This document shows positions 1 to 53,170 of a DNA stretch of 53,170 nt, piece after piece. The notes beneath the pieces were generated by a model, which was not told the DNA's origin, searched no databases, and worked only from the letters and a program-made list of their open reading frames with translations. The stretch is from a virus, in IMG/VR virus record IMGVR_UViG_3300009174_000006, positions 1 to 53,170 of that record. One strand, 5' to 3'. Both the position numbers and the translations under genes were made by a program. Positions within the stretch are counted from its first letter, which is position 1; each line of letters opens with the position of its first letter.

Positions 1-623
1 AAATCCCGGCCTTCCCCGAACGCCAGGAGGGGATGGTCTTCGTCGGTCGAATCCGAAAACATGACCGGGAGGTACATCGGTTGCACCGCGACCTTGCTCT
101 CCCGGGTGATCGACGGCAGACCAAGCATCGCGGCCACGGTCTCCACCGCTTGAGGGTATTTCTCCACCGGGATGCGATGGGCACCCACGACAATCCGCAT
201 CCGGGGCTTAGCGGGGGTGGAGGAAGCGGTGATGTAAGCGGCGAAGTTGAGCCCGTCGAGTGCGGCGTGCAACGTGCGGGGATCGCGGAAGAACGGCGCC
301 GCGGGATACCTTCCGGTCTCCACCCATTTACCGTCGCGCAATTCCTTCTCCGGGTCGATGTCCAAGAAGATCAGGTTGCAGTGAGTGGCTTCAGCGTAGA
401 CCCGCTTGGAAGGGGACTCATTGAAACACGCCGGCACGAAGTAGGGGACTTGCTTGATCTCGTCGCGGCGTTTCTGGTCGAGGGCGATGAAATCTTCGTG
501 GCGGATGGCGAGCGTGGGGCAGACCCGGAACTTTTCCACCACCTCGCGAAAGGTAGCCGCGGTGCTGGCGCTGACGTGGCCAGAGACGGATTGCCCTTGG
601 AAGTAGCGGGGAGAGGTGGACAT
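1..623 (-). CDS. Phage primase-helicase, N-terminal AEP primase part (partial at window edge)
   Basis: The reading frame starts at ATG 623 and runs off the left edge after 207 codons. It reads as the N-terminal primase domain of phage primase-helicases of the archaeo-eukaryotic primase type, which make RNA or DNA primers at the replication fork. A hydrophobic strand ending in LDID (residues 87-90) gives the metal-binding DxD pair, D88 and D90. Around residues 132-146 follows a TPAKPRMRIVV stretch typical of phage primases, and near 182-190 a PMYLPVMFS segment. The PriCT and helicase parts are missing here, but exactly those parts occur in the gene running off the right edge (51168-53170). I infer that both are one gene in a circular genome. 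It is the last gene of the leftward block in this part and follows the Mom-like gene directly. Confidence 0.8.
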   Translation of the reverse strand, partial: MSTSPRYFQGQSVSGHVSASTAATFREVVEKFRVCPTLAIRHEDFIALDQKRRDEIKQVPYFVPACFNESPSKRVYAEATHCNLIFLDIDPEKELRDGKWVETGRYPAAPFFRDPRTLHAALDGLNFAAYITASSTPAKPRMRIVVGAHRIPVEKYPQAVETVAAMLGLPSITRESKVAVQPMYLPVMFSDSTDEDHPLLAFGEGRD

Positions 624-1211
624 TTAAAAGTCGCCGAGCGTGTAAATTTTTTGAGCTAATTTCTTTTTGGCGAAACGACTAATCGGTTTCACAAATCGTA
701 TTTTACCGGGCAGTTTCACCTCTACCCATCCAGCGCTCTCGATTTGACCCTTTGTCATCCCTTTTTTACCCGAGTGAAAAGCGCGTCTCGCTGCAATCCG
801 TCCATCAGGGTGTTGGTAGCTCCTCACTTCTTCACTTTTGCCATGATGCACCCAAGATGCTGCCCGATAGACGAACCCCTCATGCCCCACGTTTGGGTCC
901 GCGTAGCTGACAAGAACTGCCGGCCGTTCTATCGCATTCAGTATGCCAACTGCTGCGCTAATTGCTCTGGTAAGTAAATTTCGATCATGCCCATCTGGAG
1001 CCCACAAACGAGAAAGTTCCCAACAGCTTGCCTCTTTCCCTAACAAAAAATTGGCAATGTTTTTATTTGCCGGGATGGACCAGACCACCAGAGCGTCTCC
1101 AAACGCAATATAGTGGCTTTTACCACTGGGGACAGTGTGAGTGTAATGAAAGGCTCTGATCGTCTGGATCGCTTCTAACCTTTCCTTTCCTTCAAGTAGG
1201 AATCCGGTCAT
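624..1211 (-). CDS. Mom-like DNA adenine-modification acyltransferase
   Basis: The 195-residue protein starts at ATG 1211, with AGGGG about ten bases upstream. It resembles the phage Mu Mom family, GNAT-fold enzymes that modify adenine to N6-(methylcarbamoyl)adenine and protect phage DNA from restriction. The recognisable features are an early FHYTHTVPSG segment, a central ELSRLWAPDGHDRN segment, then VLVSYADPNVGHEGFVYRAA, which is the hallmark block of the family (SYADP...GH.G..Y.A). The C-terminus is basic. Base composition is visibly AT-richer than the neighbouring genes, suggesting recent acquisition. It sits downstream of an orphan DNA methyltransferase and a 72-residue unknown, so the three may form a DNA-modification group. 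I see no clear homologue of the Com translational activator. Confidence 0.75.
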   Translation of the reverse strand: MTGFLLEGKERLEAIQTIRAFHYTHTVPSGKSHYIAFGDALVVWSIPANKNIANFLLGKEASCWELSRLWAPDGHDRNLLTRAISAAVGILNAIERPAVLVSYADPNVGHEGFVYRAASWVHHGKSEEVRSYQHPDGRIAARRAFHSGKKGMTKGQIESAGWVEVKLPGKIRFVKPISRFAKKKLAQKIYTLGDF

Positions 1212-1228
1212 TTTTGAAAAAGCCCCTG

Positions 1229-1447
1229 TTACGCCGAGAACACCTGCGCCCGCTGCAACACGATCATCTCCCCGTTCACGTAGGCCGGGACAGATACCTC
1301 CCGTGCCCACACACGGCGCAGCAGCTTGGAACCTTCGCGGATGGGCACGGTGACGAACTGCCCGGGTCCACGCGTAGGACGAGGGCGGCGCTTGATCTCT
1401 TCCACCGTGGCGCGGAGATTGCGGAGACTGGTCTGGATGTTGTTCAT
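1229..1447 (-). CDS. Small hypothetical protein
   Basis: A 72-residue protein, starting at ATG 1447 five bases after the methyltransferase stop and ending 17 bases before the Mom-like start. The first half is basic and helical (LRNLRATVEEIKRRPRPTRG). The second half looks like short beta strands (QFVTVPIREGSKLLRRVW, VPAYVNGEMIVLQRAQVF). I do not recognise it. Tight packing and strong codon bias support a real gene, probably co-translated with the methyltransferase. Confidence 0.6.
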   Translation of the reverse strand: MNNIQTSLRNLRATVEEIKRRPRPTRGPGQFVTVPIREGSKLLRRVWAREVSVPAYVNGEMIVLQRAQVFSA

Positions 1448-1452
1448 AGGGG

Positions 1453-2505
1453 TTAAAAGCTGGCGAGCAGATGCGGGGCAACCCGTTTGTGGATCAGTGG
1501 CAGGTATTCCGGGTTCAACTCAATACCGTAGCACTTTCGGCCGAGCGAGAGCGCCACTTCCGCGGTGGTGCCGCTGCCTAGGAAGGGATCGAGAACCACG
1601 TCACCGGGGCGGCTCCCGGCGAGGACGCAAGGGGAGATGAGCTTGGGTGGGAAAGTGGCGAAGTGGGCTTCCGGGTAACTGGCTGGAGAAATGCTCCACA
1701 CATCCCTCTTATTTGCACCCAAAGCCATCTGTTCCGCTTTGGTCATGCCATCCCAGCGCCCATTGAACCCTTCGTGCCGGCGGGAGTGGCCGCGCTGTTT
1801 GTCCACTCGCTTGCGCGCACCTTCGATGATTCGCGACTTCACCGCGCTGCCGTTCTGCACTCCGTTGGTGGCGAAATCTTTGGTTGCATGTCCGTTGTAT
1901 CCTTCCTCCACCTGTTTGATGAGTGCCGGGGAAGCGGGCTCACGGATGGCGTCTGCATCGTAGTAGTACTTCGCGTTCTTGGTCAGCAGGAAAATATATT
2001 CGTGTGCGCGGGTGGGGCGATCCGTGACGCTCTCGGGCATGGGGTTTGGCTTGTGCCAGATGATGTCGCTGCGGAGATACCACCCCGCCGACTGGAGCGC
2101 AAAGGCTACACGCCATGGAATGCCAATCAGGTCTTTCGGTCTCAATCCGCTGGGTGCCCGGCGTTTTTTTTGATCCCCGGAGCCGTTTAAGTGTGTCTCT
2201 CTTGCCCCGACTCCAGGCTGATTATCCTTCCGGCCACCATGGGCGCCACCATTCGCAGCATACGAGTCCCCCAGATTCAGCCACAACGTGCCGTCCGGTT
2301 TCAGCACACGCCACACCTCTGCAAAGACATTCACCAGCGATGTCACGTATTCCTCCGGGGTTTTCTCCATGCCGAGTTGCCCCTCGTGCCCGTAATTTCT
2401 CAACCCCCAATACGGCGGCGACGTGACACAGGTTTGCACGGAAGCATCGGGCAGCAGATCGAGCATCTCCGCGGCATCCCCGTTGAGCAGAACAAACGGG
2501 TTCAC
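1453..2505 (-). CDS. Site-specific DNA methyltransferase (N4-cytosine/N6-adenine, beta-type order)
   Basis: A 350-residue amino-methyltransferase using S-adenosylmethionine. Catalytic motif IV, TSPPYWGLRNYG, lies near residue 30, and the SAM-binding motif I, DPFLGSGTTAEVAL, lies near residue 320. This is the beta-class order, with a variable target-recognition region between them. An LxPDGTLWLNLGD segment precedes the variable part, and PASYPEAHFATFPPKLI precedes motif I, as usual in the family. I place the start at GTG 2505 because GGAGG lies ten bases upstream, inside the end of the previous gene. An in-frame start further upstream would overlap that gene. There is no restriction enzyme next to it, so it is probably an orphan protective methyltransferase. 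Confidence 0.88.
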   Translation of the reverse strand: MNPFVLLNGDAAEMLDLLPDASVQTCVTSPPYWGLRNYGHEGQLGMEKTPEEYVTSLVNVFAEVWRVLKPDGTLWLNLGDSYAANGGAHGGRKDNQPGVGARETHLNGSGDQKKRRAPSGLRPKDLIGIPWRVAFALQSAGWYLRSDIIWHKPNPMPESVTDRPTRAHEYIFLLTKNAKYYYDADAIREPASPALIKQVEEGYNGHATKDFATNGVQNGSAVKSRIIEGARKRVDKQRGHSRRHEGFNGRWDGMTKAEQMALGANKRDVWSISPASYPEAHFATFPPKLISPCVLAGSRPGDVVLDPFLGSGTTAEVALSLGRKCYGIELNPEYLPLIHKRVAPHLLASF

Positions 2506-2507
2506 CG

Positions 2508-2639
2508 TTAAAAATCCTCCATGGTCAGGACAGGCTTTTGCCCCTGCCCCCATTTAGCGAAGAAGGCTTCCCATTCACGCAAGGACTTCGCGGGGTTCTC
2601 CGGGGGCGCAGTGCTCTCGGTGTCTTGAGGTTCGGTCAT
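2508..2639 (-). CDS. Small hypothetical protein
   Basis: A 43-residue protein starting at ATG 2639, overlapping the stop of the upstream 30-residue membrane peptide in an ATGA arrangement. It is acidic and proline-rich at the start and ends KWGQGQKPVLTMEDF. Its last codons carry the Shine-Dalgarno sequence of the methyltransferase. No family recognised. The chain of overlapping starts and stops is the main support. Confidence 0.5.
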   Translation of the reverse strand: MTEPQDTESTAPPENPAKSLREWEAFFAKWGQGQKPVLTMEDF

Positions 2640-2728
2640 AGCCGGGGCCAGGTCCACACGCCGGCCAGCAGCAGGGCTGCCCAGACGCACGCCAGACCGG
2701 AGTAAGAGATGAGGGTGAAGGAGGTCAT
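2636..2728 (-). CDS. Tiny single-span membrane peptide
   Basis: A 30-residue open frame starting at ATG 2728 whose residues 5-26 form one hydrophobic helix (LISYSGLACVWAALLLAGVW). It overlaps the stop of the upstream gene and the start of the downstream gene by ATGA-type junctions, which is why I regard it as real despite its size. Function unknown. Confidence 0.45.
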   Translation of the reverse strand: MTSFTLISYSGLACVWAALLLAGVWTWPRL

Positions 2729-2901
2729 TGAGCGGGTTCCATGGGTTTTGCGAGTGGTTCACGGCCACCATTCGGGCCGTCGATAAAACTGTAGGACAAT
2801 CCCGATTCGGCGTAGCAGATGCGCATCAGGTCCACCGTGCGCTCAACCAGCATATCCGCCTTCGCTTTTTGCTCCGGGGAGAGATCAGGTTCTTCGTCCA
2901 T
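2725..2901 (-). CDS. Small hypothetical protein
   Basis: A 58-residue acidic protein starting at ATG 2901, 15 bases downstream of the XRE regulator stop. It begins MDEEPDLSPEQKAKADML and ends with a proline-containing tail. The stop overlaps the start of the next small membrane peptide. Not recognised. The operon position makes it likely to be expressed with the XRE regulator. Confidence 0.5.
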   Translation of the reverse strand: MDEEPDLSPEQKAKADMLVERTVDLMRICYAESGLSYSFIDGPNGGREPLAKPMEPAQ

Positions 2902-2915
2902 AAGGGGCTCCGGTT

Positions 2916-3134
2916 CTACGTGGGCAGCAGCGACTCCAGCGACACCCCCAGCGCTTCCGCGATGCGGATCAACTTCTCCAGGCGCGGCTCCTGCAACCCG
3001 CTTTCCAGTCGCGAGATGGCCGCGCCCGCGTCTTCCCCGGAGAGTCCGATGGCGTGAGCCAGTTGCAGTTGGGTGAGGTTGGCTTTGGCGCGGTAATGGG
3101 CGACCTGGGTGCCAACGTAGGCGGTGGGGTTCAT
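2916..3134 (-). CDS. XRE/Cro-CI family DNA-binding regulator
   Basis: The 72-residue protein is essentially one helix-turn-helix domain of the Cro/CI type. Residues 12-66 contain HYRAKANLTQLQLAHAIGLS, then SRLESGLQEPRLEKLIRIAE and ALGVSLESLL, the standard five-helix pattern. It lacks an oligomerisation or peptidase domain, so it is a minimal repressor or Cro-like switch protein. Directly upstream are a TTGACA-like promoter and a short palindrome that could be its own operator. It heads the small-gene, methyltransferase and Mom transcription unit and may control it. Confidence 0.85.
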   Translation of the reverse strand: MNPTAYVGTQVAHYRAKANLTQLQLAHAIGLSGEDAGAAISRLESGLQEPRLEKLIRIAEALGVSLESLLPT

Positions 3135-3142
3135 GGGTGCGG

Positions 3143-3172
3143 AGACTACTGCGGGCTTGCGGGAGGTGTCAA
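3143..3172 (-). promoter_or_regulatory. Putative promoter of the XRE-methyltransferase-Mom unit
   Basis: On the minus strand TTGACA (3172-3167) is followed after 18 bases by TAGTCT (3148-3143). Transcription would start within a few bases of ATG 3134, so the regulator mRNA would be nearly leaderless. The -35 is perfect but the -10 matches at only three positions. Confidence 0.35.
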
Positions 3173-3175
3173 GAA

Positions 3176-3190
3176 TGACCGTTCAGGTCA
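3176..3190. promoter_or_regulatory. Possible operator palindrome
   Basis: TGACC-GTTCA-GGTCA is an inverted repeat with 5-base arms just upstream of the putative -35 element of the XRE regulator. Position and symmetry fit an operator for a Cro-like dimer, but no second copy was found nearby. Confidence 0.3.
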
Positions 3191-3281
3191 AGCGGGGGTG
3201 ATGGAGCTTTCGCCCTCGGTTGGTTTTTGTTCTCACGAGTCGCAGGTTCTCACTCCTTGCCACATCCGGCAAGAAAATAAT

Positions 3282-3626
3282 TCACGAAAACGCCGGATCG
3301 CTCATATCCAGTTGGCGCAGCGCCTCCCGCACGGTGGGAGCGTGGGTGGTGCTCTTGATGCCCAACTTGCGACAAGCCGAGCAGGACTGGTTGAGGACCG
3401 TGCCGAGAGACGTGTGGCGTGCCTGGGCGATCGCGGCGAACGGTTGACCCGCGGCGCGCAGTTCCAGGACGGCACGCTCGGCCGCGGTGAGGAGCGAGGA
3501 GGTGGGCCAGCGCTTGCGGAAGACCTGGGCACGGGCGCTTTGCTGCGCGGGGGAGCCTTTGGTGCCTCCCTTGGCTCCAAGGGAGGTGAAGTAGTGATGC
3601 AGTGTGGTGGGGGATGGTGGATTCAT
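3282..3626 (-). CDS. LuxR/GerE-type helix-turn-helix protein
   Basis: A 114-residue protein starting at ATG 3626, overlapping the stop of the upstream gene. Residues 46-101 match the LuxR/NarL-type DNA-binding fold: LTAAERAVLELRAAGQPFAA, IAQARHTSLGTVLNQSCSACRKLGI, then a final helix. There is no receiver or ligand-binding domain. Its last residues (LRQLDMSDPAFS) closely match the end of the larger regulator at 6820-7422 (ESGVLMEDPAFQ), so the two appear to be paralogues. A sigma-region-4-like origin is also possible because the folds are related. It probably regulates phage transcription. Confidence 0.65.
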   Translation of the reverse strand: MNPPSPTTLHHYFTSLGAKGGTKGSPAQQSARAQVFRKRWPTSSLLTAAERAVLELRAAGQPFAAIAQARHTSLGTVLNQSCSACRKLGIKSTTHAPTVREALRQLDMSDPAFS

Positions 3627-3976
3627 TCCCCGATGCCCTCCCGTTGCGCGAAGTCGCTGAGTGGCTGGATCTCGGTCGTTGGCGTGGGGGCGTTGCGGAC
3701 GGAGGGAATCCGCTGCATTACCTGAATTTTGTACTCCGGGGCGTATTGCCGTCGCAGTTTCTTCAGTTCCTCCGAGTATTCCGAAGGCAGGGCCGGCCGG
3801 GTGGAGTAGTACCATTCGTAACACCCGCCGCCGTGCCCGCTCTGGGAATCCCAGACGGTCAGCGGGTTATCGCGGCTATGGACTTGACCGATGAGGACAG
3901 CGGTGATTTCGGGATGCTTGCGGCGGGAGGCGCGGAAGACGACTTTTTGAATTTGTGGCGTGGTGGTAGGGTTCAT
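3623..3976 (-). CDS. Hypothetical protein
   Basis: A 117-residue protein starting at ATG 3976. The first half looks like a small alpha/beta domain (VVFRASRRKHPEITAVLIG, then NPLTVWDSQSGHGG) with an aromatic CYEWYYSTRP segment near residues 52-61. A charged helix follows (EYSEELKKLRRQY). It has no recognised family. The stop overlaps the start of the HTH gene, implying translational coupling. The leader upstream is A/C-rich and has no Shine-Dalgarno sequence. Confidence 0.55.
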   Translation of the reverse strand: MNPTTTPQIQKVVFRASRRKHPEITAVLIGQVHSRDNPLTVWDSQSGHGGGCYEWYYSTRPALPSEYSEELKKLRRQYAPEYKIQVMQRIPSVRNAPTPTTEIQPLSDFAQREGIGE

Positions 3977-4035
3977 GGATTTGCTAGTTTAGGTGGTTAA
4001 CTTTCGACAAGCCGAGCAGTAGTAGGTGGAGTGGG

Positions 4036-4443
4036 CTAGTTTCCGTCGATCTCCGGTGAGAAAATGCCGTACCCGCCCATGTCGGTGTGCAGTTTTACAG
4101 CTTCGATGAGGGCGCGGCCGGCGGGGTCGTCGTTGTCAATCTTGAGCGCGTAGCCTCTGGGATCGCCGTTGACGAAGAAACCCGGCGGGAGTTTGCCGAG
4201 CATGGCTCGCACGGTGTCGCGGGCTTTGTCTTTCTCCCGCTCCCACTGGTCATGCTCCATATCTCCATTGCAGTATTTAGCAGAGGCATCGCTGGCCATC
4301 TTTTCCGCTTTCCACAGTGCCACGCTGATTTTCTTGCCATCGGGGGTCGCGGTGCCCAAGTAGCGGGCCAGGCGCTCGCAAGTGGCATAGTGGGTGAGGA
4401 GTTGCTGGGCGCGGCGTTCGCGCTTGTTGAGTTTGGCTTTCAT
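4036..4443 (-). CDS. Hypothetical protein
   Basis: A 135-residue protein starting at ATG 4443, overlapping the upstream stop by ATGA. It is helical and charged in the first two thirds (KLNKRERRAQQLLTHYATCE, VALWKAEKMASDASAKY, DQWEREKDKARDTVRAML). The C-terminal third has PPGFFVNGDPRGYALKI, a pattern that I associate with small phage accessory proteins but cannot assign to a named family. It likely belongs to the early accessory operon. Confidence 0.6.
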   Translation of the reverse strand: MKAKLNKRERRAQQLLTHYATCERLARYLGTATPDGKKISVALWKAEKMASDASAKYCNGDMEHDQWEREKDKARDTVRAMLGKLPPGFFVNGDPRGYALKIDNDDPAGRALIEAVKLHTDMGGYGIFSPEIDGN

Positions 4444-5033
4444 TTCTCCACCTCCAGAAGTTGAATGGTGGGCTTTTCGATTTCCCCAGGCATCGGTTGG
4501 AATCGGCAAGCCGCTGGATTCGAACGTAAAGCCAGAGTGGTTAAGTGGTCTCCCCACCGCTCCCCACATTTCGCGCATTTCCCTGGATAAACTAGAATTT
4601 GCTTTTTCATGGCTAAGTTTCCTCCTTCGGCGAAGTCTTTTCCCCTCACTTTAGAGAGTCGGAAGCAGTCAAACGATGAACCGCTGGCGGTAGTTTCCAA
4701 GTTCCACCCGTACCCAGCCAAGCGGCTTTGCACTGTGCTCACCCCGCTCCCGCCGAGAGAAGCAATTTCGTTGTAAGCGGAGGAGTTGACGGGGAATAGG
4801 AAGCAGAGCACTGAGGCGAGAGCAGCACTGAGCTTGTCATACCCGCACCCGCTGATATTAGTGCATTTCCTGCCGCAGTCCGTGATGACGGGATTGTGGC
4901 CGTACATTGCCGAGCGCTTCCATTCTACATTGATAGTACCGCCCTCATACTGGAGAAGGGTTTGGCAGAATCCCTGTGCGCGTTTCTCGATTGTGGTGAG
5001 TTTCGGTTGCTTGGTAGTTTCGGTAGTTTTCAT
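4440..5033 (-). CDS. Hypothetical protein with C-terminal zinc-ribbon-like Cys motif
   Basis: A 197-residue protein starting at ATG 5033. Residues 30-140 contain six cysteines in short segments (ITDCGRKCTNISGCGYDKL), then a SLGGSGVSTVQSRLAGYGW segment. The last 56 residues, from an internal MKKQILVYPGK, form a separate unit with KCAKCGERWGDH, a CxxC site that could bind zinc with the following His and a later Cys. The N-terminus MKTTETTK resembles that of the neighbour at 5585 (MKTTSPL), and both have SD-less, C/A-rich leaders. The internal ATG could give a separate short product, but no stop separates the two parts. Confidence 0.55.
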   Translation of the reverse strand: MKTTETTKQPKLTTIEKRAQGFCQTLLQYEGGTINVEWKRSAMYGHNPVITDCGRKCTNISGCGYDKLSAALASVLCFLFPVNSSAYNEIASLGGSGVSTVQSRLAGYGWNLETTASGSSFDCFRLSKVRGKDFAEGGNLAMKKQILVYPGKCAKCGERWGDHLTTLALRSNPAACRFQPMPGEIEKPTIQLLEVEK

Positions 5034-5097
5034 TTTTTTGTGGTGTAGTGGTTAGGTGGTTTTCGGTTGAGTTTCGTTCTGTGGTAAGGTTTCGCCC

Positions 5098-5547
5098 TCA
5101 GCCGCCATGGATCTGCCCATCGTCGCCCACATAGAGATTAAACTCTCCGAGGGCTTTCGCGGCTTTGCTGAGACGCTGGCAGACGTGATAAGGACAAGGG
5201 CAGGTTTCGTCCAACGCATCCCGTTTGCTAAAATCTCTGCTCCCGATGGCAATAGCTTGCTCCTGTTCATATGCTTCGCAGGATGTCTGCGAATATTCGT
5301 CCCAGAACCCAGACCCATGGCCGTTACGATTGAGCCAGAGGCAATGGCCAGCCCGGGATTCGCTGAGACCGGATTCCGCCAGGAGCGCTTCATTCGCGGA
5401 CTGGAATGCCGTGCAATCGGCTTCCATCTTGCTGAAGGTGGCTGAGGCGATGTCGGACGGGCTGTAGTCGTGATCCAGAGGGGCGTCATTGTCATCCGTA
5501 GATGACCAAAGGGCGGCCTGGATATAAGAGCGGGTAAATGCGTTCAT
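5098..5547 (-). CDS. Hypothetical protein
   Basis: A 149-residue protein. I chose ATG 5547 because a longer frame would run into the upstream gene. The sequence combines HDYSPSDIASATFSKMEADC with AGHCLWLNRNGHGSGFWDEY and DETCPCPYHVCQRLSKAAKAL. The pattern of an early D-x-S segment, a central RNGHGSGFWD and a CPCPYH motif looks like a conserved phage protein family of unknown function. His and Cys residues could bind a metal. Confidence 0.6.
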   Translation of the reverse strand: MNAFTRSYIQAALWSSTDDNDAPLDHDYSPSDIASATFSKMEADCTAFQSANEALLAESGLSESRAGHCLWLNRNGHGSGFWDEYSQTSCEAYEQEQAIAIGSRDFSKRDALDETCPCPYHVCQRLSKAAKALGEFNLYVGDDGQIHGG

Positions 5548-5584
5548 AGGTGTGCTCAGTTGTGGTTTGTGGAGTGGTGAAGGA

Positions 5585-6157
5585 CTATTCGTTTTCTTCG
5601 ATCGAGAGAGTGATTTCCAGAGCGGCGACAAGCTCTGGTGTGAGCATTTCCAGGGAATCCCCGATTAAGTCTTTCGCGTAAATGCCGTGTTTCAAAATAT
5701 CCCTGTCATTCGGACCATTCGGGCGAAAGCCGAATGCTTCGCAGAACAATTCGTTTTCCGACCACACTTCCTCCCCTTCCGCGGCTGGCGTTTCGATGGT
5801 TTTCCACCCCACAAAATCCACGCTATCAGACAACTTTCCGTTGGGATAGTCGCCAGGATACTCTGCTTCCCTCTCCCCCGCACACGTGCGAATCATTTTC
5901 ACATGTTGGCGGCGCTTGTTGTAATCGGCGCGGATTTCCTCCAGGGTCTCAGTAGCCTCAGGGAAAAATTCATCTTCACAGATGCCGTAAGCGGTTTCAA
6001 ACGTCTGCGCGCGGACAATGCCGGAAATCCCCATGCTGTTGCGGTGAATCCAGAGGGGGCCGTATCCGTCATCATAGACGGGGATGGTGTGGCCAAAGCG
6101 CGTAGCAGCGCCGATGAGCGATTGATTGTCAGTGATGAGAGGCGAGGTAGTTTTCAT
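5585..6157 (-). CDS. Hypothetical protein
   Basis: A 190-residue acidic protein starting at ATG 6157. It begins with a compact alpha/beta segment (IGAATRFGHTIPVYDDGYGP, LWIHRNSMGISGIVRAQTFE). A long charged middle and an acidic helical C-terminus (LEMLTPELVAALEITLSIEE) follow. No family recognised. The leader reads CTACTCCACAAAATG on the minus strand, without G and without Shine-Dalgarno sequence, like several other standalone genes here. Confidence 0.6.
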   Translation of the reverse strand: MKTTSPLITDNQSLIGAATRFGHTIPVYDDGYGPLWIHRNSMGISGIVRAQTFETAYGICEDEFFPEATETLEEIRADYNKRRQHVKMIRTCAGEREAEYPGDYPNGKLSDSVDFVGWKTIETPAAEGEEVWSENELFCEAFGFRPNGPNDRDILKHGIYAKDLIGDSLEMLTPELVAALEITLSIEENE

Positions 6158-6189
6158 TTTGTGGAGTAGTAGGGGTGAAGGTTGAAAGG

Positions 6190-6591
6190 TTAGATGCTGG
6201 CCAGGCTGATCGCGTGTGCTTGCGCTTCGCGGTAGTCCTTAAATTCCTTGTCCCCAGAGTGCCAAACCTGGGTGCATGAGTCTTTCCACTTAGAGCGAAT
6301 CGCAAGAGTGGGATTCCGCTCCACCACGATTTCATATTCCGTCTGCCACTCCCCGTCCCATCCTTTACGGAAAAGCGGTTCACAATCAATCAATTGGCCA
6401 AAAGATTGTGTGGCAGCATCAAGGTCGTATTCGTCCCTGCCACCCGTCACGCGCAGAATATCAAGGACAACCTGTGTATCCTGGGCGCCGAGCGCGTAGC
6501 AAGGGAGATGAGCAATGACAGGACATTCACTCCCATATTCGTCAGGATTCGAGTAGCGGATCTGGACGCGTGTTGGGCTCACGTTTACCAC
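6190..6591 (-). CDS. Hypothetical protein
   Basis: A 133-residue protein whose start appears to be GTG 6591, five bases after a long perfect hairpin. It contains RVQIRYSNPDEYGSECPVIA, a central acidic segment and a C-terminal EIVVERNPTLAIRSKWKD with KEFKDYREAQAHAI. The alternation of strands suggests a small beta-rich domain. Not recognised. With no Shine-Dalgarno sequence and a strong hairpin in front, translation may depend on the overlapping leader frame 6542-6724. Confidence 0.55.
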   Translation of the reverse strand: MVNVSPTRVQIRYSNPDEYGSECPVIAHLPCYALGAQDTQVVLDILRVTGGRDEYDLDAATQSFGQLIDCEPLFRKGWDGEWQTEYEIVVERNPTLAIRSKWKDSCTQVWHSGDKEFKDYREAQAHAISLASI

Positions 6592-6724
6592 GGCAAAGCA
6601 ATGTGCAACCGCCGGAGATGCGGTTGCACATTGCTTCGAGATTGGAGATGGAGACGACCCGCTTACGGGTGTCCATTTGCAGATGTTCAGCGCGACGGGG
6701 GACAGAAGTATTTTTCGTTTTCAT
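6542..6724 (-). CDS. Possible leader peptide or small gene spanning a hairpin
   Basis: A 60-residue frame from ATG 6724 with an MKTKNTSVPRR start like its neighbours. It runs through the 17-bp hairpin at 6596-6636 and ends 50 bases inside the next gene in another frame. Ribosomes translating it would open the hairpin and deliver re-initiation at GTG 6591. A promoter-like TTGACG element lies upstream. It could be a true small basic protein or a control peptide. Coding status is uncertain. Confidence 0.35.
   Translation of the reverse strand: MKTKNTSVPRRAEHLQMDTRKRVVSISNLEAMCNRISGGCTLLCRGKREPNTRPDPLLES
6596..6636. repeat. Perfect 17-bp inverted repeat (hairpin, 7-base loop)
   Basis: AAGCAATGTGCAACCGC (6596-6612), loop CGGAGAT, then the exact complement 6620-6636. 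No mismatches occur. It lies directly upstream of GTG 6591 in the transcribed minus strand and is not followed by a U-run, so it is more likely a translational or protein-binding control element than an intrinsic terminator. Confidence 0.85.
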
Positions 6725-6753
6725 GCTCCTAACATAGTCCGAAGCCGCTACCG

Positions 6754-6782
6754 ATGCAACATATATTTGATGAAAGCGTCAA
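6754..6782 (-). promoter_or_regulatory. Putative promoter of the 6724-leftward unit
   Basis: On the minus strand TTGACG (6782-6777) is separated by 17 bases from TTGCAT (6759-6754). The start would lie about 20-25 bases before ATG 6724. Five of six -35 positions match, three of six in the -10. A second option, TATGTT closer to the ATG, also exists. Confidence 0.3.
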
Positions 6783-6819
6783 GTTACAGAGAAAAAAAAG
6801 TTTTGCGAGGGTAGGGATT

Positions 6820-7422
6820 TTACTGGAATGCCGGATCTTCCATGAGCACACCCGATTCGCGGACAGCTTGGCGCAGCGCTGCCATGTCTTTGAGCGTTTT
6901 CAGCCCCAGCTTGCGACGAATGGTCTGTAGGGCACGGTTTACTTGGAAGGTGGCACAATCCAGCTTTTGAGCGATCTCCCGCGGCCGGGGATAGCGCAAA
7001 CCCTGTTGCTGCAAGCGTAGCGAGAGGACATTCCGTTCAAAGGTGGGGAGAAGGGGGATAGGCTCCAGCCGGGGCGCGATAACGTCATGGCTGGCGTTTA
7101 GATGGGTATTCAGTTCCACGGCGCCTCTCTTAACGCGATCCCGGACCATTTGGACAAGGCCGCGGATAGGCTGATGCGGGAGACACGTCCACAGTCGGCA
7201 CTGTTGGCCGCAAACGTGGTGTAGGCCAGGAAGTAGCCACATTTCCAGCCCTTTGAGGATTCGCCCCAGTCGGCGGGAGTTGAGGTAAAGGTGTGGTGCG
7301 GTCGTCTGGAACATCCGCAACAGCGTTCGAGCGTCTAGGATGTCATATTGAACGTAAGGAGACTCTCCAGCGTAGCGGATGTCTTGGATTACGCGGGATG
7401 GGACGTTTTCAGTATTAAGCAT
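6820..7422 (-). CDS. Transcriptional regulator with C-terminal LuxR/sigma-4-like HTH
   Basis: A 200-residue protein starting at ATG 7422 and the first leftward gene beside the divergent control region. Residues 135-195 carry an HTH: LLPTFERNVLSLRLQQQGLR, RPREIAQKLDCATFQVNRAL, QTIRRKLGLKTLKDMAALRQ. This matches the LuxR/GerE pattern (E-R-x-V-L, EIA, V-x-x-x-L, KLGL). The N-terminal 130 residues are unfamiliar and contain His and Cys residues (LHHVCGQQCRLWTCLPHQP), possibly a metal site. The C-terminal DPAFQ tail is shared with the short HTH protein at 3282. Its position suggests an early regulator acting on the divergent promoters. A T-rich run follows the stop on the transcribed strand. Confidence 0.65.
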   Translation of the reverse strand: MLNTENVPSRVIQDIRYAGESPYVQYDILDARTLLRMFQTTAPHLYLNSRRLGRILKGLEMWLLPGLHHVCGQQCRLWTCLPHQPIRGLVQMVRDRVKRGAVELNTHLNASHDVIAPRLEPIPLLPTFERNVLSLRLQQQGLRYPRPREIAQKLDCATFQVNRALQTIRRKLGLKTLKDMAALRQAVRESGVLMEDPAFQ

Positions 7423-7658
7423 AATGTCTAGTTCCTAAATACCTATCCCGCATTTTACTGTACGCAAGAAAGAATACAGATGAAAAAGAAAGAGTGTATA
7501 ATTAGAATTGGAGGTAAAAGTTTGGGGGGTTTTCTAGGAAGTAGGCAATTTCGTTTTCGGGTTTTCCTTTTTTTTCCGCTGGCGCGTCTGAAAGCCCGTG
7601 GAGAACTGTGCGCGTTTTCCCCTTGTCAGGGTGTGCGGGCTGTGGCAGAGAGGGGATT
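7423..7658. promoter_or_regulatory. Divergent intergenic control region
   Basis: This 236-base AT-rich gap separates the leftward early block from the rightward late block. It holds a perfect -10 hexamer TATAAT (7497-7502) for rightward transcription with a weak -35 (AATACA near 7473-7478). It also holds an inverted repeat CTGTA (7458-7462) / TACAG (7475-7479) that overlaps that -35. The repeat could be an operator for the regulator encoded next to it. I see no convincing coding sequence in it. Confidence 0.45.
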
Positions 7659-8099
7659 ATGTCTGCTCCTTTGGATGTTGACCGTGAAGCCGTACGTGTG
7701 CTTGTCGTTGCGTTGGGAGTGCGCCAGGCTGCACGGGAGATGGGATTAAATGAGGACACAGTGAGCGCGTGGAGCGCGCGTTACGGGTGGTTAAAGCATC
7801 TCCGCGCGGCTCCCGTTGTCCCGGCATCGCTTGTTCGAATCGCAAGCAACGCAAGCAAACAGCCCGCGGAAGCGCTCGCAGACGCTCTGGAAAGCCTCTC
7901 CACGCGCTCCCGCATCGGTTTTGCGAAAGCCAGCGCGAAAGTGGCTGAGAAATTAGCAGATACAGAGGCGGAAGCGCTGGTCGGCATGAGCGCAGAGGCT
8001 AAATCCTGGGCGCAGACAGCCGCGATCGCGCATAGCTGGAGCGGTGGCGCCGGTACGACCGTGCAAGTCTCGGTGGGGTTGCGGTTGGATATGGAATAG
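7659..8099 (+). CDS. HTH protein, possible terminase small subunit
   Basis: A 146-residue protein starting at ATG 7659, the first gene of the rightward block. Residues 8-38 form a helix-turn-helix (EAVRVLVVALGVRQAAREMG, LNEDTVSAWSARYGWL) like those at the N-terminus of small terminases and phage DNA-binding proteins. The rest is alanine-rich and helical (ALADALESLSTRSRIGFAKA, SAKVAEKLADTEAEALVGM). Its size, N-terminal HTH and helical body fit a terminase small subunit that recognises the packaging site, and the long non-coding tract right after it could be that site. The large subunit lies only 1.4 kb away but on the other strand. A plain regulator is the alternative. Confidence 0.5.
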   Translation: MSAPLDVDREAVRVLVVALGVRQAAREMGLNEDTVSAWSARYGWLKHLRAAPVVPASLVRIASNASKQPAEALADALESLSTRSRIGFAKASAKVAEKLADTEAEALVGMSAEAKSWAQTAAIAHSWSGGAGTTVQVSVGLRLDME

Positions 8100-8395
8100 C
8101 CAGCATCAGCTATAGCCACTAGATGGATTTGCCTCGTTTTTGGCTGTCGCAATTACGTGGAGTAGTTGAGACGTGTGTAAGTGATTGAGTGTGAACGCGT
8201 TGCTCCATAACATAAGACAACAGCGGTCATAGTAAATCGGTGTGCGGGTCATACCCGCGCGATTCAATTGGTCTCTAGGGAATCCCTTATTCGGGGCGAC
8301 CCCACCACCCCCGGCCCCCGGCCAACCCCCAACGCCCCCACCCACGTAAACGTAGAGGGCTCCAAAGATTTATCCCCAAAAACCGGAACACCCAC

Positions 8396-8441
8396 ACCAC
8401 CTCACACCCCCACCACGAATCCACCTCACCACCTCACACCC
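8396..8441 (+). repeat. Direct repeat of a 14-base CACC-rich unit
   Basis: ACCACCTCACACCC occurs at 8396-8409 and again at 8428-8441, start points 32 bases apart. Shorter copies of CACCAC and CTCACC lie between and after them, including CACACCACC at 8460-8468. Confidence 0.7.
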
Positions 8442-8453
8442 AAATCTCTTTCC

Positions 8454-8482
8454 TTGACCCACACCACCGCTCCACGTAACCT
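8454..8482 (+). promoter_or_regulatory. Putative promoter of the small-gene cluster
   Basis: TTGACC (8454-8459) and TAACCT (8477-8482) are separated by exactly 17 bases, 66 bases before ATG 8549. The -35 matches at five of six positions, the -10 at three. Confidence 0.3.
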
Positions 8483-8548
8483 GCGCTGCACCGTGACCCG
8501 CAGCAGAGTTTACTTCATCGCCTTACTCACCCTCGAATACCTACGCGA

Positions 8549-8881
8549 ATGAGCAACCCCTCCCCAATCCAAGTCAACGAGAAGGAGCAGTACCACAACC
8601 TCGCATCTGTCAAGGAGGCCAACGGTCGCAAGTGCATCACCCTGGCCATCCGCACCTCCCTCACCGGCAAAGCGCTGGAGGTGGCTATCGCGGAGATGCT
8701 CAACGCCGCCACGGTGATCGAGTTCCAGGTCTCGGAAATTGCCCAGCATCAGCCCTACAAGATCGACTACAAGCACGATCTCCTCCAGCCCCGGCGCCCC
8801 GTAATCGCTGTCAACGCCCAGACCATCGAGAAAATCGTCCACCAGAAGCGTGCCGCCGGCGGTGACACGGTGATCGGGTAG
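8549..8881 (+). CDS. Hypothetical protein
   Basis: A 110-residue protein from ATG 8549. It contains NGRKCITLAIRTSLTGKALEV, a strand-helix start, then AIAEMLNAATVIEFQVSEI, and a basic C-terminus ending HQKRAAGGDTVIG. Codon use is strongly GC3-biased like the virion genes. Not recognised. It heads a run of four small rightward genes before the reversed terminase. Confidence 0.6.
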   Translation: MSNPSPIQVNEKEQYHNLASVKEANGRKCITLAIRTSLTGKALEVAIAEMLNAATVIEFQVSEIAQHQPYKIDYKHDLLQPRRPVIAVNAQTIEKIVHQKRAAGGDTVIG

Positions 8882-8889
8882 CCTCGCGC

Positions 8890-9027
8890 ATGAAGCTCCT
8901 CCCCGCCATCCTCTTCACCGCGGCATCGCTCCTGACCGCGCTCACGATCACCCTGATCCACGAACACCGGGCCGACGCCAGAGCACGCATCATGGCTCCC
9001 TGTGCGCTGCCGCTGAACAGCCGGTAG
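8890..9027 (+). CDS. Small membrane or secreted peptide
   Basis: A 45-residue frame from ATG 8890, nine bases after the previous stop. Residues 2-23 (KLLPAILFTAASLLTALTIT) form a hydrophobic helix with a basic start, like a signal anchor, followed by a charged, arginine-containing tail. Function unknown. Spacing between neighbouring genes supports it. Confidence 0.5.
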   Translation: MKLLPAILFTAASLLTALTITLIHEHRADARARIMAPCALPLNSR

Positions 9028-9063
9028 ACCGGCCAGCAACACCTCCACCTGCGATTACCGAGC

Positions 9064-9261
9064 ATGAACACTTCCACACTCCTCGCAACCGTCAGCGGCG
9101 AAGGCGCTCCCCTCATGCTCAAAATCATCTTCTGGCTCCTGTTGATCCTCTGGGCCATCGGCTCCTTCGGGTGGCACGACAACCCGGCCTGGGTGCGCGG
9201 CAGCAACGGGCTGCTCATCGTGCTGTTTGCCATCCTCGGGTATTTCACTTTCGGGTTTTAA
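9064..9261 (+). CDS. Small two-span membrane protein
   Basis: A 65-residue protein from ATG 9064. It has two predicted membrane helices at about residues 18-36 (MLKIIFWLLLILWAIGSFGW) and 48-64 (NGLLIVLFAILGYFTFGF), joined by a short polar loop with WHDNPAWVRG. This topology resembles small phage membrane proteins, and a role as an auxiliary holin or in superinfection exclusion is possible, but nothing in the sequence decides it. Its location next to packaging rather than lysis genes argues against a main holin. Confidence 0.6.
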   Translation: MNTSTLLATVSGEGAPLMLKIIFWLLLILWAIGSFGWHDNPAWVRGSNGLLIVLFAILGYFTFGF

Positions 9262-9263
9262 TT

Positions 9264-9506
9264 GTGGCGAACGGTTTCCGAAAAGACAACCCACATAGCC
9301 TGATGCCTGAACCCGGGCAGTACGGGAAGGATATGAACGGCGCGTGGTTCGGCTGCACACCAGAAGGGTTTCACGCCAACTTGTCTGCACACGAAGTGAA
9401 AGAGCACGAGGATGGTACGATCACAGTTTCTCCATCTATTCTGGTGACAGCACACAACGGGACTTGGCACGGCTACCTACGCGCTGGGCAGTGGGAGCCG
9501 TGTTAA
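9264..9506 (+). CDS. Conserved hypothetical phage protein
   Basis: An 80-residue protein. GTG 9264 lies two bases after the previous stop. ATG 9303 would give a 67-residue form. The sequence reads as an all-beta small domain: NGAWFGCTPEGFHANLSAHE, then VKEHEDGTITVSPSILVTAH and NGTWHGYLRAGQWEPC. I recognise this as a type often seen in phage genomes, of unknown function. Its stop overlaps the stop of the oppositely directed terminase by four bases. Confidence 0.6.
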   Translation: MANGFRKDNPHSLMPEPGQYGKDMNGAWFGCTPEGFHANLSAHEVKEHEDGTITVSPSILVTAHNGTWHGYLRAGQWEPC

Positions 9507-11347
9507 CGACGCAGTTCAGCATACCCGTCAGCTCCCCGCCCATCGAGATCGTACCGGGAAACGATTCTCCCCCACTGCTCCTGGCGCTTGATCGGCAGTG
9601 ACCCGGCGAACGCCGGCACCACGCCCTTGAGCCGCAGAAGCTCGCTCCCCAGCACCGCGCAGTCCGCGAAGTCGGGAGAGAGGTTGCCCCGGTCTTTGAA
9701 CTCCTGCTTGGTCTCGATGGAATACCTCTTGCCCACCCCGCTGCCCTTCATCTGGAACGTGCGGCCGGAAAACTCCCGGCAGGTTTCCAGATCGAGCCCG
9801 CGGATCATCCCCGCCTCGATGAACTCGCGGAAGGAGAAATAGAGTTCCGTCACCTTGCGATCGTATTCCTCGTTGCACTTTTTGTCGTTCACCTCGGACA
9901 CCCGCCGGTCAGACGCGCTCCCCCCGAACTCGCATCCACGGATTTCCGTCGAGTACTCGCGCAGCAGCACGCTCCGTGTGCCCCGCCCGGTGCCCGTGCA
10001 GTCGAGGATGAAGTCCGCGGGCAGCACCCCACCCAGCTTGTTCAACTCCTGCACCTTCTTGGCGATTTGGTATTCCGCGGGGTTGGCCGGGTCGTCCCCG
10101 GTGATGGGGATAATAACCGGCGGCAGGAATAGCACCCGCCTGGCCCCCGTCACGTCGAACCCCACGTCCATCGGGCGCCACACGCAGCGGTCGCCGCCGA
10201 ACGCCGGGTCGAGCATGGCGCAGTGCTCCACCGTGTCCCGCCACAGGACATCCCTCTCCCGGGCTTTGAAACGCAGGAACAACGACTCTGGAATCACCAC
10301 GTCATCGGCGCCATCCGGGTTGTAGCGCCCACGCACGAAGATGTCCACGTAACGGCTCCCCGCCGGGTGCTTGGAAAGGATGGCGTCCAGATCGTTCTGG
10401 CCGAAGATGCCTTTCCACTTGCCCCCGTCGCGGATATTGGGGCTTTTGAAGCCATTGAATGTCAAGACCCGGGTATCAGGACGCGGCTCCCACTCGTCCA
10501 CGTCCCGGGGTTCGTGCTCCACGTCGCACAGCCGGCCCAACGTATTGAAGGGCGAAGGGTCGTTGCCCAACGCGATCAACTGCGCCTCGGTCGTGCCCAC
10601 CTGGAGGTTGAGATCGAAAACGTCCACGAGATCCTGGGGAACGGAATCGGCTTCATCGAGGATCAGCAAAATGCGTTTGGGGTGGAACCCCTTGAGGGTG
10701 GTGATCGCCTCCTGCGGTGTGCCCTTGCCGCAGGCCACGATGCCGTAGATGTGGGCACCGTCTTTCTCCGCGGCGTAGATCGCCGGCCGGGGCGACTCCA
10801 GTTGCCGCGACCCATCCGGCCCCACCGCCTTGCAGAGCCCCGCGTAGAAGCGGGAAGCCTCGCGCCACAGACGCCGCTTGGCTCCGTCGATGGAGGTGGA
10901 CACGCAGAGGACCGCCGTATGCAGCGGCGCACACCGGAAAAAGTAATGGCCGTAGAGCGCGGCTGAAGTCGATTTGCTGGAGCCCGAGCAGCCGCGCACC
11001 ACCGAGTACTTTTTCTCGCAGAAGGTTTGCAAGGCTTTCTCGCTCCAGTCGTGGAACTGGAACTCGTCCCCGAGAATCCGCTCGGTCATAAAGCGGCAGT
11101 GCTGGTAACGTCCCTCCCCGGTATACCCTCCCCGCGCCGGTTCCGCGCCTTTCCACACCACGTCCCGCCAGATCGTCGGTCTCCACTCCGGGTCAGCCTT
11201 CAGCCGGTTGCCGAAGCGAAAGAGCCACAGGTGACAGGCGATGTCCGGCCAGTCCGGGGTGTTGGGGAAGTCCACCCCGTAGAAGGATTTGGCGGTGGCG
11301 GTCTTGCCGGGCTTCACCGGACGCGGGGGAGTTTTTATTGACGGCAT
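9503..11347 (-). CDS. Terminase large subunit (packaging ATPase-nuclease)
   Basis: The 614-residue protein from ATG 11347 pumps DNA into proheads and cuts it. The ATPase domain has a Walker A at residues 119-127 (GCSGSSKST) and a Walker B at about 226-233 (ILLILDEADS). The RNase H-like nuclease domain has acidic residues in MLDPAFGGDRC (D380), FILDCTGTGRG (D449) and LSPDFADCAVLG (D559, D562). Length is normal to slightly long for the family. An alternative TTG start lies two codons upstream. It is the only minus-strand gene between 7.6 and 38.9 kb and so lies opposite to portal and capsid genes, which is unusual. It must have its own promoter, probably in the short gap 11348-11385. Confidence 0.92.
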   Translation of the reverse strand: MPSIKTPPRPVKPGKTATAKSFYGVDFPNTPDWPDIACHLWLFRFGNRLKADPEWRPTIWRDVVWKGAEPARGGYTGEGRYQHCRFMTERILGDEFQFHDWSEKALQTFCEKKYSVVRGCSGSSKSTSAALYGHYFFRCAPLHTAVLCVSTSIDGAKRRLWREASRFYAGLCKAVGPDGSRQLESPRPAIYAAEKDGAHIYGIVACGKGTPQEAITTLKGFHPKRILLILDEADSVPQDLVDVFDLNLQVGTTEAQLIALGNDPSPFNTLGRLCDVEHEPRDVDEWEPRPDTRVLTFNGFKSPNIRDGGKWKGIFGQNDLDAILSKHPAGSRYVDIFVRGRYNPDGADDVVIPESLFLRFKARERDVLWRDTVEHCAMLDPAFGGDRCVWRPMDVGFDVTGARRVLFLPPVIIPITGDDPANPAEYQIAKKVQELNKLGGVLPADFILDCTGTGRGTRSVLLREYSTEIRGCEFGGSASDRRVSEVNDKKCNEEYDRKVTELYFSFREFIEAGMIRGLDLETCREFSGRTFQMKGSGVGKRYSIETKQEFKDRGNLSPDFADCAVLGSELLRLKGVVPAFAGSLPIKRQEQWGRIVSRYDLDGRGADGYAELRR

Positions 11348-11385
11348 TGACAAGCACCGTAGCGGAGTCTACAACGAAGGGCAAT

Positions 11386-11628
11386 ATGCAAGACACTTCC
11401 ACTGGAGCGATGCACATGCTTGATGTGCTTACATCACTATCCCCTGACATGTCTCAAGCTACCGCGCTTCAGGACGAGCTACAGAAAGCCAAAGATAAAG
11501 CTGTTCCGAATCGGGAACACCAAGGGCCGGTTTTCACCATTGGCGAAGTGCTGGAAATTCGTGGCGGTAAATTTCGAGTTCACGCCATCACGGAGAAGAG
11601 GATTTATCTCGATTCCATACCATCGTGA
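11386..11628 (+). CDS. Small hypothetical protein
   Basis: An 80-residue protein from ATG 11386, diverging from the terminase gene. The N-terminal half is helical (MLDVLTSLSPDMSQATALQD, ELQKAKDKAV). The C-terminal half is a compact beta unit, PVFTIGEVLEIRGGKFRVHA and ITEKRIYLDSIP. That second part is a pattern I have seen in many phage genomes without known function. An in-frame TTG exists upstream, but the ATG is preferred. Confidence 0.6.
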   Translation: MQDTSTGAMHMLDVLTSLSPDMSQATALQDELQKAKDKAVPNREHQGPVFTIGEVLEIRGGKFRVHAITEKRIYLDSIPS

Positions 11629-12038
11629 ATCCTATCATCCTCGTGGATTTCGATGGGGTTATTCACTCCTACGCATCAGGATGGAAAGGCGCGGACGTGA
11701 TCCCCGACCCTCCGGTGGAGGGTGCGATTGACTTTCTGCTCAGGCATCTTCCGGTGCCTGATGCGCTCGGGATTACGGGGCAGTATGTCGGGCCGGAAGT
11801 TCAAATATACTCATCCCGTTCTCGGCAGAAAGGTGGTATCGAAGCAATGAAGGCATGGCTTGTGAAATGGGGGGTAGACGAGTGGTATTTCCGCGATGAC
11901 ATTTTGAAGTTCCCCACTCAGAAACCAGCGGCGTTTTTGACCATTGATGACCGCGCAATCTGTTTCACTGGTCAGTTCCCAACCACTGAGCAAATGCTGG
12001 CCTTCAGGCCATGGAACAAAAAGGATAGTGATTTATGA
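11625..12038 (+). CDS. HAD-like hydrolase/phosphatase
   Basis: A 137-residue protein starting at GTG 11625, overlapping the previous stop (GTGA). Residues 5-12 (ILVDFDGV) are the HAD motif I with nucleophile D8 and acid-base D10. Near residue 65 a SSRSRQKGG segment could serve as motif II/III, and FLTIDDRAICF near residue 105-113 is the acidic motif IV that completes the Mg site. It has no obvious cap domain. HAD phosphatases remove phosphate from sugars, nucleotides or nucleic-acid ends. The gene sits just before a glycosyltransferase, so a sugar-phosphate substrate is possible, but a polynucleotide phosphatase role is equally so. Confidence 0.7.
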   Translation: MNPIILVDFDGVIHSYASGWKGADVIPDPPVEGAIDFLLRHLPVPDALGITGQYVGPEVQIYSSRSRQKGGIEAMKAWLVKWGVDEWYFRDDILKFPTQKPAAFLTIDDRAICFTGQFPTTEQMLAFRPWNKKDSDL

Positions 12039-14200
12039 GAGTCGTCATCCCCGTTCACCCGTCAAACCTTCGCTCCGCTCTCCGTCTCGCCCACCGTATC
12101 AAGGAAACCGGCGGCGCCGAGAACCACCGCTGCGTCATCGCCAGCGATTCCTTGAGCGCTGCGCAGACTCTCAAGGATGCCCTCGAAGGTACCTTCCAGG
12201 AAATCATCCTCTGCGTCTCCTCACCTCTCGACCCGCACTGGCCGCGCAAGGAGAACGAACTTTTCAAGCACTGCGCCGATCACTTCTGGATGGTCTATCA
12301 CGAACCGTGGCTGCGGTTGGAGACCGAGAGTGTGCCCCTCTCCATCACCTGGCTCGATGACATTGCCGAGGCGTTCGCCAATATCCCGCGCACCAGGAAG
12401 ATTCTCGGCGCACGCCTTTCCGACGAACGCCGCTTCCCCGGCACCGCGGTTTTCCCCGCGGACGTGATTAACTGCTCACTGCAGGCCTTCGCTCCCACCT
12501 CCACGTGGTACTCCGATGGGCAAACCGAATTGACCCGGCATACCGAGTTCACTGATTTGATTGCCGAGGTGCCCACGCCGAACACCGTGCTCCAGATCAA
12601 CGCCGCGGGAGTGGCCACCGGCAAGATCGAGCGGCCCTGCTTCATCCAACTCGGCCGGCTGGGGGATGTGCTCAACATCCTGCCATTACTTTACCACGTT
12701 AACCAATCAGGGAAAAGGCCCGTGCTCATGGTCCACCAGGAGTTCGCTTCCGTGACCGAGGGGCTTTCCTACTGCGACGTGGAAGTGATCTCTGAGGGAA
12801 GCTGGACGGAACTGGACAACGCCACCGAAATCGCCCGGGAAAAGTATTCCGAGGTTCACGTGTGCCAGATCCACGGCACCCATCAGAGCGCGCGCAAGAC
12901 TCCTTCCTTCGCCATCGACGCGTGGTCGCGCGCCGGCTACTGGCACGAGTTTGGCCGGCACCAGTTAATCCTGAACAGGGATTCGGAACGGGAACGCCGG
13001 TTGCTGGCTTCGATCAACCCCCAGCAGCCCTTCATCCTCGTCGCCCGCAACGGCACGAGCAGTCCGTTCGCCCACGGCGAGGAACTTCTTGCCCTGGCCC
13101 GCGCGCATTGCCCCAACGTCATCGACTTGTCCGCGATTCGCGCGGAGAACTTCGTGGACTTGCTGGCGCTCTACGAACGCGCGGACCTGCTGATTACGAC
13201 CGACACCGCCACCCTTCACCTCGCGGAAGCGTCTTCGGTGCCCACGATTGCCTTGATCGCGGATTCGCCCACCCGGTGGCATGGCAGCCCGCCGAAGGGT
13301 AACGTTGTCCTCGCCGTACGTTATGGCGAGTTCGTCGTGCAGCGGGGCGTGATCGACACCGCTATCCGGTGCAACCGGATTTCTTCACCCTTCCGCTCGG
13401 TCTTCCACGTCTACCAGGACTACGCCGGCAGCGAGGAGGAACAACGCCGCAATGCGCTGGCCCTGCGCACCTGGCAGCGCGAGGGCAAAGGCTGGTTCGA
13501 CGTGCCGATCAAGGACTTCACCCGTGATGCCACCGCAGTAGGTGACACCCGCCCTCTGCCCTTCATCAAGGATGTGATAGAGCACGGCTACCAGAACGCA
13601 TCCGCGCTGGACGAAAACGCCCTCATCCTCCTGACCAATACCGACACCTGTTTGACCCCGGGGTTTGCCCACACCTTGCAGCGGCTGGAGGGGGAAGCCT
13701 ATTACAGCCATCGCCGGGACTTCGCGCGGCTGGACCGACCACTGGCTCACAACGAGATCGAGAATGGGCATTGGTATCCCGGCAGCGATCTCTTCGTCTT
13801 CACCCCGCGCTGGTGGGAAGCGCATCGCGAGGAGATGCCTGACATGATCCTCGGCGCCGAGGGCTGGGACAAGATTCTCCGCGAACTCATCAAGCTGACC
13901 GGCGGCGGGGAGATTCACGGCTGCTGTTACCACGAGCGGCACGAGAGCAAGTGGGAGCGCGCGGGGGCGCGGGAGAACGCACCATCGAACGTCTACTGCC
14001 GCCACCTGATGAAGAAGTTTTTGACTGAGCACGGGTTGCCTCTGGAGGAGATTGCCAACCTCCCGAGCGAGTGGCACGAACCGGTCAAGGTTCACACCGG
14101 CACCGCCCACGATAAGCGTGGGGCGATGCTCGCTCGACTGGCCAAAGCGCGCGGGGTGCGCAGCGCCAATGCCAAGAAAAAGAAAGGGGCGAAGGCGTGA
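12035..14200 (+). CDS. Multidomain glycosyltransferase (GT9-like centre)
   Basis: A 721-residue protein from ATG 12035. Residues 1-190 resemble a sugar-nucleotide transferase N-terminal region (VVIPVHPSN..., VIASDS). Residues 200-460 look like a heptosyltransferase-type GT-B unit, with PCFIQLGRLGDVLNILPLLY, later PFILVARNGTSSPFAHGEEL, and LLITTDTATLHLAEASSVPT, the usual donor-site pattern of GT9 enzymes. Residues 470-690 form a third unit with ILLTNTDTCLTPGF, GHWYPGSDLFVFTPRWW and a Cys/His-rich GGGEIHGCCYHERHE. The tail is lysine-rich. Such phage enzymes may modify virion proteins, phage DNA bases or host surface sugars. With GT17-like and FkbM genes downstream, virion glycan building is my preferred inference. 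Confidence 0.75.
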   Translation: MRVVIPVHPSNLRSALRLAHRIKETGGAENHRCVIASDSLSAAQTLKDALEGTFQEIILCVSSPLDPHWPRKENELFKHCADHFWMVYHEPWLRLETESVPLSITWLDDIAEAFANIPRTRKILGARLSDERRFPGTAVFPADVINCSLQAFAPTSTWYSDGQTELTRHTEFTDLIAEVPTPNTVLQINAAGVATGKIERPCFIQLGRLGDVLNILPLLYHVNQSGKRPVLMVHQEFASVTEGLSYCDVEVISEGSWTELDNATEIAREKYSEVHVCQIHGTHQSARKTPSFAIDAWSRAGYWHEFGRHQLILNRDSERERRLLASINPQQPFILVARNGTSSPFAHGEELLALARAHCPNVIDLSAIRAENFVDLLALYERADLLITTDTATLHLAEASSVPTIALIADSPTRWHGSPPKGNVVLAVRYGEFVVQRGVIDTAIRCNRISSPFRSVFHVYQDYAGSEEEQRRNALALRTWQREGKGWFDVPIKDFTRDATAVGDTRPLPFIKDVIEHGYQNASALDENALILLTNTDTCLTPGFAHTLQRLEGEAYYSHRRDFARLDRPLAHNEIENGHWYPGSDLFVFTPRWWEAHREEMPDMILGAEGWDKILRELIKLTGGGEIHGCCYHERHESKWERAGARENAPSNVYCRHLMKKFLTEHGLPLEEIANLPSEWHEPVKVHTGTAHDKRGAMLARLAKARGVRSANAKKKKGAKA

Positions 14201-14721
14201 AATCATTCTTTGTCTTCGATGTTGAATCGGTCGGGCTACATGGTGAAGGATTCGCTGTTGCTGGAGGCGTCTATCTGGAAAATGGTGCTGCACAATGGGA
14301 GTTCAGCATGTCCTGTCCCCTGGAAGAATGCCAAGGAGACAACAGCGACCGTGAGTGGGTGAAGGCGAACATCCCAGCGCTGGCCGTTACGCACCGCGGT
14401 CCAGAGACAATGCGCTATCAGTTTTGGGAGAACTGGATGAAGGCGAAGGCAGAAGGCGCAGTTATGGCGGCTGATTGCGGATGGCCAGTTGAGGCACGTT
14501 TCGTAATCGCTTGCATCGACGACGATCCCGAAAACAGGAAATGGAATGGTCCTTATCCATTCATGGAAATTGCTTCCTTTCTCGCCGCTGCCGGGATGGA
14601 CCCGATGACAAAATACGACCGCACTGAAAGTGAGATGCCTGTCCACGATCCATTGGGGGATGCCCGACAATCAGCGCGCCTGCTTTCGATGGCTTTGGAG
14701 AAACTCAGTAAAACACCATGA
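14197..14721 (+). CDS. DnaQ/RNase T-like 3'-5' exonuclease
   Basis: A 174-residue protein from GTG 14197 (GTGA overlap with the glycosyltransferase stop). It begins with FFVFDVESVGL, the DxE of exonuclease motif I (D8, E10). It ends with PVHDPLGDARQSARLLSMAL, where H and D give the DEDDh motif III. A middle AADCGWPVEARFV segment probably supplies the motif II aspartate. This is a proofreading-type exonuclease domain alone, a common phage enzyme that trims DNA or RNA 3' ends. Its place inside a sugar-modification cassette is unexpected. Confidence 0.75.
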   Translation: MKSFFVFDVESVGLHGEGFAVAGGVYLENGAAQWEFSMSCPLEECQGDNSDREWVKANIPALAVTHRGPETMRYQFWENWMKAKAEGAVMAADCGWPVEARFVIACIDDDPENRKWNGPYPFMEIASFLAAAGMDPMTKYDRTESEMPVHDPLGDARQSARLLSMALEKLSKTP

Positions 14722-15002
14722 AATCTAAAGACCATCCGTTATCATGTAAAGTCGAAGGGGATCAACTGGTCATCCGAATTGGTGTGGATGTTCTCGCGTT
14801 CGCTTCTCGACCTGAAAACGGAGGACAATTGGGCGATTGCGAAGTAGAGACTGGCAGGGAGCATACCTTCGCTAAAGACGTTGCTAATGAGATGATGCGC
14901 GACAAGGGAGAAGGCCCATTCCCCCTCCCCGATTTCATTGATGATATGATTGTCGCTGCTGCGGATAGCGGGAGTGTGGCACTGACCTGGAAAAAGGCAT
15001 GA
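14718..15002 (+). CDS. Hypothetical protein
   Basis: A 94-residue protein from ATG 14718, overlapping the previous stop. It contains LSCKVEGDQLVIRIGVDVLA, GDCEVETGREHTFAKDVANE and DFIDDMIVAAADSGSVALTW, an alternating strand-helix pattern that looks like a small conserved phage domain. Unknown function. Overlaps on both sides place it in the same translationally coupled unit. Confidence 0.55.
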   Translation: MKSKDHPLSCKVEGDQLVIRIGVDVLAFASRPENGGQLGDCEVETGREHTFAKDVANEMMRDKGEGPFPLPDFIDDMIVAAADSGSVALTWKKA

Positions 15003-15718
15003 TCGTCACCGCTCAACCAGTCCTCAACGAACTGGATATTTTGGAAATCCAGTTCGAGGAACTGCTCGGCAAAGCGAATCTCCACATTGTGGTGGAGTCT
15101 ACCAAGACCTTCACCGGGCTGGACAAACGCCTGCGGTTCCTGTGCGCGGAGAAGCGCTTCAAGAAATACCCCATTCACCATGTCATTGTCGATCTGCCCG
15201 ACTGCCCGTCGCCGTGGGACCGGGAGCGTCTGACTCATCAGCGTATCGCGCAGGAGGTGGCCAAATTCAACCCCGACATTGTGCTCTACCTGGACGCGGA
15301 TGAAGTGGTGCGGCGGGACACGATTGAGCGTTTTGAAGCGATGAACTGCGACACCGCGCTGCTCGGCATGAGGCAACTGGGGTATTTCTTCAACCGGGAA
15401 CTACCATGGGTGAAGTGGGACTTCGCCAAGATTCATCGCTACCGGGAGGACCGCAAGCAGCCGGCGCGCTGTGACCGGGATTTTCCGGTAATCGAGGAAG
15501 CTGGGTGGCACTTTCAGAACATGGTGGGCGAGAGCAAGGACAACCTGATGGAGAAGTTGCGCAGTTTTTCCCATGCTCACGATCCGCTCTGTCAGGAGTT
15601 CCGCGCCAAGACGGAAGCTGGGGAACTGGTTGAACTCTGCAACATGGTTCCCTTCCACGATCTGCCGGAATTTGTCCTGAAGAATCCCGAACGGTACGAA
15701 CCCTATTTCATTTTATGA
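14999..15718 (+). CDS. GT17-like glycosyltransferase
   Basis: A 239-residue protein from ATG 14999. It matches the glycosyltransferase family 17 pattern (N-acetylglucosaminyltransferase III-like): VLNELDILEIQFEELLGKAN near the start, VVESTKTFTGLDKRL, the acidic LYLDADEVVRRDTIERF as DxD metal and nucleotide-sugar site, and GWHFQNM followed by LMEKLRSFSHAHD. The family transfers sugars, typically GlcNAc, to glycans. It lies between small genes and an FkbM methyltransferase, and its stop overlaps the latter's start. Likely target: phage virion glycan or a host glycan (inference). Confidence 0.8.
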   Translation: MIVTAQPVLNELDILEIQFEELLGKANLHIVVESTKTFTGLDKRLRFLCAEKRFKKYPIHHVIVDLPDCPSPWDRERLTHQRIAQEVAKFNPDIVLYLDADEVVRRDTIERFEAMNCDTALLGMRQLGYFFNRELPWVKWDFAKIHRYREDRKQPARCDRDFPVIEEAGWHFQNMVGESKDNLMEKLRSFSHAHDPLCQEFRAKTEAGELVELCNMVPFHDLPEFVLKNPERYEPYFIL

Positions 15719-16392
15719 ACGTCGAAGTCACCTACCACCCCGAGTGCGGCAAACTGACGCTGACCCGCGATTTGAACATGACCCCCACCGCGGCGCGCGA
15801 GGGTACGATTGAACTGGAGACGGCCATTGCGGATCTGGATGAAGTCAATGCACTCGGCTACGGTGACATTGTGTTCGACGTGGGCGCGTTCGTGGGTGAC
15901 ACCGCGCTCATCTTCGCCCGCCACGCCAGCACGGTGATCGGCTTCGAGCCGCAGACCGATGCCTGGCTCTGCGCGGAGTGGAACACCCGCGACCTGTTGG
16001 GCGTGGAGATGGTCAACGCTGCGGTGGGCAATGGGGAGAAGGTGCATGTGCAGGACAACCAACTCGACGGCAACCTGGGCACGCGCAGCCTTGCTACCGG
16101 CGACGGGAGTGAAACCCTGCGGCTGGACGACTTTTGTTCCCAGCGCGGGTTGGCCCCGACTTTCCTGAAAATCGACTGCGAGGGGTTTGAACCCAATGTC
16201 ATCGCGGGAGCACTTCAGACCATCAATCATGTCAAGCCGGTCATCCTCGTGGAGATTTACGGCACCATGTTGGCGCGCTACGGGTTCACCCCGCAGGACG
16301 TGATAAAGCCCCTTACCGATTTGGGGTATTCTTTCCGGGTGGCCATCGGCCGTGATGAAGATGATCGCTACGATTTGATTTTCAAGGTTTGA
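15715..16392 (+). CDS. FkbM-family SAM methyltransferase
   Basis: A 225-residue protein from ATG 15715. The SAM-binding motif I is IVFDVGAFVGDTALIFAR (about residues 52-70), followed by VIGFEPQTD (motif II acid). THFLKIDCEGFEPNVIAGAL-like text (TFLKIDCEGFEPNVIAGAL) near residue 155 is the FkbM signature. FkbM enzymes O-methylate sugars or small molecules. It follows the GT17-like gene with an ATGA overlap, so I infer that it caps or methylates the sugar added by these transferases. Confidence 0.85.
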   Translation: MNVEVTYHPECGKLTLTRDLNMTPTAAREGTIELETAIADLDEVNALGYGDIVFDVGAFVGDTALIFARHASTVIGFEPQTDAWLCAEWNTRDLLGVEMVNAAVGNGEKVHVQDNQLDGNLGTRSLATGDGSETLRLDDFCSQRGLAPTFLKIDCEGFEPNVIAGALQTINHVKPVILVEIYGTMLARYGFTPQDVIKPLTDLGYSFRVAIGRDEDDRYDLIFKV

Positions 16393-16422
16393 CAAACGCT
16401 TTGAAGAAGACGTAATCAACTC

Positions 16423-17418
16423 ATGCTGACGGTTTCCCAGGCTCAATCTCTTCTAAGCCCATATGTCGGGGCAGGGTTGAATTTCTTGGCGAGGCTGAAT
16501 CTGGTTCGGGAGCGTCTGTTGAAGGCCGGCAACTGGAGCGGGACCAAGCAGCAAGTTCTCTTCAATGCTTTCCCCGATGCCAACGGGCGGGGGTTCATCA
16601 CGCTGCCCTTCAACATGGGAACGGTACTAGCCATGGCCCCGCTGCCCACCGCCGATGGCAACTGCATTGGGTATTCGATGCGCACGCGCAGCCCTTGGTA
16701 CGAGTTCACCAGCAGTGGAGCAGGCTACACCGACAACCAGAAAATCCAGTGGTCGCGGGGGGTGGTGCCGGTCAACGCGACGTTCACCACTTTCGCGGAC
16801 TGGACCGGGGGGATGCTGCCGCGCATCGTGCCGGAACAGAACGAGAGCGGGACGATCATCTTCCGGGGGCTCAACTCTTCGGGGCAACCGATCTGGTCCA
16901 CGATCAATGGTACCTGGCAGGAAGGGCTTGGCCTGGACTTCAGCGGGTCTTCGACGGTGACAACCGCGCAGATGATCTGGGGGCCACCTTATGCCGTGAT
17001 TAAACCTGTGACCAACGGCCGGCTGTCCTTCTACGCGGTGGACGGCGGCGGGAACCAGACATTGGTAGGCGTCTACCAGCCCGAGGAACAGGTCATCGGC
17101 TGGCGCCGGTACAAGGTGCCCGTTTGCTCCAAGTGGACTTCTTCCGCGCCGGGGCAATACGTGGCCATCGTCAAGCTCGGGTACTACCCGCTGGCCGATC
17201 AGAATGATCCGGTGTTTCCTTCCAACATCGGGGCGTTGCGCTGGGGGTTGCAGGCGCTCACCGAGGAGGATAATCAGGATGAGCGCGCCACCACCTCGTG
17301 GGCCAAGGCAATGAAGATCCTCGCAGACGAAGTGGAGGACGACACCGGCTACGGTGCGGAAGGTGTCCTCCAGCGGGTGGACGATTTCAACATCAGCGGG
17401 ATGTACTGCGGACTCTGA
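16423..17418 (+). CDS. Putative virion structural protein
   Basis: A 331-residue protein from ATG 16423. The N-terminus is helical (SQAQSLLSPYVGAGLNFLAR, LNLVRERLLKAGNWSGTKQQ). The rest is beta-rich with many small domains (NGRGFITLPFNMGTVLAM, ESGTIIFRGLNSSGQPIW, GRLSFYAVDGGGNQTLVGVY). It ends with an acidic helix (TSWAKAMKILADEVEDD). The pattern recalls tail or adaptor proteins of short-tailed phages, but I cannot fix the exact role. It begins a run of virion genes up to 25080. Confidence 0.55.
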   Translation: MLTVSQAQSLLSPYVGAGLNFLARLNLVRERLLKAGNWSGTKQQVLFNAFPDANGRGFITLPFNMGTVLAMAPLPTADGNCIGYSMRTRSPWYEFTSSGAGYTDNQKIQWSRGVVPVNATFTTFADWTGGMLPRIVPEQNESGTIIFRGLNSSGQPIWSTINGTWQEGLGLDFSGSSTVTTAQMIWGPPYAVIKPVTNGRLSFYAVDGGGNQTLVGVYQPEEQVIGWRRYKVPVCSKWTSSAPGQYVAIVKLGYYPLADQNDPVFPSNIGALRWGLQALTEEDNQDERATTSWAKAMKILADEVEDDTGYGAEGVLQRVDDFNISGMYCGL

Positions 17419-17419
17419 T

Positions 17420-18271
17420 ATGGACGAAGAAGATCAAATTGCCGCTGATCTCGCTCCCGGCCTGCATGATGTACCGGAGAGCGTGTTGTCTTCGCCGGCG
17501 GATAGCTATTACCCCGGAGCAGACTTCGACAGGTCACAGGCTTTTCTCCACGGTGAGGGCACCGAGGAGCAGGCGCACCTCGCCGCGGTCCAGGCGGCAC
17601 ACGACAAAATCCAGCGCTGGCTGGCTACCTTCCATGGCGCCGAGCCTATGGATGCGGCCAAGCTCCAGCAGCAGGTAGCCAACGGCAAGATCAGCGCGGC
17701 TGACTACTTCGCCCAGACTGGACGCGTCTATTCCGGGGGTGATGTGGCCCAGCGGGGTGAGCGGGGCAATATCACCGGGTACACTTCGCCCGATGGCAGC
17801 GGCACTGCGTTGGGCGGGGGCTCGGCTACCCCCGGCCTGGACAGTCTCCACGCGATGCAGGATGGCCCGGGGTTTTCTCCAGTAGCGGATTCCCCGTTGT
17901 CCATGCCCCCTAGCGTGTCCGCGCACGTAGGTGCCCCGTCACCGGGGCTGGCGTCTGCGGTGGATACCCTGACCTACGATACCCGGCTTCAGGCTCCTAC
18001 CAGAGCTTCCGTTCAAGGCCCAGCATCCAGCGGTAATACCCGGAGTCTTTCAGCCAATGACCGATCGGCTGCCGCGTCTTTCAAAGCTAACCAAGAGTTG
18101 GCCAACGCTTCGTTACGAGCGAATTACAGGGCTGCGGGAGCCCCGGACCCCAACATCCGCGCTTCGATTTTGAACCTCCCCGGTGGGGGCAGTATCACCG
18201 TCCCGGGGAATATGGGGCAGCAATCTTTCCCAGCATTACCTGCCTCGGTTTCACCTTGGGCGAGACGCTGA
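17420..18271 (+). CDS. Hypothetical virion-associated protein, low complexity
   Basis: A 283-residue protein from ATG 17420, one base after the previous stop. After an acidic start and a helical part (AHLAAVQAAHDKIQRWLATF, AKLQQQVANGKISAADYF), most of the sequence is rich in Gly, Ser, Pro and Ala and probably disordered. The position between virion genes and the disordered, Ala/Ser-rich make-up fit an internal or ejected virion protein (inference). Confidence 0.5.
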   Translation: MDEEDQIAADLAPGLHDVPESVLSSPADSYYPGADFDRSQAFLHGEGTEEQAHLAAVQAAHDKIQRWLATFHGAEPMDAAKLQQQVANGKISAADYFAQTGRVYSGGDVAQRGERGNITGYTSPDGSGTALGGGSATPGLDSLHAMQDGPGFSPVADSPLSMPPSVSAHVGAPSPGLASAVDTLTYDTRLQAPTRASVQGPASSGNTRSLSANDRSAAASFKANQELANASLRANYRAAGAPDPNIRASILNLPGGGSITVPGNMGQQSFPALPASVSPWARR

Positions 18272-18274
18272 TTT

Positions 18275-19399
18275 ATGGACGAACCTTTTTACACCCCCCC
18301 AGGTGGCTTCCGGTCTCGCGGACGGGCTTCCAGTGGTTCCACCATTTACCGATTCCGCCAGCCGCAGACGCAGATTAACCCTCTGGCCTTGCGTCGGCTG
18401 CAACTGCAAGACGTGATGTCGCAGAGACGGGAGGAGGAAGCGGCCGGCCGTCAGGAACTCGAAGCGGTCAAGGAGATGGCCCGGCTGGAACAGCAGGAGT
18501 ATGCCATTCGCCAAGGCATCCAGAAAGAAAAACAGGTAGCCAGCGCTCAGCGGGAAGTCGCCAAGCTCGACCCCCTGAATGACCCGCACTACCAGCAGAG
18601 TTATGCCGCGATCATGGCCAAGCACCCGCTGGCCCAGGACAACAAGTTTCTCAACGAGGCTTTTACCGATGGCGCGCGGGTCAACTACCGGGTGGCCCAG
18701 CATCGCTTCAGTGAACTCGAAGAAGGGCAGAAGCAGGCGGGGAAAGAGGAACTGGCCTGGATCAAGGCCACCGGCACCTACGCGGCGATGGGTGGCGACC
18801 CCTCGGCTTTCACGGACAAGGATGGCAACCACGACTGGAACGCTCTGAACGCCGCGCACGCCAAGGCTGCGCAAGCGGCGAAGGACGCGGGGATGAAGGA
18901 CAGCGCGGGGTTGAACATCACCAAGACCGTGACCAAGGAGGGGGACACCACTGTTACCCGGGAAGCGGTGAAGCCGGCGAAACCGGAATTGACCACCGCG
19001 CAGAAGATCGAGGTGGCCAAGATGGAGGGGACGCACACCGGGCAGCTTGCACAGCAGCAGTTTTTCCAGAAACAAGTGGACGACCCCACGATCACCGACA
19101 AGACGGAAGCGAAGAAGAACCTCGCCGCGGTGACGGCGAATCTGGCGTTGTCCAAGGCGCAGATGGACGCGGTGCATCAGGTCATCACTCCCCAGCCGCC
19201 GGCGGCTACCGTGCCACCCCCCCCCACAGGAGGGATGCCCTCTGTCTCGGTCGGAGGGATCACCCTTGGGACGCCGACGCCCGCGGCTCCTGCCCCGGTG
19301 TCTCCCGTTGCCACGCCTACAGCGACTCCACCTGTCCCAGTTGCTCCTGTCGCCGCGACACCCGCGCGCCCTGCGTTGAGTGACATTTTCTCCCAGTAA
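18275..19399 (+). CDS. Putative internal virion protein, coiled coil with Pro-rich tail
   Basis: A 374-residue protein from ATG 18275. It opens MDEPFYTPPGGFRSRGRASS. Residues 35-100 are a charged coiled coil (RREEEAAGRQELEAVKEMAR, LEQQEYAIRQGIQKEKQVAS). The middle is helical and Ala/Lys-rich. The last 70 residues are almost only Pro, Ala, Val, Thr and Gly, a disordered linker ending PARPALSDIFSQ. Placement directly before the 1474-residue protein suggests a partner in the ejection apparatus. Confidence 0.5.
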   Translation: MDEPFYTPPGGFRSRGRASSGSTIYRFRQPQTQINPLALRRLQLQDVMSQRREEEAAGRQELEAVKEMARLEQQEYAIRQGIQKEKQVASAQREVAKLDPLNDPHYQQSYAAIMAKHPLAQDNKFLNEAFTDGARVNYRVAQHRFSELEEGQKQAGKEELAWIKATGTYAAMGGDPSAFTDKDGNHDWNALNAAHAKAAQAAKDAGMKDSAGLNITKTVTKEGDTTVTREAVKPAKPELTTAQKIEVAKMEGTHTGQLAQQQFFQKQVDDPTITDKTEAKKNLAAVTANLALSKAQMDAVHQVITPQPPAATVPPPPTGGMPSVSVGGITLGTPTPAAPAPVSPVATPTATPPVPVAPVAATPARPALSDIFSQ

Positions 19400-22300
19400 A
19401 TGCTCGACCTTGAAAAACTGGCGCAGGCTCGCACCGCTGGATATTCGGATGATGAAATCTACGATCATCTGACCCAGCAAGACCCCCGTTTTGCCGTGGC
19501 CAAGCAACATGGGTATTCGCTGGAGGATGTGGCCAGCCACCTCTCCCCGTTGAAGCAGGAGATGGACGCGCTCAACCGTTCGCCCGAGGCTGCCCGTATC
19601 CCGGTGGTGGAGGGAACCGAGCGCACCCGCGAGGCTTACAACCAAGCCGCGCTACCAGGTCAGCCGCTCATTGCCCCCCGCTACACGCAGGAGCAGCAGA
19701 CGGCAGATTTCAATGAATCTCGTATCACTCTGCCGCGGAATAAAGCTGAGGGGACAATGGCGGGGATCGAGAACAGCATTGCGGAGAACATTGAGGGGTT
19801 GTCTTCAACCAAGAATCTCGGCATTGCGGCGCTGGCTGCACCCCTCGGTGGAGCCCCAAAGGTGGTACAGAAACTTGCCAGCGCGGGATTCGCCTTGTTC
19901 ATGGGGTCGCAGTTACCGGAAGCGAAGGAGAAGATCGGCGCGGCCAACACCGCCAAGGAACGCGCGCAAGCCGTGACCGACTTTATTTTTGGGGCAGGTA
20001 TGGCGCTGACCGCGGCGAGCCATGGTATCGGGACTTCCACGGCGGAAGTAGGTTTGAGGAAGGCGGGGCTTTCCGGGGATGATCTGGCAAAGCTCAACAC
20101 TCAGCTTGCCCTCAAGGATATGGCTCCGAAGGAGACGACTGAGGGGAGAACTTTCCCCCACACCCCGGATGAGATCGTGGATGGGTTGAACTTTTCCAAG
20201 CAGAAATTGCGTGAAGGAATGGCTGGTCTGCCGCCTGAAAAACAGCAGCAGCGTCAAGCGTTGCTCGATACGATCGAAGGGCAGTTGTTGGAGGTTCCCC
20301 GGGAAAAAGTTACCGCGAGCGAGGAGAGAATAAAACAACAAGCAGCCACGCCACCAGCGGAAGTACCGCCAGCAGGAGATACTGCTGAAGTTCCGAGTCC
20401 ACCCGTCCAAGGTGGTCGTAGTTCGGCATTTACGCAAGCCCTGCGGGAGCAGGGGGCACCCTTGACCGCTGAGGCGGTTGAAAGTCTTCCGGTGGAAGAA
20501 CCACCAACCCCACCCGCTGCCGAGGAGGAAAAACTATCGGGGGATAAGATTCCTGCCGAGGCAGCGGGTGGGACTTCCAATATCGCTGGCCCGGCATTAC
20601 TCAGTGATGGAGAGATCGCGGTGAAGGGACAGATCGGCCAGAAGCACGCGGATTTAATCAAAAGCGCGGTGGCCACGGGCAACGTGGATGCCGTTGTGGG
20701 GGAGCGTGGGTTTCACGATGAAGAAGGCAAACCCTTGACCCGCACGGAGGCGGCAGAGCGCGCGCTGAAGACCGGACAGATTGACCAGGCGACTTTCGAT
20801 AAAGCAATGGCCCGCGATGAACGCGGACTGCACAGCGAAGATTTGATGAAAGGAGGTGATCCCGTTGAAAAAGAAAATGCCCAAAAAGTCCAAGAAGAAG
20901 GGTTACTAAAACCCGAGTCTGCCGCTGTTCAACCCGGCGAGCAGGCTTCACCTAAACCCGGTGCCAAACTCGCTGATGATCTGCGCAAACTAGGCCGGGT
21001 CAACCGCGACCCCGCGGAATCCGTGGCGCGCGAGTTGAAGTATTATTCCGACGAGGAGCGCCAGCAGTTGCAGGACCATCTCGGCACACCGGACGCGAAG
21101 CCCGACACGCTGGCCAAAGCGATCACCGGCAAGTCGAAGATCAAGGAAACCTCCCGCCCCTCCGAGTACATTGACGAACCCGGCGGTAAGGAAGGGCGGG
21201 GCCACCCCACGGCGGATGTGGCTAAGGAAGCCTTCGGTGAGGACTACACGGGCGGTCCCGGGGCCATGGGGCCGCGCGAAGCAGAGGCGATGAAGTCAGC
21301 CCAGGCCATCACCGGACTGAAGAAGGTCACCGTCCTTGTGGAGCGACTGGCCCGCGGGGAAGAACCGCTGCCGGAAGCCGAGCGGCAGAGCGAGGAGGAA
21401 GCGGTACAGCGCGCAGTGGAGACTCAGGATCGAGACCCCAAGGCGGCACAGAACTTGGTCTCGCGGATTCTCGATACCGGGGACACCGCTATTTCCCGCG
21501 ACGATGCCGCGCTGCTTTTGGTGGAACGGAACCGGGTGCTGGAGGATATGCGGCAGGCGGATGCCAAGCTCAACAACGAATCGGCATCTCCACTGGAGCG
21601 CGCCGAGGCGCAGGCCAGTTTGAAAGATCTGGAGACGCAGATTGACCGGCTGGACCGCGCGCAGAAGGAAGCGGGGTCGCAGTGGGGCCGGGTGGGTCGG
21701 ATGTACCAGCGGATGATCCGCGAGGACTACTCCCTCGAAGGCATTCAGCGGAAAATGCGCACGGCCAAAGGTGGGCCGCTCGATGAAGGGGAACGCGCGC
21801 AAGCGGAGACGGCCGCAGCCAAGATGGATGAGGCGATCAAGGCGCGGGATGCCGCGGAGAAAAAACTGGCTGAGGATTTAAAAGCCGACTACGAGAAGCA
21901 GATCGCTGGTTTGAAAGCGGAACTGGACAAAGTGCCGAAAGTGAGTCAGACGGTTTTCGACATCGCCCAGAAAATCGTGGACCGTTGGAAAGTGGATGCG
22001 GACGAAGCTCGGAAGAGTTTGCGGGAAAGACTGGGGCGCACCTCGGCCGGCGTGGACCCGACCATCGTGCTCGATGTGGCGCGTATCATGCGTTCACACG
22101 TGGGGGAGATCGGTCTCGACCTGGCGAAAGTCAGCGCGCGGGTGCTGGAGGATTTTGGTGATGCAGTCAAACCTTTCCTCAAGGACGCATGGGAAAAGAC
22201 CAAGGAGTTGATCGACAAGGAGACGATGGAGCCCGCGACGAAGGCCGCGGTGAAGAAGGGCACCAGCAACGCCCCGAAGCCGACCAAGGAGGAAATTTAC

Positions 22301-23824
22301 AACAAGCGCCGGATGACGCAGATCACGAAGCAAATCGCTGACCTGGAGGAGCGCTTGAAGACCGGCAACTTTGAAAAAGAGAAACCAGTTCCGCTGAAGA
22401 AGACCGCCGAGGTTGCGGCGGCGGAAGCCAAGCTCACGGAGGTTCGCCGCGAGGTGGACAAGGCCATCGAAAAAAAGAAATACGAACAGCTTTCACCCCA
22501 GCAGAAACTTCTCAAGGAAGCGATGAGCACCTTCCGCTCGATCACTGCCTTGAAGATCCTCGGTCACGGCAGCGTGGGCATGGTGACACATGCCGGCGGG
22601 GTGATCTTTCGCCCCACGCGCGCGGCGATTTACTGGAAGAACTTTGGCCGGCAGTTCGGCATGTGGCACGACAAAGCCTATCACGACCAACTGATCTACC
22701 GGCTGAAGAACGATCCCGAGTTCGAGACGTGGAAGAAAGCGGGGGCGTCCATTGACCCGGAGAAGACCTACACGGATTATGGTATGTACGCGCAGTGGCT
22801 CGGCAAGCTGGGGGAAAAAGGTGCACGTGGATTCGATGCGCTGAAACTGGTTCGCATGGAGATGAATAAAGCGGATTGGTCGCGTGTGCCCGAGGAAATC
22901 AAGAATGACCCCAAGCAAGCGGATGCCGCGCGCAAGTTGATCGCTGAGATCAACAACAAGGCGACAGGGGCGACACCGAAGACAAACCCGATGGGCAAGA
23001 CTCTCGAAGAGGGGTTTTACAACGTGACGAAAAATCCGGTGCTGGAAGCCGCGTTCTTCGCTCCGCGCCTCTATGCTTCGCGGTGGGGCCGCGTGCTCTT
23101 TGATCCGGTGAAGACGGCACGGACGTTGTTCGATCCGCAGTCCAGCCCGGCAGACGTTTTCGCAGCCAAGACCAGGTTGAAGAACGCCGCGGAGTTCACC
23201 GGCACCCTTGTTGCCGCACTGCTCACTAACCAGGCGATTCTCAGTGCAACGGGGAGTAAGCAGAATGTCAACCTCACTGACCCCACGAAATCGGACTGGC
23301 TGAAGTTCAAAGCCGGGGACAAGACGCTCACCGCGGATGGTGGCCTGCTCGATCCGGTACGATTGCTGGGGCAGGTGATCTGGAAAGATTTGCTCGCTGA
23401 CCGGACGGCGCAGCAGCAGTACCGCGAAGGCTCCCGTTACAAGAAAGCCGTGGACACGGTGGGCAGTTATCTCCGGGGCAAGTTGAATCCTCCGGTGGGG
23501 TTGGCTGCGGACCTGGCCACGGGCTCGGATTTTCAAGGGCGCCCGCTGCCATGGAACAAGGAGAAACCGCAGTTCAAGGGGCAAGACCCTTACACGCTGG
23601 GGGAATACGTGGTCTCCCAAGGGCCAATTCCCTTGGCCGGCGCAGCCAAAGAGATCGCGGCCGACTTGCACGCCAAAGGGTTCAAGGACCGTGAGATTCA
23701 GGTGGTCCTCAAAGCTATCGCGACTTTTGGGCTCGGCATGGCAGGCGTCCATGTGGGAGAAGATTACAGCACCCAGCCGAAATCCAGCGGTGGAGGGCCG
23801 AGTGTGAAGCTAAAACGCCGATGA
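19400..23824 (+). CDS. Large internal virion/ejection protein
   Basis: At 1474 residues this is the largest gene of the window. The first 50 residues contain two copies of a short helical motif (AGYSDDEIYDHL and HGYSLEDVASHL), which I know from N-termini of phage internal virion proteins. Residues 330-400 are Pro-rich. About 600-900 is charged coiled coil (ERAEAQASLKDLETQIDRLD and neighbouring heptads). The C-terminal 400 residues hold helical and hydrophobic segments (TALKILGHGSVGMVTHAGG, AAEFTGTLVAALLTNQAIL) that may interact with membrane. There is no peptidoglycan-hydrolase motif that I can see. By analogy with T7 gp15/gp16 it would form a channel for DNA entry. Its end overlaps the ATP-grasp gene by four bases. 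Confidence 0.65.
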   Translation: MLDLEKLAQARTAGYSDDEIYDHLTQQDPRFAVAKQHGYSLEDVASHLSPLKQEMDALNRSPEAARIPVVEGTERTREAYNQAALPGQPLIAPRYTQEQQTADFNESRITLPRNKAEGTMAGIENSIAENIEGLSSTKNLGIAALAAPLGGAPKVVQKLASAGFALFMGSQLPEAKEKIGAANTAKERAQAVTDFIFGAGMALTAASHGIGTSTAEVGLRKAGLSGDDLAKLNTQLALKDMAPKETTEGRTFPHTPDEIVDGLNFSKQKLREGMAGLPPEKQQQRQALLDTIEGQLLEVPREKVTASEERIKQQAATPPAEVPPAGDTAEVPSPPVQGGRSSAFTQALREQGAPLTAEAVESLPVEEPPTPPAAEEEKLSGDKIPAEAAGGTSNIAGPALLSDGEIAVKGQIGQKHADLIKSAVATGNVDAVVGERGFHDEEGKPLTRTEAAERALKTGQIDQATFDKAMARDERGLHSEDLMKGGDPVEKENAQKVQEEGLLKPESAAVQPGEQASPKPGAKLADDLRKLGRVNRDPAESVARELKYYSDEERQQLQDHLGTPDAKPDTLAKAITGKSKIKETSRPSEYIDEPGGKEGRGHPTADVAKEAFGEDYTGGPGAMGPREAEAMKSAQAITGLKKVTVLVERLARGEEPLPEAERQSEEEAVQRAVETQDRDPKAAQNLVSRILDTGDTAISRDDAALLLVERNRVLEDMRQADAKLNNESASPLERAEAQASLKDLETQIDRLDRAQKEAGSQWGRVGRMYQRMIREDYSLEGIQRKMRTAKGGPLDEGERAQAETAAAKMDEAIKARDAAEKKLAEDLKADYEKQIAGLKAELDKVPKVSQTVFDIAQKIVDRWKVDADEARKSLRERLGRTSAGVDPTIVLDVARIMRSHVGEIGLDLAKVSARVLEDFGDAVKPFLKDAWEKTKELIDKETMEPATKAAVKKGTSNAPKPTKEEIYNKRRMTQITKQIADLEERLKTGNFEKEKPVPLKKTAEVAAAEAKLTEVRREVDKAIEKKKYEQLSPQQKLLKEAMSTFRSITALKILGHGSVGMVTHAGGVIFRPTRAAIYWKNFGRQFGMWHDKAYHDQLIYRLKNDPEFETWKKAGASIDPEKTYTDYGMYAQWLGKLGEKGARGFDALKLVRMEMNKADWSRVPEEIKNDPKQADAARKLIAEINNKATGATPKTNPMGKTLEEGFYNVTKNPVLEAAFFAPRLYASRWGRVLFDPVKTARTLFDPQSSPADVFAAKTRLKNAAEFTGTLVAALLTNQAILSATGSKQNVNLTDPTKSDWLKFKAGDKTLTADGGLLDPVRLLGQVIWKDLLADRTAQQQYREGSRYKKAVDTVGSYLRGKLNPPVGLAADLATGSDFQGRPLPWNKEKPQFKGQDPYTLGEYVVSQGPIPLAGAAKEIAADLHAKGFKDREIQVVLKAIATFGLGMAGVHVGEDYSTQPKSSGGGPSVKLKRR

Positions 23825-25080
23825 ACTTTTCCGACAAAACGGTAATGGTGGTTGAGAATGGGCTCTTTGCTCCAGTAGCGCATCGCCTCGCCCGCGACTT
23901 CGGGAGGGTGCTTTATCATCGCGGCACCCGTCATGCTTTTCCACACCCGAATGACTCTGCGATCGGTGCGGGGTATAAAAACGTGGAGCGCGCGGATAGC
24001 TGGGAAGCACACATCGAGGACGTGGATTTGTTCGTTTTTCCCGATCTCTACTGGGCTGACACGCAAGCCTATCTCCGCTCGATGGGGCACCGCGTTTTCG
24101 GTTGCGGCTGGGGGGAAGAATTGGAGCTTTGGCGGGATGACTTTTACTCCACGCTGAAGGCCAATGGATTCAACACCGTGCCGTGGGAGATGGTGCGCGG
24201 GATGACCGCGCTGCGGGAGCATCTGGAGGATGAGGAGGACAAGTACATCAAGATCAGCTACCACCGCGGGCTCTGCGAGACCTTCCGCTGGATCGACTCG
24301 CGCATCTCCAAACCCCGCCTCGATGTTCTTCAACACGATCTCGGGGCGCTGTCGGAAGACCAGTGGTTTCTGGTTCAGGATTCACTCGATTCAAAGCGTG
24401 AAGTAGGGTCAGACCAGATCATCGTGGACGGTAAATTCGCCAAGACCGTGCAGTACGCCGTGGAGGGCAAAGATAAAACAGGGTTGGCGCGGATGCTGCC
24501 CTACGCACGGCTCCCCAAGGAAGTTCTCGAAATCAACGACAACCTGGGGCCGGTCTTTGAAGCGGCGAACCGTGACCGCTCAGGGTGGAACCCCTACCGG
24601 GGATTTTTCTCCACCGAGATTCGCGTGGCCAAAGATGGGAAGCCCTACTTCACCGACCCCACCTGTCGCATGGCCAGCCCGTGTGGGGAGACGTTCATGC
24701 TGATGTGTGAGAACTTTTCCGAGATCGTCTGGGCCGCGGCCGGCGGCGAGATCGTGGAGCCGGTGGTGGAGACACCGTTTGCCGCGCAAGCACTCATCCA
24801 GGCTGACCTTGCCGAGACACAGAGCATCCCGATTTTCATTGATCCCAAGGTACGGGGGCAGGTGTGCCTTTATCACTCCGGCATCCGGGGCGACGGACAG
24901 GAGTGCGTCTTCAAGAGCGATGCAGGAATGCTGGAGATCGGGAGCGTGATCGGACTGGGAGCGACGATTGACGCGGCAATCGAGGATTGCCGGAACGCGG
25001 CCGGCAAGATAGAGTGTGACAAAATGAGCGTGGCAGTAGACGCTCTTGAAGAATTTAAACCTCAACTGATGAAGCTATGA
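23821..25080 (+). CDS. ATP-grasp-like ligase (PurD/carbamoyl-synthase type)
   Basis: A 419-residue protein from ATG 23821, four-base overlap with the previous gene. The layout resembles ATP-grasp enzymes: an N-terminal Rossmann-like part (TVMVVENGLFAPVAHRLARD, VFPDLYWADTQAYLRSMGHR), a central part with IKISYHRGLCETF and FLVQDSLDSKREVGSDQIIV, and a C-terminal part with PYFTDPTCRMASPCGETFML, where acidic Asp and Arg could bind Mg-ATP and substrate. ATP-grasp enzymes ligate carboxylates to amines or thiols through acyl-phosphates. The substrate is unknown. Standing between virion genes, it may modify virion protein, although a metabolic role is possible. The assignment is by pattern, not certain. 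Confidence 0.5.
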   Translation: MNFSDKTVMVVENGLFAPVAHRLARDFGRVLYHRGTRHAFPHPNDSAIGAGYKNVERADSWEAHIEDVDLFVFPDLYWADTQAYLRSMGHRVFGCGWGEELELWRDDFYSTLKANGFNTVPWEMVRGMTALREHLEDEEDKYIKISYHRGLCETFRWIDSRISKPRLDVLQHDLGALSEDQWFLVQDSLDSKREVGSDQIIVDGKFAKTVQYAVEGKDKTGLARMLPYARLPKEVLEINDNLGPVFEAANRDRSGWNPYRGFFSTEIRVAKDGKPYFTDPTCRMASPCGETFMLMCENFSEIVWAAAGGEIVEPVVETPFAAQALIQADLAETQSIPIFIDPKVRGQVCLYHSGIRGDGQECVFKSDAGMLEIGSVIGLGATIDAAIEDCRNAAGKIECDKMSVAVDALEEFKPQLMKL

Positions 25081-25469
25081 GCAATCGGATTTTATTCTCT
25101 GCGAGCACGCTCGCACACGATCAGCAGAGATACCCGACTTGCGGGGACTGGGTGGATTACGGAGTGCATCATGGCTTTGGCATCCATGTTTCCCGAATGG
25201 GTGATGCTGATTCCGAATTTCTCGTGGCCCTCCACGAACTGGTGGAAGCATACCTGTGCCAGAAAGCAGGCATCCCTGATGAAGTGGTGACGGCCTTCGA
25301 CAAAGCGTTTGAAGCGAAGCGGCAGCCCGGCAACACAGACGAACCCGGCGATGACCCCGAGGCACCTTACAGGCACGAGCACCGCATCGCTACCATCGTG
25401 GAAATGATCGTGGCGGATGCCGCCAACGTGGATTGGCACAAGCACGAGGCAAACGTGAACGCACTCTGA
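25077..25469 (+). CDS. Hypothetical protein with HELVE metal-site-like motif
   Basis: A 130-residue protein from ATG 25077. The core is SEFLVALHELVEAYLCQKAG near residues 46-66, with His and Glu on one helix face, as in HExx[HE]-type metalloproteins, followed later by a YRHEHRIATIVEMIVADAA helix with two more His residues. This could be a small zinc-binding protein. I do not recognise a named family. It overlaps genes on both sides and so belongs to the virion operon. Confidence 0.5.
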   Translation: MSNRILFSASTLAHDQQRYPTCGDWVDYGVHHGFGIHVSRMGDADSEFLVALHELVEAYLCQKAGIPDEVVTAFDKAFEAKRQPGNTDEPGDDPEAPYRHEHRIATIVEMIVADAANVDWHKHEANVNAL

Positions 25470-27718
25470 TGCCTGAAGATCGCCCACAGATTCCGCCTCC
25501 GCGTTTTCCGGTTCGGGAGTTTCACTCTCCGAACTTCGCGGATGGGTTTTACACCGAAGTCATCAAGCGGACAGACCCCGCTTACATGGCCGTCGTCACC
25601 CCGCAGCGGGGGGTGCTCTATTCCCAGATTCAAGGGGCCAATCCTCAGGTCATCGCGCAGTTCCCGAATCTCTACTTTCTCGATGAGCAAAGGCTCGGCA
25701 ACAGCCATGAGTTTGTCGTTTGGATATGGGCCAGTGACCCGGCGGCGCAGGACAGCTACAACGCCGAAGTCACCTATGCCGAGGATCAACTGGCCTACCC
25801 GACATTCAAACGGGTTTACTCCGTGCGCCGGGACACTCGGGATGCTAAGAATTTCGGAGGCGCGATGTTCTCCACGCTGACCAGCGTAATAGCAGTTCAG
25901 GTGACGAACGGGGGAACCGGCTATTCCAAGGCAACAGCCATCAGTTTTGGCAGCGGCACAGCCAAGGCGGTTCCGGTAATCGCCAACGGAATCATCATCG
26001 CGATTATCGTGACCAAGGGTGGAGGGGTTTACACCACACCACCGTCTGTCACCATCACCGATACCGGCGGCGGTACCGGCGCGGCGGCGACGGCGCAGAT
26101 TCAGCCGCAATCGGCGCAACTGGTGCGGCAGATCGAGCAGGAGTTTCCAGATGACAGCCCGTGGCGCTGGGAGTTCGTCCGCATCGTTCTCGAATATCGA
26201 ACACTACCCGGCCCAGTCGTCACGGAGTTCAAGGAGCATCTGCCCTCGGGAATCCCGATCATCGTGACGAATCAGGAGATCGGGGCCAACACCGCAGGTA
26301 GTTACCAGTTGGGCACTTTCCAACCGGCGGCGATCAATGTGTCCTCAATCACCACCGGCACCAACGTAACCGTGACGTTGGCCAGCGGGCACAACCTGCC
26401 GCCGGGTGCGTGGGTGACATTTGCCGGGACGAACTCGACCCCGGCGATTAACGGGGTGCTGCAAATCCTAAGTGTTCCCGCCCCGAACCAGATGGTGGTC
26501 ACGCCCGCGAATCCTGTCACGATTGCGGGGACGGCTGCGGGTACCGCGCAGAGCAAGAATCAGGTGCAACGAGAGATCGTCCGCACGGATAACGGCAACG
26601 TGAAGATGAAGGTGGAGAGCATCGTAGCTATTCCTGACGTGAGCGTGTTCAATGAGGATGTGGCGGTGGAGGAGGATTACCCCTACCCGGATTACCTAGA
26701 GGCATTTAACCTCTACTTGGGGTCTGCGCAAGGGGGTTCGGCTTCAGTATTGAGCTTGGGGTATTTCTCTCTCAATGTAAGCGGTGGCGCAGCAGTGGGG
26801 ATGCCCACGCAAGCGGGTTATCGGGGTCCAAATCCAGGCAGCCGCCGAAAACGATTTTTCTTTGTCGGACCACCCCCGGATTCTTTTGAAAAATCGTGGA
26901 CGCCCACGATTATAATTCCATCTCAGGGCACTTTTCAGATCGAGACTTTCTCTGTAAACTATTCGCGATCACTTAACGGTAGCGGCCCGCTATTCACCGT
27001 TACTTATGCGACTTCAAATAGTTGGCGCACTGGAAACACGGCTACCGGACTTACAGGCCCGTCCCCGTCGATAACAGTTGTTCACGGCCCCAGTCCTATT
27101 CCAATTAGTGCTATTAGTACGGGAACAAGTCAGACGGTTACAGTGTCTTCCACGTCAGGGTTGACCGTGGGTGCGCTGGTCACTCTCGCGGGGACTGACA
27201 GCACACCCCCTATTGATGGTACCGGATCGGTTGCGTCCATTGGTTCTTCTACTACTTTTGTGTATGATGGATTTATTCCTGTGACCGTGACTGGCGCGGG
27301 AACCACAGGCGAAATGACTCCCGGTGCTGCGGTATCGCAGGCGTTTCTCGATTTGCCAGTGAGCACCCCGCCACTCTTGGTGGCATCACTTAACATTGTT
27401 AGCATCGGCACTGGCGCGGCACCGCTCATCACTCTTTCCGGAATCCACTACTGGAAACCTGGGCAATATGTGGAATTAGTGGGTACCGACAGCACCCCAT
27501 CGTTGGACGACATCTGGCAAATCGCCACTGTGCCTTCACCAACTGAGATTACCCTCGTCGCACCACCAACTGTCACTAACGCCGGAACAACCGCAGGAAC
27601 CGCTAACGGGTTCATCACCATCATGGAGCAGCCACAAAAATTGGAGGTGGCAGGAATGTGGCAGTGCTATGTTCGGCTCATCAAGATACGCTACACCAGC
27701 GGGCAATCACCAGCATGA
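25469..27718 (+). CDS. Large tail/fibre structural protein with repeated beta domains
   Basis: A 749-residue protein from ATG 25469 (TGATG junction). The N-terminal 130 residues look like a virion-attachment part. Near 145-215 lies a GGTGY...TVTITDTGGGTGAAA beta motif, frequent in phage tail proteins. Three related units of about 70 residues lie at about 288-360, 546-616 and 641-714. Each has a TGT...VT start, then G-x-x-V-x-[FL]-x-G-T-[ND]-S-T-P, and a V-T-x-A-G-T closing. They look like Ig/BIG-like adhesion domains. The unit at 288-360 is separated from the other two by a unique part containing RRKRFFFVGPPP. Likely a host-binding fibre or tail-tip protein. Confidence 0.65.
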   Translation: MPEDRPQIPPPRFPVREFHSPNFADGFYTEVIKRTDPAYMAVVTPQRGVLYSQIQGANPQVIAQFPNLYFLDEQRLGNSHEFVVWIWASDPAAQDSYNAEVTYAEDQLAYPTFKRVYSVRRDTRDAKNFGGAMFSTLTSVIAVQVTNGGTGYSKATAISFGSGTAKAVPVIANGIIIAIIVTKGGGVYTTPPSVTITDTGGGTGAAATAQIQPQSAQLVRQIEQEFPDDSPWRWEFVRIVLEYRTLPGPVVTEFKEHLPSGIPIIVTNQEIGANTAGSYQLGTFQPAAINVSSITTGTNVTVTLASGHNLPPGAWVTFAGTNSTPAINGVLQILSVPAPNQMVVTPANPVTIAGTAAGTAQSKNQVQREIVRTDNGNVKMKVESIVAIPDVSVFNEDVAVEEDYPYPDYLEAFNLYLGSAQGGSASVLSLGYFSLNVSGGAAVGMPTQAGYRGPNPGSRRKRFFFVGPPPDSFEKSWTPTIIIPSQGTFQIETFSVNYSRSLNGSGPLFTVTYATSNSWRTGNTATGLTGPSPSITVVHGPSPIPISAISTGTSQTVTVSSTSGLTVGALVTLAGTDSTPPIDGTGSVASIGSSTTFVYDGFIPVTVTGAGTTGEMTPGAAVSQAFLDLPVSTPPLLVASLNIVSIGTGAAPLITLSGIHYWKPGQYVELVGTDSTPSLDDIWQIATVPSPTEITLVAPPTVTNAGTTAGTANGFITIMEQPQKLEVAGMWQCYVRLIKIRYTSGQSPA

Positions 27719-28095
27719 ACACTCCTGCTTCATGGCAAGCCAATCCACGGGGTTCGGAGATTCCTGCTCAACTGAGGTTGCCACCAGCTAGTGGTCTTCC
27801 AGGTAGTCAATGGCTGGATTCCGCGACGGGGGAAACAGGAGTAGGAGGAACCGGCCCCGGCCTTCCGGGAACCCCTGGTGGTGATGGACCTCCGGGAGCG
27901 CCCGGTGGCGACGGCCCCCCCGGAAGTCCTGGCCCTCCCGGTGATCCCGGAGGCCCCCCAGGTCCTCCGGGTCCTCCCGGGGAAGGTCCTCCTGGCCCCC
28001 CGGGTCCTCCGGGTCCCGTAGGGGAAACACTGACCTTCAGCTATCTCGACTGTTCTAACAACTGCCAAACCATCACTGTGCTCATCCCTTCGTAA
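27715..28095 (+). CDS. Collagen-like virion protein
   Basis: A 126-residue protein from ATG 27715, overlapping the previous stop. Residues 40-105 are a Gly-X-Y repeat: GLP GTP GGD GPP GAP GGD GPP GSP GPP GDP, an extra G, three GPP, then a two-residue break (GE), and three more GPP. Proline sits mostly in the Y position, the site hydroxylated in animal collagen. A short non-collagen tail with CSNNC follows and could act as trimer cap or disulfide link. Such triple helices form stalks of phage fibres. The 2-oxoglutarate oxygenase gene starts two bases after its stop. Confidence 0.85.
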   Translation: MNTPASWQANPRGSEIPAQLRLPPASGLPGSQWLDSATGETGVGGTGPGLPGTPGGDGPPGAPGGDGPPGSPGPPGDPGGPPGPPGPPGEGPPGPPGPPGPVGETLTFSYLDCSNNCQTITVLIPS

Positions 28096-28096
28096 T

Positions 28097-28672
28097 ATGG
28101 ACTGGTATCGCTTACACCGAAAAGCCCTGTCCGAAGAGGAGTGCGCCGCTGTGGTTAGTCGTGCCATGCAATACCCGACCCGTGACGGTACGGTAGGATA
28201 TGGCGGCACGAATGTAGTAGATACTTCCATCCGTAAAAGCACTCTACGGTGGGTGAGTCGTGAAGACCCCGCGATGCAGTGGCTTTTTTTACGCATGGAG
28301 CGGCTTATGCTGGAAAGCAATCGTGTTGGTTTTGGACTAGAAATCGCTGGACAGTGTGGAGGATTTACCGAAATCCAGTTCACAGAATACCACGCAGATG
28401 CTGGCCACCGTTACGACTGGCATGAAGATAATAACTGGAGGCGTACGGAGCCTTTTGACCGGAAATTGTCAATGGTTATTCAGTTGTCGAAGCAACAGGA
28501 CTACGAAGGAGGTCGGCTGGAATTACACAACGACCCCCTGCCCGAAGGCTATTTTCGCGATCAGGGAGATGTGATCCTGTTTCCCTCCTTCAACCGGCAT
28601 CGGGTCACGGCGGTAACCTCTGGCACCCGGTATTCACTCGTGACGTGGTTCGTAGGACCGAGATTGCGCTAG
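28097..28672 (+). CDS. 2-oxoglutarate/Fe(II) oxygenase (prolyl-hydroxylase/PKHD-like)
   Basis: A 191-residue protein from ATG 28097. The double-stranded beta-helix iron site is visible: H109-x-D111 in RYDWHEDNNW, distal H168 in LFPSFNRHRV, and the 2-oxoglutarate-binding Arg R178 in TSGTRYSLVTWF, ten residues after the histidine as is standard. A QLSKQQDYEGGRLELHN segment links them, as in PKHD-type hydroxylases. These enzymes hydroxylate proline, lysine or other side chains, or nucleic-acid bases. The direct neighbour is the proline-rich collagen-like protein, so prolyl hydroxylation of that stalk is a strong hypothesis. The sequence alone does not prove the substrate. Confidence 0.85.
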   Translation: MDWYRLHRKALSEEECAAVVSRAMQYPTRDGTVGYGGTNVVDTSIRKSTLRWVSREDPAMQWLFLRMERLMLESNRVGFGLEIAGQCGGFTEIQFTEYHADAGHRYDWHEDNNWRRTEPFDRKLSMVIQLSKQQDYEGGRLELHNDPLPEGYFRDQGDVILFPSFNRHRVTAVTSGTRYSLVTWFVGPRLR

Positions 28673-28674
28673 CC

Positions 28675-29172
28675 ATGCCCTACCTTCGCGACACCATGAC
28701 ACCGCCGGCCGGTGGCTGGCGCTACCCGTCTCTCGGGAAATCGCGGGAAACGGATCTCGGCGCGCAGAGCTACATCGCGCTCCTCGCCACGGTGACGCGG
28801 CACTACCAGCAGAACGGGCAGGAGCCTCCGGGGGATGAAGCGGTGGCCAAATGGCTTTGCGACAACTTCCCGCTGCCCTGTCTGGAGGATGGCAAGGTCT
28901 ACGACAACCCGTGGACCCGGATGGAGCCCACACCGATCCACCTGCGGCCCATCCCCTACACCGACTGGCCACTCTGGGCCAAGGCGATGAAAGCTGCTTT
29001 GGGGAAACCCGAGGACCGGGGCATTGGCGATACTGTGGCACGAATCATCGGCAACGACACGTCCGAGGCTTTCAAGGCTTGGTACCGTGAGAAGTTCAAT
29101 GTCGAGTGCGGGTGTCAGGGGCGGCAGGATCGGCTTAACGCCAACTACAACTACTCCACCGTTGACACTTAA
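28675..29172 (+). CDS. Conserved hypothetical phage protein
   Basis: A 165-residue protein from ATG 28675. It begins with a disordered part, then helices (SYIALLATVTRHYQQNGQEP), a PIHLRPIPYTDWPLWAKAMK stretch, and a C-terminus with KFNVECGCQGRQDRLNANYN. The CGCQxRQDxLN ending is a pattern I associate with small phage proteins near capsid and tail genes. The function is unknown. It closes the tail/fibre operon before the HNH gene. Confidence 0.5.
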   Translation: MPYLRDTMTPPAGGWRYPSLGKSRETDLGAQSYIALLATVTRHYQQNGQEPPGDEAVAKWLCDNFPLPCLEDGKVYDNPWTRMEPTPIHLRPIPYTDWPLWAKAMKAALGKPEDRGIGDTVARIIGNDTSEAFKAWYREKFNVECGCQGRQDRLNANYNYSTVDT

Positions 29173-29199
29173 ATTTAACCGTATTAAACATCTGAGCAC

Positions 29200-29691
29200 A
29201 TGCGCTTCCAAGACTTAACTGGAGAACGATACGGGAAGCTGACCGTCCTCAATCTCGCCCGTAAAGACTCATCTGGAACCCGTTGGTTTTGTGAATGTGA
29301 TTGTGGTGGATTCTCCGTTGTTTTTGCTGGGAATTTAAGGAAAGGGAATACCACAAGTTGCGGGTGTGTTTACCGTGCGGCACTGGGGGATAGGAGCCGG
29401 ACACATGGAGCTTCGGACACCAGAGAATTTAACATCTGGACGGGGATTATTCAGAGATGCGAAAACCCCCGGTCATCGCGTTACGCATATTATGGCGGGA
29501 GGGGCATCTCCATCTGCCCAAGATGGCGCGAGAGCTTCATCCACTTTTTCTCTGATATGGGTAAGTGCCCCGAAGGGTTGACAATCGAAAGGATTAACAA
29601 CAATGGGAATTATGAGCCCGGAAACTGCCGTTGGGCTACCCGAAAAGAACAGGCTCTAAACCGGCGCCCGTCGTTGAAGGAGGCTGCATGA
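29200..29691 (+). CDS. HNH homing endonuclease with N-terminal zinc ribbon
   Basis: A 163-residue protein from ATG 29200. The N-terminal 58 residues ([18 protein letters not shown], then WFCECDCGG and TTSCGC) form the DNA-binding zinc-ribbon-like part known from phage HNH/AP2-type nucleases. The HNH part follows: [29 protein letters not shown], and [20 protein letters not shown], then [11 protein letters not shown]. It is a free-standing mobile nuclease inserted between tail and portal genes, and its base composition is lower in GC than theirs. The stop overlaps the portal start, and the portal Shine-Dalgarno sequence lies within its last codons. Confidence 0.9.
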
Positions 29692-31973
29692 GCGCCGGGG
29701 AGTTGCCCTCCACGTTGCATTTGGGGCCGAAAGGCGAAAAGGTAGTGCCTGAAAGGTTTTCCAATGTCAATGATCTTCAGACGGCATGTAACCAAATGCT
29801 CGATGCGGACGCGGCCCTGAACGCCTGGCGCACCGCCGTCCAGAAGCTCCACGATGGCAACCCCACCTACTCGCTGGAAGCTCTGCGGGAATCCGGCCAA
29901 GGCTGGAGGGCGCGGACGAACTACCGGGGGTTGGAAGGGCTCTGTGACAATATCGGCAGTGCCATCTACAATCTCGACAGCGAAGTAGAGTCCGTCGCGG
30001 AGATCGAACTCGACATCAAGGATGGGCCGGAGAAGCGAGATCACGAGAACAACATCGCCCGCGCACTGACCTGGCTGCTCTTTCGTCAATGGCCGGGGTA
30101 CGAGACCCACACCACCAGCCGGATCGACAACATGGTGCTGCACGGGCTGGGGACGCACGTGTGGCCGCGCATGGATCAAGGGGAGTGGATTCCCCGTACC
30201 ACCCGGCCGGGGACAGTGCTTTTTCCCGATGACTGCCCGATCGATTTCCACGAGGACGGCGAGTTCTTCATGGTGCGGGATTTCTGGACGCAGAATTACA
30301 TCTACGACCGCATCCGCGATGAGGAAGCGGCGACGGAGGAAGGCTGGAACGTGCCCGTGGTGTGGCAGACGATGAGCGAAACTTCCAAGCGGATCACCGC
30401 CCAGACCACTTGGGACCCGATGTACTTCCAGCGGCTCCACAAGCAGGGGGACATCGGCTACACGACCAGCCGGCGGGCGGGGCTCTGGCTCAACATGATG
30501 TTCGTCCGTGAGTTCGAGAAGGACGATTCCTATTCGCTTTACATCGTGCAGGAGCGCAACCCGACGAAGGATTACCTCTTCAAAAAGCGTTTCAAGTTCA
30601 ACCGCGCCCCCCTGCGCATCTTCCCCTACGACAACGGCAATGGCACCCTCCAGAGCGTGCGGGGCATCGGCGCCCGCACCAAGGAATTTTTTGAGACGGA
30701 CAACCGGGTGCGCAATGCCGCGCTCGACTCGCTTCTCTTCGCGGCTACAATGCCCATGCGTCAGACCGGCGACTTCGACCCGGACAAGCTCCGTCTCCTG
30801 AAGCTGGGAGTGATGTCAATTCTCCCACAGGGGATTGAGCCCGTGCAGGGCATCCAGTTCCAGGACGTTTCTCGTGGATTGACTGAGCTTTCCGGTGAAC
30901 TGCGCGACTCGCTCACCCAGAACAACCAGAACTACATGGGCGGTGAGGTGGAGGGCAAGGATCGGCAGACTTACATGGAATACGCCATGCGCAGTCAGGA
31001 CGCCAACCGCGCGCCCAAAGCCACGCACAACCTCTACTATCGCAACCTGGGCGGGTACTACGCGGACATCGTGGATATGCTCAAGGTGGCGCCGGAAGGA
31101 ACGACACGCTCCGCACGCCTCACCCGCGCGTTCTACTCCCGGTTGGAAAGTCTCGGTACGCCGCGGGAGATGCTGAAGAAGATCATCGACGTGCGCGCGG
31201 TGCGCAATATCGGCGCGGGTTCGGCGGCAGCGCGGCTGCAAGCGTTGATGATGGGCCTTCAGCAAATCTACCCCAACACCACCGACGATCGGAAGATCAA
31301 CATGCTGCGTGATCTGGCGGCGACCTTGTTCAGCTACGAAAACGTGGACCGCTACGCGCCTTCGCTCAACGATGGCAACACCGTCACCGCCGACGAGAGC
31401 TTTGCTACTCTCGAAAGCGATGTGCTGGTGCAAGGTGGTGAGGCGAAGGTAGGGGACCGGCAGGACCACGTGCGCCATCTCAACATCCACTTGGGCAAAG
31501 GAGACGAGATCAACGCCGCCTACCTCAACCAGCAGATGGAAGCGCAGCCGGCGTTCACCGCGCTCCACGCGCTGGGCACCCACAGCGCGGACCACCTTGA
31601 AGCGCTGGAGAAACTGGAGAGTCGGCTACCGGAGTTCCGGGTGCTCTACCAGCACTGGAAAGCACTCTCCAATGCCCTGAAAAGGATGGAGAATGAAATC
31701 CAGGCCAACCAATCTCAGACGCCTCCGCAACAGAAACTCTCCGAGGACGCGCAGATCGCGCAGACGAAAGTTCAGCTTGACGCTCAGATCAAGGAGCGCA
31801 AGATGCTTCTTGATGAACAACGCAAGGATCAGAAGCAGGCCATGACCGACGCCCGACTGAACGCAAAGATGACCCAGGACCAGATTCGTGCGGCCCAAGT
31901 CCACCAGCAAAATCTGGTGCTGAAGGACGCTGACGTGGCCAGCAAGATTCGCCGGAATAACCAGACCCCATGA
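29688..31973 (+). CDS. Portal protein (podovirus type)
   Basis: A 761-residue protein from ATG 29688, with AAGGAGG six bases upstream. It forms the dodecameric gate through which DNA is packaged and ejected. Visible are an N-terminal helical part, beta segments such as [18 protein letters not shown], the conserved-looking TPMP-like region ([17 protein letters not shown]), and a [20 protein letters not shown] stem helix. The last 120 residues are a glutamine/lysine-rich coiled coil ([20 protein letters not shown]). Size and helical C-terminus fit portals of short-tailed phages. It is followed by a 114-residue protein and scaffold, in the usual head-gene order. Confidence 0.85.
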
Positions 31974-32314
31974 CCAAGGAACAGTTTCGCAGCGAGTTCG
32001 GTGCTCAGTGGAACGCTGTCGTGTCGAGTCCGATGTGGGCGGCGGCGATGGCCTTGGCCGAAGAGGATCTGAGGGTTTTCAAGATCAACACCCTCACTGA
32101 CGCAGAGATCCAGCAATTTGGAGCTCTGAAGTTGAAGGAGATGCAAGGACACACCCGCCTCGAATCCGCTCTCTCTACTCTCGCAGTAAAGCCCTTCGAG
32201 TTCGTCCAACTTGAGCAAACTCACCCCGACCCGATTGCGGAAGCTGACGCGGAAGCAAAGCGGTTGGAAGCACTTTCTCACCCTCAGAAATCCCGTAAGA
32301 AGAAATCACCATGA
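31970..32314 (+). CDS. Small head-region protein
   Basis: A 114-residue protein from ATG 31970 (four-base overlap with portal). Mostly helical: KEQFRSEFGAQWNAVVSSPM, WAAAMALAEEDLRVFKINTL, AEIQQFGALKLKEMQGHTRL. It ends with a run of lysines. Located between portal and scaffold, it may assist head assembly. No family recognised. Confidence 0.55.
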   Translation: MTKEQFRSEFGAQWNAVVSSPMWAAAMALAEEDLRVFKINTLTDAEIQQFGALKLKEMQGHTRLESALSTLAVKPFEFVQLEQTHPDPIAEADAEAKRLEALSHPQKSRKKKSP

Positions 32315-33480
32315 GCACTGAACTCGACACACCGCCAGCCCCGACGAAAATGGACCCGCCCAGCGAAGGGGTGAAGAACATGGCGCGGAAGTTCATGGAA
32401 GCCCGCGAACTGGACGCTCCTCCGACGCCTGAAGGTGGAACGCCGCCAGCGAAGAAGGATGCCCCCGCCCCCGAGCTTCAGCCGAAGTCCGCGGTGGATC
32501 GCATCCTGGCCCCACCGAAGCCTGCTGAACCGGCCCCTGCCGCGCCCGATCCCTTGGCCGAGTTCAAGGATGACAAGACCGCCGCGGCCAACATCCCGAA
32601 GATGCGCGCGCTGATCGGTCAAAATCTTGAAGAGATCAAACGGCTCAAGGGGGAAATCGAGGAAGCGCGCAAGACCGTCGCCCCGGCCAAGGAGCAGGAG
32701 GAACTCCGCGCCCAACTTGAAGGGCTGAAGAAGGAACGGGACCAACTCGCGGAAGCGGTCAAGATCGGCAACCCGGAGAAGTCCGAGGAGTACCAACAGA
32801 TGACCCGCGAACGCGGCGGGTTGGTCGAGAAGATGACCACCAAGCTCTCCGACTTCGGGGGCGACAGCGAGAAGTTCAAAGAGGCTCTCCTGCTCACCGG
32901 CAAGGCCAAGGCTGCCGCGCTGAAAGAGGCGATGTCCGATCTCGATGTGGACGATCGCACTGTGTTGCGCTTGATGGTGGAGGATCTGGAAAAGCTCGAT
33001 GAGAAGCGCAAGGAGTTCCTCACCGATGCCGAGGGCAAGTGGAGCGCCAAGCAACAGGAGCGCACCGCCAAGGAGCGGGAGACGCAAGAGACCAAAGCCC
33101 GCGAACTGGCGGGGGAAATCGGCAAGCTGAAGCAGACTTTGCCTGATGAGTTTTTCATGCTCCGCACTGCCGAGGAATCGCCGGAATGGAATGAGGCGGT
33201 GGAGAGCGCCTTCAAGGAAGCCGAGGCGATGGCGCGCGGACAGCGCCCCCGGGATGCCGTGCTGAAGACCCTCGCCATGGGGCTGCGCGCGGGCCATCTG
33301 GCTGAACTCTTCCGCGCAGAGCGGGATGCCCGGTTGAAGGCCGAAGAGAAGCTGGCCGGCCGCGCCAAAGCGGGACCGGACATTCGGGGGAACACGCCAC
33401 CGAAGCCCAGCCCAGGCGAAAACAAGCGCCCGGGGGCGAAGTTCGCGGAGATGCTGGCGACGGGGAATATCGGGGACTGA
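32311..33480 (+). CDS. Capsid scaffolding protein
   Basis: A 389-residue protein from ATG 32311. Residues 1-85 are proline-rich and disordered. From about 95 to 330 it is a charged coiled coil (LEEIKRLKGEIEEARKTVAP, EELRAQLEGLKKERDQLAEA). The C-terminus is short, basic and disordered. This make-up and the position directly before the major capsid gene are typical of scaffolds that guide prohead assembly and then leave or are cleaved. No protease domain is seen here. Confidence 0.8.
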   Translation: MSTELDTPPAPTKMDPPSEGVKNMARKFMEARELDAPPTPEGGTPPAKKDAPAPELQPKSAVDRILAPPKPAEPAPAAPDPLAEFKDDKTAAANIPKMRALIGQNLEEIKRLKGEIEEARKTVAPAKEQEELRAQLEGLKKERDQLAEAVKIGNPEKSEEYQQMTRERGGLVEKMTTKLSDFGGDSEKFKEALLLTGKAKAAALKEAMSDLDVDDRTVLRLMVEDLEKLDEKRKEFLTDAEGKWSAKQQERTAKERETQETKARELAGEIGKLKQTLPDEFFMLRTAEESPEWNEAVESAFKEAEAMARGQRPRDAVLKTLAMGLRAGHLAELFRAERDARLKAEEKLAGRAKAGPDIRGNTPPKPSPGENKRPGAKFAEMLATGNIGD

Positions 33481-33660
33481 AAAATAAATTGTTGACGAGT
33501 TCAACGGTTTAGCACATTCTCGCAGCAGGACGTATTCAGCGGGTCGTCCCCCGCAAACCAGAAGGCGTAAGGCGGTATCGCATCCGATGGAAGGCAACCC
33601 GATCAGGCGGGCGTTTGCTCGCACGGTCTCAACCATCACTTCGACTACCACTTTACCACT
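33481..33660 (+). promoter_or_regulatory. Structured leader/promoter region of the capsid gene
   Basis: A 180-base gap before the capsid gene. TTGACG at 33492-33497 could be a -35 element with a weak -10 (CATTCT, 33515-33520). Downstream are two small hairpins, GCGGG/CCCGC (33539-33554) and GCGGGC/GCTCGC (33607-33622). The last 30 bases before ATG are C/A/T-rich with almost no G and no Shine-Dalgarno (ACTACCACTTTACCACTATG). I infer a strong late leader that boosts capsid expression. Confidence 0.4.
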
Positions 33661-34926
33661 ATGGCTTGTGACAGCCTTCAAGCATTCGCAATCGCAACTG
33701 AAAATCTCGGCATGGAACTCATCCGCGTTCCCGCCGATGCCGACATTTACACGGGTGCCATCCCCAAGGGCACCTTCGACAAGAACAAGGGCGTCCTCAA
33801 GACCAAGTACACCCTGCGCCACACCGAGCCGTCCACCGACGCGCCCGCGTTTACGCCGATCACCTTGAGTGGTTCGAGCCCTGCCGACACGAACACGCTC
33901 TCCCCGCAGTGCAACAACTCCTTCACCGACATCCCGGTGGGCTTCTACACCCGCCAGTACGGGCCGAAGGAACTGCTTCTGCGCGGTCCCGAAATCTGCC
34001 GCCGGGAACTCGATCACATCCACAACCCCGAGCAGTTCTTGAACGGCTACGTGGACGAACTGGGGCGCTGCTCCAAGCGCATCTACGAGTTCGCGCTGCG
34101 CGAGGACTACATGAACTTCGGGGACATCTTCGTGGACCCGGCGTTCGGTGGCCCCGGCAAGTACCTCGGACCCAATGCCTGGGGTGTCACGGGTGCCCAG
34201 ACTCCCTTCAACACGACTTCCGCGTTCCCGGCGCCCACCAGCGACTTGACGCAAGACACCCTCGATCTGGTGGCCGATGACCTGATCTCGGTGGGCGCGA
34301 CCGAACCGGACAGCAATGGATACATCGGCTATGGCGGCGATGGCGTGGTCTTCACGCTCTGCGTGAACCGCATCCGGTCCTCGAACATCATCAAGAACAA
34401 CCAGAACCGCCGGGTGGACGCTCAGTTCGCCTCGATGGGGATGGAGGACCGTTCCTCGCTCTCGCTCTACCGTCGGCTCAACGCTTCGCGGACGATCGGT
34501 AACTTCCGCCACGTGGTGGTCGGCAACGCCCCGCGCGCCAATAAGATCAGCACCGGCCTCCAGCGGGTCAACACCTACCTGGACATCACCGCCCAGGGGA
34601 CCAACGGTGTCCAGTACACCAACGCTTACTTGGCCGCAGGCTACGAGGCGGCGGTGGTGCTGGTGCCCAGTGCCATGACCGCGGAAATCGTGCTGCCCTA
34701 CGACTGGCAGTTCCCGAACGCCACGAACTACATGGGCGAGTGGAGCTTCAAGGCGGGGGCGAACCTCGTGGAGCCCCCCGGCAACAACTGCTACGACCCG
34801 TTGCAGGAACGCGGCCGGCACTTCGGCCAGTTCAAGTACGCCGCGGCGCCCGAGATCCCGTACCACGCCAAGACGATCTGGTACAAGCTCTGCAACAACA
34901 GCTTGATTACCTACGCCACCTGCTAG
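33661..34926 (+). CDS. Major capsid protein
   Basis: A 421-residue protein from ATG 33661. It follows scaffold and is followed by a terminator, the usual set-up of a highly expressed coat gene. The sequence has an extended N-terminal part, a long helix-like segment (EICRRELDHIHNPEQFLNGY, VDELGRCSKRIYEFALREDY), and many beta segments (DGVVFTLCVNRIRSSNIIKN, YEAAVVLVPSAMTAEIVLPY). The C-terminus ends with ITYATC. The secondary-structure pattern is consistent with the HK97 fold, although no diagnostic short motif exists. Codon use is the most biased of the window. Confidence 0.85.
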   Translation: MACDSLQAFAIATENLGMELIRVPADADIYTGAIPKGTFDKNKGVLKTKYTLRHTEPSTDAPAFTPITLSGSSPADTNTLSPQCNNSFTDIPVGFYTRQYGPKELLLRGPEICRRELDHIHNPEQFLNGYVDELGRCSKRIYEFALREDYMNFGDIFVDPAFGGPGKYLGPNAWGVTGAQTPFNTTSAFPAPTSDLTQDTLDLVADDLISVGATEPDSNGYIGYGGDGVVFTLCVNRIRSSNIIKNNQNRRVDAQFASMGMEDRSSLSLYRRLNASRTIGNFRHVVVGNAPRANKISTGLQRVNTYLDITAQGTNGVQYTNAYLAAGYEAAVVLVPSAMTAEIVLPYDWQFPNATNYMGEWSFKAGANLVEPPGNNCYDPLQERGRHFGQFKYAAAPEIPYHAKTIWYKLCNNSLITYATC

Positions 34927-34944
34927 AGCCGGTCGCAAGAAACT

Positions 34945-34973
34945 CTCGGTTGAAGGAGACCCCTTCAGCCGAG
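34945..34973 (+). terminator. Intrinsic terminator after the capsid gene
   Basis: CTCGGTTGAAGG (34945-34956) pairs with CCTTCAGCCGAG (34962-34973), a 12-bp stem with one G-T pair and a five-base loop, 18 bases after the capsid stop. The following CCTTCTTGTG is only moderately T-rich, so termination may be partial. Confidence 0.6.
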
Positions 34974-35008
34974 CCTTCTTGTGATCCACCTCAAGGCAAA
35001 ATAATCCC

Positions 35009-35359
35009 ATGGCCGCATACCCAGGAAACACCACACCGCAGAATCCCGACGATGCGGAACTGACGCTGAAGAAGATTTTGCTCGCGCTGATTGGGGGTGG
35101 CCCGAGTGGACCAATCCCGGTCGCGCCAAGTGGCGTTTCCAGTATCACGCCGAACTTCGCCGCAGCAACCGCTGGTCAAACCGTGGTAATTCCGGCCAAT
35201 GCGATTGGCGCGGGTATCCTCATCCTCACTGGGACCGGAACAATCAACAGTGTGGATTGGCCCGTTGGCATCCCCTGGAACGAGCCAAACAAACTCGCTG
35301 CTACTGTTACGCTGGTCCTGGGGACGCCCGGGACGGCACGAATCTACTACGGAACATGA
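35009..35359 (+). CDS. Hypothetical virion protein
   Basis: A 116-residue protein from ATG 35009. The first third is helical (DDAELTLKKILLALIGG), then a Gly/Pro hinge, then a beta-rich domain (GQTVVIPANAIGAGILILTG, LAATVTLVLGTPGTARIYY). Such small beta proteins after the capsid gene can be capsid decoration or fibre proteins. No direct family match. The stop overlaps the next start. Confidence 0.5.
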   Translation: MAAYPGNTTPQNPDDAELTLKKILLALIGGGPSGPIPVAPSGVSSITPNFAAATAGQTVVIPANAIGAGILILTGTGTINSVDWPVGIPWNEPNKLAATVTLVLGTPGTARIYYGT

Positions 35360-35937
35360 TCGGATCACTCGGCTTCAACCCGCACGTCCCTGGACCGATT
35401 GGGGACACGACCCCCGGCACCATCGCGGCAACCACGCTCAGTGCTACGTCCACGGCGGCTCCTCAGGTTGTTGCGGCCTACGACATCAATAATGAGCTTC
35501 AGTTGTCCGTAGCATCCAACGGAAACCCGACCTTCAACATGGTCGCTTCCTCGTGGAATAACTGGGTGTGGAATGTCAATGGTTCAGGTATCGTCAACTG
35601 GAATGCCGGAACATCCATGCAGTTGCTTGGAGCCGGCGGAAACTACGGCTTCAACGGAGCGGTGACGGGCACTACTCGCGTTCACTATGCACTCCCGGGC
35701 GGCGCTGGATTTGGAGGGTATGACACCAACAAAGCAGCAGTTCTTCCCAATGGCGCGGCAACGATGATCTGGAGCGCCTCCACCGTCCAAATAGCATCTG
35801 GAATCGTACTCCAGTTCGGCAACGCCGGTACTGGGAGCCTGACACCGGGGGCGTTCGCGGCAACGACAAACGCCACGATGGTTTTGGGGACGGACACGAA
35901 CGGAAAGGTGATTACCGTTCCTTGTACGCTGACTTGA
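35356..35937 (+). CDS. Fibre-like beta-rich protein
   Basis: A 193-residue protein from ATG 35356. It opens with an N-terminal hook-like part (GPIGDTTPGTIAATTLSATS), then repeats short strands separated by Gly/Asn turns (NPTFNMVASSWNNWVWNVNG, IVNWNAGTSMQLLGAGGNYG). This is the composition of phage tail-fibre or spike subunits. The next gene is an SGNH hydrolase, so both may form one receptor-acting module. Confidence 0.5.
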   Translation: MIGSLGFNPHVPGPIGDTTPGTIAATTLSATSTAAPQVVAAYDINNELQLSVASNGNPTFNMVASSWNNWVWNVNGSGIVNWNAGTSMQLLGAGGNYGFNGAVTGTTRVHYALPGGAGFGGYDTNKAAVLPNGAATMIWSASTVQIASGIVLQFGNAGTGSLTPGAFAATTNATMVLGTDTNGKVITVPCTLT

Positions 35938-35938
35938 T

Positions 35939-36541
35939 GTGTTCTGCTCCTACCAGTACAACCACAATCCACTGTTCCCGAGATCGGTATTTCTCGGGGA
36001 CTCGATCACGGCCAATCCTCCGCAATGGCCGGATGCTCTTTTCGCATTAGTCGGATCGGTTGGCGGGCCGTTCTATAACGTCGCCCACGATGGATGGACG
36101 AGTCTCGATGTGCTGGCCGACTTGACGACCAGCGTTTTGCCTCTGGCGCCAATTACTACGGGTGTTCCGGCCTTGGCTTGCACCTTGGTAGGAGCCAACG
36201 ATTTTCTGACCAGGACCGCTGCCGAGACCTACGGAACGGTCAAACAGATATGGGCGCAGCTTCGGGCATGGAAATTTATCACGATGGGATGCACGACCAT
36301 CGCCAACAACAACCAACCGCAAGGATCGGATTGGGACAACACTCGGCTGGCGTTCAACATTCTCGTCGCGTCTGACCAAACGCTCTACGATTGCTATTGC
36401 GACGATGCGTTTCCATTCCCCTACTCGCAAGTTGGATACTTGACGCAGGACGGCACGCATCCGAACCAGTTGGGGGCAAATAAATTGGCTGCTTTCTGCC
36501 TGCAAAACGCGAGAACTTCGCAGTTCATTCCGCTGACATGA
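35939..36541 (+). CDS. SGNH/GDSL-family hydrolase (esterase)
   Basis: A 200-residue protein, GTG 35939 start just after the fibre stop. Block I is SVFLGDSITANPP, with the catalytic Ser in GDS. Block III is LVGANDFL, with the Asn of the oxyanion hole. Block V is TQDGTHPNQLGAN, with the catalytic Asp-x-x-His pair. SGNH enzymes often remove O-acetyl or other ester groups from bacterial polysaccharides. As the neighbour of a fibre-like gene it probably acts on the host envelope or capsule during adsorption. There is no signal peptide. Confidence 0.85.
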   Translation: MFCSYQYNHNPLFPRSVFLGDSITANPPQWPDALFALVGSVGGPFYNVAHDGWTSLDVLADLTTSVLPLAPITTGVPALACTLVGANDFLTRTAAETYGTVKQIWAQLRAWKFITMGCTTIANNNQPQGSDWDNTRLAFNILVASDQTLYDCYCDDAFPFPYSQVGYLTQDGTHPNQLGANKLAAFCLQNARTSQFIPLT

Positions 36542-36801
36542 TTGACTTTCTAGCCCAAGCCAGCCCCGATACATGGTGGTCGAATATCCTTCAGGGAGGA
36601 TCAGCAGCGGCGGTACTATCGGGAGTGGTGGTCTGGTTTGCCCTGAGGATGGAGAAGATTCTGGAGAAGTTGAGGGACGCCATGGAGCGGAACACAAATT
36701 CCTTGATGATCTCCGTGTTGAATACTAAACATCTGGACGATGCCCTGAGGCCACTGGCGGAACGATTGGAGAGGGAGTCTTCAGAAGCAATGAAGAAATG
36801 A
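36538..36801 (+). CDS. Small membrane protein, possible holin
   Basis: An 87-residue protein from ATG 36538. One hydrophobic segment at about residues 16-36 (NILQGGSAAAVLSGVVVWFA) follows a polar start, then a charged coiled tail (ALRMEKILEKLRDAMERNTN and later ALRPLAERLERESSEAM). This topology recalls XhlA-like or single-span phage lysis and membrane proteins. With a second membrane protein at 37518 it might form a holin/antiholin pair (inference). Confidence 0.5.
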   Translation: MIDFLAQASPDTWWSNILQGGSAAAVLSGVVVWFALRMEKILEKLRDAMERNTNSLMISVLNTKHLDDALRPLAERLERESSEAMKK

Positions 36802-37253
36802 TTTCAATGCGCATACTCATCGTCGAGGACGATCCCAATATCTGCATTCTGTTCCGTTCCATTATCGGGGAAATCGCCTCCCTGGTGGAGCAGACCGGGA
36901 GTTTGCGTCAGGCGATGAAAATGTGCCTGGAAAAGAGCTTCGACGTAATCATTCTGGACCTTTCCCTGCTCGACTCCAACCGGGAGGAAACCATGTCCGC
37001 TATCCCGGAAATGAAACGCCAGTCGGGGGCTTCTATCGTCGTCGTCACGGGAGCCCCAGATAAGGATATTGTCGAACAGATCACCAAGGCCGGAGGGGAT
37101 TATTGCATCCCCAAGGGGCAGGACTTTTCCAAGATGGAAAAGGCAATTCTAATGGCCCTCCACGCGGCTATTTTGAAGCATCCCAGACCCCATCCCGATG
37201 ACGATTACCTACATCACGTCGCCATGCTGGAACGACTGGTAAAGGCTGCTTGA
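36798..37253 (+). CDS. Stand-alone response-regulator receiver (REC) domain
   Basis: A 151-residue protein from ATG 36798 (an internal ATG four codons on is possible). All REC landmarks are present: acidic pair in MRILIVEDD (E10, D11, D12), phosphoacceptor D54 in VIILDLSLLD, T84 in VVVTGAP, and K106 in CIPKGQ. No output domain follows, only a short helical tail. Such single-domain receivers pass or soak up phosphoryl groups from histidine kinases. In a phage it could tap a host two-component system. It is transcribed between the SGNH gene and the lysis-like genes, with four-base overlaps upstream. Confidence 0.85.
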   Translation: MISMRILIVEDDPNICILFRSIIGEIASLVEQTGSLRQAMKMCLEKSFDVIILDLSLLDSNREETMSAIPEMKRQSGASIVVVTGAPDKDIVEQITKAGGDYCIPKGQDFSKMEKAILMALHAAILKHPRPHPDDDYLHHVAMLERLVKAA

Positions 37254-37284
37254 CGATGCAACCAACTTGCGTTTAAATACGGCC

Positions 37285-37521
37285 ATGGTTCGCCGAACTT
37301 TCCTCCGCTCTCTGGCTGCTCTCGCGCTGGCTCCGGTACTTGCGAAGAAGCAGCCGGATTGGGATGAGGAACGCAGACGGGTGAACAAAATGATTGCGAA
37401 TAGCAACACTTGGAAAATGCCGATGGGGGATTCGCTGATAAACGGCGTTGTTATTTTTGAGTCACACACCAACGACATTCGGATGTTCCCTGATGGGACG
37501 TGGCAACAAACCCTCTCATGA
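37285..37521 (+). CDS. Small secreted protein with Tat-like signal
   Basis: A 78-residue protein. ATG 37285 gives MVRRTFLRSLAALALAPVLA, a twin-arginine-like signal peptide (RRTFLRS plus hydrophobic core and AxA site). The short mature part contains DWDEERRRVNKMIANSNTWK and a C-terminal MFPDGTWQQTLS. An upstream in-frame TTG is less likely. No family recognised. An exported role near the envelope during lysis is possible. Confidence 0.5.
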   Translation: MVRRTFLRSLAALALAPVLAKKQPDWDEERRRVNKMIANSNTWKMPMGDSLINGVVIFESHTNDIRMFPDGTWQQTLS

Positions 37522-37871
37522 CCACTCAGCAAACCATCAAGCTCTATTCGGCCATCGCTGCCGGGCTGGACGCGGTTCTGGCCTACGCGGATACGATCAA
37601 GACGCTTCCCATCCCCGGCTGGCTGGTTCACTCGTGGGGATTCATCTTCCTGCTGATCGTGGCCGTTGACCGTGGATTGCACGCTTACCTTGGCGATCCT
37701 GTGCCGGTACAGGCTGTGCTCCCAGACCCGCAAGCCCTTCCGTTGGCCTCCAATCCCGTTCCGGCGCACGTCTACGAGAATCCTCCGCCTCCTACCGACC
37801 CTCCAGACTGGGCCAAGAAACAGCTTGAGCCCTTTCGTCAGCCACTCGGTCAACCCCAGAAACCAGTATGA
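37518..37871 (+). CDS. Putative holin (membrane protein)
   Basis: A 117-residue protein from ATG 37518, overlapping the previous stop. Two hydrophobic helices are likely: residues 10-27 (SAIAAGLDAVLAYADTI) and 34-55 (GWLVHSWGFIFLLIVAVDRG). The rest is a proline-rich, polar tail. Size and position between the secreted protein and the lipoprotein fit a holin, which makes holes in the inner membrane. Not proven by any motif. Confidence 0.5.
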   Translation: MTTQQTIKLYSAIAAGLDAVLAYADTIKTLPIPGWLVHSWGFIFLLIVAVDRGLHAYLGDPVPVQAVLPDPQALPLASNPVPAHVYENPPPPTDPPDWAKKQLEPFRQPLGQPQKPV

Positions 37872-38077
37872 ATGATTTTTCCTTGAAATGGTTTGGTATT
37901 CCAGATTCCGAAGTTGTGAAGTTTTGGGATACGCTTGAACGCGTTAGAAATCCCAGGAAGCATGACCCTAATCCATTTGGTGTCTGTCGATGTGTTGATT
38001 GTGAGCGCGTTCGTCGGGACAGCAGGGCATTAATGGAAATGAACCCGCTACAACGTAAACTCTGTAAATTCGCATGA
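37868..38077 (+). CDS. Small Cys-motif hypothetical protein
   Basis: A 69-residue protein from ATG 37868. It has a CRCVDCERVRR cluster near residues 40-50 and is basic overall. The CxCxxC spacing suggests metal binding. No family recognised. Overlaps with both neighbours place it in the same operon. Confidence 0.5.
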   Translation: MNDFSLKWFGIPDSEVVKFWDTLERVRNPRKHDPNPFGVCRCVDCERVRRDSRALMEMNPLQRKLCKFA

Positions 38078-38460
38078 AACGCCTCCTCCCATACCTCCTC
38101 CCTATCCTGCTCCTTTCTTGCACGAGCGCCCAATTCGACCAGACAGCGGCGATTGCCGATCCATTGGTCAGCGTGGCCCTATCCGGTCTCGGACAAGCCT
38201 ACGGCGTTCCGGTGGGTCTCACTGCTCCCGTGGTAACGAAACTGCAAGGCGAGTTCTGGGCGATGCTGAAGCTGAAATACGCCAAGCAGCCAATTGCGCA
38301 GGGATCATCCATTCCAGCGGTGGGGAATGCCGTGGCTGCGCAGAACCCAACTACGGGACAACTCATCACCTCTCTGGCCAAGCTGGGCGATCCCACAGCG
38401 CAGTCGATGCTCCCGGCTAAGGTCAACATCTGGAACCACAAGGCGTATCGGTACAAATGA
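38074..38460 (+). CDS. Phage lipoprotein
   Basis: A 128-residue protein from ATG 38074. The N-terminus MKRLLPYLLPILLLSCTSAQ has a basic start, a hydrophobic core and a lipobox (LLSC), so the protein should be lipidated at Cys16 and anchored in the envelope. The mature part is Ala/Gln/Val-rich without repeats. In the lysis region, an outer-membrane spanin role or superinfection exclusion are both possible. No inner-membrane spanin partner is obvious. Confidence 0.7.
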   Translation: MKRLLPYLLPILLLSCTSAQFDQTAAIADPLVSVALSGLGQAYGVPVGLTAPVVTKLQGEFWAMLKLKYAKQPIAQGSSIPAVGNAVAAQNPTTGQLITSLAKLGDPTAQSMLPAKVNIWNHKAYRYK

Positions 38461-38915
38461 AACCAACCTGGACCTACGAAATCGACGGTGAAGACCTGGT
38501 GGTGCGCAACATCACCGCGACCTGCTTCGGCGGGAAGTTCGATGCCGGCGACAACGGGCAGACCGAGAGCGGGGTGCCGAATCATGGGGGGTTTGAGGAC
38601 GTGAAGCAGTGCGCCCTACCCATCCGATCGGTGGAGCACGCCACCGCCGGCAGTCCGCTGGCCTTCAAGGGTCCGCACATCCCATGGAAGACCGAGGTAC
38701 GCGTGTGGCGGGAAGCCGAGGGCGAGGAAACGGCCATCTCGACGATTTTGACCGACAACGGGCCGGATGTGTCACGCTATCCTTCGCACGCGCTGGACTT
38801 GAACCCGGCCGCAGCGCACGAGTTCACCACGATCCCCGTGGATCGCATCGCCAACGAGTGGAGCAGCCCAGGCATGAGCTACCGCATCGTGGGCGGCGCC
38901 AAGTGGATCAGCTAA
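38457..38915 (+). CDS. Putative 3D/double-psi beta-barrel lytic protein
   Basis: A 152-residue protein from ATG 38457. The features are an early ITATCFGGKFDAGDNG and TESGVPNHGG, then ALPIRSV...GPHIPWKTEVRVW, then LTDNGPDVSRYPSHALDL, and MSYRIVGGAKWIS at the end. The DNGP...HALDL pair and the TESGV start resemble the Asp-Asp-Asp (3D) domain, the double-psi barrel of MltA-type transglycosylases and RlpA-like proteins. At the end of the lysis block it is the best candidate for a cell-wall enzyme, since no classical endolysin is present. The assignment is tentative. Confidence 0.45.
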   Translation: MKPTWTYEIDGEDLVVRNITATCFGGKFDAGDNGQTESGVPNHGGFEDVKQCALPIRSVEHATAGSPLAFKGPHIPWKTEVRVWREAEGEETAISTILTDNGPDVSRYPSHALDLNPAAAHEFTTIPVDRIANEWSSPGMSYRIVGGAKWIS

Positions 38916-39151
38916 TCCTCCGCTTCGTCCGGTCCCTCTTCTTCCTCGTCATCTTCATCGGGCATCCCCAGAAGCAGGAGCCCCAGGGCGAAGCTGCCCC
39001 GTGCGTAACGGCGGGCGGTTTCCAGATCCAAACCGGCGCCCGCGGCATCGGCTAATTTGTCGGCGTAATCTTGCATAGGTTTTCGGTGTTGGTCATCAAA
39101 AGCGGTGATGCCCTTGAGTTCGTGGTGGGTGTTGAGGGTGAGCGCGGTCAT
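38912..39151 (-). CDS. Small hypothetical protein with acidic tail
   Basis: A 79-residue protein from ATG 39151, the last gene of the leftward block. The middle is helical (YADKLADAAGAGLDLETARR, GSFALGLLLLGM), and the last 17 residues are almost all Asp and Glu. Its stop overlaps the stop of the rightward lytic-type gene, so the two operons collide here. Unknown function. Acidic tails occur in DNA-mimic and SSB-like proteins, but nothing more specific supports this. Confidence 0.5.
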   Translation of the reverse strand: MTALTLNTHHELKGITAFDDQHRKPMQDYADKLADAAGAGLDLETARRYARGSFALGLLLLGMPDEDDEEEEGPDEAED

Positions 39152-39152
39152 A

Positions 39153-39515
39153 TCAAAACGGCTCCTCCGCCAAGTGCCGCTCCCGATTCCCCTTGGAGAT
39201 ATTCTCAGTCGCCGGGAGCACCTGCAAATTGTCCTTGGTGTAGCCGAGGTGAGTCTTGATGCGGTCGATGTGGTGTTCAGTGGGGTCGTAGGCGTTGACC
39301 AGTACGAACTCGATGAGCCACGGGAGGTCCAGGTCGAAGGGAACTTTTTTCCGGGCAGCCCGGTCGCGGAGGATAGCCAGCTTCGCTTTCATCGGGTTGG
39401 CCGCGCGCCAGGCTCTGACCGCGCAACGGCTACACATGGGGCTCTTGGCCCCGCGCGGGTGGCGACAGTACCTCGTGATGCACTTGTGCGCGGGTTTGCG
39501 GTAGCGCGTAGTCAT
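39153..39515 (-). CDS. HNH endonuclease (putative)
   Basis: A 120-residue protein from ATG 39515. N-terminal CITRYCRHPRG and PMCSRCAVRAWR supply Cys pairs that may bind zinc. The C-terminus EHHIDRIKTHLGYTKDNLQV, LPATENISKGNRERH is the HNH pattern with HHIDR, the Asn in KDNL, and NISKGN. It is likely a free-standing phage nuclease, perhaps a homing endonuclease. An upstream ATG would overlap the neighbouring gene and is less likely. It is the second HNH gene of this genome. Confidence 0.75.
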   Translation of the reverse strand: MTTRYRKPAHKCITRYCRHPRGAKSPMCSRCAVRAWRAANPMKAKLAILRDRAARKKVPFDLDLPWLIEFVLVNAYDPTEHHIDRIKTHLGYTKDNLQVLPATENISKGNRERHLAEEPF

Positions 39516-39519
39516 GCGG

Positions 39520-39975
39520 CTACTCCATCCATCTAACGCAGCTTTTGGTTTCACACTGGCCGTGAACATGGCCGTTGTAGGACGACTGGCTGAGATGGAG
39601 TCGGCCTTTGCATTTCGGACATTCGATCACTTCCTGCTTCGATACCCGGTTGTTGGGAGTCCAAGTGCGCCACTCGCTCACCACCGGCATCACGACCGCC
39701 ATGCGCTCCATTGCCTCTTCGATGTCGTCCGCTCGCTTTTCGGCGTGCTCCAGTGATCGGCGCTCCCACTTCGGGCACAGCGCGTGAACGTCAGACGCTC
39801 TATGACCACCAATGCACGGGCACATGTTCGGCTCTCCAGCTTTGCGCGCTCGATCCATCGCTTCCGATGCTCCCAATCCGAGCGCGCAGTAGTCGCTTTT
39901 CAGGGTGCCTGGTTTCGGCGCGTAGTGGGTGCAGTAGTTGCGGTCGAAATCGATGTGATCTTGTCGGGTTTTCAT
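39520..39975 (-). CDS. Zinc-ribbon hypothetical protein
   Basis: A 151-residue protein from ATG 39975, overlapping the helicase stop. It has an N-terminal Cys group (NYCTHYAPKPG, SDYCALGLG, NMCPCIGGH) and a C-terminal ribbon IECPKCKGRLHLSQ followed by HVHGQCETKSC. A charged helix lies between. Several Cys pairs argue for one or two zinc sites and nucleic-acid binding. It is not assigned to a named family. Confidence 0.6.
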   Translation of the reverse strand: MKTRQDHIDFDRNYCTHYAPKPGTLKSDYCALGLGASEAMDRARKAGEPNMCPCIGGHRASDVHALCPKWERRSLEHAEKRADDIEEAMERMAVVMPVVSEWRTWTPNNRVSKQEVIECPKCKGRLHLSQSSYNGHVHGQCETKSCVRWME

Positions 39976-41360
39976 AAATTCTTCTGGGTTCGGTATGACT
40001 CCAACATCTGCAAAGCCGCGATCAGCCGCGACTCGTTTTCCGCTTTGGTCGTGAGCGCCTCGGCCACGGCATCGTCCACCGTGCCTGGCACCATCAGCCG
40101 GTAAATCTTGATGACGTTCTTCTGTCCTCTCCGGGCGAGACGGGCGATCATCTGTTCATAAAGCTCCCGGGAGTAGGTGAGAGTGATCCAGAGCATGACG
40201 TGGGAGCCGTATTGGAAGTTGAGCCCGTGGCCTACTGAAGCGGGGTGGGCAACGAGCATGGGCACCTGGCCAGCGTTCCATGAGTCGATCAATGCTTGCT
40301 GCTCCTTCTGCGTCTTGGCGTCCGCGAAGAACTTCGCCTGGGGGAACTGCTGCCGGATGCGGGCTTGCTCATGCTGGAATATCGTGGCCACGAGGATCGG
40401 GTGCTTCTCTTCCTTGGCGATGCTCGCGAGGGCATCGAACTTCAGGTTGTGGACGGGATGCACCTCACGCTCCTCATCGTAAACGTGCCCGCTGGTGAAC
40501 TGGAGGAGTTTGGTGACGAGGGCCGCGGAGTTGGCCACGTTGAGCGTCTTGTCGTGGCGCAGTTCCATGACCAGTTCCTTCTCCAGCTTTTTGTACTTGG
40601 CCTCCAGTTCCGGGGGGAATTTGATCTCCCGGTCTTCGTAAGTGGTGTCGGGGATGTCCAACCAGTCGGAGCTTCTCAACGTTACAGTGATGTCGGAAAT
40701 TTTCTCCTCCAGCTTGTCCTCGGTGTCGTGCTTGGGCTCCCATGGCTTGAACGGTGTGGCCGGGGCGAAGAAGTATCGCTTTTTAAATTCGAGGAAGTTG
40801 GTTCCGAGGCGCTGCCCGCCGTCCACCAGTCGAGCTTGCGCGAACAGGTCCACCCAGGAGTTGGGGATCGGTGTGCCGGTGAGCCCCCACTGCCGGGCCA
40901 CCCGTGGCACCTGGCGCCGGTAGTGGTTGACTCGCTTGCTCCCGGGGTTCTTGGCCTTGGTCAGTTCGTCAAAGATCACCACGTCAAAAGGGACACCGGA
41001 TTTGCCCCGTCGCTGGACCAGCGAGACGAGCAGGTTCATGGCATCCCAGTTGATAAGATAGACGTGCGCCCGGCCTTCCAGAAAATCCCGTTGACCGCTC
41101 GTCTCGCGGAGATTAGCCACTCGCATCCAACGGAACTGATCCCAGTCCTGAATCTCGGCCGGCCAGGTGAGGTTGACGACCCGCAGCGGGGCGACGATCA
41201 ACGCGGCGATGGCTTCACCGGAGAGGAACAATTCGTTGAGACGGTAGAGGCACGTCGCGGATTTTCCAATGCCCATGCCCACGAAGTTCAGTGCATCCGG
41301 CACGGAGCGGAGGTGGTTGAGCATGATCTGCTGGGGTTCGTCTGGAGTGAAGATGGGCAT
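39972..41360 (-). CDS. SNF2-family DEAD-like helicase
   Basis: A 462-residue protein from ATG 41360. Walker A is GMGIGKS (28-34), motif II is IFDELTKAK (D131, E132), motif III is GLTGTPIPN (159-167), and motif VI is IARLARRGQKN in the C-terminal half. This is the compact SWI2/SNF2 type found in many phage replication modules, usually near a VRR-NUC nuclease, as here. It uses ATP to move along duplex DNA and probably remodels or repairs forks. The start lies one base after the VRR-NUC stop. Confidence 0.9.
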   Translation of the reverse strand: MPIFTPDEPQQIMLNHLRSVPDALNFVGMGIGKSATCLYRLNELFLSGEAIAALIVAPLRVVNLTWPAEIQDWDQFRWMRVANLRETSGQRDFLEGRAHVYLINWDAMNLLVSLVQRRGKSGVPFDVVIFDELTKAKNPGSKRVNHYRRQVPRVARQWGLTGTPIPNSWVDLFAQARLVDGGQRLGTNFLEFKKRYFFAPATPFKPWEPKHDTEDKLEEKISDITVTLRSSDWLDIPDTTYEDREIKFPPELEAKYKKLEKELVMELRHDKTLNVANSAALVTKLLQFTSGHVYDEEREVHPVHNLKFDALASIAKEEKHPILVATIFQHEQARIRQQFPQAKFFADAKTQKEQQALIDSWNAGQVPMLVAHPASVGHGLNFQYGSHVMLWITLTYSRELYEQMIARLARRGQKNVIKIYRLMVPGTVDDAVAEALTTKAENESRLIAALQMLESYRTQKNL

Positions 41361-41361
41361 G

Positions 41362-41694
41362 TTAGAAATCGCTCATCATATAGGATCGTTTGACCGTTTT
41401 CCGAGTCATCGCGTCCACCATCGTCTTCCCAGCTTCTACGCTGTCTGCGACACACACGGGCACACCCTGTCTCTTGATTTTGTCGATCTCCACTTCCTGG
41501 GCTGGCGTAGGCTTCTGACCGAGGCGTTTGAACTCAATAAAAAAGACTTCCCCGGTTTTGGTGATGAACAGACGATCTGGTACGCTGCGGCGGGACGGAG
41601 AAGTGAACTTGTAGACGAGGCACCCCAGGTCGCGGGCATAACTACAGACCTTGGCCTCGATGACCTTTTCCAGTGGGTTGGGTGCTTTCATCAT
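41362..41694 (-). CDS. VRR-NUC domain nuclease
   Basis: A 110-residue protein from ATG 41694, essentially one PD-(D/E)xK nuclease domain. VIEAKVCSYARDLGCLVYKF is followed by RSVPDRLFI (D40), EVFFIEFKRLGQ (E54, K56) and PTPAQ (Q66). VRR-NUC enzymes cut branched DNA such as Holliday junctions and are typical partners of the SNF2 helicase downstream. The stop and start overlaps with neighbours indicate one operon. Confidence 0.9.
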   Translation of the reverse strand: MMKAPNPLEKVIEAKVCSYARDLGCLVYKFTSPSRRSVPDRLFITKTGEVFFIEFKRLGQKPTPAQEVEIDKIKRQGVPVCVADSVEAGKTMVDAMTRKTVKRSYMMSDF

Positions 41695-42071
41695 CTCGCC
41701 CCTCCCTGGTCTGCATTCGCGATTTCAACCCACTTGCCTTTGACGCGCAGGAATGCCTCGCAGCGTTGGAGGGCGGTTGATCCGCGAACGAAACACGACA
41801 GCGCATTTCGGCCCGGCTTTTGCGCTTCTTCCGTGTCGGCAATTTTATCCCAAAGAATTATGACGTATCGGTCAAATTCCTCGTCCGTCAGCGTCTTCTC
41901 AAACTCCGCGCACGCGTTGAGGTCGGCGGGGTAGTTGGGAAGTGGAGCACGTTCTTCCTGCTTGTGCTGCGGATGTCCCGGTGGGTATCCGCAGTCTCGT
42001 GGATAGACGCCGTCAATTACTGTCCATCCACACAATTCCGCCACCGCGATGCGTATTTCTTCGGTGGTCAT
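41691..42071 (-). CDS. Conserved phage protein (phage ABA-sandwich type)
   Basis: A 126-residue protein from ATG 42071. It contains EEIRIAVAELCGWTVIDG, LPNYPADLNACAEFEKTLTD and ALQRCEAFLRVKGKW. The PNYPxDLNAxxE and ALCEAFL-like pattern is the one seen in small phage proteins annotated as the phage ABA sandwich domain, function unknown. It lies between the coiled-coil gene and VRR-NUC, all with overlapping ends. Confidence 0.75.
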   Translation of the reverse strand: MTTEEIRIAVAELCGWTVIDGVYPRDCGYPPGHPQHKQEERAPLPNYPADLNACAEFEKTLTDEEFDRYVIILWDKIADTEEAQKPGRNALSCFVRGSTALQRCEAFLRVKGKWVEIANADQGGAR

Positions 42072-43339
42072 TTGGCTCCTTTCAGTGCTTCCTCGGCGCG
42101 GGAGAGGGCTTCCACGATCGCGCAGTCAAGGTTGTCATCTTTGCTGCCCTCTGCGGTTACGACGGGTCTAGCACCTCGCAGAACCCCGGCACAGAACGAA
42201 AGCACTTCACGAAGTTTGTCGGTCTTATCCCGCCGTACGTATTGCTTGGAGATGTCGGGGGTGAGGGCGGCACAACGGGCGCAAGTAAACTGGTCTTCGG
42301 CCCGACAATCGCACAACTCGAAATGTGATTCGATCCAGGCATCCTTCGCCGCGATCAGCTTTTGCTGTTCCTCGGCCTGTGCTTTGAGGGCGTCACGTTC
42401 GGTGGAGAGTCGCTCGGCCAAGCTCCACACTTGTTCATAGCTTGGCTGTCCGTTTCCGGGCTCTTTGGATAAGTCCATGACCTGCTCTATCACCTTTTCG
42501 ACTTCAGCCAATTTTGGCGTTCCCTGCCGACTGAGTTCCACTATCTTTTCCGCTGCTTCCTCCACGGCTTGCCGCTCCCCGGCAGGTTGGGACTGTTCGG
42601 GTGCTAGGTTGACGTTCATTGTCATTGGCCACGGCTTAACCGACCCAGCGGCTTCCTCACGCAACCGCTCGATCTCCGCGCGATCCTTCGCGGACTGGGC
42701 GCGGGCTTCGTCGAGCTTGCGGATCAAAGCATCTACGGCCCTTGCAAGTCCTGATATATCACAGTTAGATACCGGAAATCGGCGCGTCCACACTAAGGCA
42801 TCAGCTACTTTGGCATACATGGCCCTTCCGGTGGACGCGAACTGCTCACGTTGCTCCTTCGCCTCCGCCAGTTCGATCTTCAGCGCCATCATTTGGTCAA
42901 CGGCCTGCGCTGCTTGCGTTCGGGCTTCGTCCAAGTCTTTTGTTTTCTGCCGTAAAGCTGCCTGTAGCCCTGCTTGTTTTAATGGTTGCAGCGCCTCCTT
43001 CTGCTCTTCAGTAGCGAGGGTCGTTTGGGCGTCCGCTTCGGTTAGACCTGCATATCGCTTAACCTCAGCAAGCTCCTTTCGGGCTTCTGCTAGTTCGCGC
43101 GTGGCGGTGTCGCGCTGGTCTCGGAGTTCTTCCATTTCGGCCATTGTGTATGTGTAGCCGCATCCCGGACATCTGCGTTGCCGACTCTCCAACTCCGCAA
43201 TCCGGCTGTCCTTTTCGGAGAGTTCGCGTTCAAGCGTGCGAGTAAATTCGATACTCACAATGGCGAGGCTGCGCACACCGTCCTTAGTGTGCTGCGCTAC
43301 CGTGCGGATTTCTGCATCCGTTCTTGGTGTATCGCTCAT
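42068..43339 (-). CDS. Coiled-coil protein
   Basis: A 423-residue protein from ATG 43339. It starts with SDTPRTDAEIRTVAQHTKDG, a stretch frequent in phage proteins, then long heptads (FTRTLERELSEKDSRIAELE, DQRDTATRELAEARKELAEV). A CPGCGYTYT zinc-like pair sits at 58-66 and a CDCRAEDQFTCARCA cluster at about 345-360. Such proteins are common beside phage replication genes without known role. It could act as a scaffold for replication proteins. It may have arisen together with the similar, shorter coiled-coil protein upstream. Confidence 0.6.
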   Translation of the reverse strand: MSDTPRTDAEIRTVAQHTKDGVRSLAIVSIEFTRTLERELSEKDSRIAELESRQRRCPGCGYTYTMAEMEELRDQRDTATRELAEARKELAEVKRYAGLTEADAQTTLATEEQKEALQPLKQAGLQAALRQKTKDLDEARTQAAQAVDQMMALKIELAEAKEQREQFASTGRAMYAKVADALVWTRRFPVSNCDISGLARAVDALIRKLDEARAQSAKDRAEIERLREEAAGSVKPWPMTMNVNLAPEQSQPAGERQAVEEAAEKIVELSRQGTPKLAEVEKVIEQVMDLSKEPGNGQPSYEQVWSLAERLSTERDALKAQAEEQQKLIAAKDAWIESHFELCDCRAEDQFTCARCAALTPDISKQYVRRDKTDKLREVLSFCAGVLRGARPVVTAEGSKDDNLDCAIVEALSRAEEALKGAK

Positions 43340-43800
43340 TCTGCTCCTTTTATGGCCTGCGTGATGGCTTCGCGGGCGCGGGTGCTCATAATGCGACGGG
43401 CTTGATAGTCCCCGTACATCGAGTCTTCAGCCATTTCCTGTATGGACTCCAAAGACTCGATCAGCCGCTTCCCGTCCTCGCGCGCAGCCTCCAGCGCCGT
43501 TGCAAGCTGGCACTTCTCTTGCACCAGCGCGGCGACTTGGGTTTCGTGCTCCTGCCGCGCCTTGGCGAGTTCCGTCAAAGCATTATCCCGTTCCTCCATC
43601 ATGCACTGAAGTTCGATGGCTTTGCGTGTGTTCTCTTGGTCGTGCTCCTGCTGTAGCTTGGTTAGGGCGGTGAGGATGATGGGACGGAGCATCTCCCTTT
43701 GGGTGTTAATTCTAATGGCAGCATCAATCGGTGCTCTAGAATTTACCGGATACCGCTTCTCCACCGCTTCCTGTGCGATCTGTTCGAGTGTTTTGTTCAT
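43336..43800 (-). CDS. Coiled-coil protein, short
   Basis: A 154-residue protein from ATG 43800. A TTG three codons upstream is less likely. It begins NKTLEQIAQEAVEKRYP and then forms a continuous coiled coil (EERDNALTELAKARQEHETQ, EAAREDGKRLIESLESIQEM), ending with MSTRAREAITQAIKGA. Content resembles the following larger coiled-coil protein. It directly follows the polymerase palm fragment, so it could help hold the polymerase pieces together, but that is only a guess from location. Confidence 0.55.
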   Translation of the reverse strand: MNKTLEQIAQEAVEKRYPVNSRAPIDAAIRINTQREMLRPIILTALTKLQQEHDQENTRKAIELQCMMEERDNALTELAKARQEHETQVAALVQEKCQLATALEAAREDGKRLIESLESIQEMAEDSMYGDYQARRIMSTRAREAITQAIKGAE

Positions 43801-43805
43801 AAATT

Positions 43806-44633
43806 TCAATCTTTTTTGTAGAAAGGCACCAGCGCCCCCTCAGCCGCGATCGGGAGCCCCACTGCCCACTCCGGCAAATCGGTGAGCAACCGCACAAACT
43901 CCTCCGGGGTCTGGTGGCTCTGGTGATAGGAAAGCGCCTGGTCGTGAATCAGGGCGCAGATTTCGTAACCCACGTCTTCGCAGTTCTGGGCGCCGTGGCA
44001 CATAACGTCGGCGGCGACGGCCTGGGTTGCGTTCTCGGCCCACACCCCGCCCCAGATCCCTGAGTTCCAGCCCCAGTTGACCCCTTTTAAATTCTGGTAA
44101 AAACTGACCGCGGTGGTGCCCTCGAATTTCCCCGGCACGATCTTGGGCCACGGGTAGGCCAGCTTCCTGCCGCTGGGCAGACGCATCAACAGGAACTCGA
44201 TTTCCCCGGTGGTGATGCACTTGAAAGAAATGTGCTTGCCGGCGGCGAATACCTCTCCCTTGTGGAGCACCGCAGCCTTGGCCGCTTCATCGAGTTTCTC
44301 CCAGAATTTGACGACGCAATTGTGTTTCTTGCGCCAGGCATTGATCGCCTTGAACTCCAACCCCTCGGGGAGATCGTAGTTGCCCGGTGGCTTTTTGCAG
44401 GTGATGCGGAACTTCGGGGCACCGAGCCCAAACCCCGCACCGAGAATCAGCCCCTTGCCAACAAAGCGTTGGGGGAATTTGTCCACCTCGTGCTCCGCGA
44501 TGCCGTAGACGAACGCAGCCATGCGCTTGTAACGATCCACGCCTTGCCGGTATTCCTCCAAGGCATCTTCCTGCCCGGCGAGCCAGCACACGATGCGGGC
44601 TTCGATGGCTGCGTAGTCAGCGTCGAGGATCAT
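43806..44633 (-). CDS. DNA polymerase I family, fragment 3: palm and fingers
   Basis: A 275-residue protein. The start at ATG 44633 forms an ATGA overlap with the PP-loop gene. Two more in-frame ATGs at 44642 and 44657 are possible. It holds polymerase motif A, ILDADYAAIEAR (catalytic D6). Motif B is RFVGKGLILGAGFGLGA (R56, K60, F68), the O-helix that binds dNTP. ENATQAVAADVM and motif C, CALIHDQAL (D230), complete the site. Motif C normally reads HDE; here it is HDQ. There is no exonuclease or N-terminal palm in this gene. Those parts are encoded upstream at 46481-47338 and 45400-45753. The three must join non-covalently to form an active enzyme. Confidence 0.88.
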   Translation of the reverse strand: MILDADYAAIEARIVCWLAGQEDALEEYRQGVDRYKRMAAFVYGIAEHEVDKFPQRFVGKGLILGAGFGLGAPKFRITCKKPPGNYDLPEGLEFKAINAWRKKHNCVVKFWEKLDEAAKAAVLHKGEVFAAGKHISFKCITTGEIEFLLMRLPSGRKLAYPWPKIVPGKFEGTTAVSFYQNLKGVNWGWNSGIWGGVWAENATQAVAADVMCHGAQNCEDVGYEICALIHDQALSYHQSHQTPEEFVRLLTDLPEWAVGLPIAAEGALVPFYKKD

Positions 44634-45403
44634 ACGAAGCATCCTCCGCTCCCACATCCGCGCTCCGTCTGAGCCTCAGTTGGGGAGAACTTCACCTCGT
44701 TGATTGGAACACACGATTTATGGAGAAAAGCGTTGGGGTCTTCCAGTTGCATCTCCCACTCCAAGAAAATTGCTTTTTTAAAATCCTCCGGTGTCTCTTC
44801 TTTAGATTGTACCCACTCGGCGTCTGTCTTGTTCGGGCACATCCAGCAGGCGGAACGCGGGGGTCGGTCCCAACCGAAGTCGATCACCCCCTGAATAGAT
44901 TCTTCACGTGTGGAGGGAACGTCGTGGACCAGAGGAAAGCGGATATACCCGCGAGAGTATTCTTGGGTCAGCATCATCCGATTTACCCTCCGGGCTTCAT
45001 CGGTGGAGAAGCAAATCCAAGTGCGCTGCTCTTTGGTCGGGATGCCCAACTCACGGACAAATCGCTCTCTCACCCGGCGTTTCCATTTGTGAGAGCAAAA
45101 GTTGGTCAACTTTCCGACTTCTCCCGTTTGGTTGGTGAACGCCGGAATCATCAACGTGGTTCCGAACCTACCTGAGAACAGATCAATGCTGGTGTAATCG
45201 CTCTTTTTCACTCGATGGATTTTTACCCCCACCGAAGCGAGCCCTGGAACAACGAACTTTTCGTGGTAGGCCCACACCTCAGAGTTCTCTCGTTCGGTGT
45301 CCACGATCACTGCAACATCTGGTTTTGGGAGTCTCCCTTGGATGATTAAAACTGAGGTATAGGCGCTTTGTGTTCCACCACCGCTGGAGAAGATGTCTTT
45401 CAT
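44630..45403 (-). CDS. PP-loop ATPase, PAPS-reductase-like, inserted in the polymerase cluster
   Basis: A 257-residue protein from ATG 45403 (ATGA overlap with polymerase fragment 2). MKDIFSSGGGTQSAYTSVLI carries the PP-loop SGGGTQS that binds ATP pyrophosphate. Cysteines follow: FCSHKWKRR, RSACWMCPNK and the C-terminal ERGCGSGGCFV, a pattern known in phage PAPS-reductase-like proteins. Family members adenylate a substrate for sulfur or amine transfer. DndC and queuosine-type enzymes are relatives, but I cannot tell which chemistry is used. Base composition is less GC-rich than the polymerase fragments. It separates polymerase fragments 2 and 3. Confidence 0.82.
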   Translation of the reverse strand: MKDIFSSGGGTQSAYTSVLIIQGRLPKPDVAVIVDTERENSEVWAYHEKFVVPGLASVGVKIHRVKKSDYTSIDLFSGRFGTTLMIPAFTNQTGEVGKLTNFCSHKWKRRVRERFVRELGIPTKEQRTWICFSTDEARRVNRMMLTQEYSRGYIRFPLVHDVPSTREESIQGVIDFGWDRPPRSACWMCPNKTDAEWVQSKEETPEDFKKAIFLEWEMQLEDPNAFLHKSCVPINEVKFSPTEAQTERGCGSGGCFV

Positions 45404-45753
45404 AAATCGGTGTCCTCCACGAAATGCCGGATGCACGATGAGATGACTTCCAGCGGTGGCCCATAGACAATCTCCAGCATCTCCCGGCTGATGCCCGCGC
45501 AGATGTCGCGATACGCCGCTTCGGTGTCCATCGTCGGGTCTGGACGCTTCATATTCTGAAACTGAACCAGGGAGTTCGTGGAGCGCCCGGTGGTGGCTCC
45601 GTGGTGGTTCAGCATCCCACGGATGCGATTATCCCCCGGCCCCACACACGCTAGCATGGTGTCCACCTTCTTGATCGCGGCGTAGCTGACGCTGGCGCGG
45701 AGAGTGAGCGCAGTGCGGACGAGTTCCAGTTGTTGAGGTGTGGGTGGGGTCAT
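45400..45753 (-). CDS. DNA polymerase I family, fragment 2: thumb/palm linker
   Basis: A 117-residue protein from ATG 45753, with ATGA overlaps on both sides. On its own it looks orphan, but RASVSYAAIKKVDTMLACVG, then RIRGMLNHHGATTGRSTNSL and VQFQNMKRP are the conserved part of family A polymerases between thumb and motif A (R-x-R...HGA.TGR.S...QN..R). YGPPLEVISSCIRHFVED is the segment that comes shortly before motif A. It ends exactly where fragment 3 starts with ILDADYAAIEAR. The conserved GATTGR and QN residues bind template-primer. Fragment 1 ends just upstream in the thumb, so no conserved piece seems lost. Confidence 0.85.
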   Translation of the reverse strand: MTPPTPQQLELVRTALTLRASVSYAAIKKVDTMLACVGPGDNRIRGMLNHHGATTGRSTNSLVQFQNMKRPDPTMDTEAAYRDICAGISREMLEIVYGPPLEVISSCIRHFVEDTDL

Positions 45754-46484
45754 AGCAACGCCTTCAACTCTGCTTCTCGGATACGCTTCTGCGCGACAAT
45801 GAAATAGTCCAGGTCACGCTCTATCCCGATGAAGTTTCTACCCGTGTGGACACAGGCGACCCCGGTAGTGCCGCTGCCCATCGTGTTATCAAGCACCGTG
45901 TCACCTTCGTTGGTGTAGGTGCGGATGAGGTATTCCATGAGGGCAACGGGCTTCTGGGTGGGGTGGAGTCCTACTTCACAATTAAACTTCTGCCATGAAG
46001 ATGGGACGCGCTTTGTTGTTAGTTGCCCCTGCTGTGCCCCGATGGCACCATAGTTCTCGGTATTTGTTTCATGCTTAATACCATATTTGATCCGATCAAC
46101 ACCTCCTCCTGTTCGGTTCTGCATCTGTTTATTATAAACCCACTTCCCCCGTGAGAACACCAATACACTTTCGTGTTCTTTCATCGGTTCTCGAACGGTA
46201 TTAACAAAATTGCTGCCTCGGTTTTTAATCCAAATCCACTCGTGCTTAAACAACTCGGGTTTGCTCATCACAAGGAGTGAGGTGAACGGTTGGCTCGCTG
46301 TCAACACCACCGCACCTCGGCAGACTCGGGCGTATTCCTGCCAAAGTAAATCGAGGGGGATCATCGAATCCCACTTATTCTGTGTGGTTCCGTATGGCAG
46401 GTCACAGATCACCGCGTTTGCCGCCCCGTTCGGCATATCCTTCATCCGATCCAAGCAATCTCCGAACAGCAGTTTCACGCTCAT
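45750..46484 (-). CDS. DNA methyltransferase, inserted in the polymerase cluster
   Basis: A 244-residue protein from ATG 46484 (ATGA overlap with polymerase fragment 1). Motif IV is CDLPYGTTQNKWDS near residue 28, a DPPY variant with Leu, and motif I is LDNTMGSGTTGVACVHTGRN near residue 200, with HPTQKPVALMEYLIR before it. This beta-type order fits N6-adenine or N4-cytosine methylation of phage DNA. It lies as a complete gene between the exonuclease and middle polymerase fragments. Its GC content is visibly lower (about 48% in 46141-46200) than in the flanking fragment (about 58% in 46861-46920), which suggests an insertion from elsewhere. It has no nuclease partner. Confidence 0.88.
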   Translation of the reverse strand: MSVKLLFGDCLDRMKDMPNGAANAVICDLPYGTTQNKWDSMIPLDLLWQEYARVCRGAVVLTASQPFTSLLVMSKPELFKHEWIWIKNRGSNFVNTVREPMKEHESVLVFSRGKWVYNKQMQNRTGGGVDRIKYGIKHETNTENYGAIGAQQGQLTTKRVPSSWQKFNCEVGLHPTQKPVALMEYLIRTYTNEGDTVLDNTMGSGTTGVACVHTGRNFIGIERDLDYFIVAQKRIREAELKALL

Positions 46485-47338
46485 ACCCCCTCATCCAAAA
46501 ACGCTTCCACCGTCGCCGCCTGCAAATCCCCATACGGATACCCGTTGGCCTGTGCCCAGGCCAGCACCTTTGCCCCCTGCGTCACTTCGAACCCGGTCAA
46601 CGTTTTGAACTTCTCCCCGACGATCGCGGTCTCCTCATCAATCAGCTTTTGCGCGTGACGCAGCGCGGCGATATTCACCGTCACCCCGCGTTCGTTGATA
46701 ATCTCATGGAGGGTGTAGTTGGCGTCGTTGAGGGGATCACCGAAGTAAGCGAGGCGGCGAGCCACCTCTTGCTCGGCGCGCACGTCCTGACGGCAGTATT
46801 CCACGAAGCGCGCGAAGTCCTCGGGGTCATCCTCGGGCTGGATGCGATGCACAGGCATCCCCGCGGGGTTTTTCTTGGTGGGCTTCTTCGCCGGCTGCAT
46901 CATCGAGAACTTGCGGATCAACCGTTTGCCGGCCGCATCCTTCACCACTGTCCCTAGGAACTCACTGAGCTTCTCCAGCTTGGCTGGGAGTGCCGCGCGC
47001 CGGGCCAGTGACATCGTGCAGCGGAAGCGGCTGATGTGGGGTGGCTGGATGCCCCAGGTCTTCCACATCAGCGCTTTGCTCATCGCGTACTCGAACTGGG
47101 CGTTGTGGGCGTAGATAAGGATTTCCGGGTTTTCGAGGGCGTCCCAGTAACGGTCAAAAGACGCAAGTTGTTCCTCAGGCATCCCCTTCCACCATGCTGT
47201 GGGCTCCTCATCCCCCAGCGCCATCGCTGCGCAGAGGATCTCGGTAGACGGGTCGAACGCATACCGATATGCACCTACCTCGGTGATGTCCGCGAGGCTG
47301 AAGGACTCGTAGTCGAGATGGAGGTGGGGAGGGGGCAT
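46481..47338 (-). CDS. DNA polymerase I family, fragment 1: 3'-5' exonuclease and thumb start
   Basis: A 285-residue protein from ATG 47338. Exo motif I is HLDYESFS (D9, E11), motif II is IYAHNAQFEYAM (N79, E83 where Asp is usual), and motif III is EYCRQDVRAE (Y181, D185). After the exonuclease domain comes TLHEIINERGVTVNIAALRH and GAKVLAWAQANGYPYGDLQA, ATVEAFLDEGV, the first part of the thumb in family A phage polymerases, where the protein stops. It lacks palm and fingers. The rest follows in fragments 2 and 3 further down the same operon. The fragment is thus a proofreading subunit of a split replicative polymerase. Confidence 0.88.
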   Translation of the reverse strand: MPPPHLHLDYESFSLADITEVGAYRYAFDPSTEILCAAMALGDEEPTAWWKGMPEEQLASFDRYWDALENPEILIYAHNAQFEYAMSKALMWKTWGIQPPHISRFRCTMSLARRAALPAKLEKLSEFLGTVVKDAAGKRLIRKFSMMQPAKKPTKKNPAGMPVHRIQPEDDPEDFARFVEYCRQDVRAEQEVARRLAYFGDPLNDANYTLHEIINERGVTVNIAALRHAQKLIDEETAIVGEKFKTLTGFEVTQGAKVLAWAQANGYPYGDLQAATVEAFLDEGV

Positions 47339-47499
47339 CAGCGTGGCTGAGGTGCAACCTTCAGAGTCACCACTTCACCCCTCGGCTGCGAGGGGATGCA
47401 GAGACAGGTTCTCCCCGCCTCCACATCCCGCGCGCAGAAGTGGCAAGGCTTGACCTTGGGCCGCGGGTCGCGGTCAACGTAGTAGGTGTCGTAGCTCAT
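47338..47499 (-). CDS. Small Cys-rich hypothetical protein
   Basis: A 53-residue protein from ATG 47499 (ATGA overlap with the upstream small gene). KPCHFCARDVEAGRTCLCIP gives a CxxC and CxC pair typical of a tiny zinc ribbon. The stop overlaps the polymerase fragment 1 start by one base (TGATG). A longer frame starts upstream but would cross the neighbouring gene. Confidence 0.55.
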   Translation of the reverse strand: MSYDTYYVDRDPRPKVKPCHFCARDVEAGRTCLCIPSQPRGEVVTLKVAPQPR

Positions 47500-47639
47500 G
47501 TGGCCGCGTAGAATGCTACGGCTTCGGGGTAGCTTCTGCATTCTTGTTCCCTGTCACCGGACACGCAGATGACGACTCCCGAGGAGTTCTTGAGAAACCA
47601 CTCGCGCGCTTCTTCCAAAGAATTGACATGCTCGATCAT
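47496..47639 (-). CDS. Tiny hypothetical protein
   Basis: A 47-residue open frame from ATG 47639: MIEHVNSLEEAREWFLKNSS, then GVVICVSGDREQECRSYPEA and a short end. It looks like a small helix-strand-helix unit. It fits exactly between SSB and the Cys-rich protein, ending in an ATGA overlap, so I take it as real although it is short. Confidence 0.5.
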   Translation of the reverse strand: MIEHVNSLEEAREWFLKNSSGVVICVSGDREQECRSYPEAVAFYAAT

Positions 47640-47642
47640 ACC

Positions 47643-48242
47643 TTAAAACTCGTCCATGGCATCCTGGGCTTTGCGGTTGCCGCGGCGGGGGGTTTCCTCG
47701 CTGGCGCCTTCCGCAGGGAGAGCATCAAACTCGTTCTCCACGTTGACCGGGACAGCCCCGCCGAGGCTTTCGCCATCCTTGACGAACTGGATTGCGCGGA
47801 GTTCCGCGTTCACCCCTTTGCCCCATTTGTTGTTCTGCACCCACAGCCGGATGGTGGCGTTGACGTAACAGCCGGCGTAGATTTTCCCATCCTCAGCGGT
47901 GAGCGGCGACAGGTCACGATCCACCACCGGGGGGCGCGTCTTGCGGGAAGCGGAGATGAAGAACACCCCGTCGCCGTAGCCCTCGGTGTCGAGCTTTTCG
48001 TTGCCATCGTGAAGGCAGCGATGCTTCAGCGGGACTTTCTTCTTGAACTCGTCCAGGGCGAGGCGCTCGATTAGGGCTTCGATCTGGTCGATCAGTTTGC
48101 CGTGGTGCTCGATGTCGAGCAGGAGGTTGGCCGAGAACTTCGGCTCACTGCCCTCCATGGCATAGGCTTCAAATAGGTGTGGGAAACTGAGCCGAACATT
48201 CGGCAGTTTCACGATTGCGGGGTCAGTGGCTTTGGTGGTCAT
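47643..48242 (-). CDS. DUF2815-type single-stranded DNA-binding protein
   Basis: A 199-residue protein from ATG 48242. IVKLPNVRLSFPHLFEAYAM and PKFSANLLLDIEHHGKLIDQ at the start, RDLSPLTAEDGKIYAGCYVN and ATIRLWVQNNKWGKGVNAEL later, are the DUF2815 pattern, an OB-fold SSB related to T7 gp2.5 in role. The C-terminus is acidic (AQDAMDEF), as in other SSBs, for partner contact. It coats ssDNA during replication and stands directly before the polymerase genes. The leader is A/C-rich without Shine-Dalgarno. Confidence 0.85.
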   Translation of the reverse strand: MTTKATDPAIVKLPNVRLSFPHLFEAYAMEGSEPKFSANLLLDIEHHGKLIDQIEALIERLALDEFKKKVPLKHRCLHDGNEKLDTEGYGDGVFFISASRKTRPPVVDRDLSPLTAEDGKIYAGCYVNATIRLWVQNNKWGKGVNAELRAIQFVKDGESLGGAVPVNVENEFDALPAEGASEETPRRGNRKAQDAMDEF

Positions 48243-48271
48243 GTGTATTTTGTTTTTGGTTGAGGTGAAAA

Positions 48272-48532
48272 TTACTTCCAGGCTGGGTTCATTTCAGCAG
48301 CCCGGGCGTCGAGGATGGCGCGTCGTTCGAGTTTAGCTGCTTGCTTCTTTCCGACATGAGGCGTGCCCCAAGTCCAGCGCCGGCGAAAGATGCTTTTGGT
48401 GATGCCGTCGCGGGTGCGACGGAACTTGCGGCGCTCTTTGGGTTTCTCGGGGAGCGAGGCGAACGCAGTGGATTCGTGAGCGCCAAGTGAGAGGCAAGCA
48501 GCGAGGAAAGGAAGGAATCGGATTGGTTTCAT
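48272..48532 (-). CDS. Small basic hypothetical protein with signal-like N-terminus
   Basis: An 86-residue protein from ATG 48532 (ATGA overlap). MKPIRFLPFLAACLSLGAHE resembles a signal peptide, followed by a very basic part (KPKERRKFRRTRDGITKS, IFRRRWTWG). Either it is exported or the N-terminus is merely hydrophobic. No family recognised. Confidence 0.45.
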   Translation of the reverse strand: MKPIRFLPFLAACLSLGAHESTAFASLPEKPKERRKFRRTRDGITKSIFRRRWTWGTPHVGKKQAAKLERRAILDARAAEMNPAWK

Positions 48533-48639
48533 CGGTTTGGCATTTTCTTACCGGTGCGGAGGCACTGGCGGTGTTGGTTGAGCGCAGCGAGGATCGCCGC
48601 GACGGTGGGTTTACTGAGGGTTGGTTTGGGGGGTTTCAT
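48529..48639 (-). CDS. Tiny hypothetical protein
   Basis: A 36-residue frame from ATG 48639 beginning MKPPKPTLSKPTVAAILAAL and ending basic. It is joined to the downstream gene by an ATGA overlap and starts within the end of the upstream membrane protein. No further support, hence moderate doubt. Confidence 0.4.
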   Translation of the reverse strand: MKPPKPTLSKPTVAAILAALNQHRQCLRTGKKMPNR

Positions 48640-48817
48640 CGTCTGGATCTTTTTCTTCTTTAAAATCCCCATCGGCGTCACAGTGCGGTGGTGGATAGCC
48701 ATGTTTACGGAGAGTCCAGTGACGGAGAATACGGTTGCAAATCCGAAACACCATTTGGCTGAGAACGCAGAGGGCGAAGAAACTGAGGTAAGGGTTGTCT
48801 TTGATAATCTCGGTCAT
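48611..48817 (-). CDS. Small membrane protein
   Basis: A 68-residue protein from ATG 48817, right after the Cas4-like gene. Residues 9-28 (PYLSFFALCVLSQMVFRICN) form one probable membrane helix, followed by a polar acidic tail (DADGDFKEEKDPDDETPQ). Function unknown. Confidence 0.5.
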   Translation of the reverse strand: MTEIIKDNPYLSFFALCVLSQMVFRICNRILRHWTLRKHGYPPPHCDADGDFKEEKDPDDETPQTNPQ

Positions 48818-48818
48818 A

Positions 48819-50024
48819 TCAGTTCTCCAGTCCCTCAAACTCCAGTTTCGGGTCCACCCCACCGAACTCCGGCCGCTTGTCCGCGACGGGGGCGATGGTG
48901 GGCTTGCCCTCCGCCCGGGCGACGAGGTTCAGCAGATCGAGAGTGAGCGCTTTCTTGCCCAGCAGCTTCTCCGCACCCCCGGGGCTGACCACGCTCGTTT
49001 CGTAAACCTCCTCTTTACGGAGGTGAGTGTCCTTGAGCAGCAGGGCCGCTGCTTTCTCCGGGTCGGTCCAATACCGATTACCCTGGCGTCCTTGCACCAG
49101 TTTGAAGCCTTCGATCTTGCCCCCGTTCTTGAGGTATTCAAGAGCATACTCCCAGGCGTCATCCACCCATGCTTTGATAGCGTCCCGGTGCTGAAGGACG
49201 GCGGCAAGCTGGGCAGTGGAGATGGCCTTGACCGGGGGGAAGTGTTTCGGTCCTGTCTCGATTGTGGCCAACACCTCGATGTCCCGTTTGAACTCTCCCG
49301 TCCGTGCGGTGCAAAACCCCTTGGCCGGGCAGAAGCGGCACGCTTTGTCGCTGGGCCGGAACTGGGTCTCACCGTCTGCGAGAATCAGTTCAGCCGCGTC
49401 CGTCACCTGTTTGGTAAATTCGAGGATCTCGCCCCAGGTGGTCTCCCAGACATGGAACGGGGAATCCTCCGCTCCCCGGCCCCGGGGCTGGTAAATGTGG
49501 ATCGTCACCGGGGATTCCAGCAAAGCACCGCTGGCGATCTCCTTGTGGAGCAGGGCTTCGCGCATCGCGGAACGGGCATAGATAGCCCCCTGAAGATTTT
49601 CAAAGGGGTCCACGATCACACCCATGCCGTACTTGTAGTCCACGACATGGGTGTGGTTGCCGCTGATGGTCAGCACGTCCACCTTGCCGTTTCTGCCCTC
49701 GTGATACCACAAGGGGAACTTCTGCTCGATGATGGGTTTCCCCCCAAGTTCTGTAACGTATTCCATGTAGTCCCAGGCGTGCTTGTGCATCTCCTTGGTA
49801 ATGGGCGTGGGGCACTCCTTGGGATCGGGTTTTTCGCCCATCAACAGCGCCCGGGCGACCTCATGCGCCGTAGTGCCCTCCAGGTTCCACACTGTGTCAT
49901 CGGGGGGCAGCTTGTCTGCGTTCTCCAGGATGAAGCGTGGGCTCGCCGTGCAAGTCACCCAGCGGGCAGCGGAGGAAGGGTTGAGATCGAGACGTGGTGC
50001 GTTAGCACGGGGGGTCTTGTTCAT
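48819..50024 (-). CDS. Cas4/RecB-like exonuclease (DUF2800)
   Basis: A 401-residue protein from ATG 50024. It starts with LNPSSAARWVTCTASPRF and TAHEVARALL, conserved in DUF2800 phage nucleases. The PD-(D/E)xK core is NGKVDVLTISGNHTHVVDYK (D and K near residues 116-132), with YGMG after it. DKACRFCPAKGFCTA near residue 235 provides the Cys group that can bind an iron-sulfur cluster, as in Cas4. The protein trims or resects DNA ends in replication-linked recombination. It overlaps the zinc protein upstream by four bases and belongs to the standard DUF2800-SSB-polymerase set. Confidence 0.85.
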   Translation of the reverse strand: MNKTPRANAPRLDLNPSSAARWVTCTASPRFILENADKLPPDDTVWNLEGTTAHEVARALLMGEKPDPKECPTPITKEMHKHAWDYMEYVTELGGKPIIEQKFPLWYHEGRNGKVDVLTISGNHTHVVDYKYGMGVIVDPFENLQGAIYARSAMREALLHKEIASGALLESPVTIHIYQPRGRGAEDSPFHVWETTWGEILEFTKQVTDAAELILADGETQFRPSDKACRFCPAKGFCTARTGEFKRDIEVLATIETGPKHFPPVKAISTAQLAAVLQHRDAIKAWVDDAWEYALEYLKNGGKIEGFKLVQGRQGNRYWTDPEKAAALLLKDTHLRKEEVYETSVVSPGGAEKLLGKKALTLDLLNLVARAEGKPTIAPVADKRPEFGGVDPKLEFEGLEN

Positions 50025-50302
50025 GGTTCAAAGGTGTCTACGTTGCCATCGTACTTATCCCCGGAGCACCACCGCGTTATGAAATAGTGCTCGCTCTCCA
50101 CCTTCCCACAGTGCTTGCATTTCGGAGGCTCCTTCTTCTTTTTCTTGGGGGCAGTGTCACGCAGGAACTTGCGGATGTCGGCAGCGTGTTTCTTGACCAT
50201 CTCCCGTTCTTCCGGCAGCAAACCCCCACCGTGCGCCTCGTATTCCGGCAGAAGAAATCGGACAAACGTGCGGAGGGTGAGGATCTGGTCTTTGAGTTTC
50301 AT
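50021..50302 (-). CDS. Small zinc-binding hypothetical protein
   Basis: A 93-residue protein if started at ATG 50302. ATGs at 50326 and 50353 would add 8 or 17 residues, the longest having GGAGG 14 bases upstream. A helical first half (KDQILTLRTFVRFLLPEYEA, then EEREMVKKHAADIRKFLRD) and a lysine run lead to PKCKHCGKVESEHYF and RWCSGD, a probable zinc ribbon. It overlaps the exonuclease start. Function unknown. Confidence 0.5.
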   Translation of the reverse strand: MKLKDQILTLRTFVRFLLPEYEAHGGGLLPEEREMVKKHAADIRKFLRDTAPKKKKKEPPKCKHCGKVESEHYFITRWCSGDKYDGNVDTFEP

Positions 50303-50435
50303 AAAGTTGGAAAAGTAGCCGGTCATTACGCTGGCCGGAAAGCGGGGAGGCATTTATACTGTTAGCCCTCCTCTTCAGTCACCCGGCCCTCACAAAAGAG
50401 AGTCGGGGCACGGTCTATTTGGCCGTGAAATTGTT

Positions 50436-50810
50436 CTACATCTTCAGCGCTTCGATGTCGCGGTAGAACGCCGGCCGATTCGCTTCGGGCAGGTCGCTGA
50501 TCTTGGTGCCGCCGTGCTTGGTGATGAGCGCCTTGACTTCGGCGCCTCGGCCTTCCTCGACCACGAGGGGGTGGATGTGGAGCTTGAGCGCTTCATCGGA
50601 ATACTGGTCATCGACCCTGGCCGTTTTGCCAGCGGGGGCGGGGTCTTTGGGAGCCTCGGTTTCGGTCGGAGCACGGCCCCGGCGCTTGGTGGGGGTGGGC
50701 TCGGCAGCGGGGGCTCCGGTGTCGGTGGTCTCACCTTCAGCGAGGTTCTTGGCGGTGGTGGCAATCGCAGCGGCGAAGGCGGCGATGCAGATGAGGGTGG
50801 CTTTGGTCAT
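50436..50810 (-). CDS. Hypothetical protein
   Basis: A 124-residue protein from ATG 50810. The N-terminus has a short hydrophobic stretch (ATLICIAAFAAAIATTAKNL), the middle is Pro/Thr-rich, and the last 55 residues form a domain (EALKLHIHPLVVEEGRGAEV, KALITKHGGTKISDLPEANR). The C-terminal unit looks like a small helical DNA-associated domain common near phage replication genes. No named family. The leader is C/A-rich with no SD. Confidence 0.5.
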   Translation of the reverse strand: MTKATLICIAAFAAAIATTAKNLAEGETTDTGAPAAEPTPTKRRGRAPTETEAPKDPAPAGKTARVDDQYSDEALKLHIHPLVVEEGRGAEVKALITKHGGTKISDLPEANRPAFYRDIEALKM

Positions 50811-50849
50811 ATGGTGTTTTTCTGTTTTGGTGGTTTCTTTGGTTGATCC

Positions 50850-51107
50850 TCAGGGTTGCTGAGAAATTTGTTCGTGGGACGGATCACCGCTGAATCGCGG
50901 CGAGCCTTGTTTCAGGTAATGGGGGTAGTGATGTTCAACATATTTGAGGAAGGCAACAGCAACTTCCGGTTCGAGCACTAAGATGTTTCCTGCATCATCC
51001 ATGAGGTGGGAATCGGTTGTAAGAACAATGCGGCCGGGAAAAGCTGAGTCGGGCTGAACGTAAACAGAATCACCGAGATACAGAGGTGGTGGAATTGATT
51101 TGCTCAT
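50850..51107 (-). CDS. Conserved phage hypothetical protein
   Basis: An 85-residue protein from ATG 51107. PPLYLGDSVYVQPDSAFPGR, IVLTTDSHLMDDAGNILVLE, and PEVAVAFLKYVEHHYPHY are the conserved marks of a small phage protein widely found in early regions (LGDxVY ... LEPEV). Its function is unknown. It lies between the primase-helicase and other small early genes. Confidence 0.65.
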   Translation of the reverse strand: MSKSIPPPLYLGDSVYVQPDSAFPGRIVLTTDSHLMDDAGNILVLEPEVAVAFLKYVEHHYPHYLKQGSPRFSGDPSHEQISQQP

Positions 51108-51167
51108 AACAATTTCAAGTTAACGCTATCTTGCTGAATGTATCAAGAAAAATCTGAAATTATTTTT

Positions 51168-53170
51168 CTATCCGTAGACCAACTCCATGCCGAGGTTCTT
51201 CAATCCCTTCTTGACGCGCTCACCGGCCACGTCCGCGGCACTTCTTTCGTTCACCCCGCTGCGCACCCAAAGGTAGTGGCGTTCCTGTCCGAACAAATGC
51301 CGTCCAATTTGCCGGAAGCCTTCCTCGCGCAAGACGTGAGCCAGTTGTTGCGGGCTGGCGTGGGTCAGGGCTTCCTCGCAATGGAGCACGTCGAGCAGCG
51401 TTTTCGCGGAGACGATGTCGAACTGGATGAGCGGATAATCCCCCTCTAAGAGCAGCCGGCGCACGGCGGCGGCAATATCCGAAGCGGAATCGTTAATCAA
51501 GTCCTGAACATACTTGGTGCGGGGGGCGTGCCCGTCCGCATGAAAGTCGTCCGAGATGCTCCAGTCCGCGAAGTAGCTGCGCAGGGCGCCGGGTTGTTCG
51601 CGCAGCAGGGTGTAGAGCGGGGGGAAATAGTTTTCACCGAGGGCCAGCACTTGGCTTTTGTGCTGCATGGGACTTTTCAAGACAAAGTAGCGCCGGTCGC
51701 CGGGTTGAAGGGCCAGGGCATCGTGGTGGTTGGAAAAGAGGAGATAGTTGGAAATGTTGCGCACCTCGCGCGTGTCGCGGAATTTCTGGTTGACGCTGAC
51801 AAAATCATTGGTGATGAGCGGCTTCAGGGCATTCATCACCTCATACTTGTTGGTCCCGGCCACGCGTACCTCCTCCAGCACCACGACCTGATGACCGAAG
51901 CTCCATTCGTTGTAGCCGCTCTTGATCGAGTCACCGCTGATGATCTTGACGTGCTCCCCACCGAGAATCGCTTTGGCCGCTTCCGCGAGGTAGGTCTTGC
52001 CCGCTCCCTCCACCGACTGAATCAGGATCGCCCAGCGAATCTTTTTTCCGGGGGTCTGGACCAGTGAGGCGAAGTAATCGGTGATGACCCGCTGGTACTC
52101 AGTTTCCGCGATAAGATTTCGCAGATGACCTTGAAAGATTTCCCCCGCGCGCTCGGCGTGCTCCGGGGCAAGATCGGGATAAGTAGGGCAGTAAATGTTG
52201 ACATACTTTCGCCCGCCACTGACGAAAAACACTTCAGTTGGTTGGGATGGATCGTATGCGTAGTCATAGACGGTGGAGATTTTCAGGTGGTTGAGGGCGT
52301 AGTCCGCGGGACTGACGATCGGCTGGGAAAGGGTCTTGGGGGTGACGGGGATACCGGCGTTGCGCAAATCCTCTTCCTGGGGCAAGAGCCAGCGTGCGTA
52401 GGCTGAGTTGAAGGCTTCCGCCTTGTACCGCTCCCCGGTGCGGTGGCGGTAGAAATCCTGTACTGTGGTAACGTAGCAGACCCCGCGCGCCCAGAGGGGT
52501 TCGCGTTTACCGCTGGGGGCTTGTTCCTGCGCTCTGATCTTCTGCCGGTAGTCCGTCACCGTTTTGCGAATCGCGGTAGCCGAGACCGGGTAGGCAAAAC
52601 GCTTTTTGATATTGGCCGCGATATGGCCGATGATGATGTCTTCCTGCACCGCAGAAAGCAGGGGAGCCGCGATGATCTTGCGGGGGCCGTCCTCCATCAG
52701 CGCAGTGACGGTCCCTACTTCCTCCACCCAGCGGATCAACTTGGAAAAGGTGCTCTCCTTGACCTTTTTACTATCCCACCCGACAGTTTCGGCCGCGCGC
52801 AAGAGGGAGCGGATGGTGACGGGTAGCCGGCCTACGGGCGTAGGGCGCAAGCTCTCCCAGATTTTCCGGGTTTCCTTTTCCCCGCCGTACTTCTGCCCGG
52901 TGGCGCTCCACTCGTCGAACAGCGCAAGGGCTTCGACTTCTGAGACATGCCCGAACTGGTGCTTCAGCGCGGCCGCGCAGTTGAGCCACTCGGGGCGGCT
53001 GCAATCCGCGTCTATGGCATCCAGGGCTTCCTTGGCGGTGGCCAGGGTGATCTCGGGTAGCGGAGCCCGCAGGAACTCCAGAGCGTCGATAGGCGCTGGC
53101 TCCCGTTTAACTGGTGGGTGAGAGCCATTGCTGCCGTTGGAGCCGTTTTTGCTGTGGCTGGTCTCGGGGC
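51168..53170 (-). CDS. Phage primase-helicase, PriCT-2 and P4-type helicase part (partial at window edge)
   Basis: The frame is open from the right edge to the stop at 51168, 666 residues. After a Ser/Asn/Gly linker come about 90 residues of PriCT-2 (LDAIDADCSRPEWLNCAAAL, KHQFGHVSEVEALALFDEWS, then KIWESLRP). The C-terminal half is a superfamily 3, P4-alpha-like helicase (DUF5906 type) with Walker A SVEGAGKTYLAEAA and Walker B HQVVVLEEV, plus SGDSIKSGYNEW between. It unwinds DNA at the fork. TTG at 52850 is an in-frame codon only, not the real start. The primase catalytic domain is missing here but is present at 1-623 on the same strand, so both are probably one gene. Confidence 0.85.
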   Translation of the reverse strand, partial: PETSHSKNGSNGSNGSHPPVKREPAPIDALEFLRAPLPEITLATAKEALDAIDADCSRPEWLNCAAALKHQFGHVSEVEALALFDEWSATGQKYGGEKETRKIWESLRPTPVGRLPVTIRSLLRAAETVGWDSKKVKESTFSKLIRWVEEVGTVTALMEDGPRKIIAAPLLSAVQEDIIIGHIAANIKKRFAYPVSATAIRKTVTDYRQKIRAQEQAPSGKREPLWARGVCYVTTVQDFYRHRTGERYKAEAFNSAYARWLLPQEEDLRNAGIPVTPKTLSQPIVSPADYALNHLKISTVYDYAYDPSQPTEVFFVSGGRKYVNIYCPTYPDLAPEHAERAGEIFQGHLRNLIAETEYQRVITDYFASLVQTPGKKIRWAILIQSVEGAGKTYLAEAAKAILGGEHVKIISGDSIKSGYNEWSFGHQVVVLEEVRVAGTNKYEVMNALKPLITNDFVSVNQKFRDTREVRNISNYLLFSNHHDALALQPGDRRYFVLKSPMQHKSQVLALGENYFPPLYTLLREQPGALRSYFADWSISDDFHADGHAPRTKYVQDLINDSASDIAAAVRRLLLEGDYPLIQFDIVSAKTLLDVLHCEEALTHASPQQLAHVLREEGFRQIGRHLFGQERHYLWVRSGVNERSAADVAGERVKKGLKNLGMELVYG

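Follow-up and report, generated by a model that had tools for sequence, protein, structure and literature searches.

A phage family A DNA polymerase encoded in three pieces, with a methyltransferase gene and a PP-loop gene between them

Family A polymerases encoded by two ORFs have been published for the OM43 phages MEP401 and MEP402 and for related metagenomic genomes, and a possible intron was proposed by the same authors for the MEP401 polymerase (PMC10580990). In the Aeromonas phages 25 and 44RR, gene 43 (43A/43B) encodes the replicative polymerase, a family B enzyme, as two separate chains with either a seg homing endonuclease gene or an untranslated spacer between them, and gp43A and gp43B of phage 25 co-purify and show polymerase activity (PMC2988022). 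Other essential phage enzymes, the NrdA of Aeromonas phage Aeh1 (mobE) and the T4 topoisomerase (mobA), are split by homing endonuclease inserts and reassemble, the split Aeh1 NrdA being fully functional (PMC2988022). In HMO-2011-type polymerases, a foreign segment of the DnaJ type (CXXCXGXG) separates the exonuclease region from the polymerase region and is in frame, within a single chain (PMC9038755).

The window analysed here, a whole viral record of 53,170 nt, carries on its minus strand a more extreme form of this little-noticed arrangement. It shares with MEP401 and MEP402 a family A polymerase in separate ORFs, a break at the same turn and a small foreign gene in the gap, but its polymerase lies on a distant branch of family A and is in three pieces rather than two. 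It shares with gene 43 of 25 and 44RR a replicative polymerase in separate chains, and with Aeh1 and T4 the splitting of an essential phage enzyme. A homing-endonuclease split of the T4 type was nevertheless rejected, as the inserts in the window are a DNA methyltransferase gene and a gene for a PAPS-reductase-like protein. The first break of the window lies in the region where HMO-2011-type enzymes carry their in-frame segment. No three-piece phage polymerase was found in the open-access literature searched. The features of the locus are as follows.

46481-47338, minus strand: F1, polymerase fragment of 285 aa, comprising the 3'-5' exonuclease (DYESFS, NAQFE, YCRQDV) with the beginning of the thumb
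46481-46484, minus strand: ATGA overlap of the F1 stop and the methyltransferase start
45750-46484, minus strand: N6/N4-type DNA methyltransferase of 244 aa, between F1 and F2
45750-45753, minus strand: ATGA overlap of the methyltransferase stop and the F2 start, GAAGG upstream at 45761-45765
45400-45753, minus strand: F2, polymerase fragment of 117 aa, remainder of the thumb followed by the initial part of the palm (signature residues RIRGML..GATTGRSTN..QFQN..SSCIRHFV)
45400-45403, minus strand: ATGA overlap of the F2 stop and the PP-loop start, GGAGG upstream at 45414-45418
44630-45403, minus strand: PAPS-reductase-like PP-loop protein of 257 aa, occupying the palm slot that separates F2 from F3
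44630-44633, minus strand: ATGA overlap of the PP-loop stop and the F3 start, GGAGG upstream at 44643-44647
43806-44633, minus strand: F3, polymerase fragment of 275 aa, bearing the fingers and the catalytic palm (D6 in motif A, R56 and K60 in motif B, H230-D231 in motif C)

The five ORFs, their coordinates and the four exact ATGA overlaps were present in the sequence as the first-pass annotation had described them. All five genes follow one another in the same direction within a single operon-like block, and since every internal start is preceded by a Shine-Dalgarno-like sequence of its own and lies in an ATGA overlap, the chains should be co-produced. An ATGA junction was found at 10 of the 18 junctions examined in the block, including 6 of the 14 that do not involve the polymerase. 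The overlaps were thus rejected as a signature of insertion and, being the usual gene junction of the operon, are not special evidence for the polymerase. At F3 an alternative in-frame ATG lies upstream at 44657; the start at the ATGA, with GGAGG 9 nt upstream, appears the better candidate.

In PHROGs, all three fragments were assigned to phrog_17 (DNA polymerase), with E-values of 1.6e-28 for F1, 2.8e-4 for F2 and 2.4e-31 for F3, and the matches occupy collinear, non-overlapping profile positions (671-887, 954-991 and 1008-1226, respectively). When aligned to intact phage family A relatives, F1, F2 and F3 abut end to end with no block missing or repeated, and their summed length (285+117+275 = 677 aa) compares with 676 aa in the intact sister polymerase of the related record L024. 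Exonuclease motifs I-III in F1 aligned to those of the intact relatives, and the motif A, B and C residues of F3 were invariant across 19 relatives. Neither break was accompanied by a frameshift, internal stop or loss of residues. The earlier claim that each polymerase region occurs once and in order, over about 677 residues, is therefore borne out by the alignment with intact relatives. An unaligned gap, a duplicated block and a second polymerase had been named beforehand as observations that would count against it; none of the three was seen, the search for a second polymerase covering families A and B in this record, where no further DNA_pol_A match and no DNA_pol_B match was found, though the complete phage genome could carry one outside this contig.

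The positions of the breaks were mapped on an AF2 model of the intact L024 polymerase (pLDDT 90.7), which matches the Klenow, Bst and phage Pol I structures. The F1/F2 break is predicted to fall in loop 283-290, which connects two thumb-region helices and coincides with a dip in model confidence, and the F2/F3 break in a five-residue turn (395-399) directly before the motif A strand (400-405). Only the latter lies in the palm, and its placement five residues ahead of the motif A aspartate agrees with the first-pass annotation, which had put it just before motif A. F3 modelled alone gave a pLDDT of 94.5, with residues 2-7 as its predicted first strand, and this model by itself matches family A polymerases.

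Three related records, L002, L003 and L020, proved to be split at the same palm site as the window. Their slots hold ORFs of 83 aa, 128 aa and about 75 aa, respectively, with ATGA at both ends, for which neither Pfam nor PHROGs gave a family. As the slot proteins have no significant mutual similarity, a shared origin of the slot genes was rejected. The PP-loop protein of the window matched phrog_424 (PAPS-reductase-like, E=1.4e-23), with a weak SspD match; none of the seven related records that were searched contains it, and a search of viral contigs gave no close relative. A pattern scan for ATGA followed by motif A gave no further split member of the window's lineage, its other matches being intact or unrelated. 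By eye, intein-like insertions were noted in the relatives L016, L019 and L020.

The F1/F2 break with its methyltransferase gene, in contrast, was found in this window only; in L002, the closest relative, F1 and F2 are fused. The methyltransferase (N6_N4_Mtase, PF01555, E=5.6e-26) was not found in the L002, L003, L020 or L024 records, and a search of genome contigs with F2 returned no relative. In L035-L037, a 64% identical homologue immediately follows an intact polymerase gene on its downstream side. Identity to L002 was 80% for F1, 86% for F2 and 87% for F3, and dN/dS against L002 was 0.109, 0.075 and 0.075, respectively; for F1 and F2, much of this purifying selection may be older than the methyltransferase insertion. 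Alignment, structural mapping of the breaks, purifying selection and comparison with relatives support the original proposal of one family A polymerase in three polypeptides with two unrelated genes between them.

The palm break recurs in the MEP401 clade, where gp13 ends in LFLSRYGE and gp15 reads MILNADAKALEW, which puts the break in the same turn, immediately ahead of motif A. Every one of the 76 scorable MEP401-type contigs is broken at the equivalent turn, as are the polymerases of the cultured phages MEP401 and QDWS535. Their slots are empty, non-coding or filled, the usual slot ORFs of 73-88 aa being unrelated to the cargo of the window. In 14 of the 76 contigs the two halves are adjacent or overlap in different frames, which leaves no room for an intron. 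Membership of the window polymerase in this clade was rejected, since in the tree long branches with full support lie between the two, with intact polymerases on either side, and BLASTP gave E=0.013. The uniqueness claimed in the first-pass annotation has therefore to be narrowed: it holds for the three-piece state, seen in one metagenomic contig only, and for the methyltransferase break, but not for the palm break, which three relatives also have and which is found again in a distant clade with published two-ORF polymerases (PMC10580990).

On this evidence, we consider it likely that the locus encodes a functional family A polymerase of three separately translated, non-covalently assembled chains, in which the palm turn would serve as an exchangeable cargo slot. 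The five genes would be made together, and F1, carrying the proofreading exonuclease and the start of the thumb, would fold non-covalently with F2 and F3 into one active enzyme, for which gp43A/B of phage 25 would offer, by analogy, a biochemical precedent. A small phage clade probably inherited the palm break from its common ancestor, and the gene boundary at the palm turn would have allowed different genes to be swapped in and out, here the PP-loop gene. In a later step confined to this lineage, the flexible loop between the thumb helices would have taken up a methyltransferase gene, creating the second break; we infer both how recombination proceeded and in what order these events took place. 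More broadly, it is somewhat probable that the pre-motif-A turn of phage family A polymerases is a recurrent, structurally permissive cargo slot, broken independently at least twice, with the break long kept as a functional multi-chain polymerase. Unrelated genes, encoding a PP-loop protein, a type II DHFR, a C5 methyltransferase and small unknown proteins, would have been swapped through it, and the window would represent the next step, a heterotrimer with a second slot.

Alternatively, F2 and F3 could form a two-chain polymerase core which F1 no longer joins stably, F1 acting instead as a stand-alone 3'-5' exonuclease with a stump of the thumb. The whole exonuclease domain does lie in F1, break 1 falls in a low-confidence loop, and the F2/F3 break is common to the relatives while the F1/F2 break is confined to the window. 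However, F1 retains about 80 palm/thumb residues beyond the exonuclease domain, up to a few residues from F2 and under purifying selection, and F2 alone, at 117 aa, lacks part of the thumb, making such a free exonuclease unlikely. Decay of a polymerase gene broken by insertions, with replication taken over by the host polymerase, would fit a break unique to one contig and the presence of three fragments, a classic sign of decay. It is nonetheless quite improbable, given the intact reading frames and catalytic residues, the low dN/dS in F1, F2 and F3, the Shine-Dalgarno-like sequences at the starts and the maintenance of a palm-turn break in the window, in three relatives and in 76 MEP401-type contigs. 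Misassembly, with a chimeric contig placing the methyltransferase or the PP-loop gene inside the polymerase, is conceivable for a single metagenomic contig, but it is very unlikely, as both inserts end exactly at operon-type stop/start overlaps, nothing is duplicated or lost, and the palm break occurs independently in three other contigs. Group I introns occur in phage polymerase genes. Restoration of a single chain by an intron or intein, in keeping with the MEP401 proposal (PMC10580990) and the intein-like insertions in L016, L019 and L020, is extremely improbable here, as Rfam gave no intron at E<=1 in 43000-48500 and none at the gathering threshold in the split loci of L002, L003, L020, L056 and L145, the inserts are complete genes filling the space from ATGA to ATGA, and no splicing motifs were seen by eye at the ends of F1, F2 and F3.

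A polymerase of three assembled chains remains our preferred reading, and a cut five residues before the catalytic aspartate together with a cut in the thumb amounts to a severe natural fragmentation of a processive replicative polymerase. If the chains assemble, the locus would provide evolution-tested breakpoints for split polymerases and illustrate how an essential gene comes to accept passenger genes. Because the arrangement recurs in two distant branches, it can be put to the test, with several natural two-chain enzymes and a three-chain one to be compared with the unbroken L024 polymerase. Such pieces are easily missed by annotators, since Pfam gave no match for F1 or F2 and only a sub-threshold one for F3 (PF00476, E=2e-6). 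Weak polymerase matches were also seen near relatives of the methyltransferase elsewhere.

The family A DNA polymerase of the window was found to be encoded as three separate pieces (F1, F2 and F3) with two enzyme genes between them, all five ORFs lying exactly where the first-pass annotation had placed them:

47338-46481, minus strand: F1, ORF of 285 aa
46484-45750, minus strand: N6/N4-type methyltransferase gene, ORF of 244 aa
45753-45400, minus strand: F2, ORF of 117 aa
45403-44630, minus strand: PAPS-reductase-like PP-loop gene, ORF of 257 aa
44633-43806, minus strand: F3, ORF of 275 aa

PHROGs assigned all three pieces to phrog_17 (DNA polymerase family) at successive, non-overlapping profile positions. 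In Pfam, DNA_pol_A matched F3 alone, with a score under the cut-off, and the pieces are thus easily missed. The first-pass annotation had estimated about 677 residues in total, and had held that a gap or duplicated block between pieces, or a second intact polymerase, would point to decayed remnants. The pieces do sum to 677 aa, the unbroken sister polymerase of L024 having 676 aa, and they abut when aligned with this and other polymerases, with neither gap nor duplication. The window is an entire IMG/VR virus record (53,170 bases), and no family A match beyond F1-F3 and no family B match was found anywhere in it. At break 1 (F1/F2) the window reads ...VEAFLDEGV, a stop and then MTPPTPQQLELVRTALTLRAS, where the close relative L002 is continuous (...VETFLEDESGGYVPCVVREALALRAS), and at break 2 (F2/F3) it reads ...SSCIRHFVEDTDL, a stop and then MILDADYAAIEAR, where L024 is continuous (SLCIRHFVQDSRPINDADYAAIEAR). 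The exonuclease motifs were located in F1. In F3, the motif A residue D6, the motif B residues R56 and K60 and the motif C pair H230-D231 were invariant in the 19 sequences compared. The PP-loop gene and F3 each have GGAGG 9-10 nt upstream of the start; GAAGG lies upstream of F2 and GAGG upstream of the methyltransferase gene. ATGA overlaps joined genes at 10 of the 18 junctions examined in the window's gene block, and since 6 of these 10 lie outside the polymerase, they represent an operon habit and nothing polymerase-specific.

The intact L024 enzyme was modelled with AlphaFold (pLDDT 90.7), and Foldseek matched the model to structures of Klenow, Bst and phage Pol I. In it, break 1 falls in a loop between two helices (283-290, with a dip in confidence) and break 2 in a turn of five residues (395-399) that links helix 382-393 to the strand of motif A (400-405), bearing out the earlier claim that the second break falls just before motif A. 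On Taq, profile alignment mapped break 2 to the turn within AFIAEEGWLLVALDYSQIE and suggests that break 1 lies in the thumb, close to its tip. F3 alone, modelled on its own alignment (pLDDT 94.5), matched family A polymerases, its first strand beginning at residue 2. Thus the catalytic aspartate is residue 6 of a separate chain.

Among relatives of the window polymerase taken from viral_contigs, L002, L003 and L020 encoded F1 and F2 as one chain, yet were broken at the window's site before motif A; the remaining relatives examined, L024 among them, were unbroken there. The interval at this break (the slot) held ORFs of 83 aa (L002), 128 aa (L003) and about 75 aa (L020), with ATGA at their bounds, unrelated to each other and to the PP-loop gene, which was absent from every related record searched. 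No homolog of the window methyltransferase occurred in the L002, L003, L020 or L024 records; a 64% identical homolog directly follows the intact polymerase in L035-L037, their ends overlapping. Trees placed the four palm-broken members and intact L024 in one fully supported group without settling the order inside it, and a single origin of the palm break in the four is the simplest reading, not a proven one. All four carry TGRS in the conserved block before QN (within F2, 45400-45753, in the window), the position being TGRW in most intact relatives of the alignment shown. Relative to L002, dN/dS was 0.109 for F1 and 0.075 for both F2 and F3, ratios that are rough because dS was about 1.4-1.6. 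As L002 has only the palm break in common with the window, these low values show constraint on a polymerase broken between F2 and F3, and do not date the F1/F2 break.

The same turn is broken in a distant branch. The family A polymerase of OM43 phage MEP401 is described (PMC10580990) as encoded by two ORFs with a small unknown gene between them, for which the authors proposed an intron. Its break (...LFLSRYGE, stop, MILNADAKALEW) is at the turn equivalent to break 2. A contig scan with the MEP401 C-terminal piece kept 80 contigs, 76 of them with the N-terminal piece; the polymerase was broken at the turn in all 76 and fused in none, although many are near-copies and 76 is not a number of independent cases. 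By script tally the slot held an ORF of 60 aa or more in 41/76, the halves were adjacent or overlapping in 14 and separated by 1-60 nt in 8, and 13 had a longer gap with no such ORF, yet two of these (L094 and L096) showed a 76-aa ORF. Joining of the pieces by an intron or intein is unlikely, the adjacent halves counting against it; they are also adjacent in the annotated record of cultured Alcaligenes phage QDWS535. Slot contents included a type II (R67-like) DHFR gene in ctOsX528 (L154 2282-2488; PF06442, E=2.7e-22) and, in the complete genome ct2os315 (L158 6923-12392), seven annotated genes, one of them for a C5 cytosine methyltransferase, lying between halves 3.6 kb apart. In the tree, the MEP401 clade neighboured the intact HMO-2011 and HTVC033P and was remote from the clade of the window, so that two origins of the break at this turn are the simplest account. 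Apparent one-base frameshifts in opposite directions, reflecting sequencing error or something else, were seen where the motif A codons for DAK-ALEW form an A-run (L154 2501-2530, L145 3002-3030).

Broken phage polymerases are already known, and one of them, the two-ORF family A enzyme of MEP401, is broken at the turn described here, although the consulted passages of the MEP401 paper do not discuss where the break lies. The claimed novelty of the three-piece polymerase held in that no earlier report was found in the open-access literature; its palm break, however, is shared with three relatives and recurs in MEP401-type phages. The apparent novelty lies in a polymerase divided into three pieces around two enzyme genes, in recognising that the pre-motif-A turn is a slot that recurs and is long kept in two branches far apart, and in the turnover of its genes.

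The three chains would best be accounted for as a putative polymerase assembling non-covalently into one enzyme. Among experimental precedents, the closest are the polymerase of phage 25, in which gp43A and gp43B co-purify and are active, and the NrdA of Aeh1, which is split yet functional (PMC2988022). Plausibly, an intervening mobile gene broke the polymerase and genes were then exchanged at the new boundary; the ORF in the MEP401-type slot of L145 is HNH-like by eye (CPIMKQ...SIDRIDPSKGY...NIRVIS), a reading that Pfam did not confirm, which leaves the mobile-gene step an inference.

Elsewhere in the window, a second DNA methyltransferase gene (1453-2553; phrog_67, E=9e-78), at the opposite end of the record, resembled the polymerase-embedded one only weakly, and a 1474-aa ORF (19400-23824) gave a weak DarB-like antirestriction match (phrog_10089, E=8e-6). 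In L020 an apparent frameshift was seen in the exonuclease region (3657-3670, near residue 40 of the F1 part). By eye, intein-like insertions were noted in the polymerase between motifs A and B in L020 (5160-6083) and before motif C in L016 (6690-7592) and L019 (6609-7486). The pre-motif-A turn tolerates in-frame inserts too, as the intact polymerases of L035 (7100-7240) and L038 carry a zinc-ribbon-like segment (CPHCGGTG...CSKC) exactly at the window's F2/F3 turn. At the site matching the F1/F2 break, L003 (5150-5260) carries a zinc-ribbon-like insert (CKIC...CPSC) similar to the DnaJ-type one in HMO-2011 polymerases.
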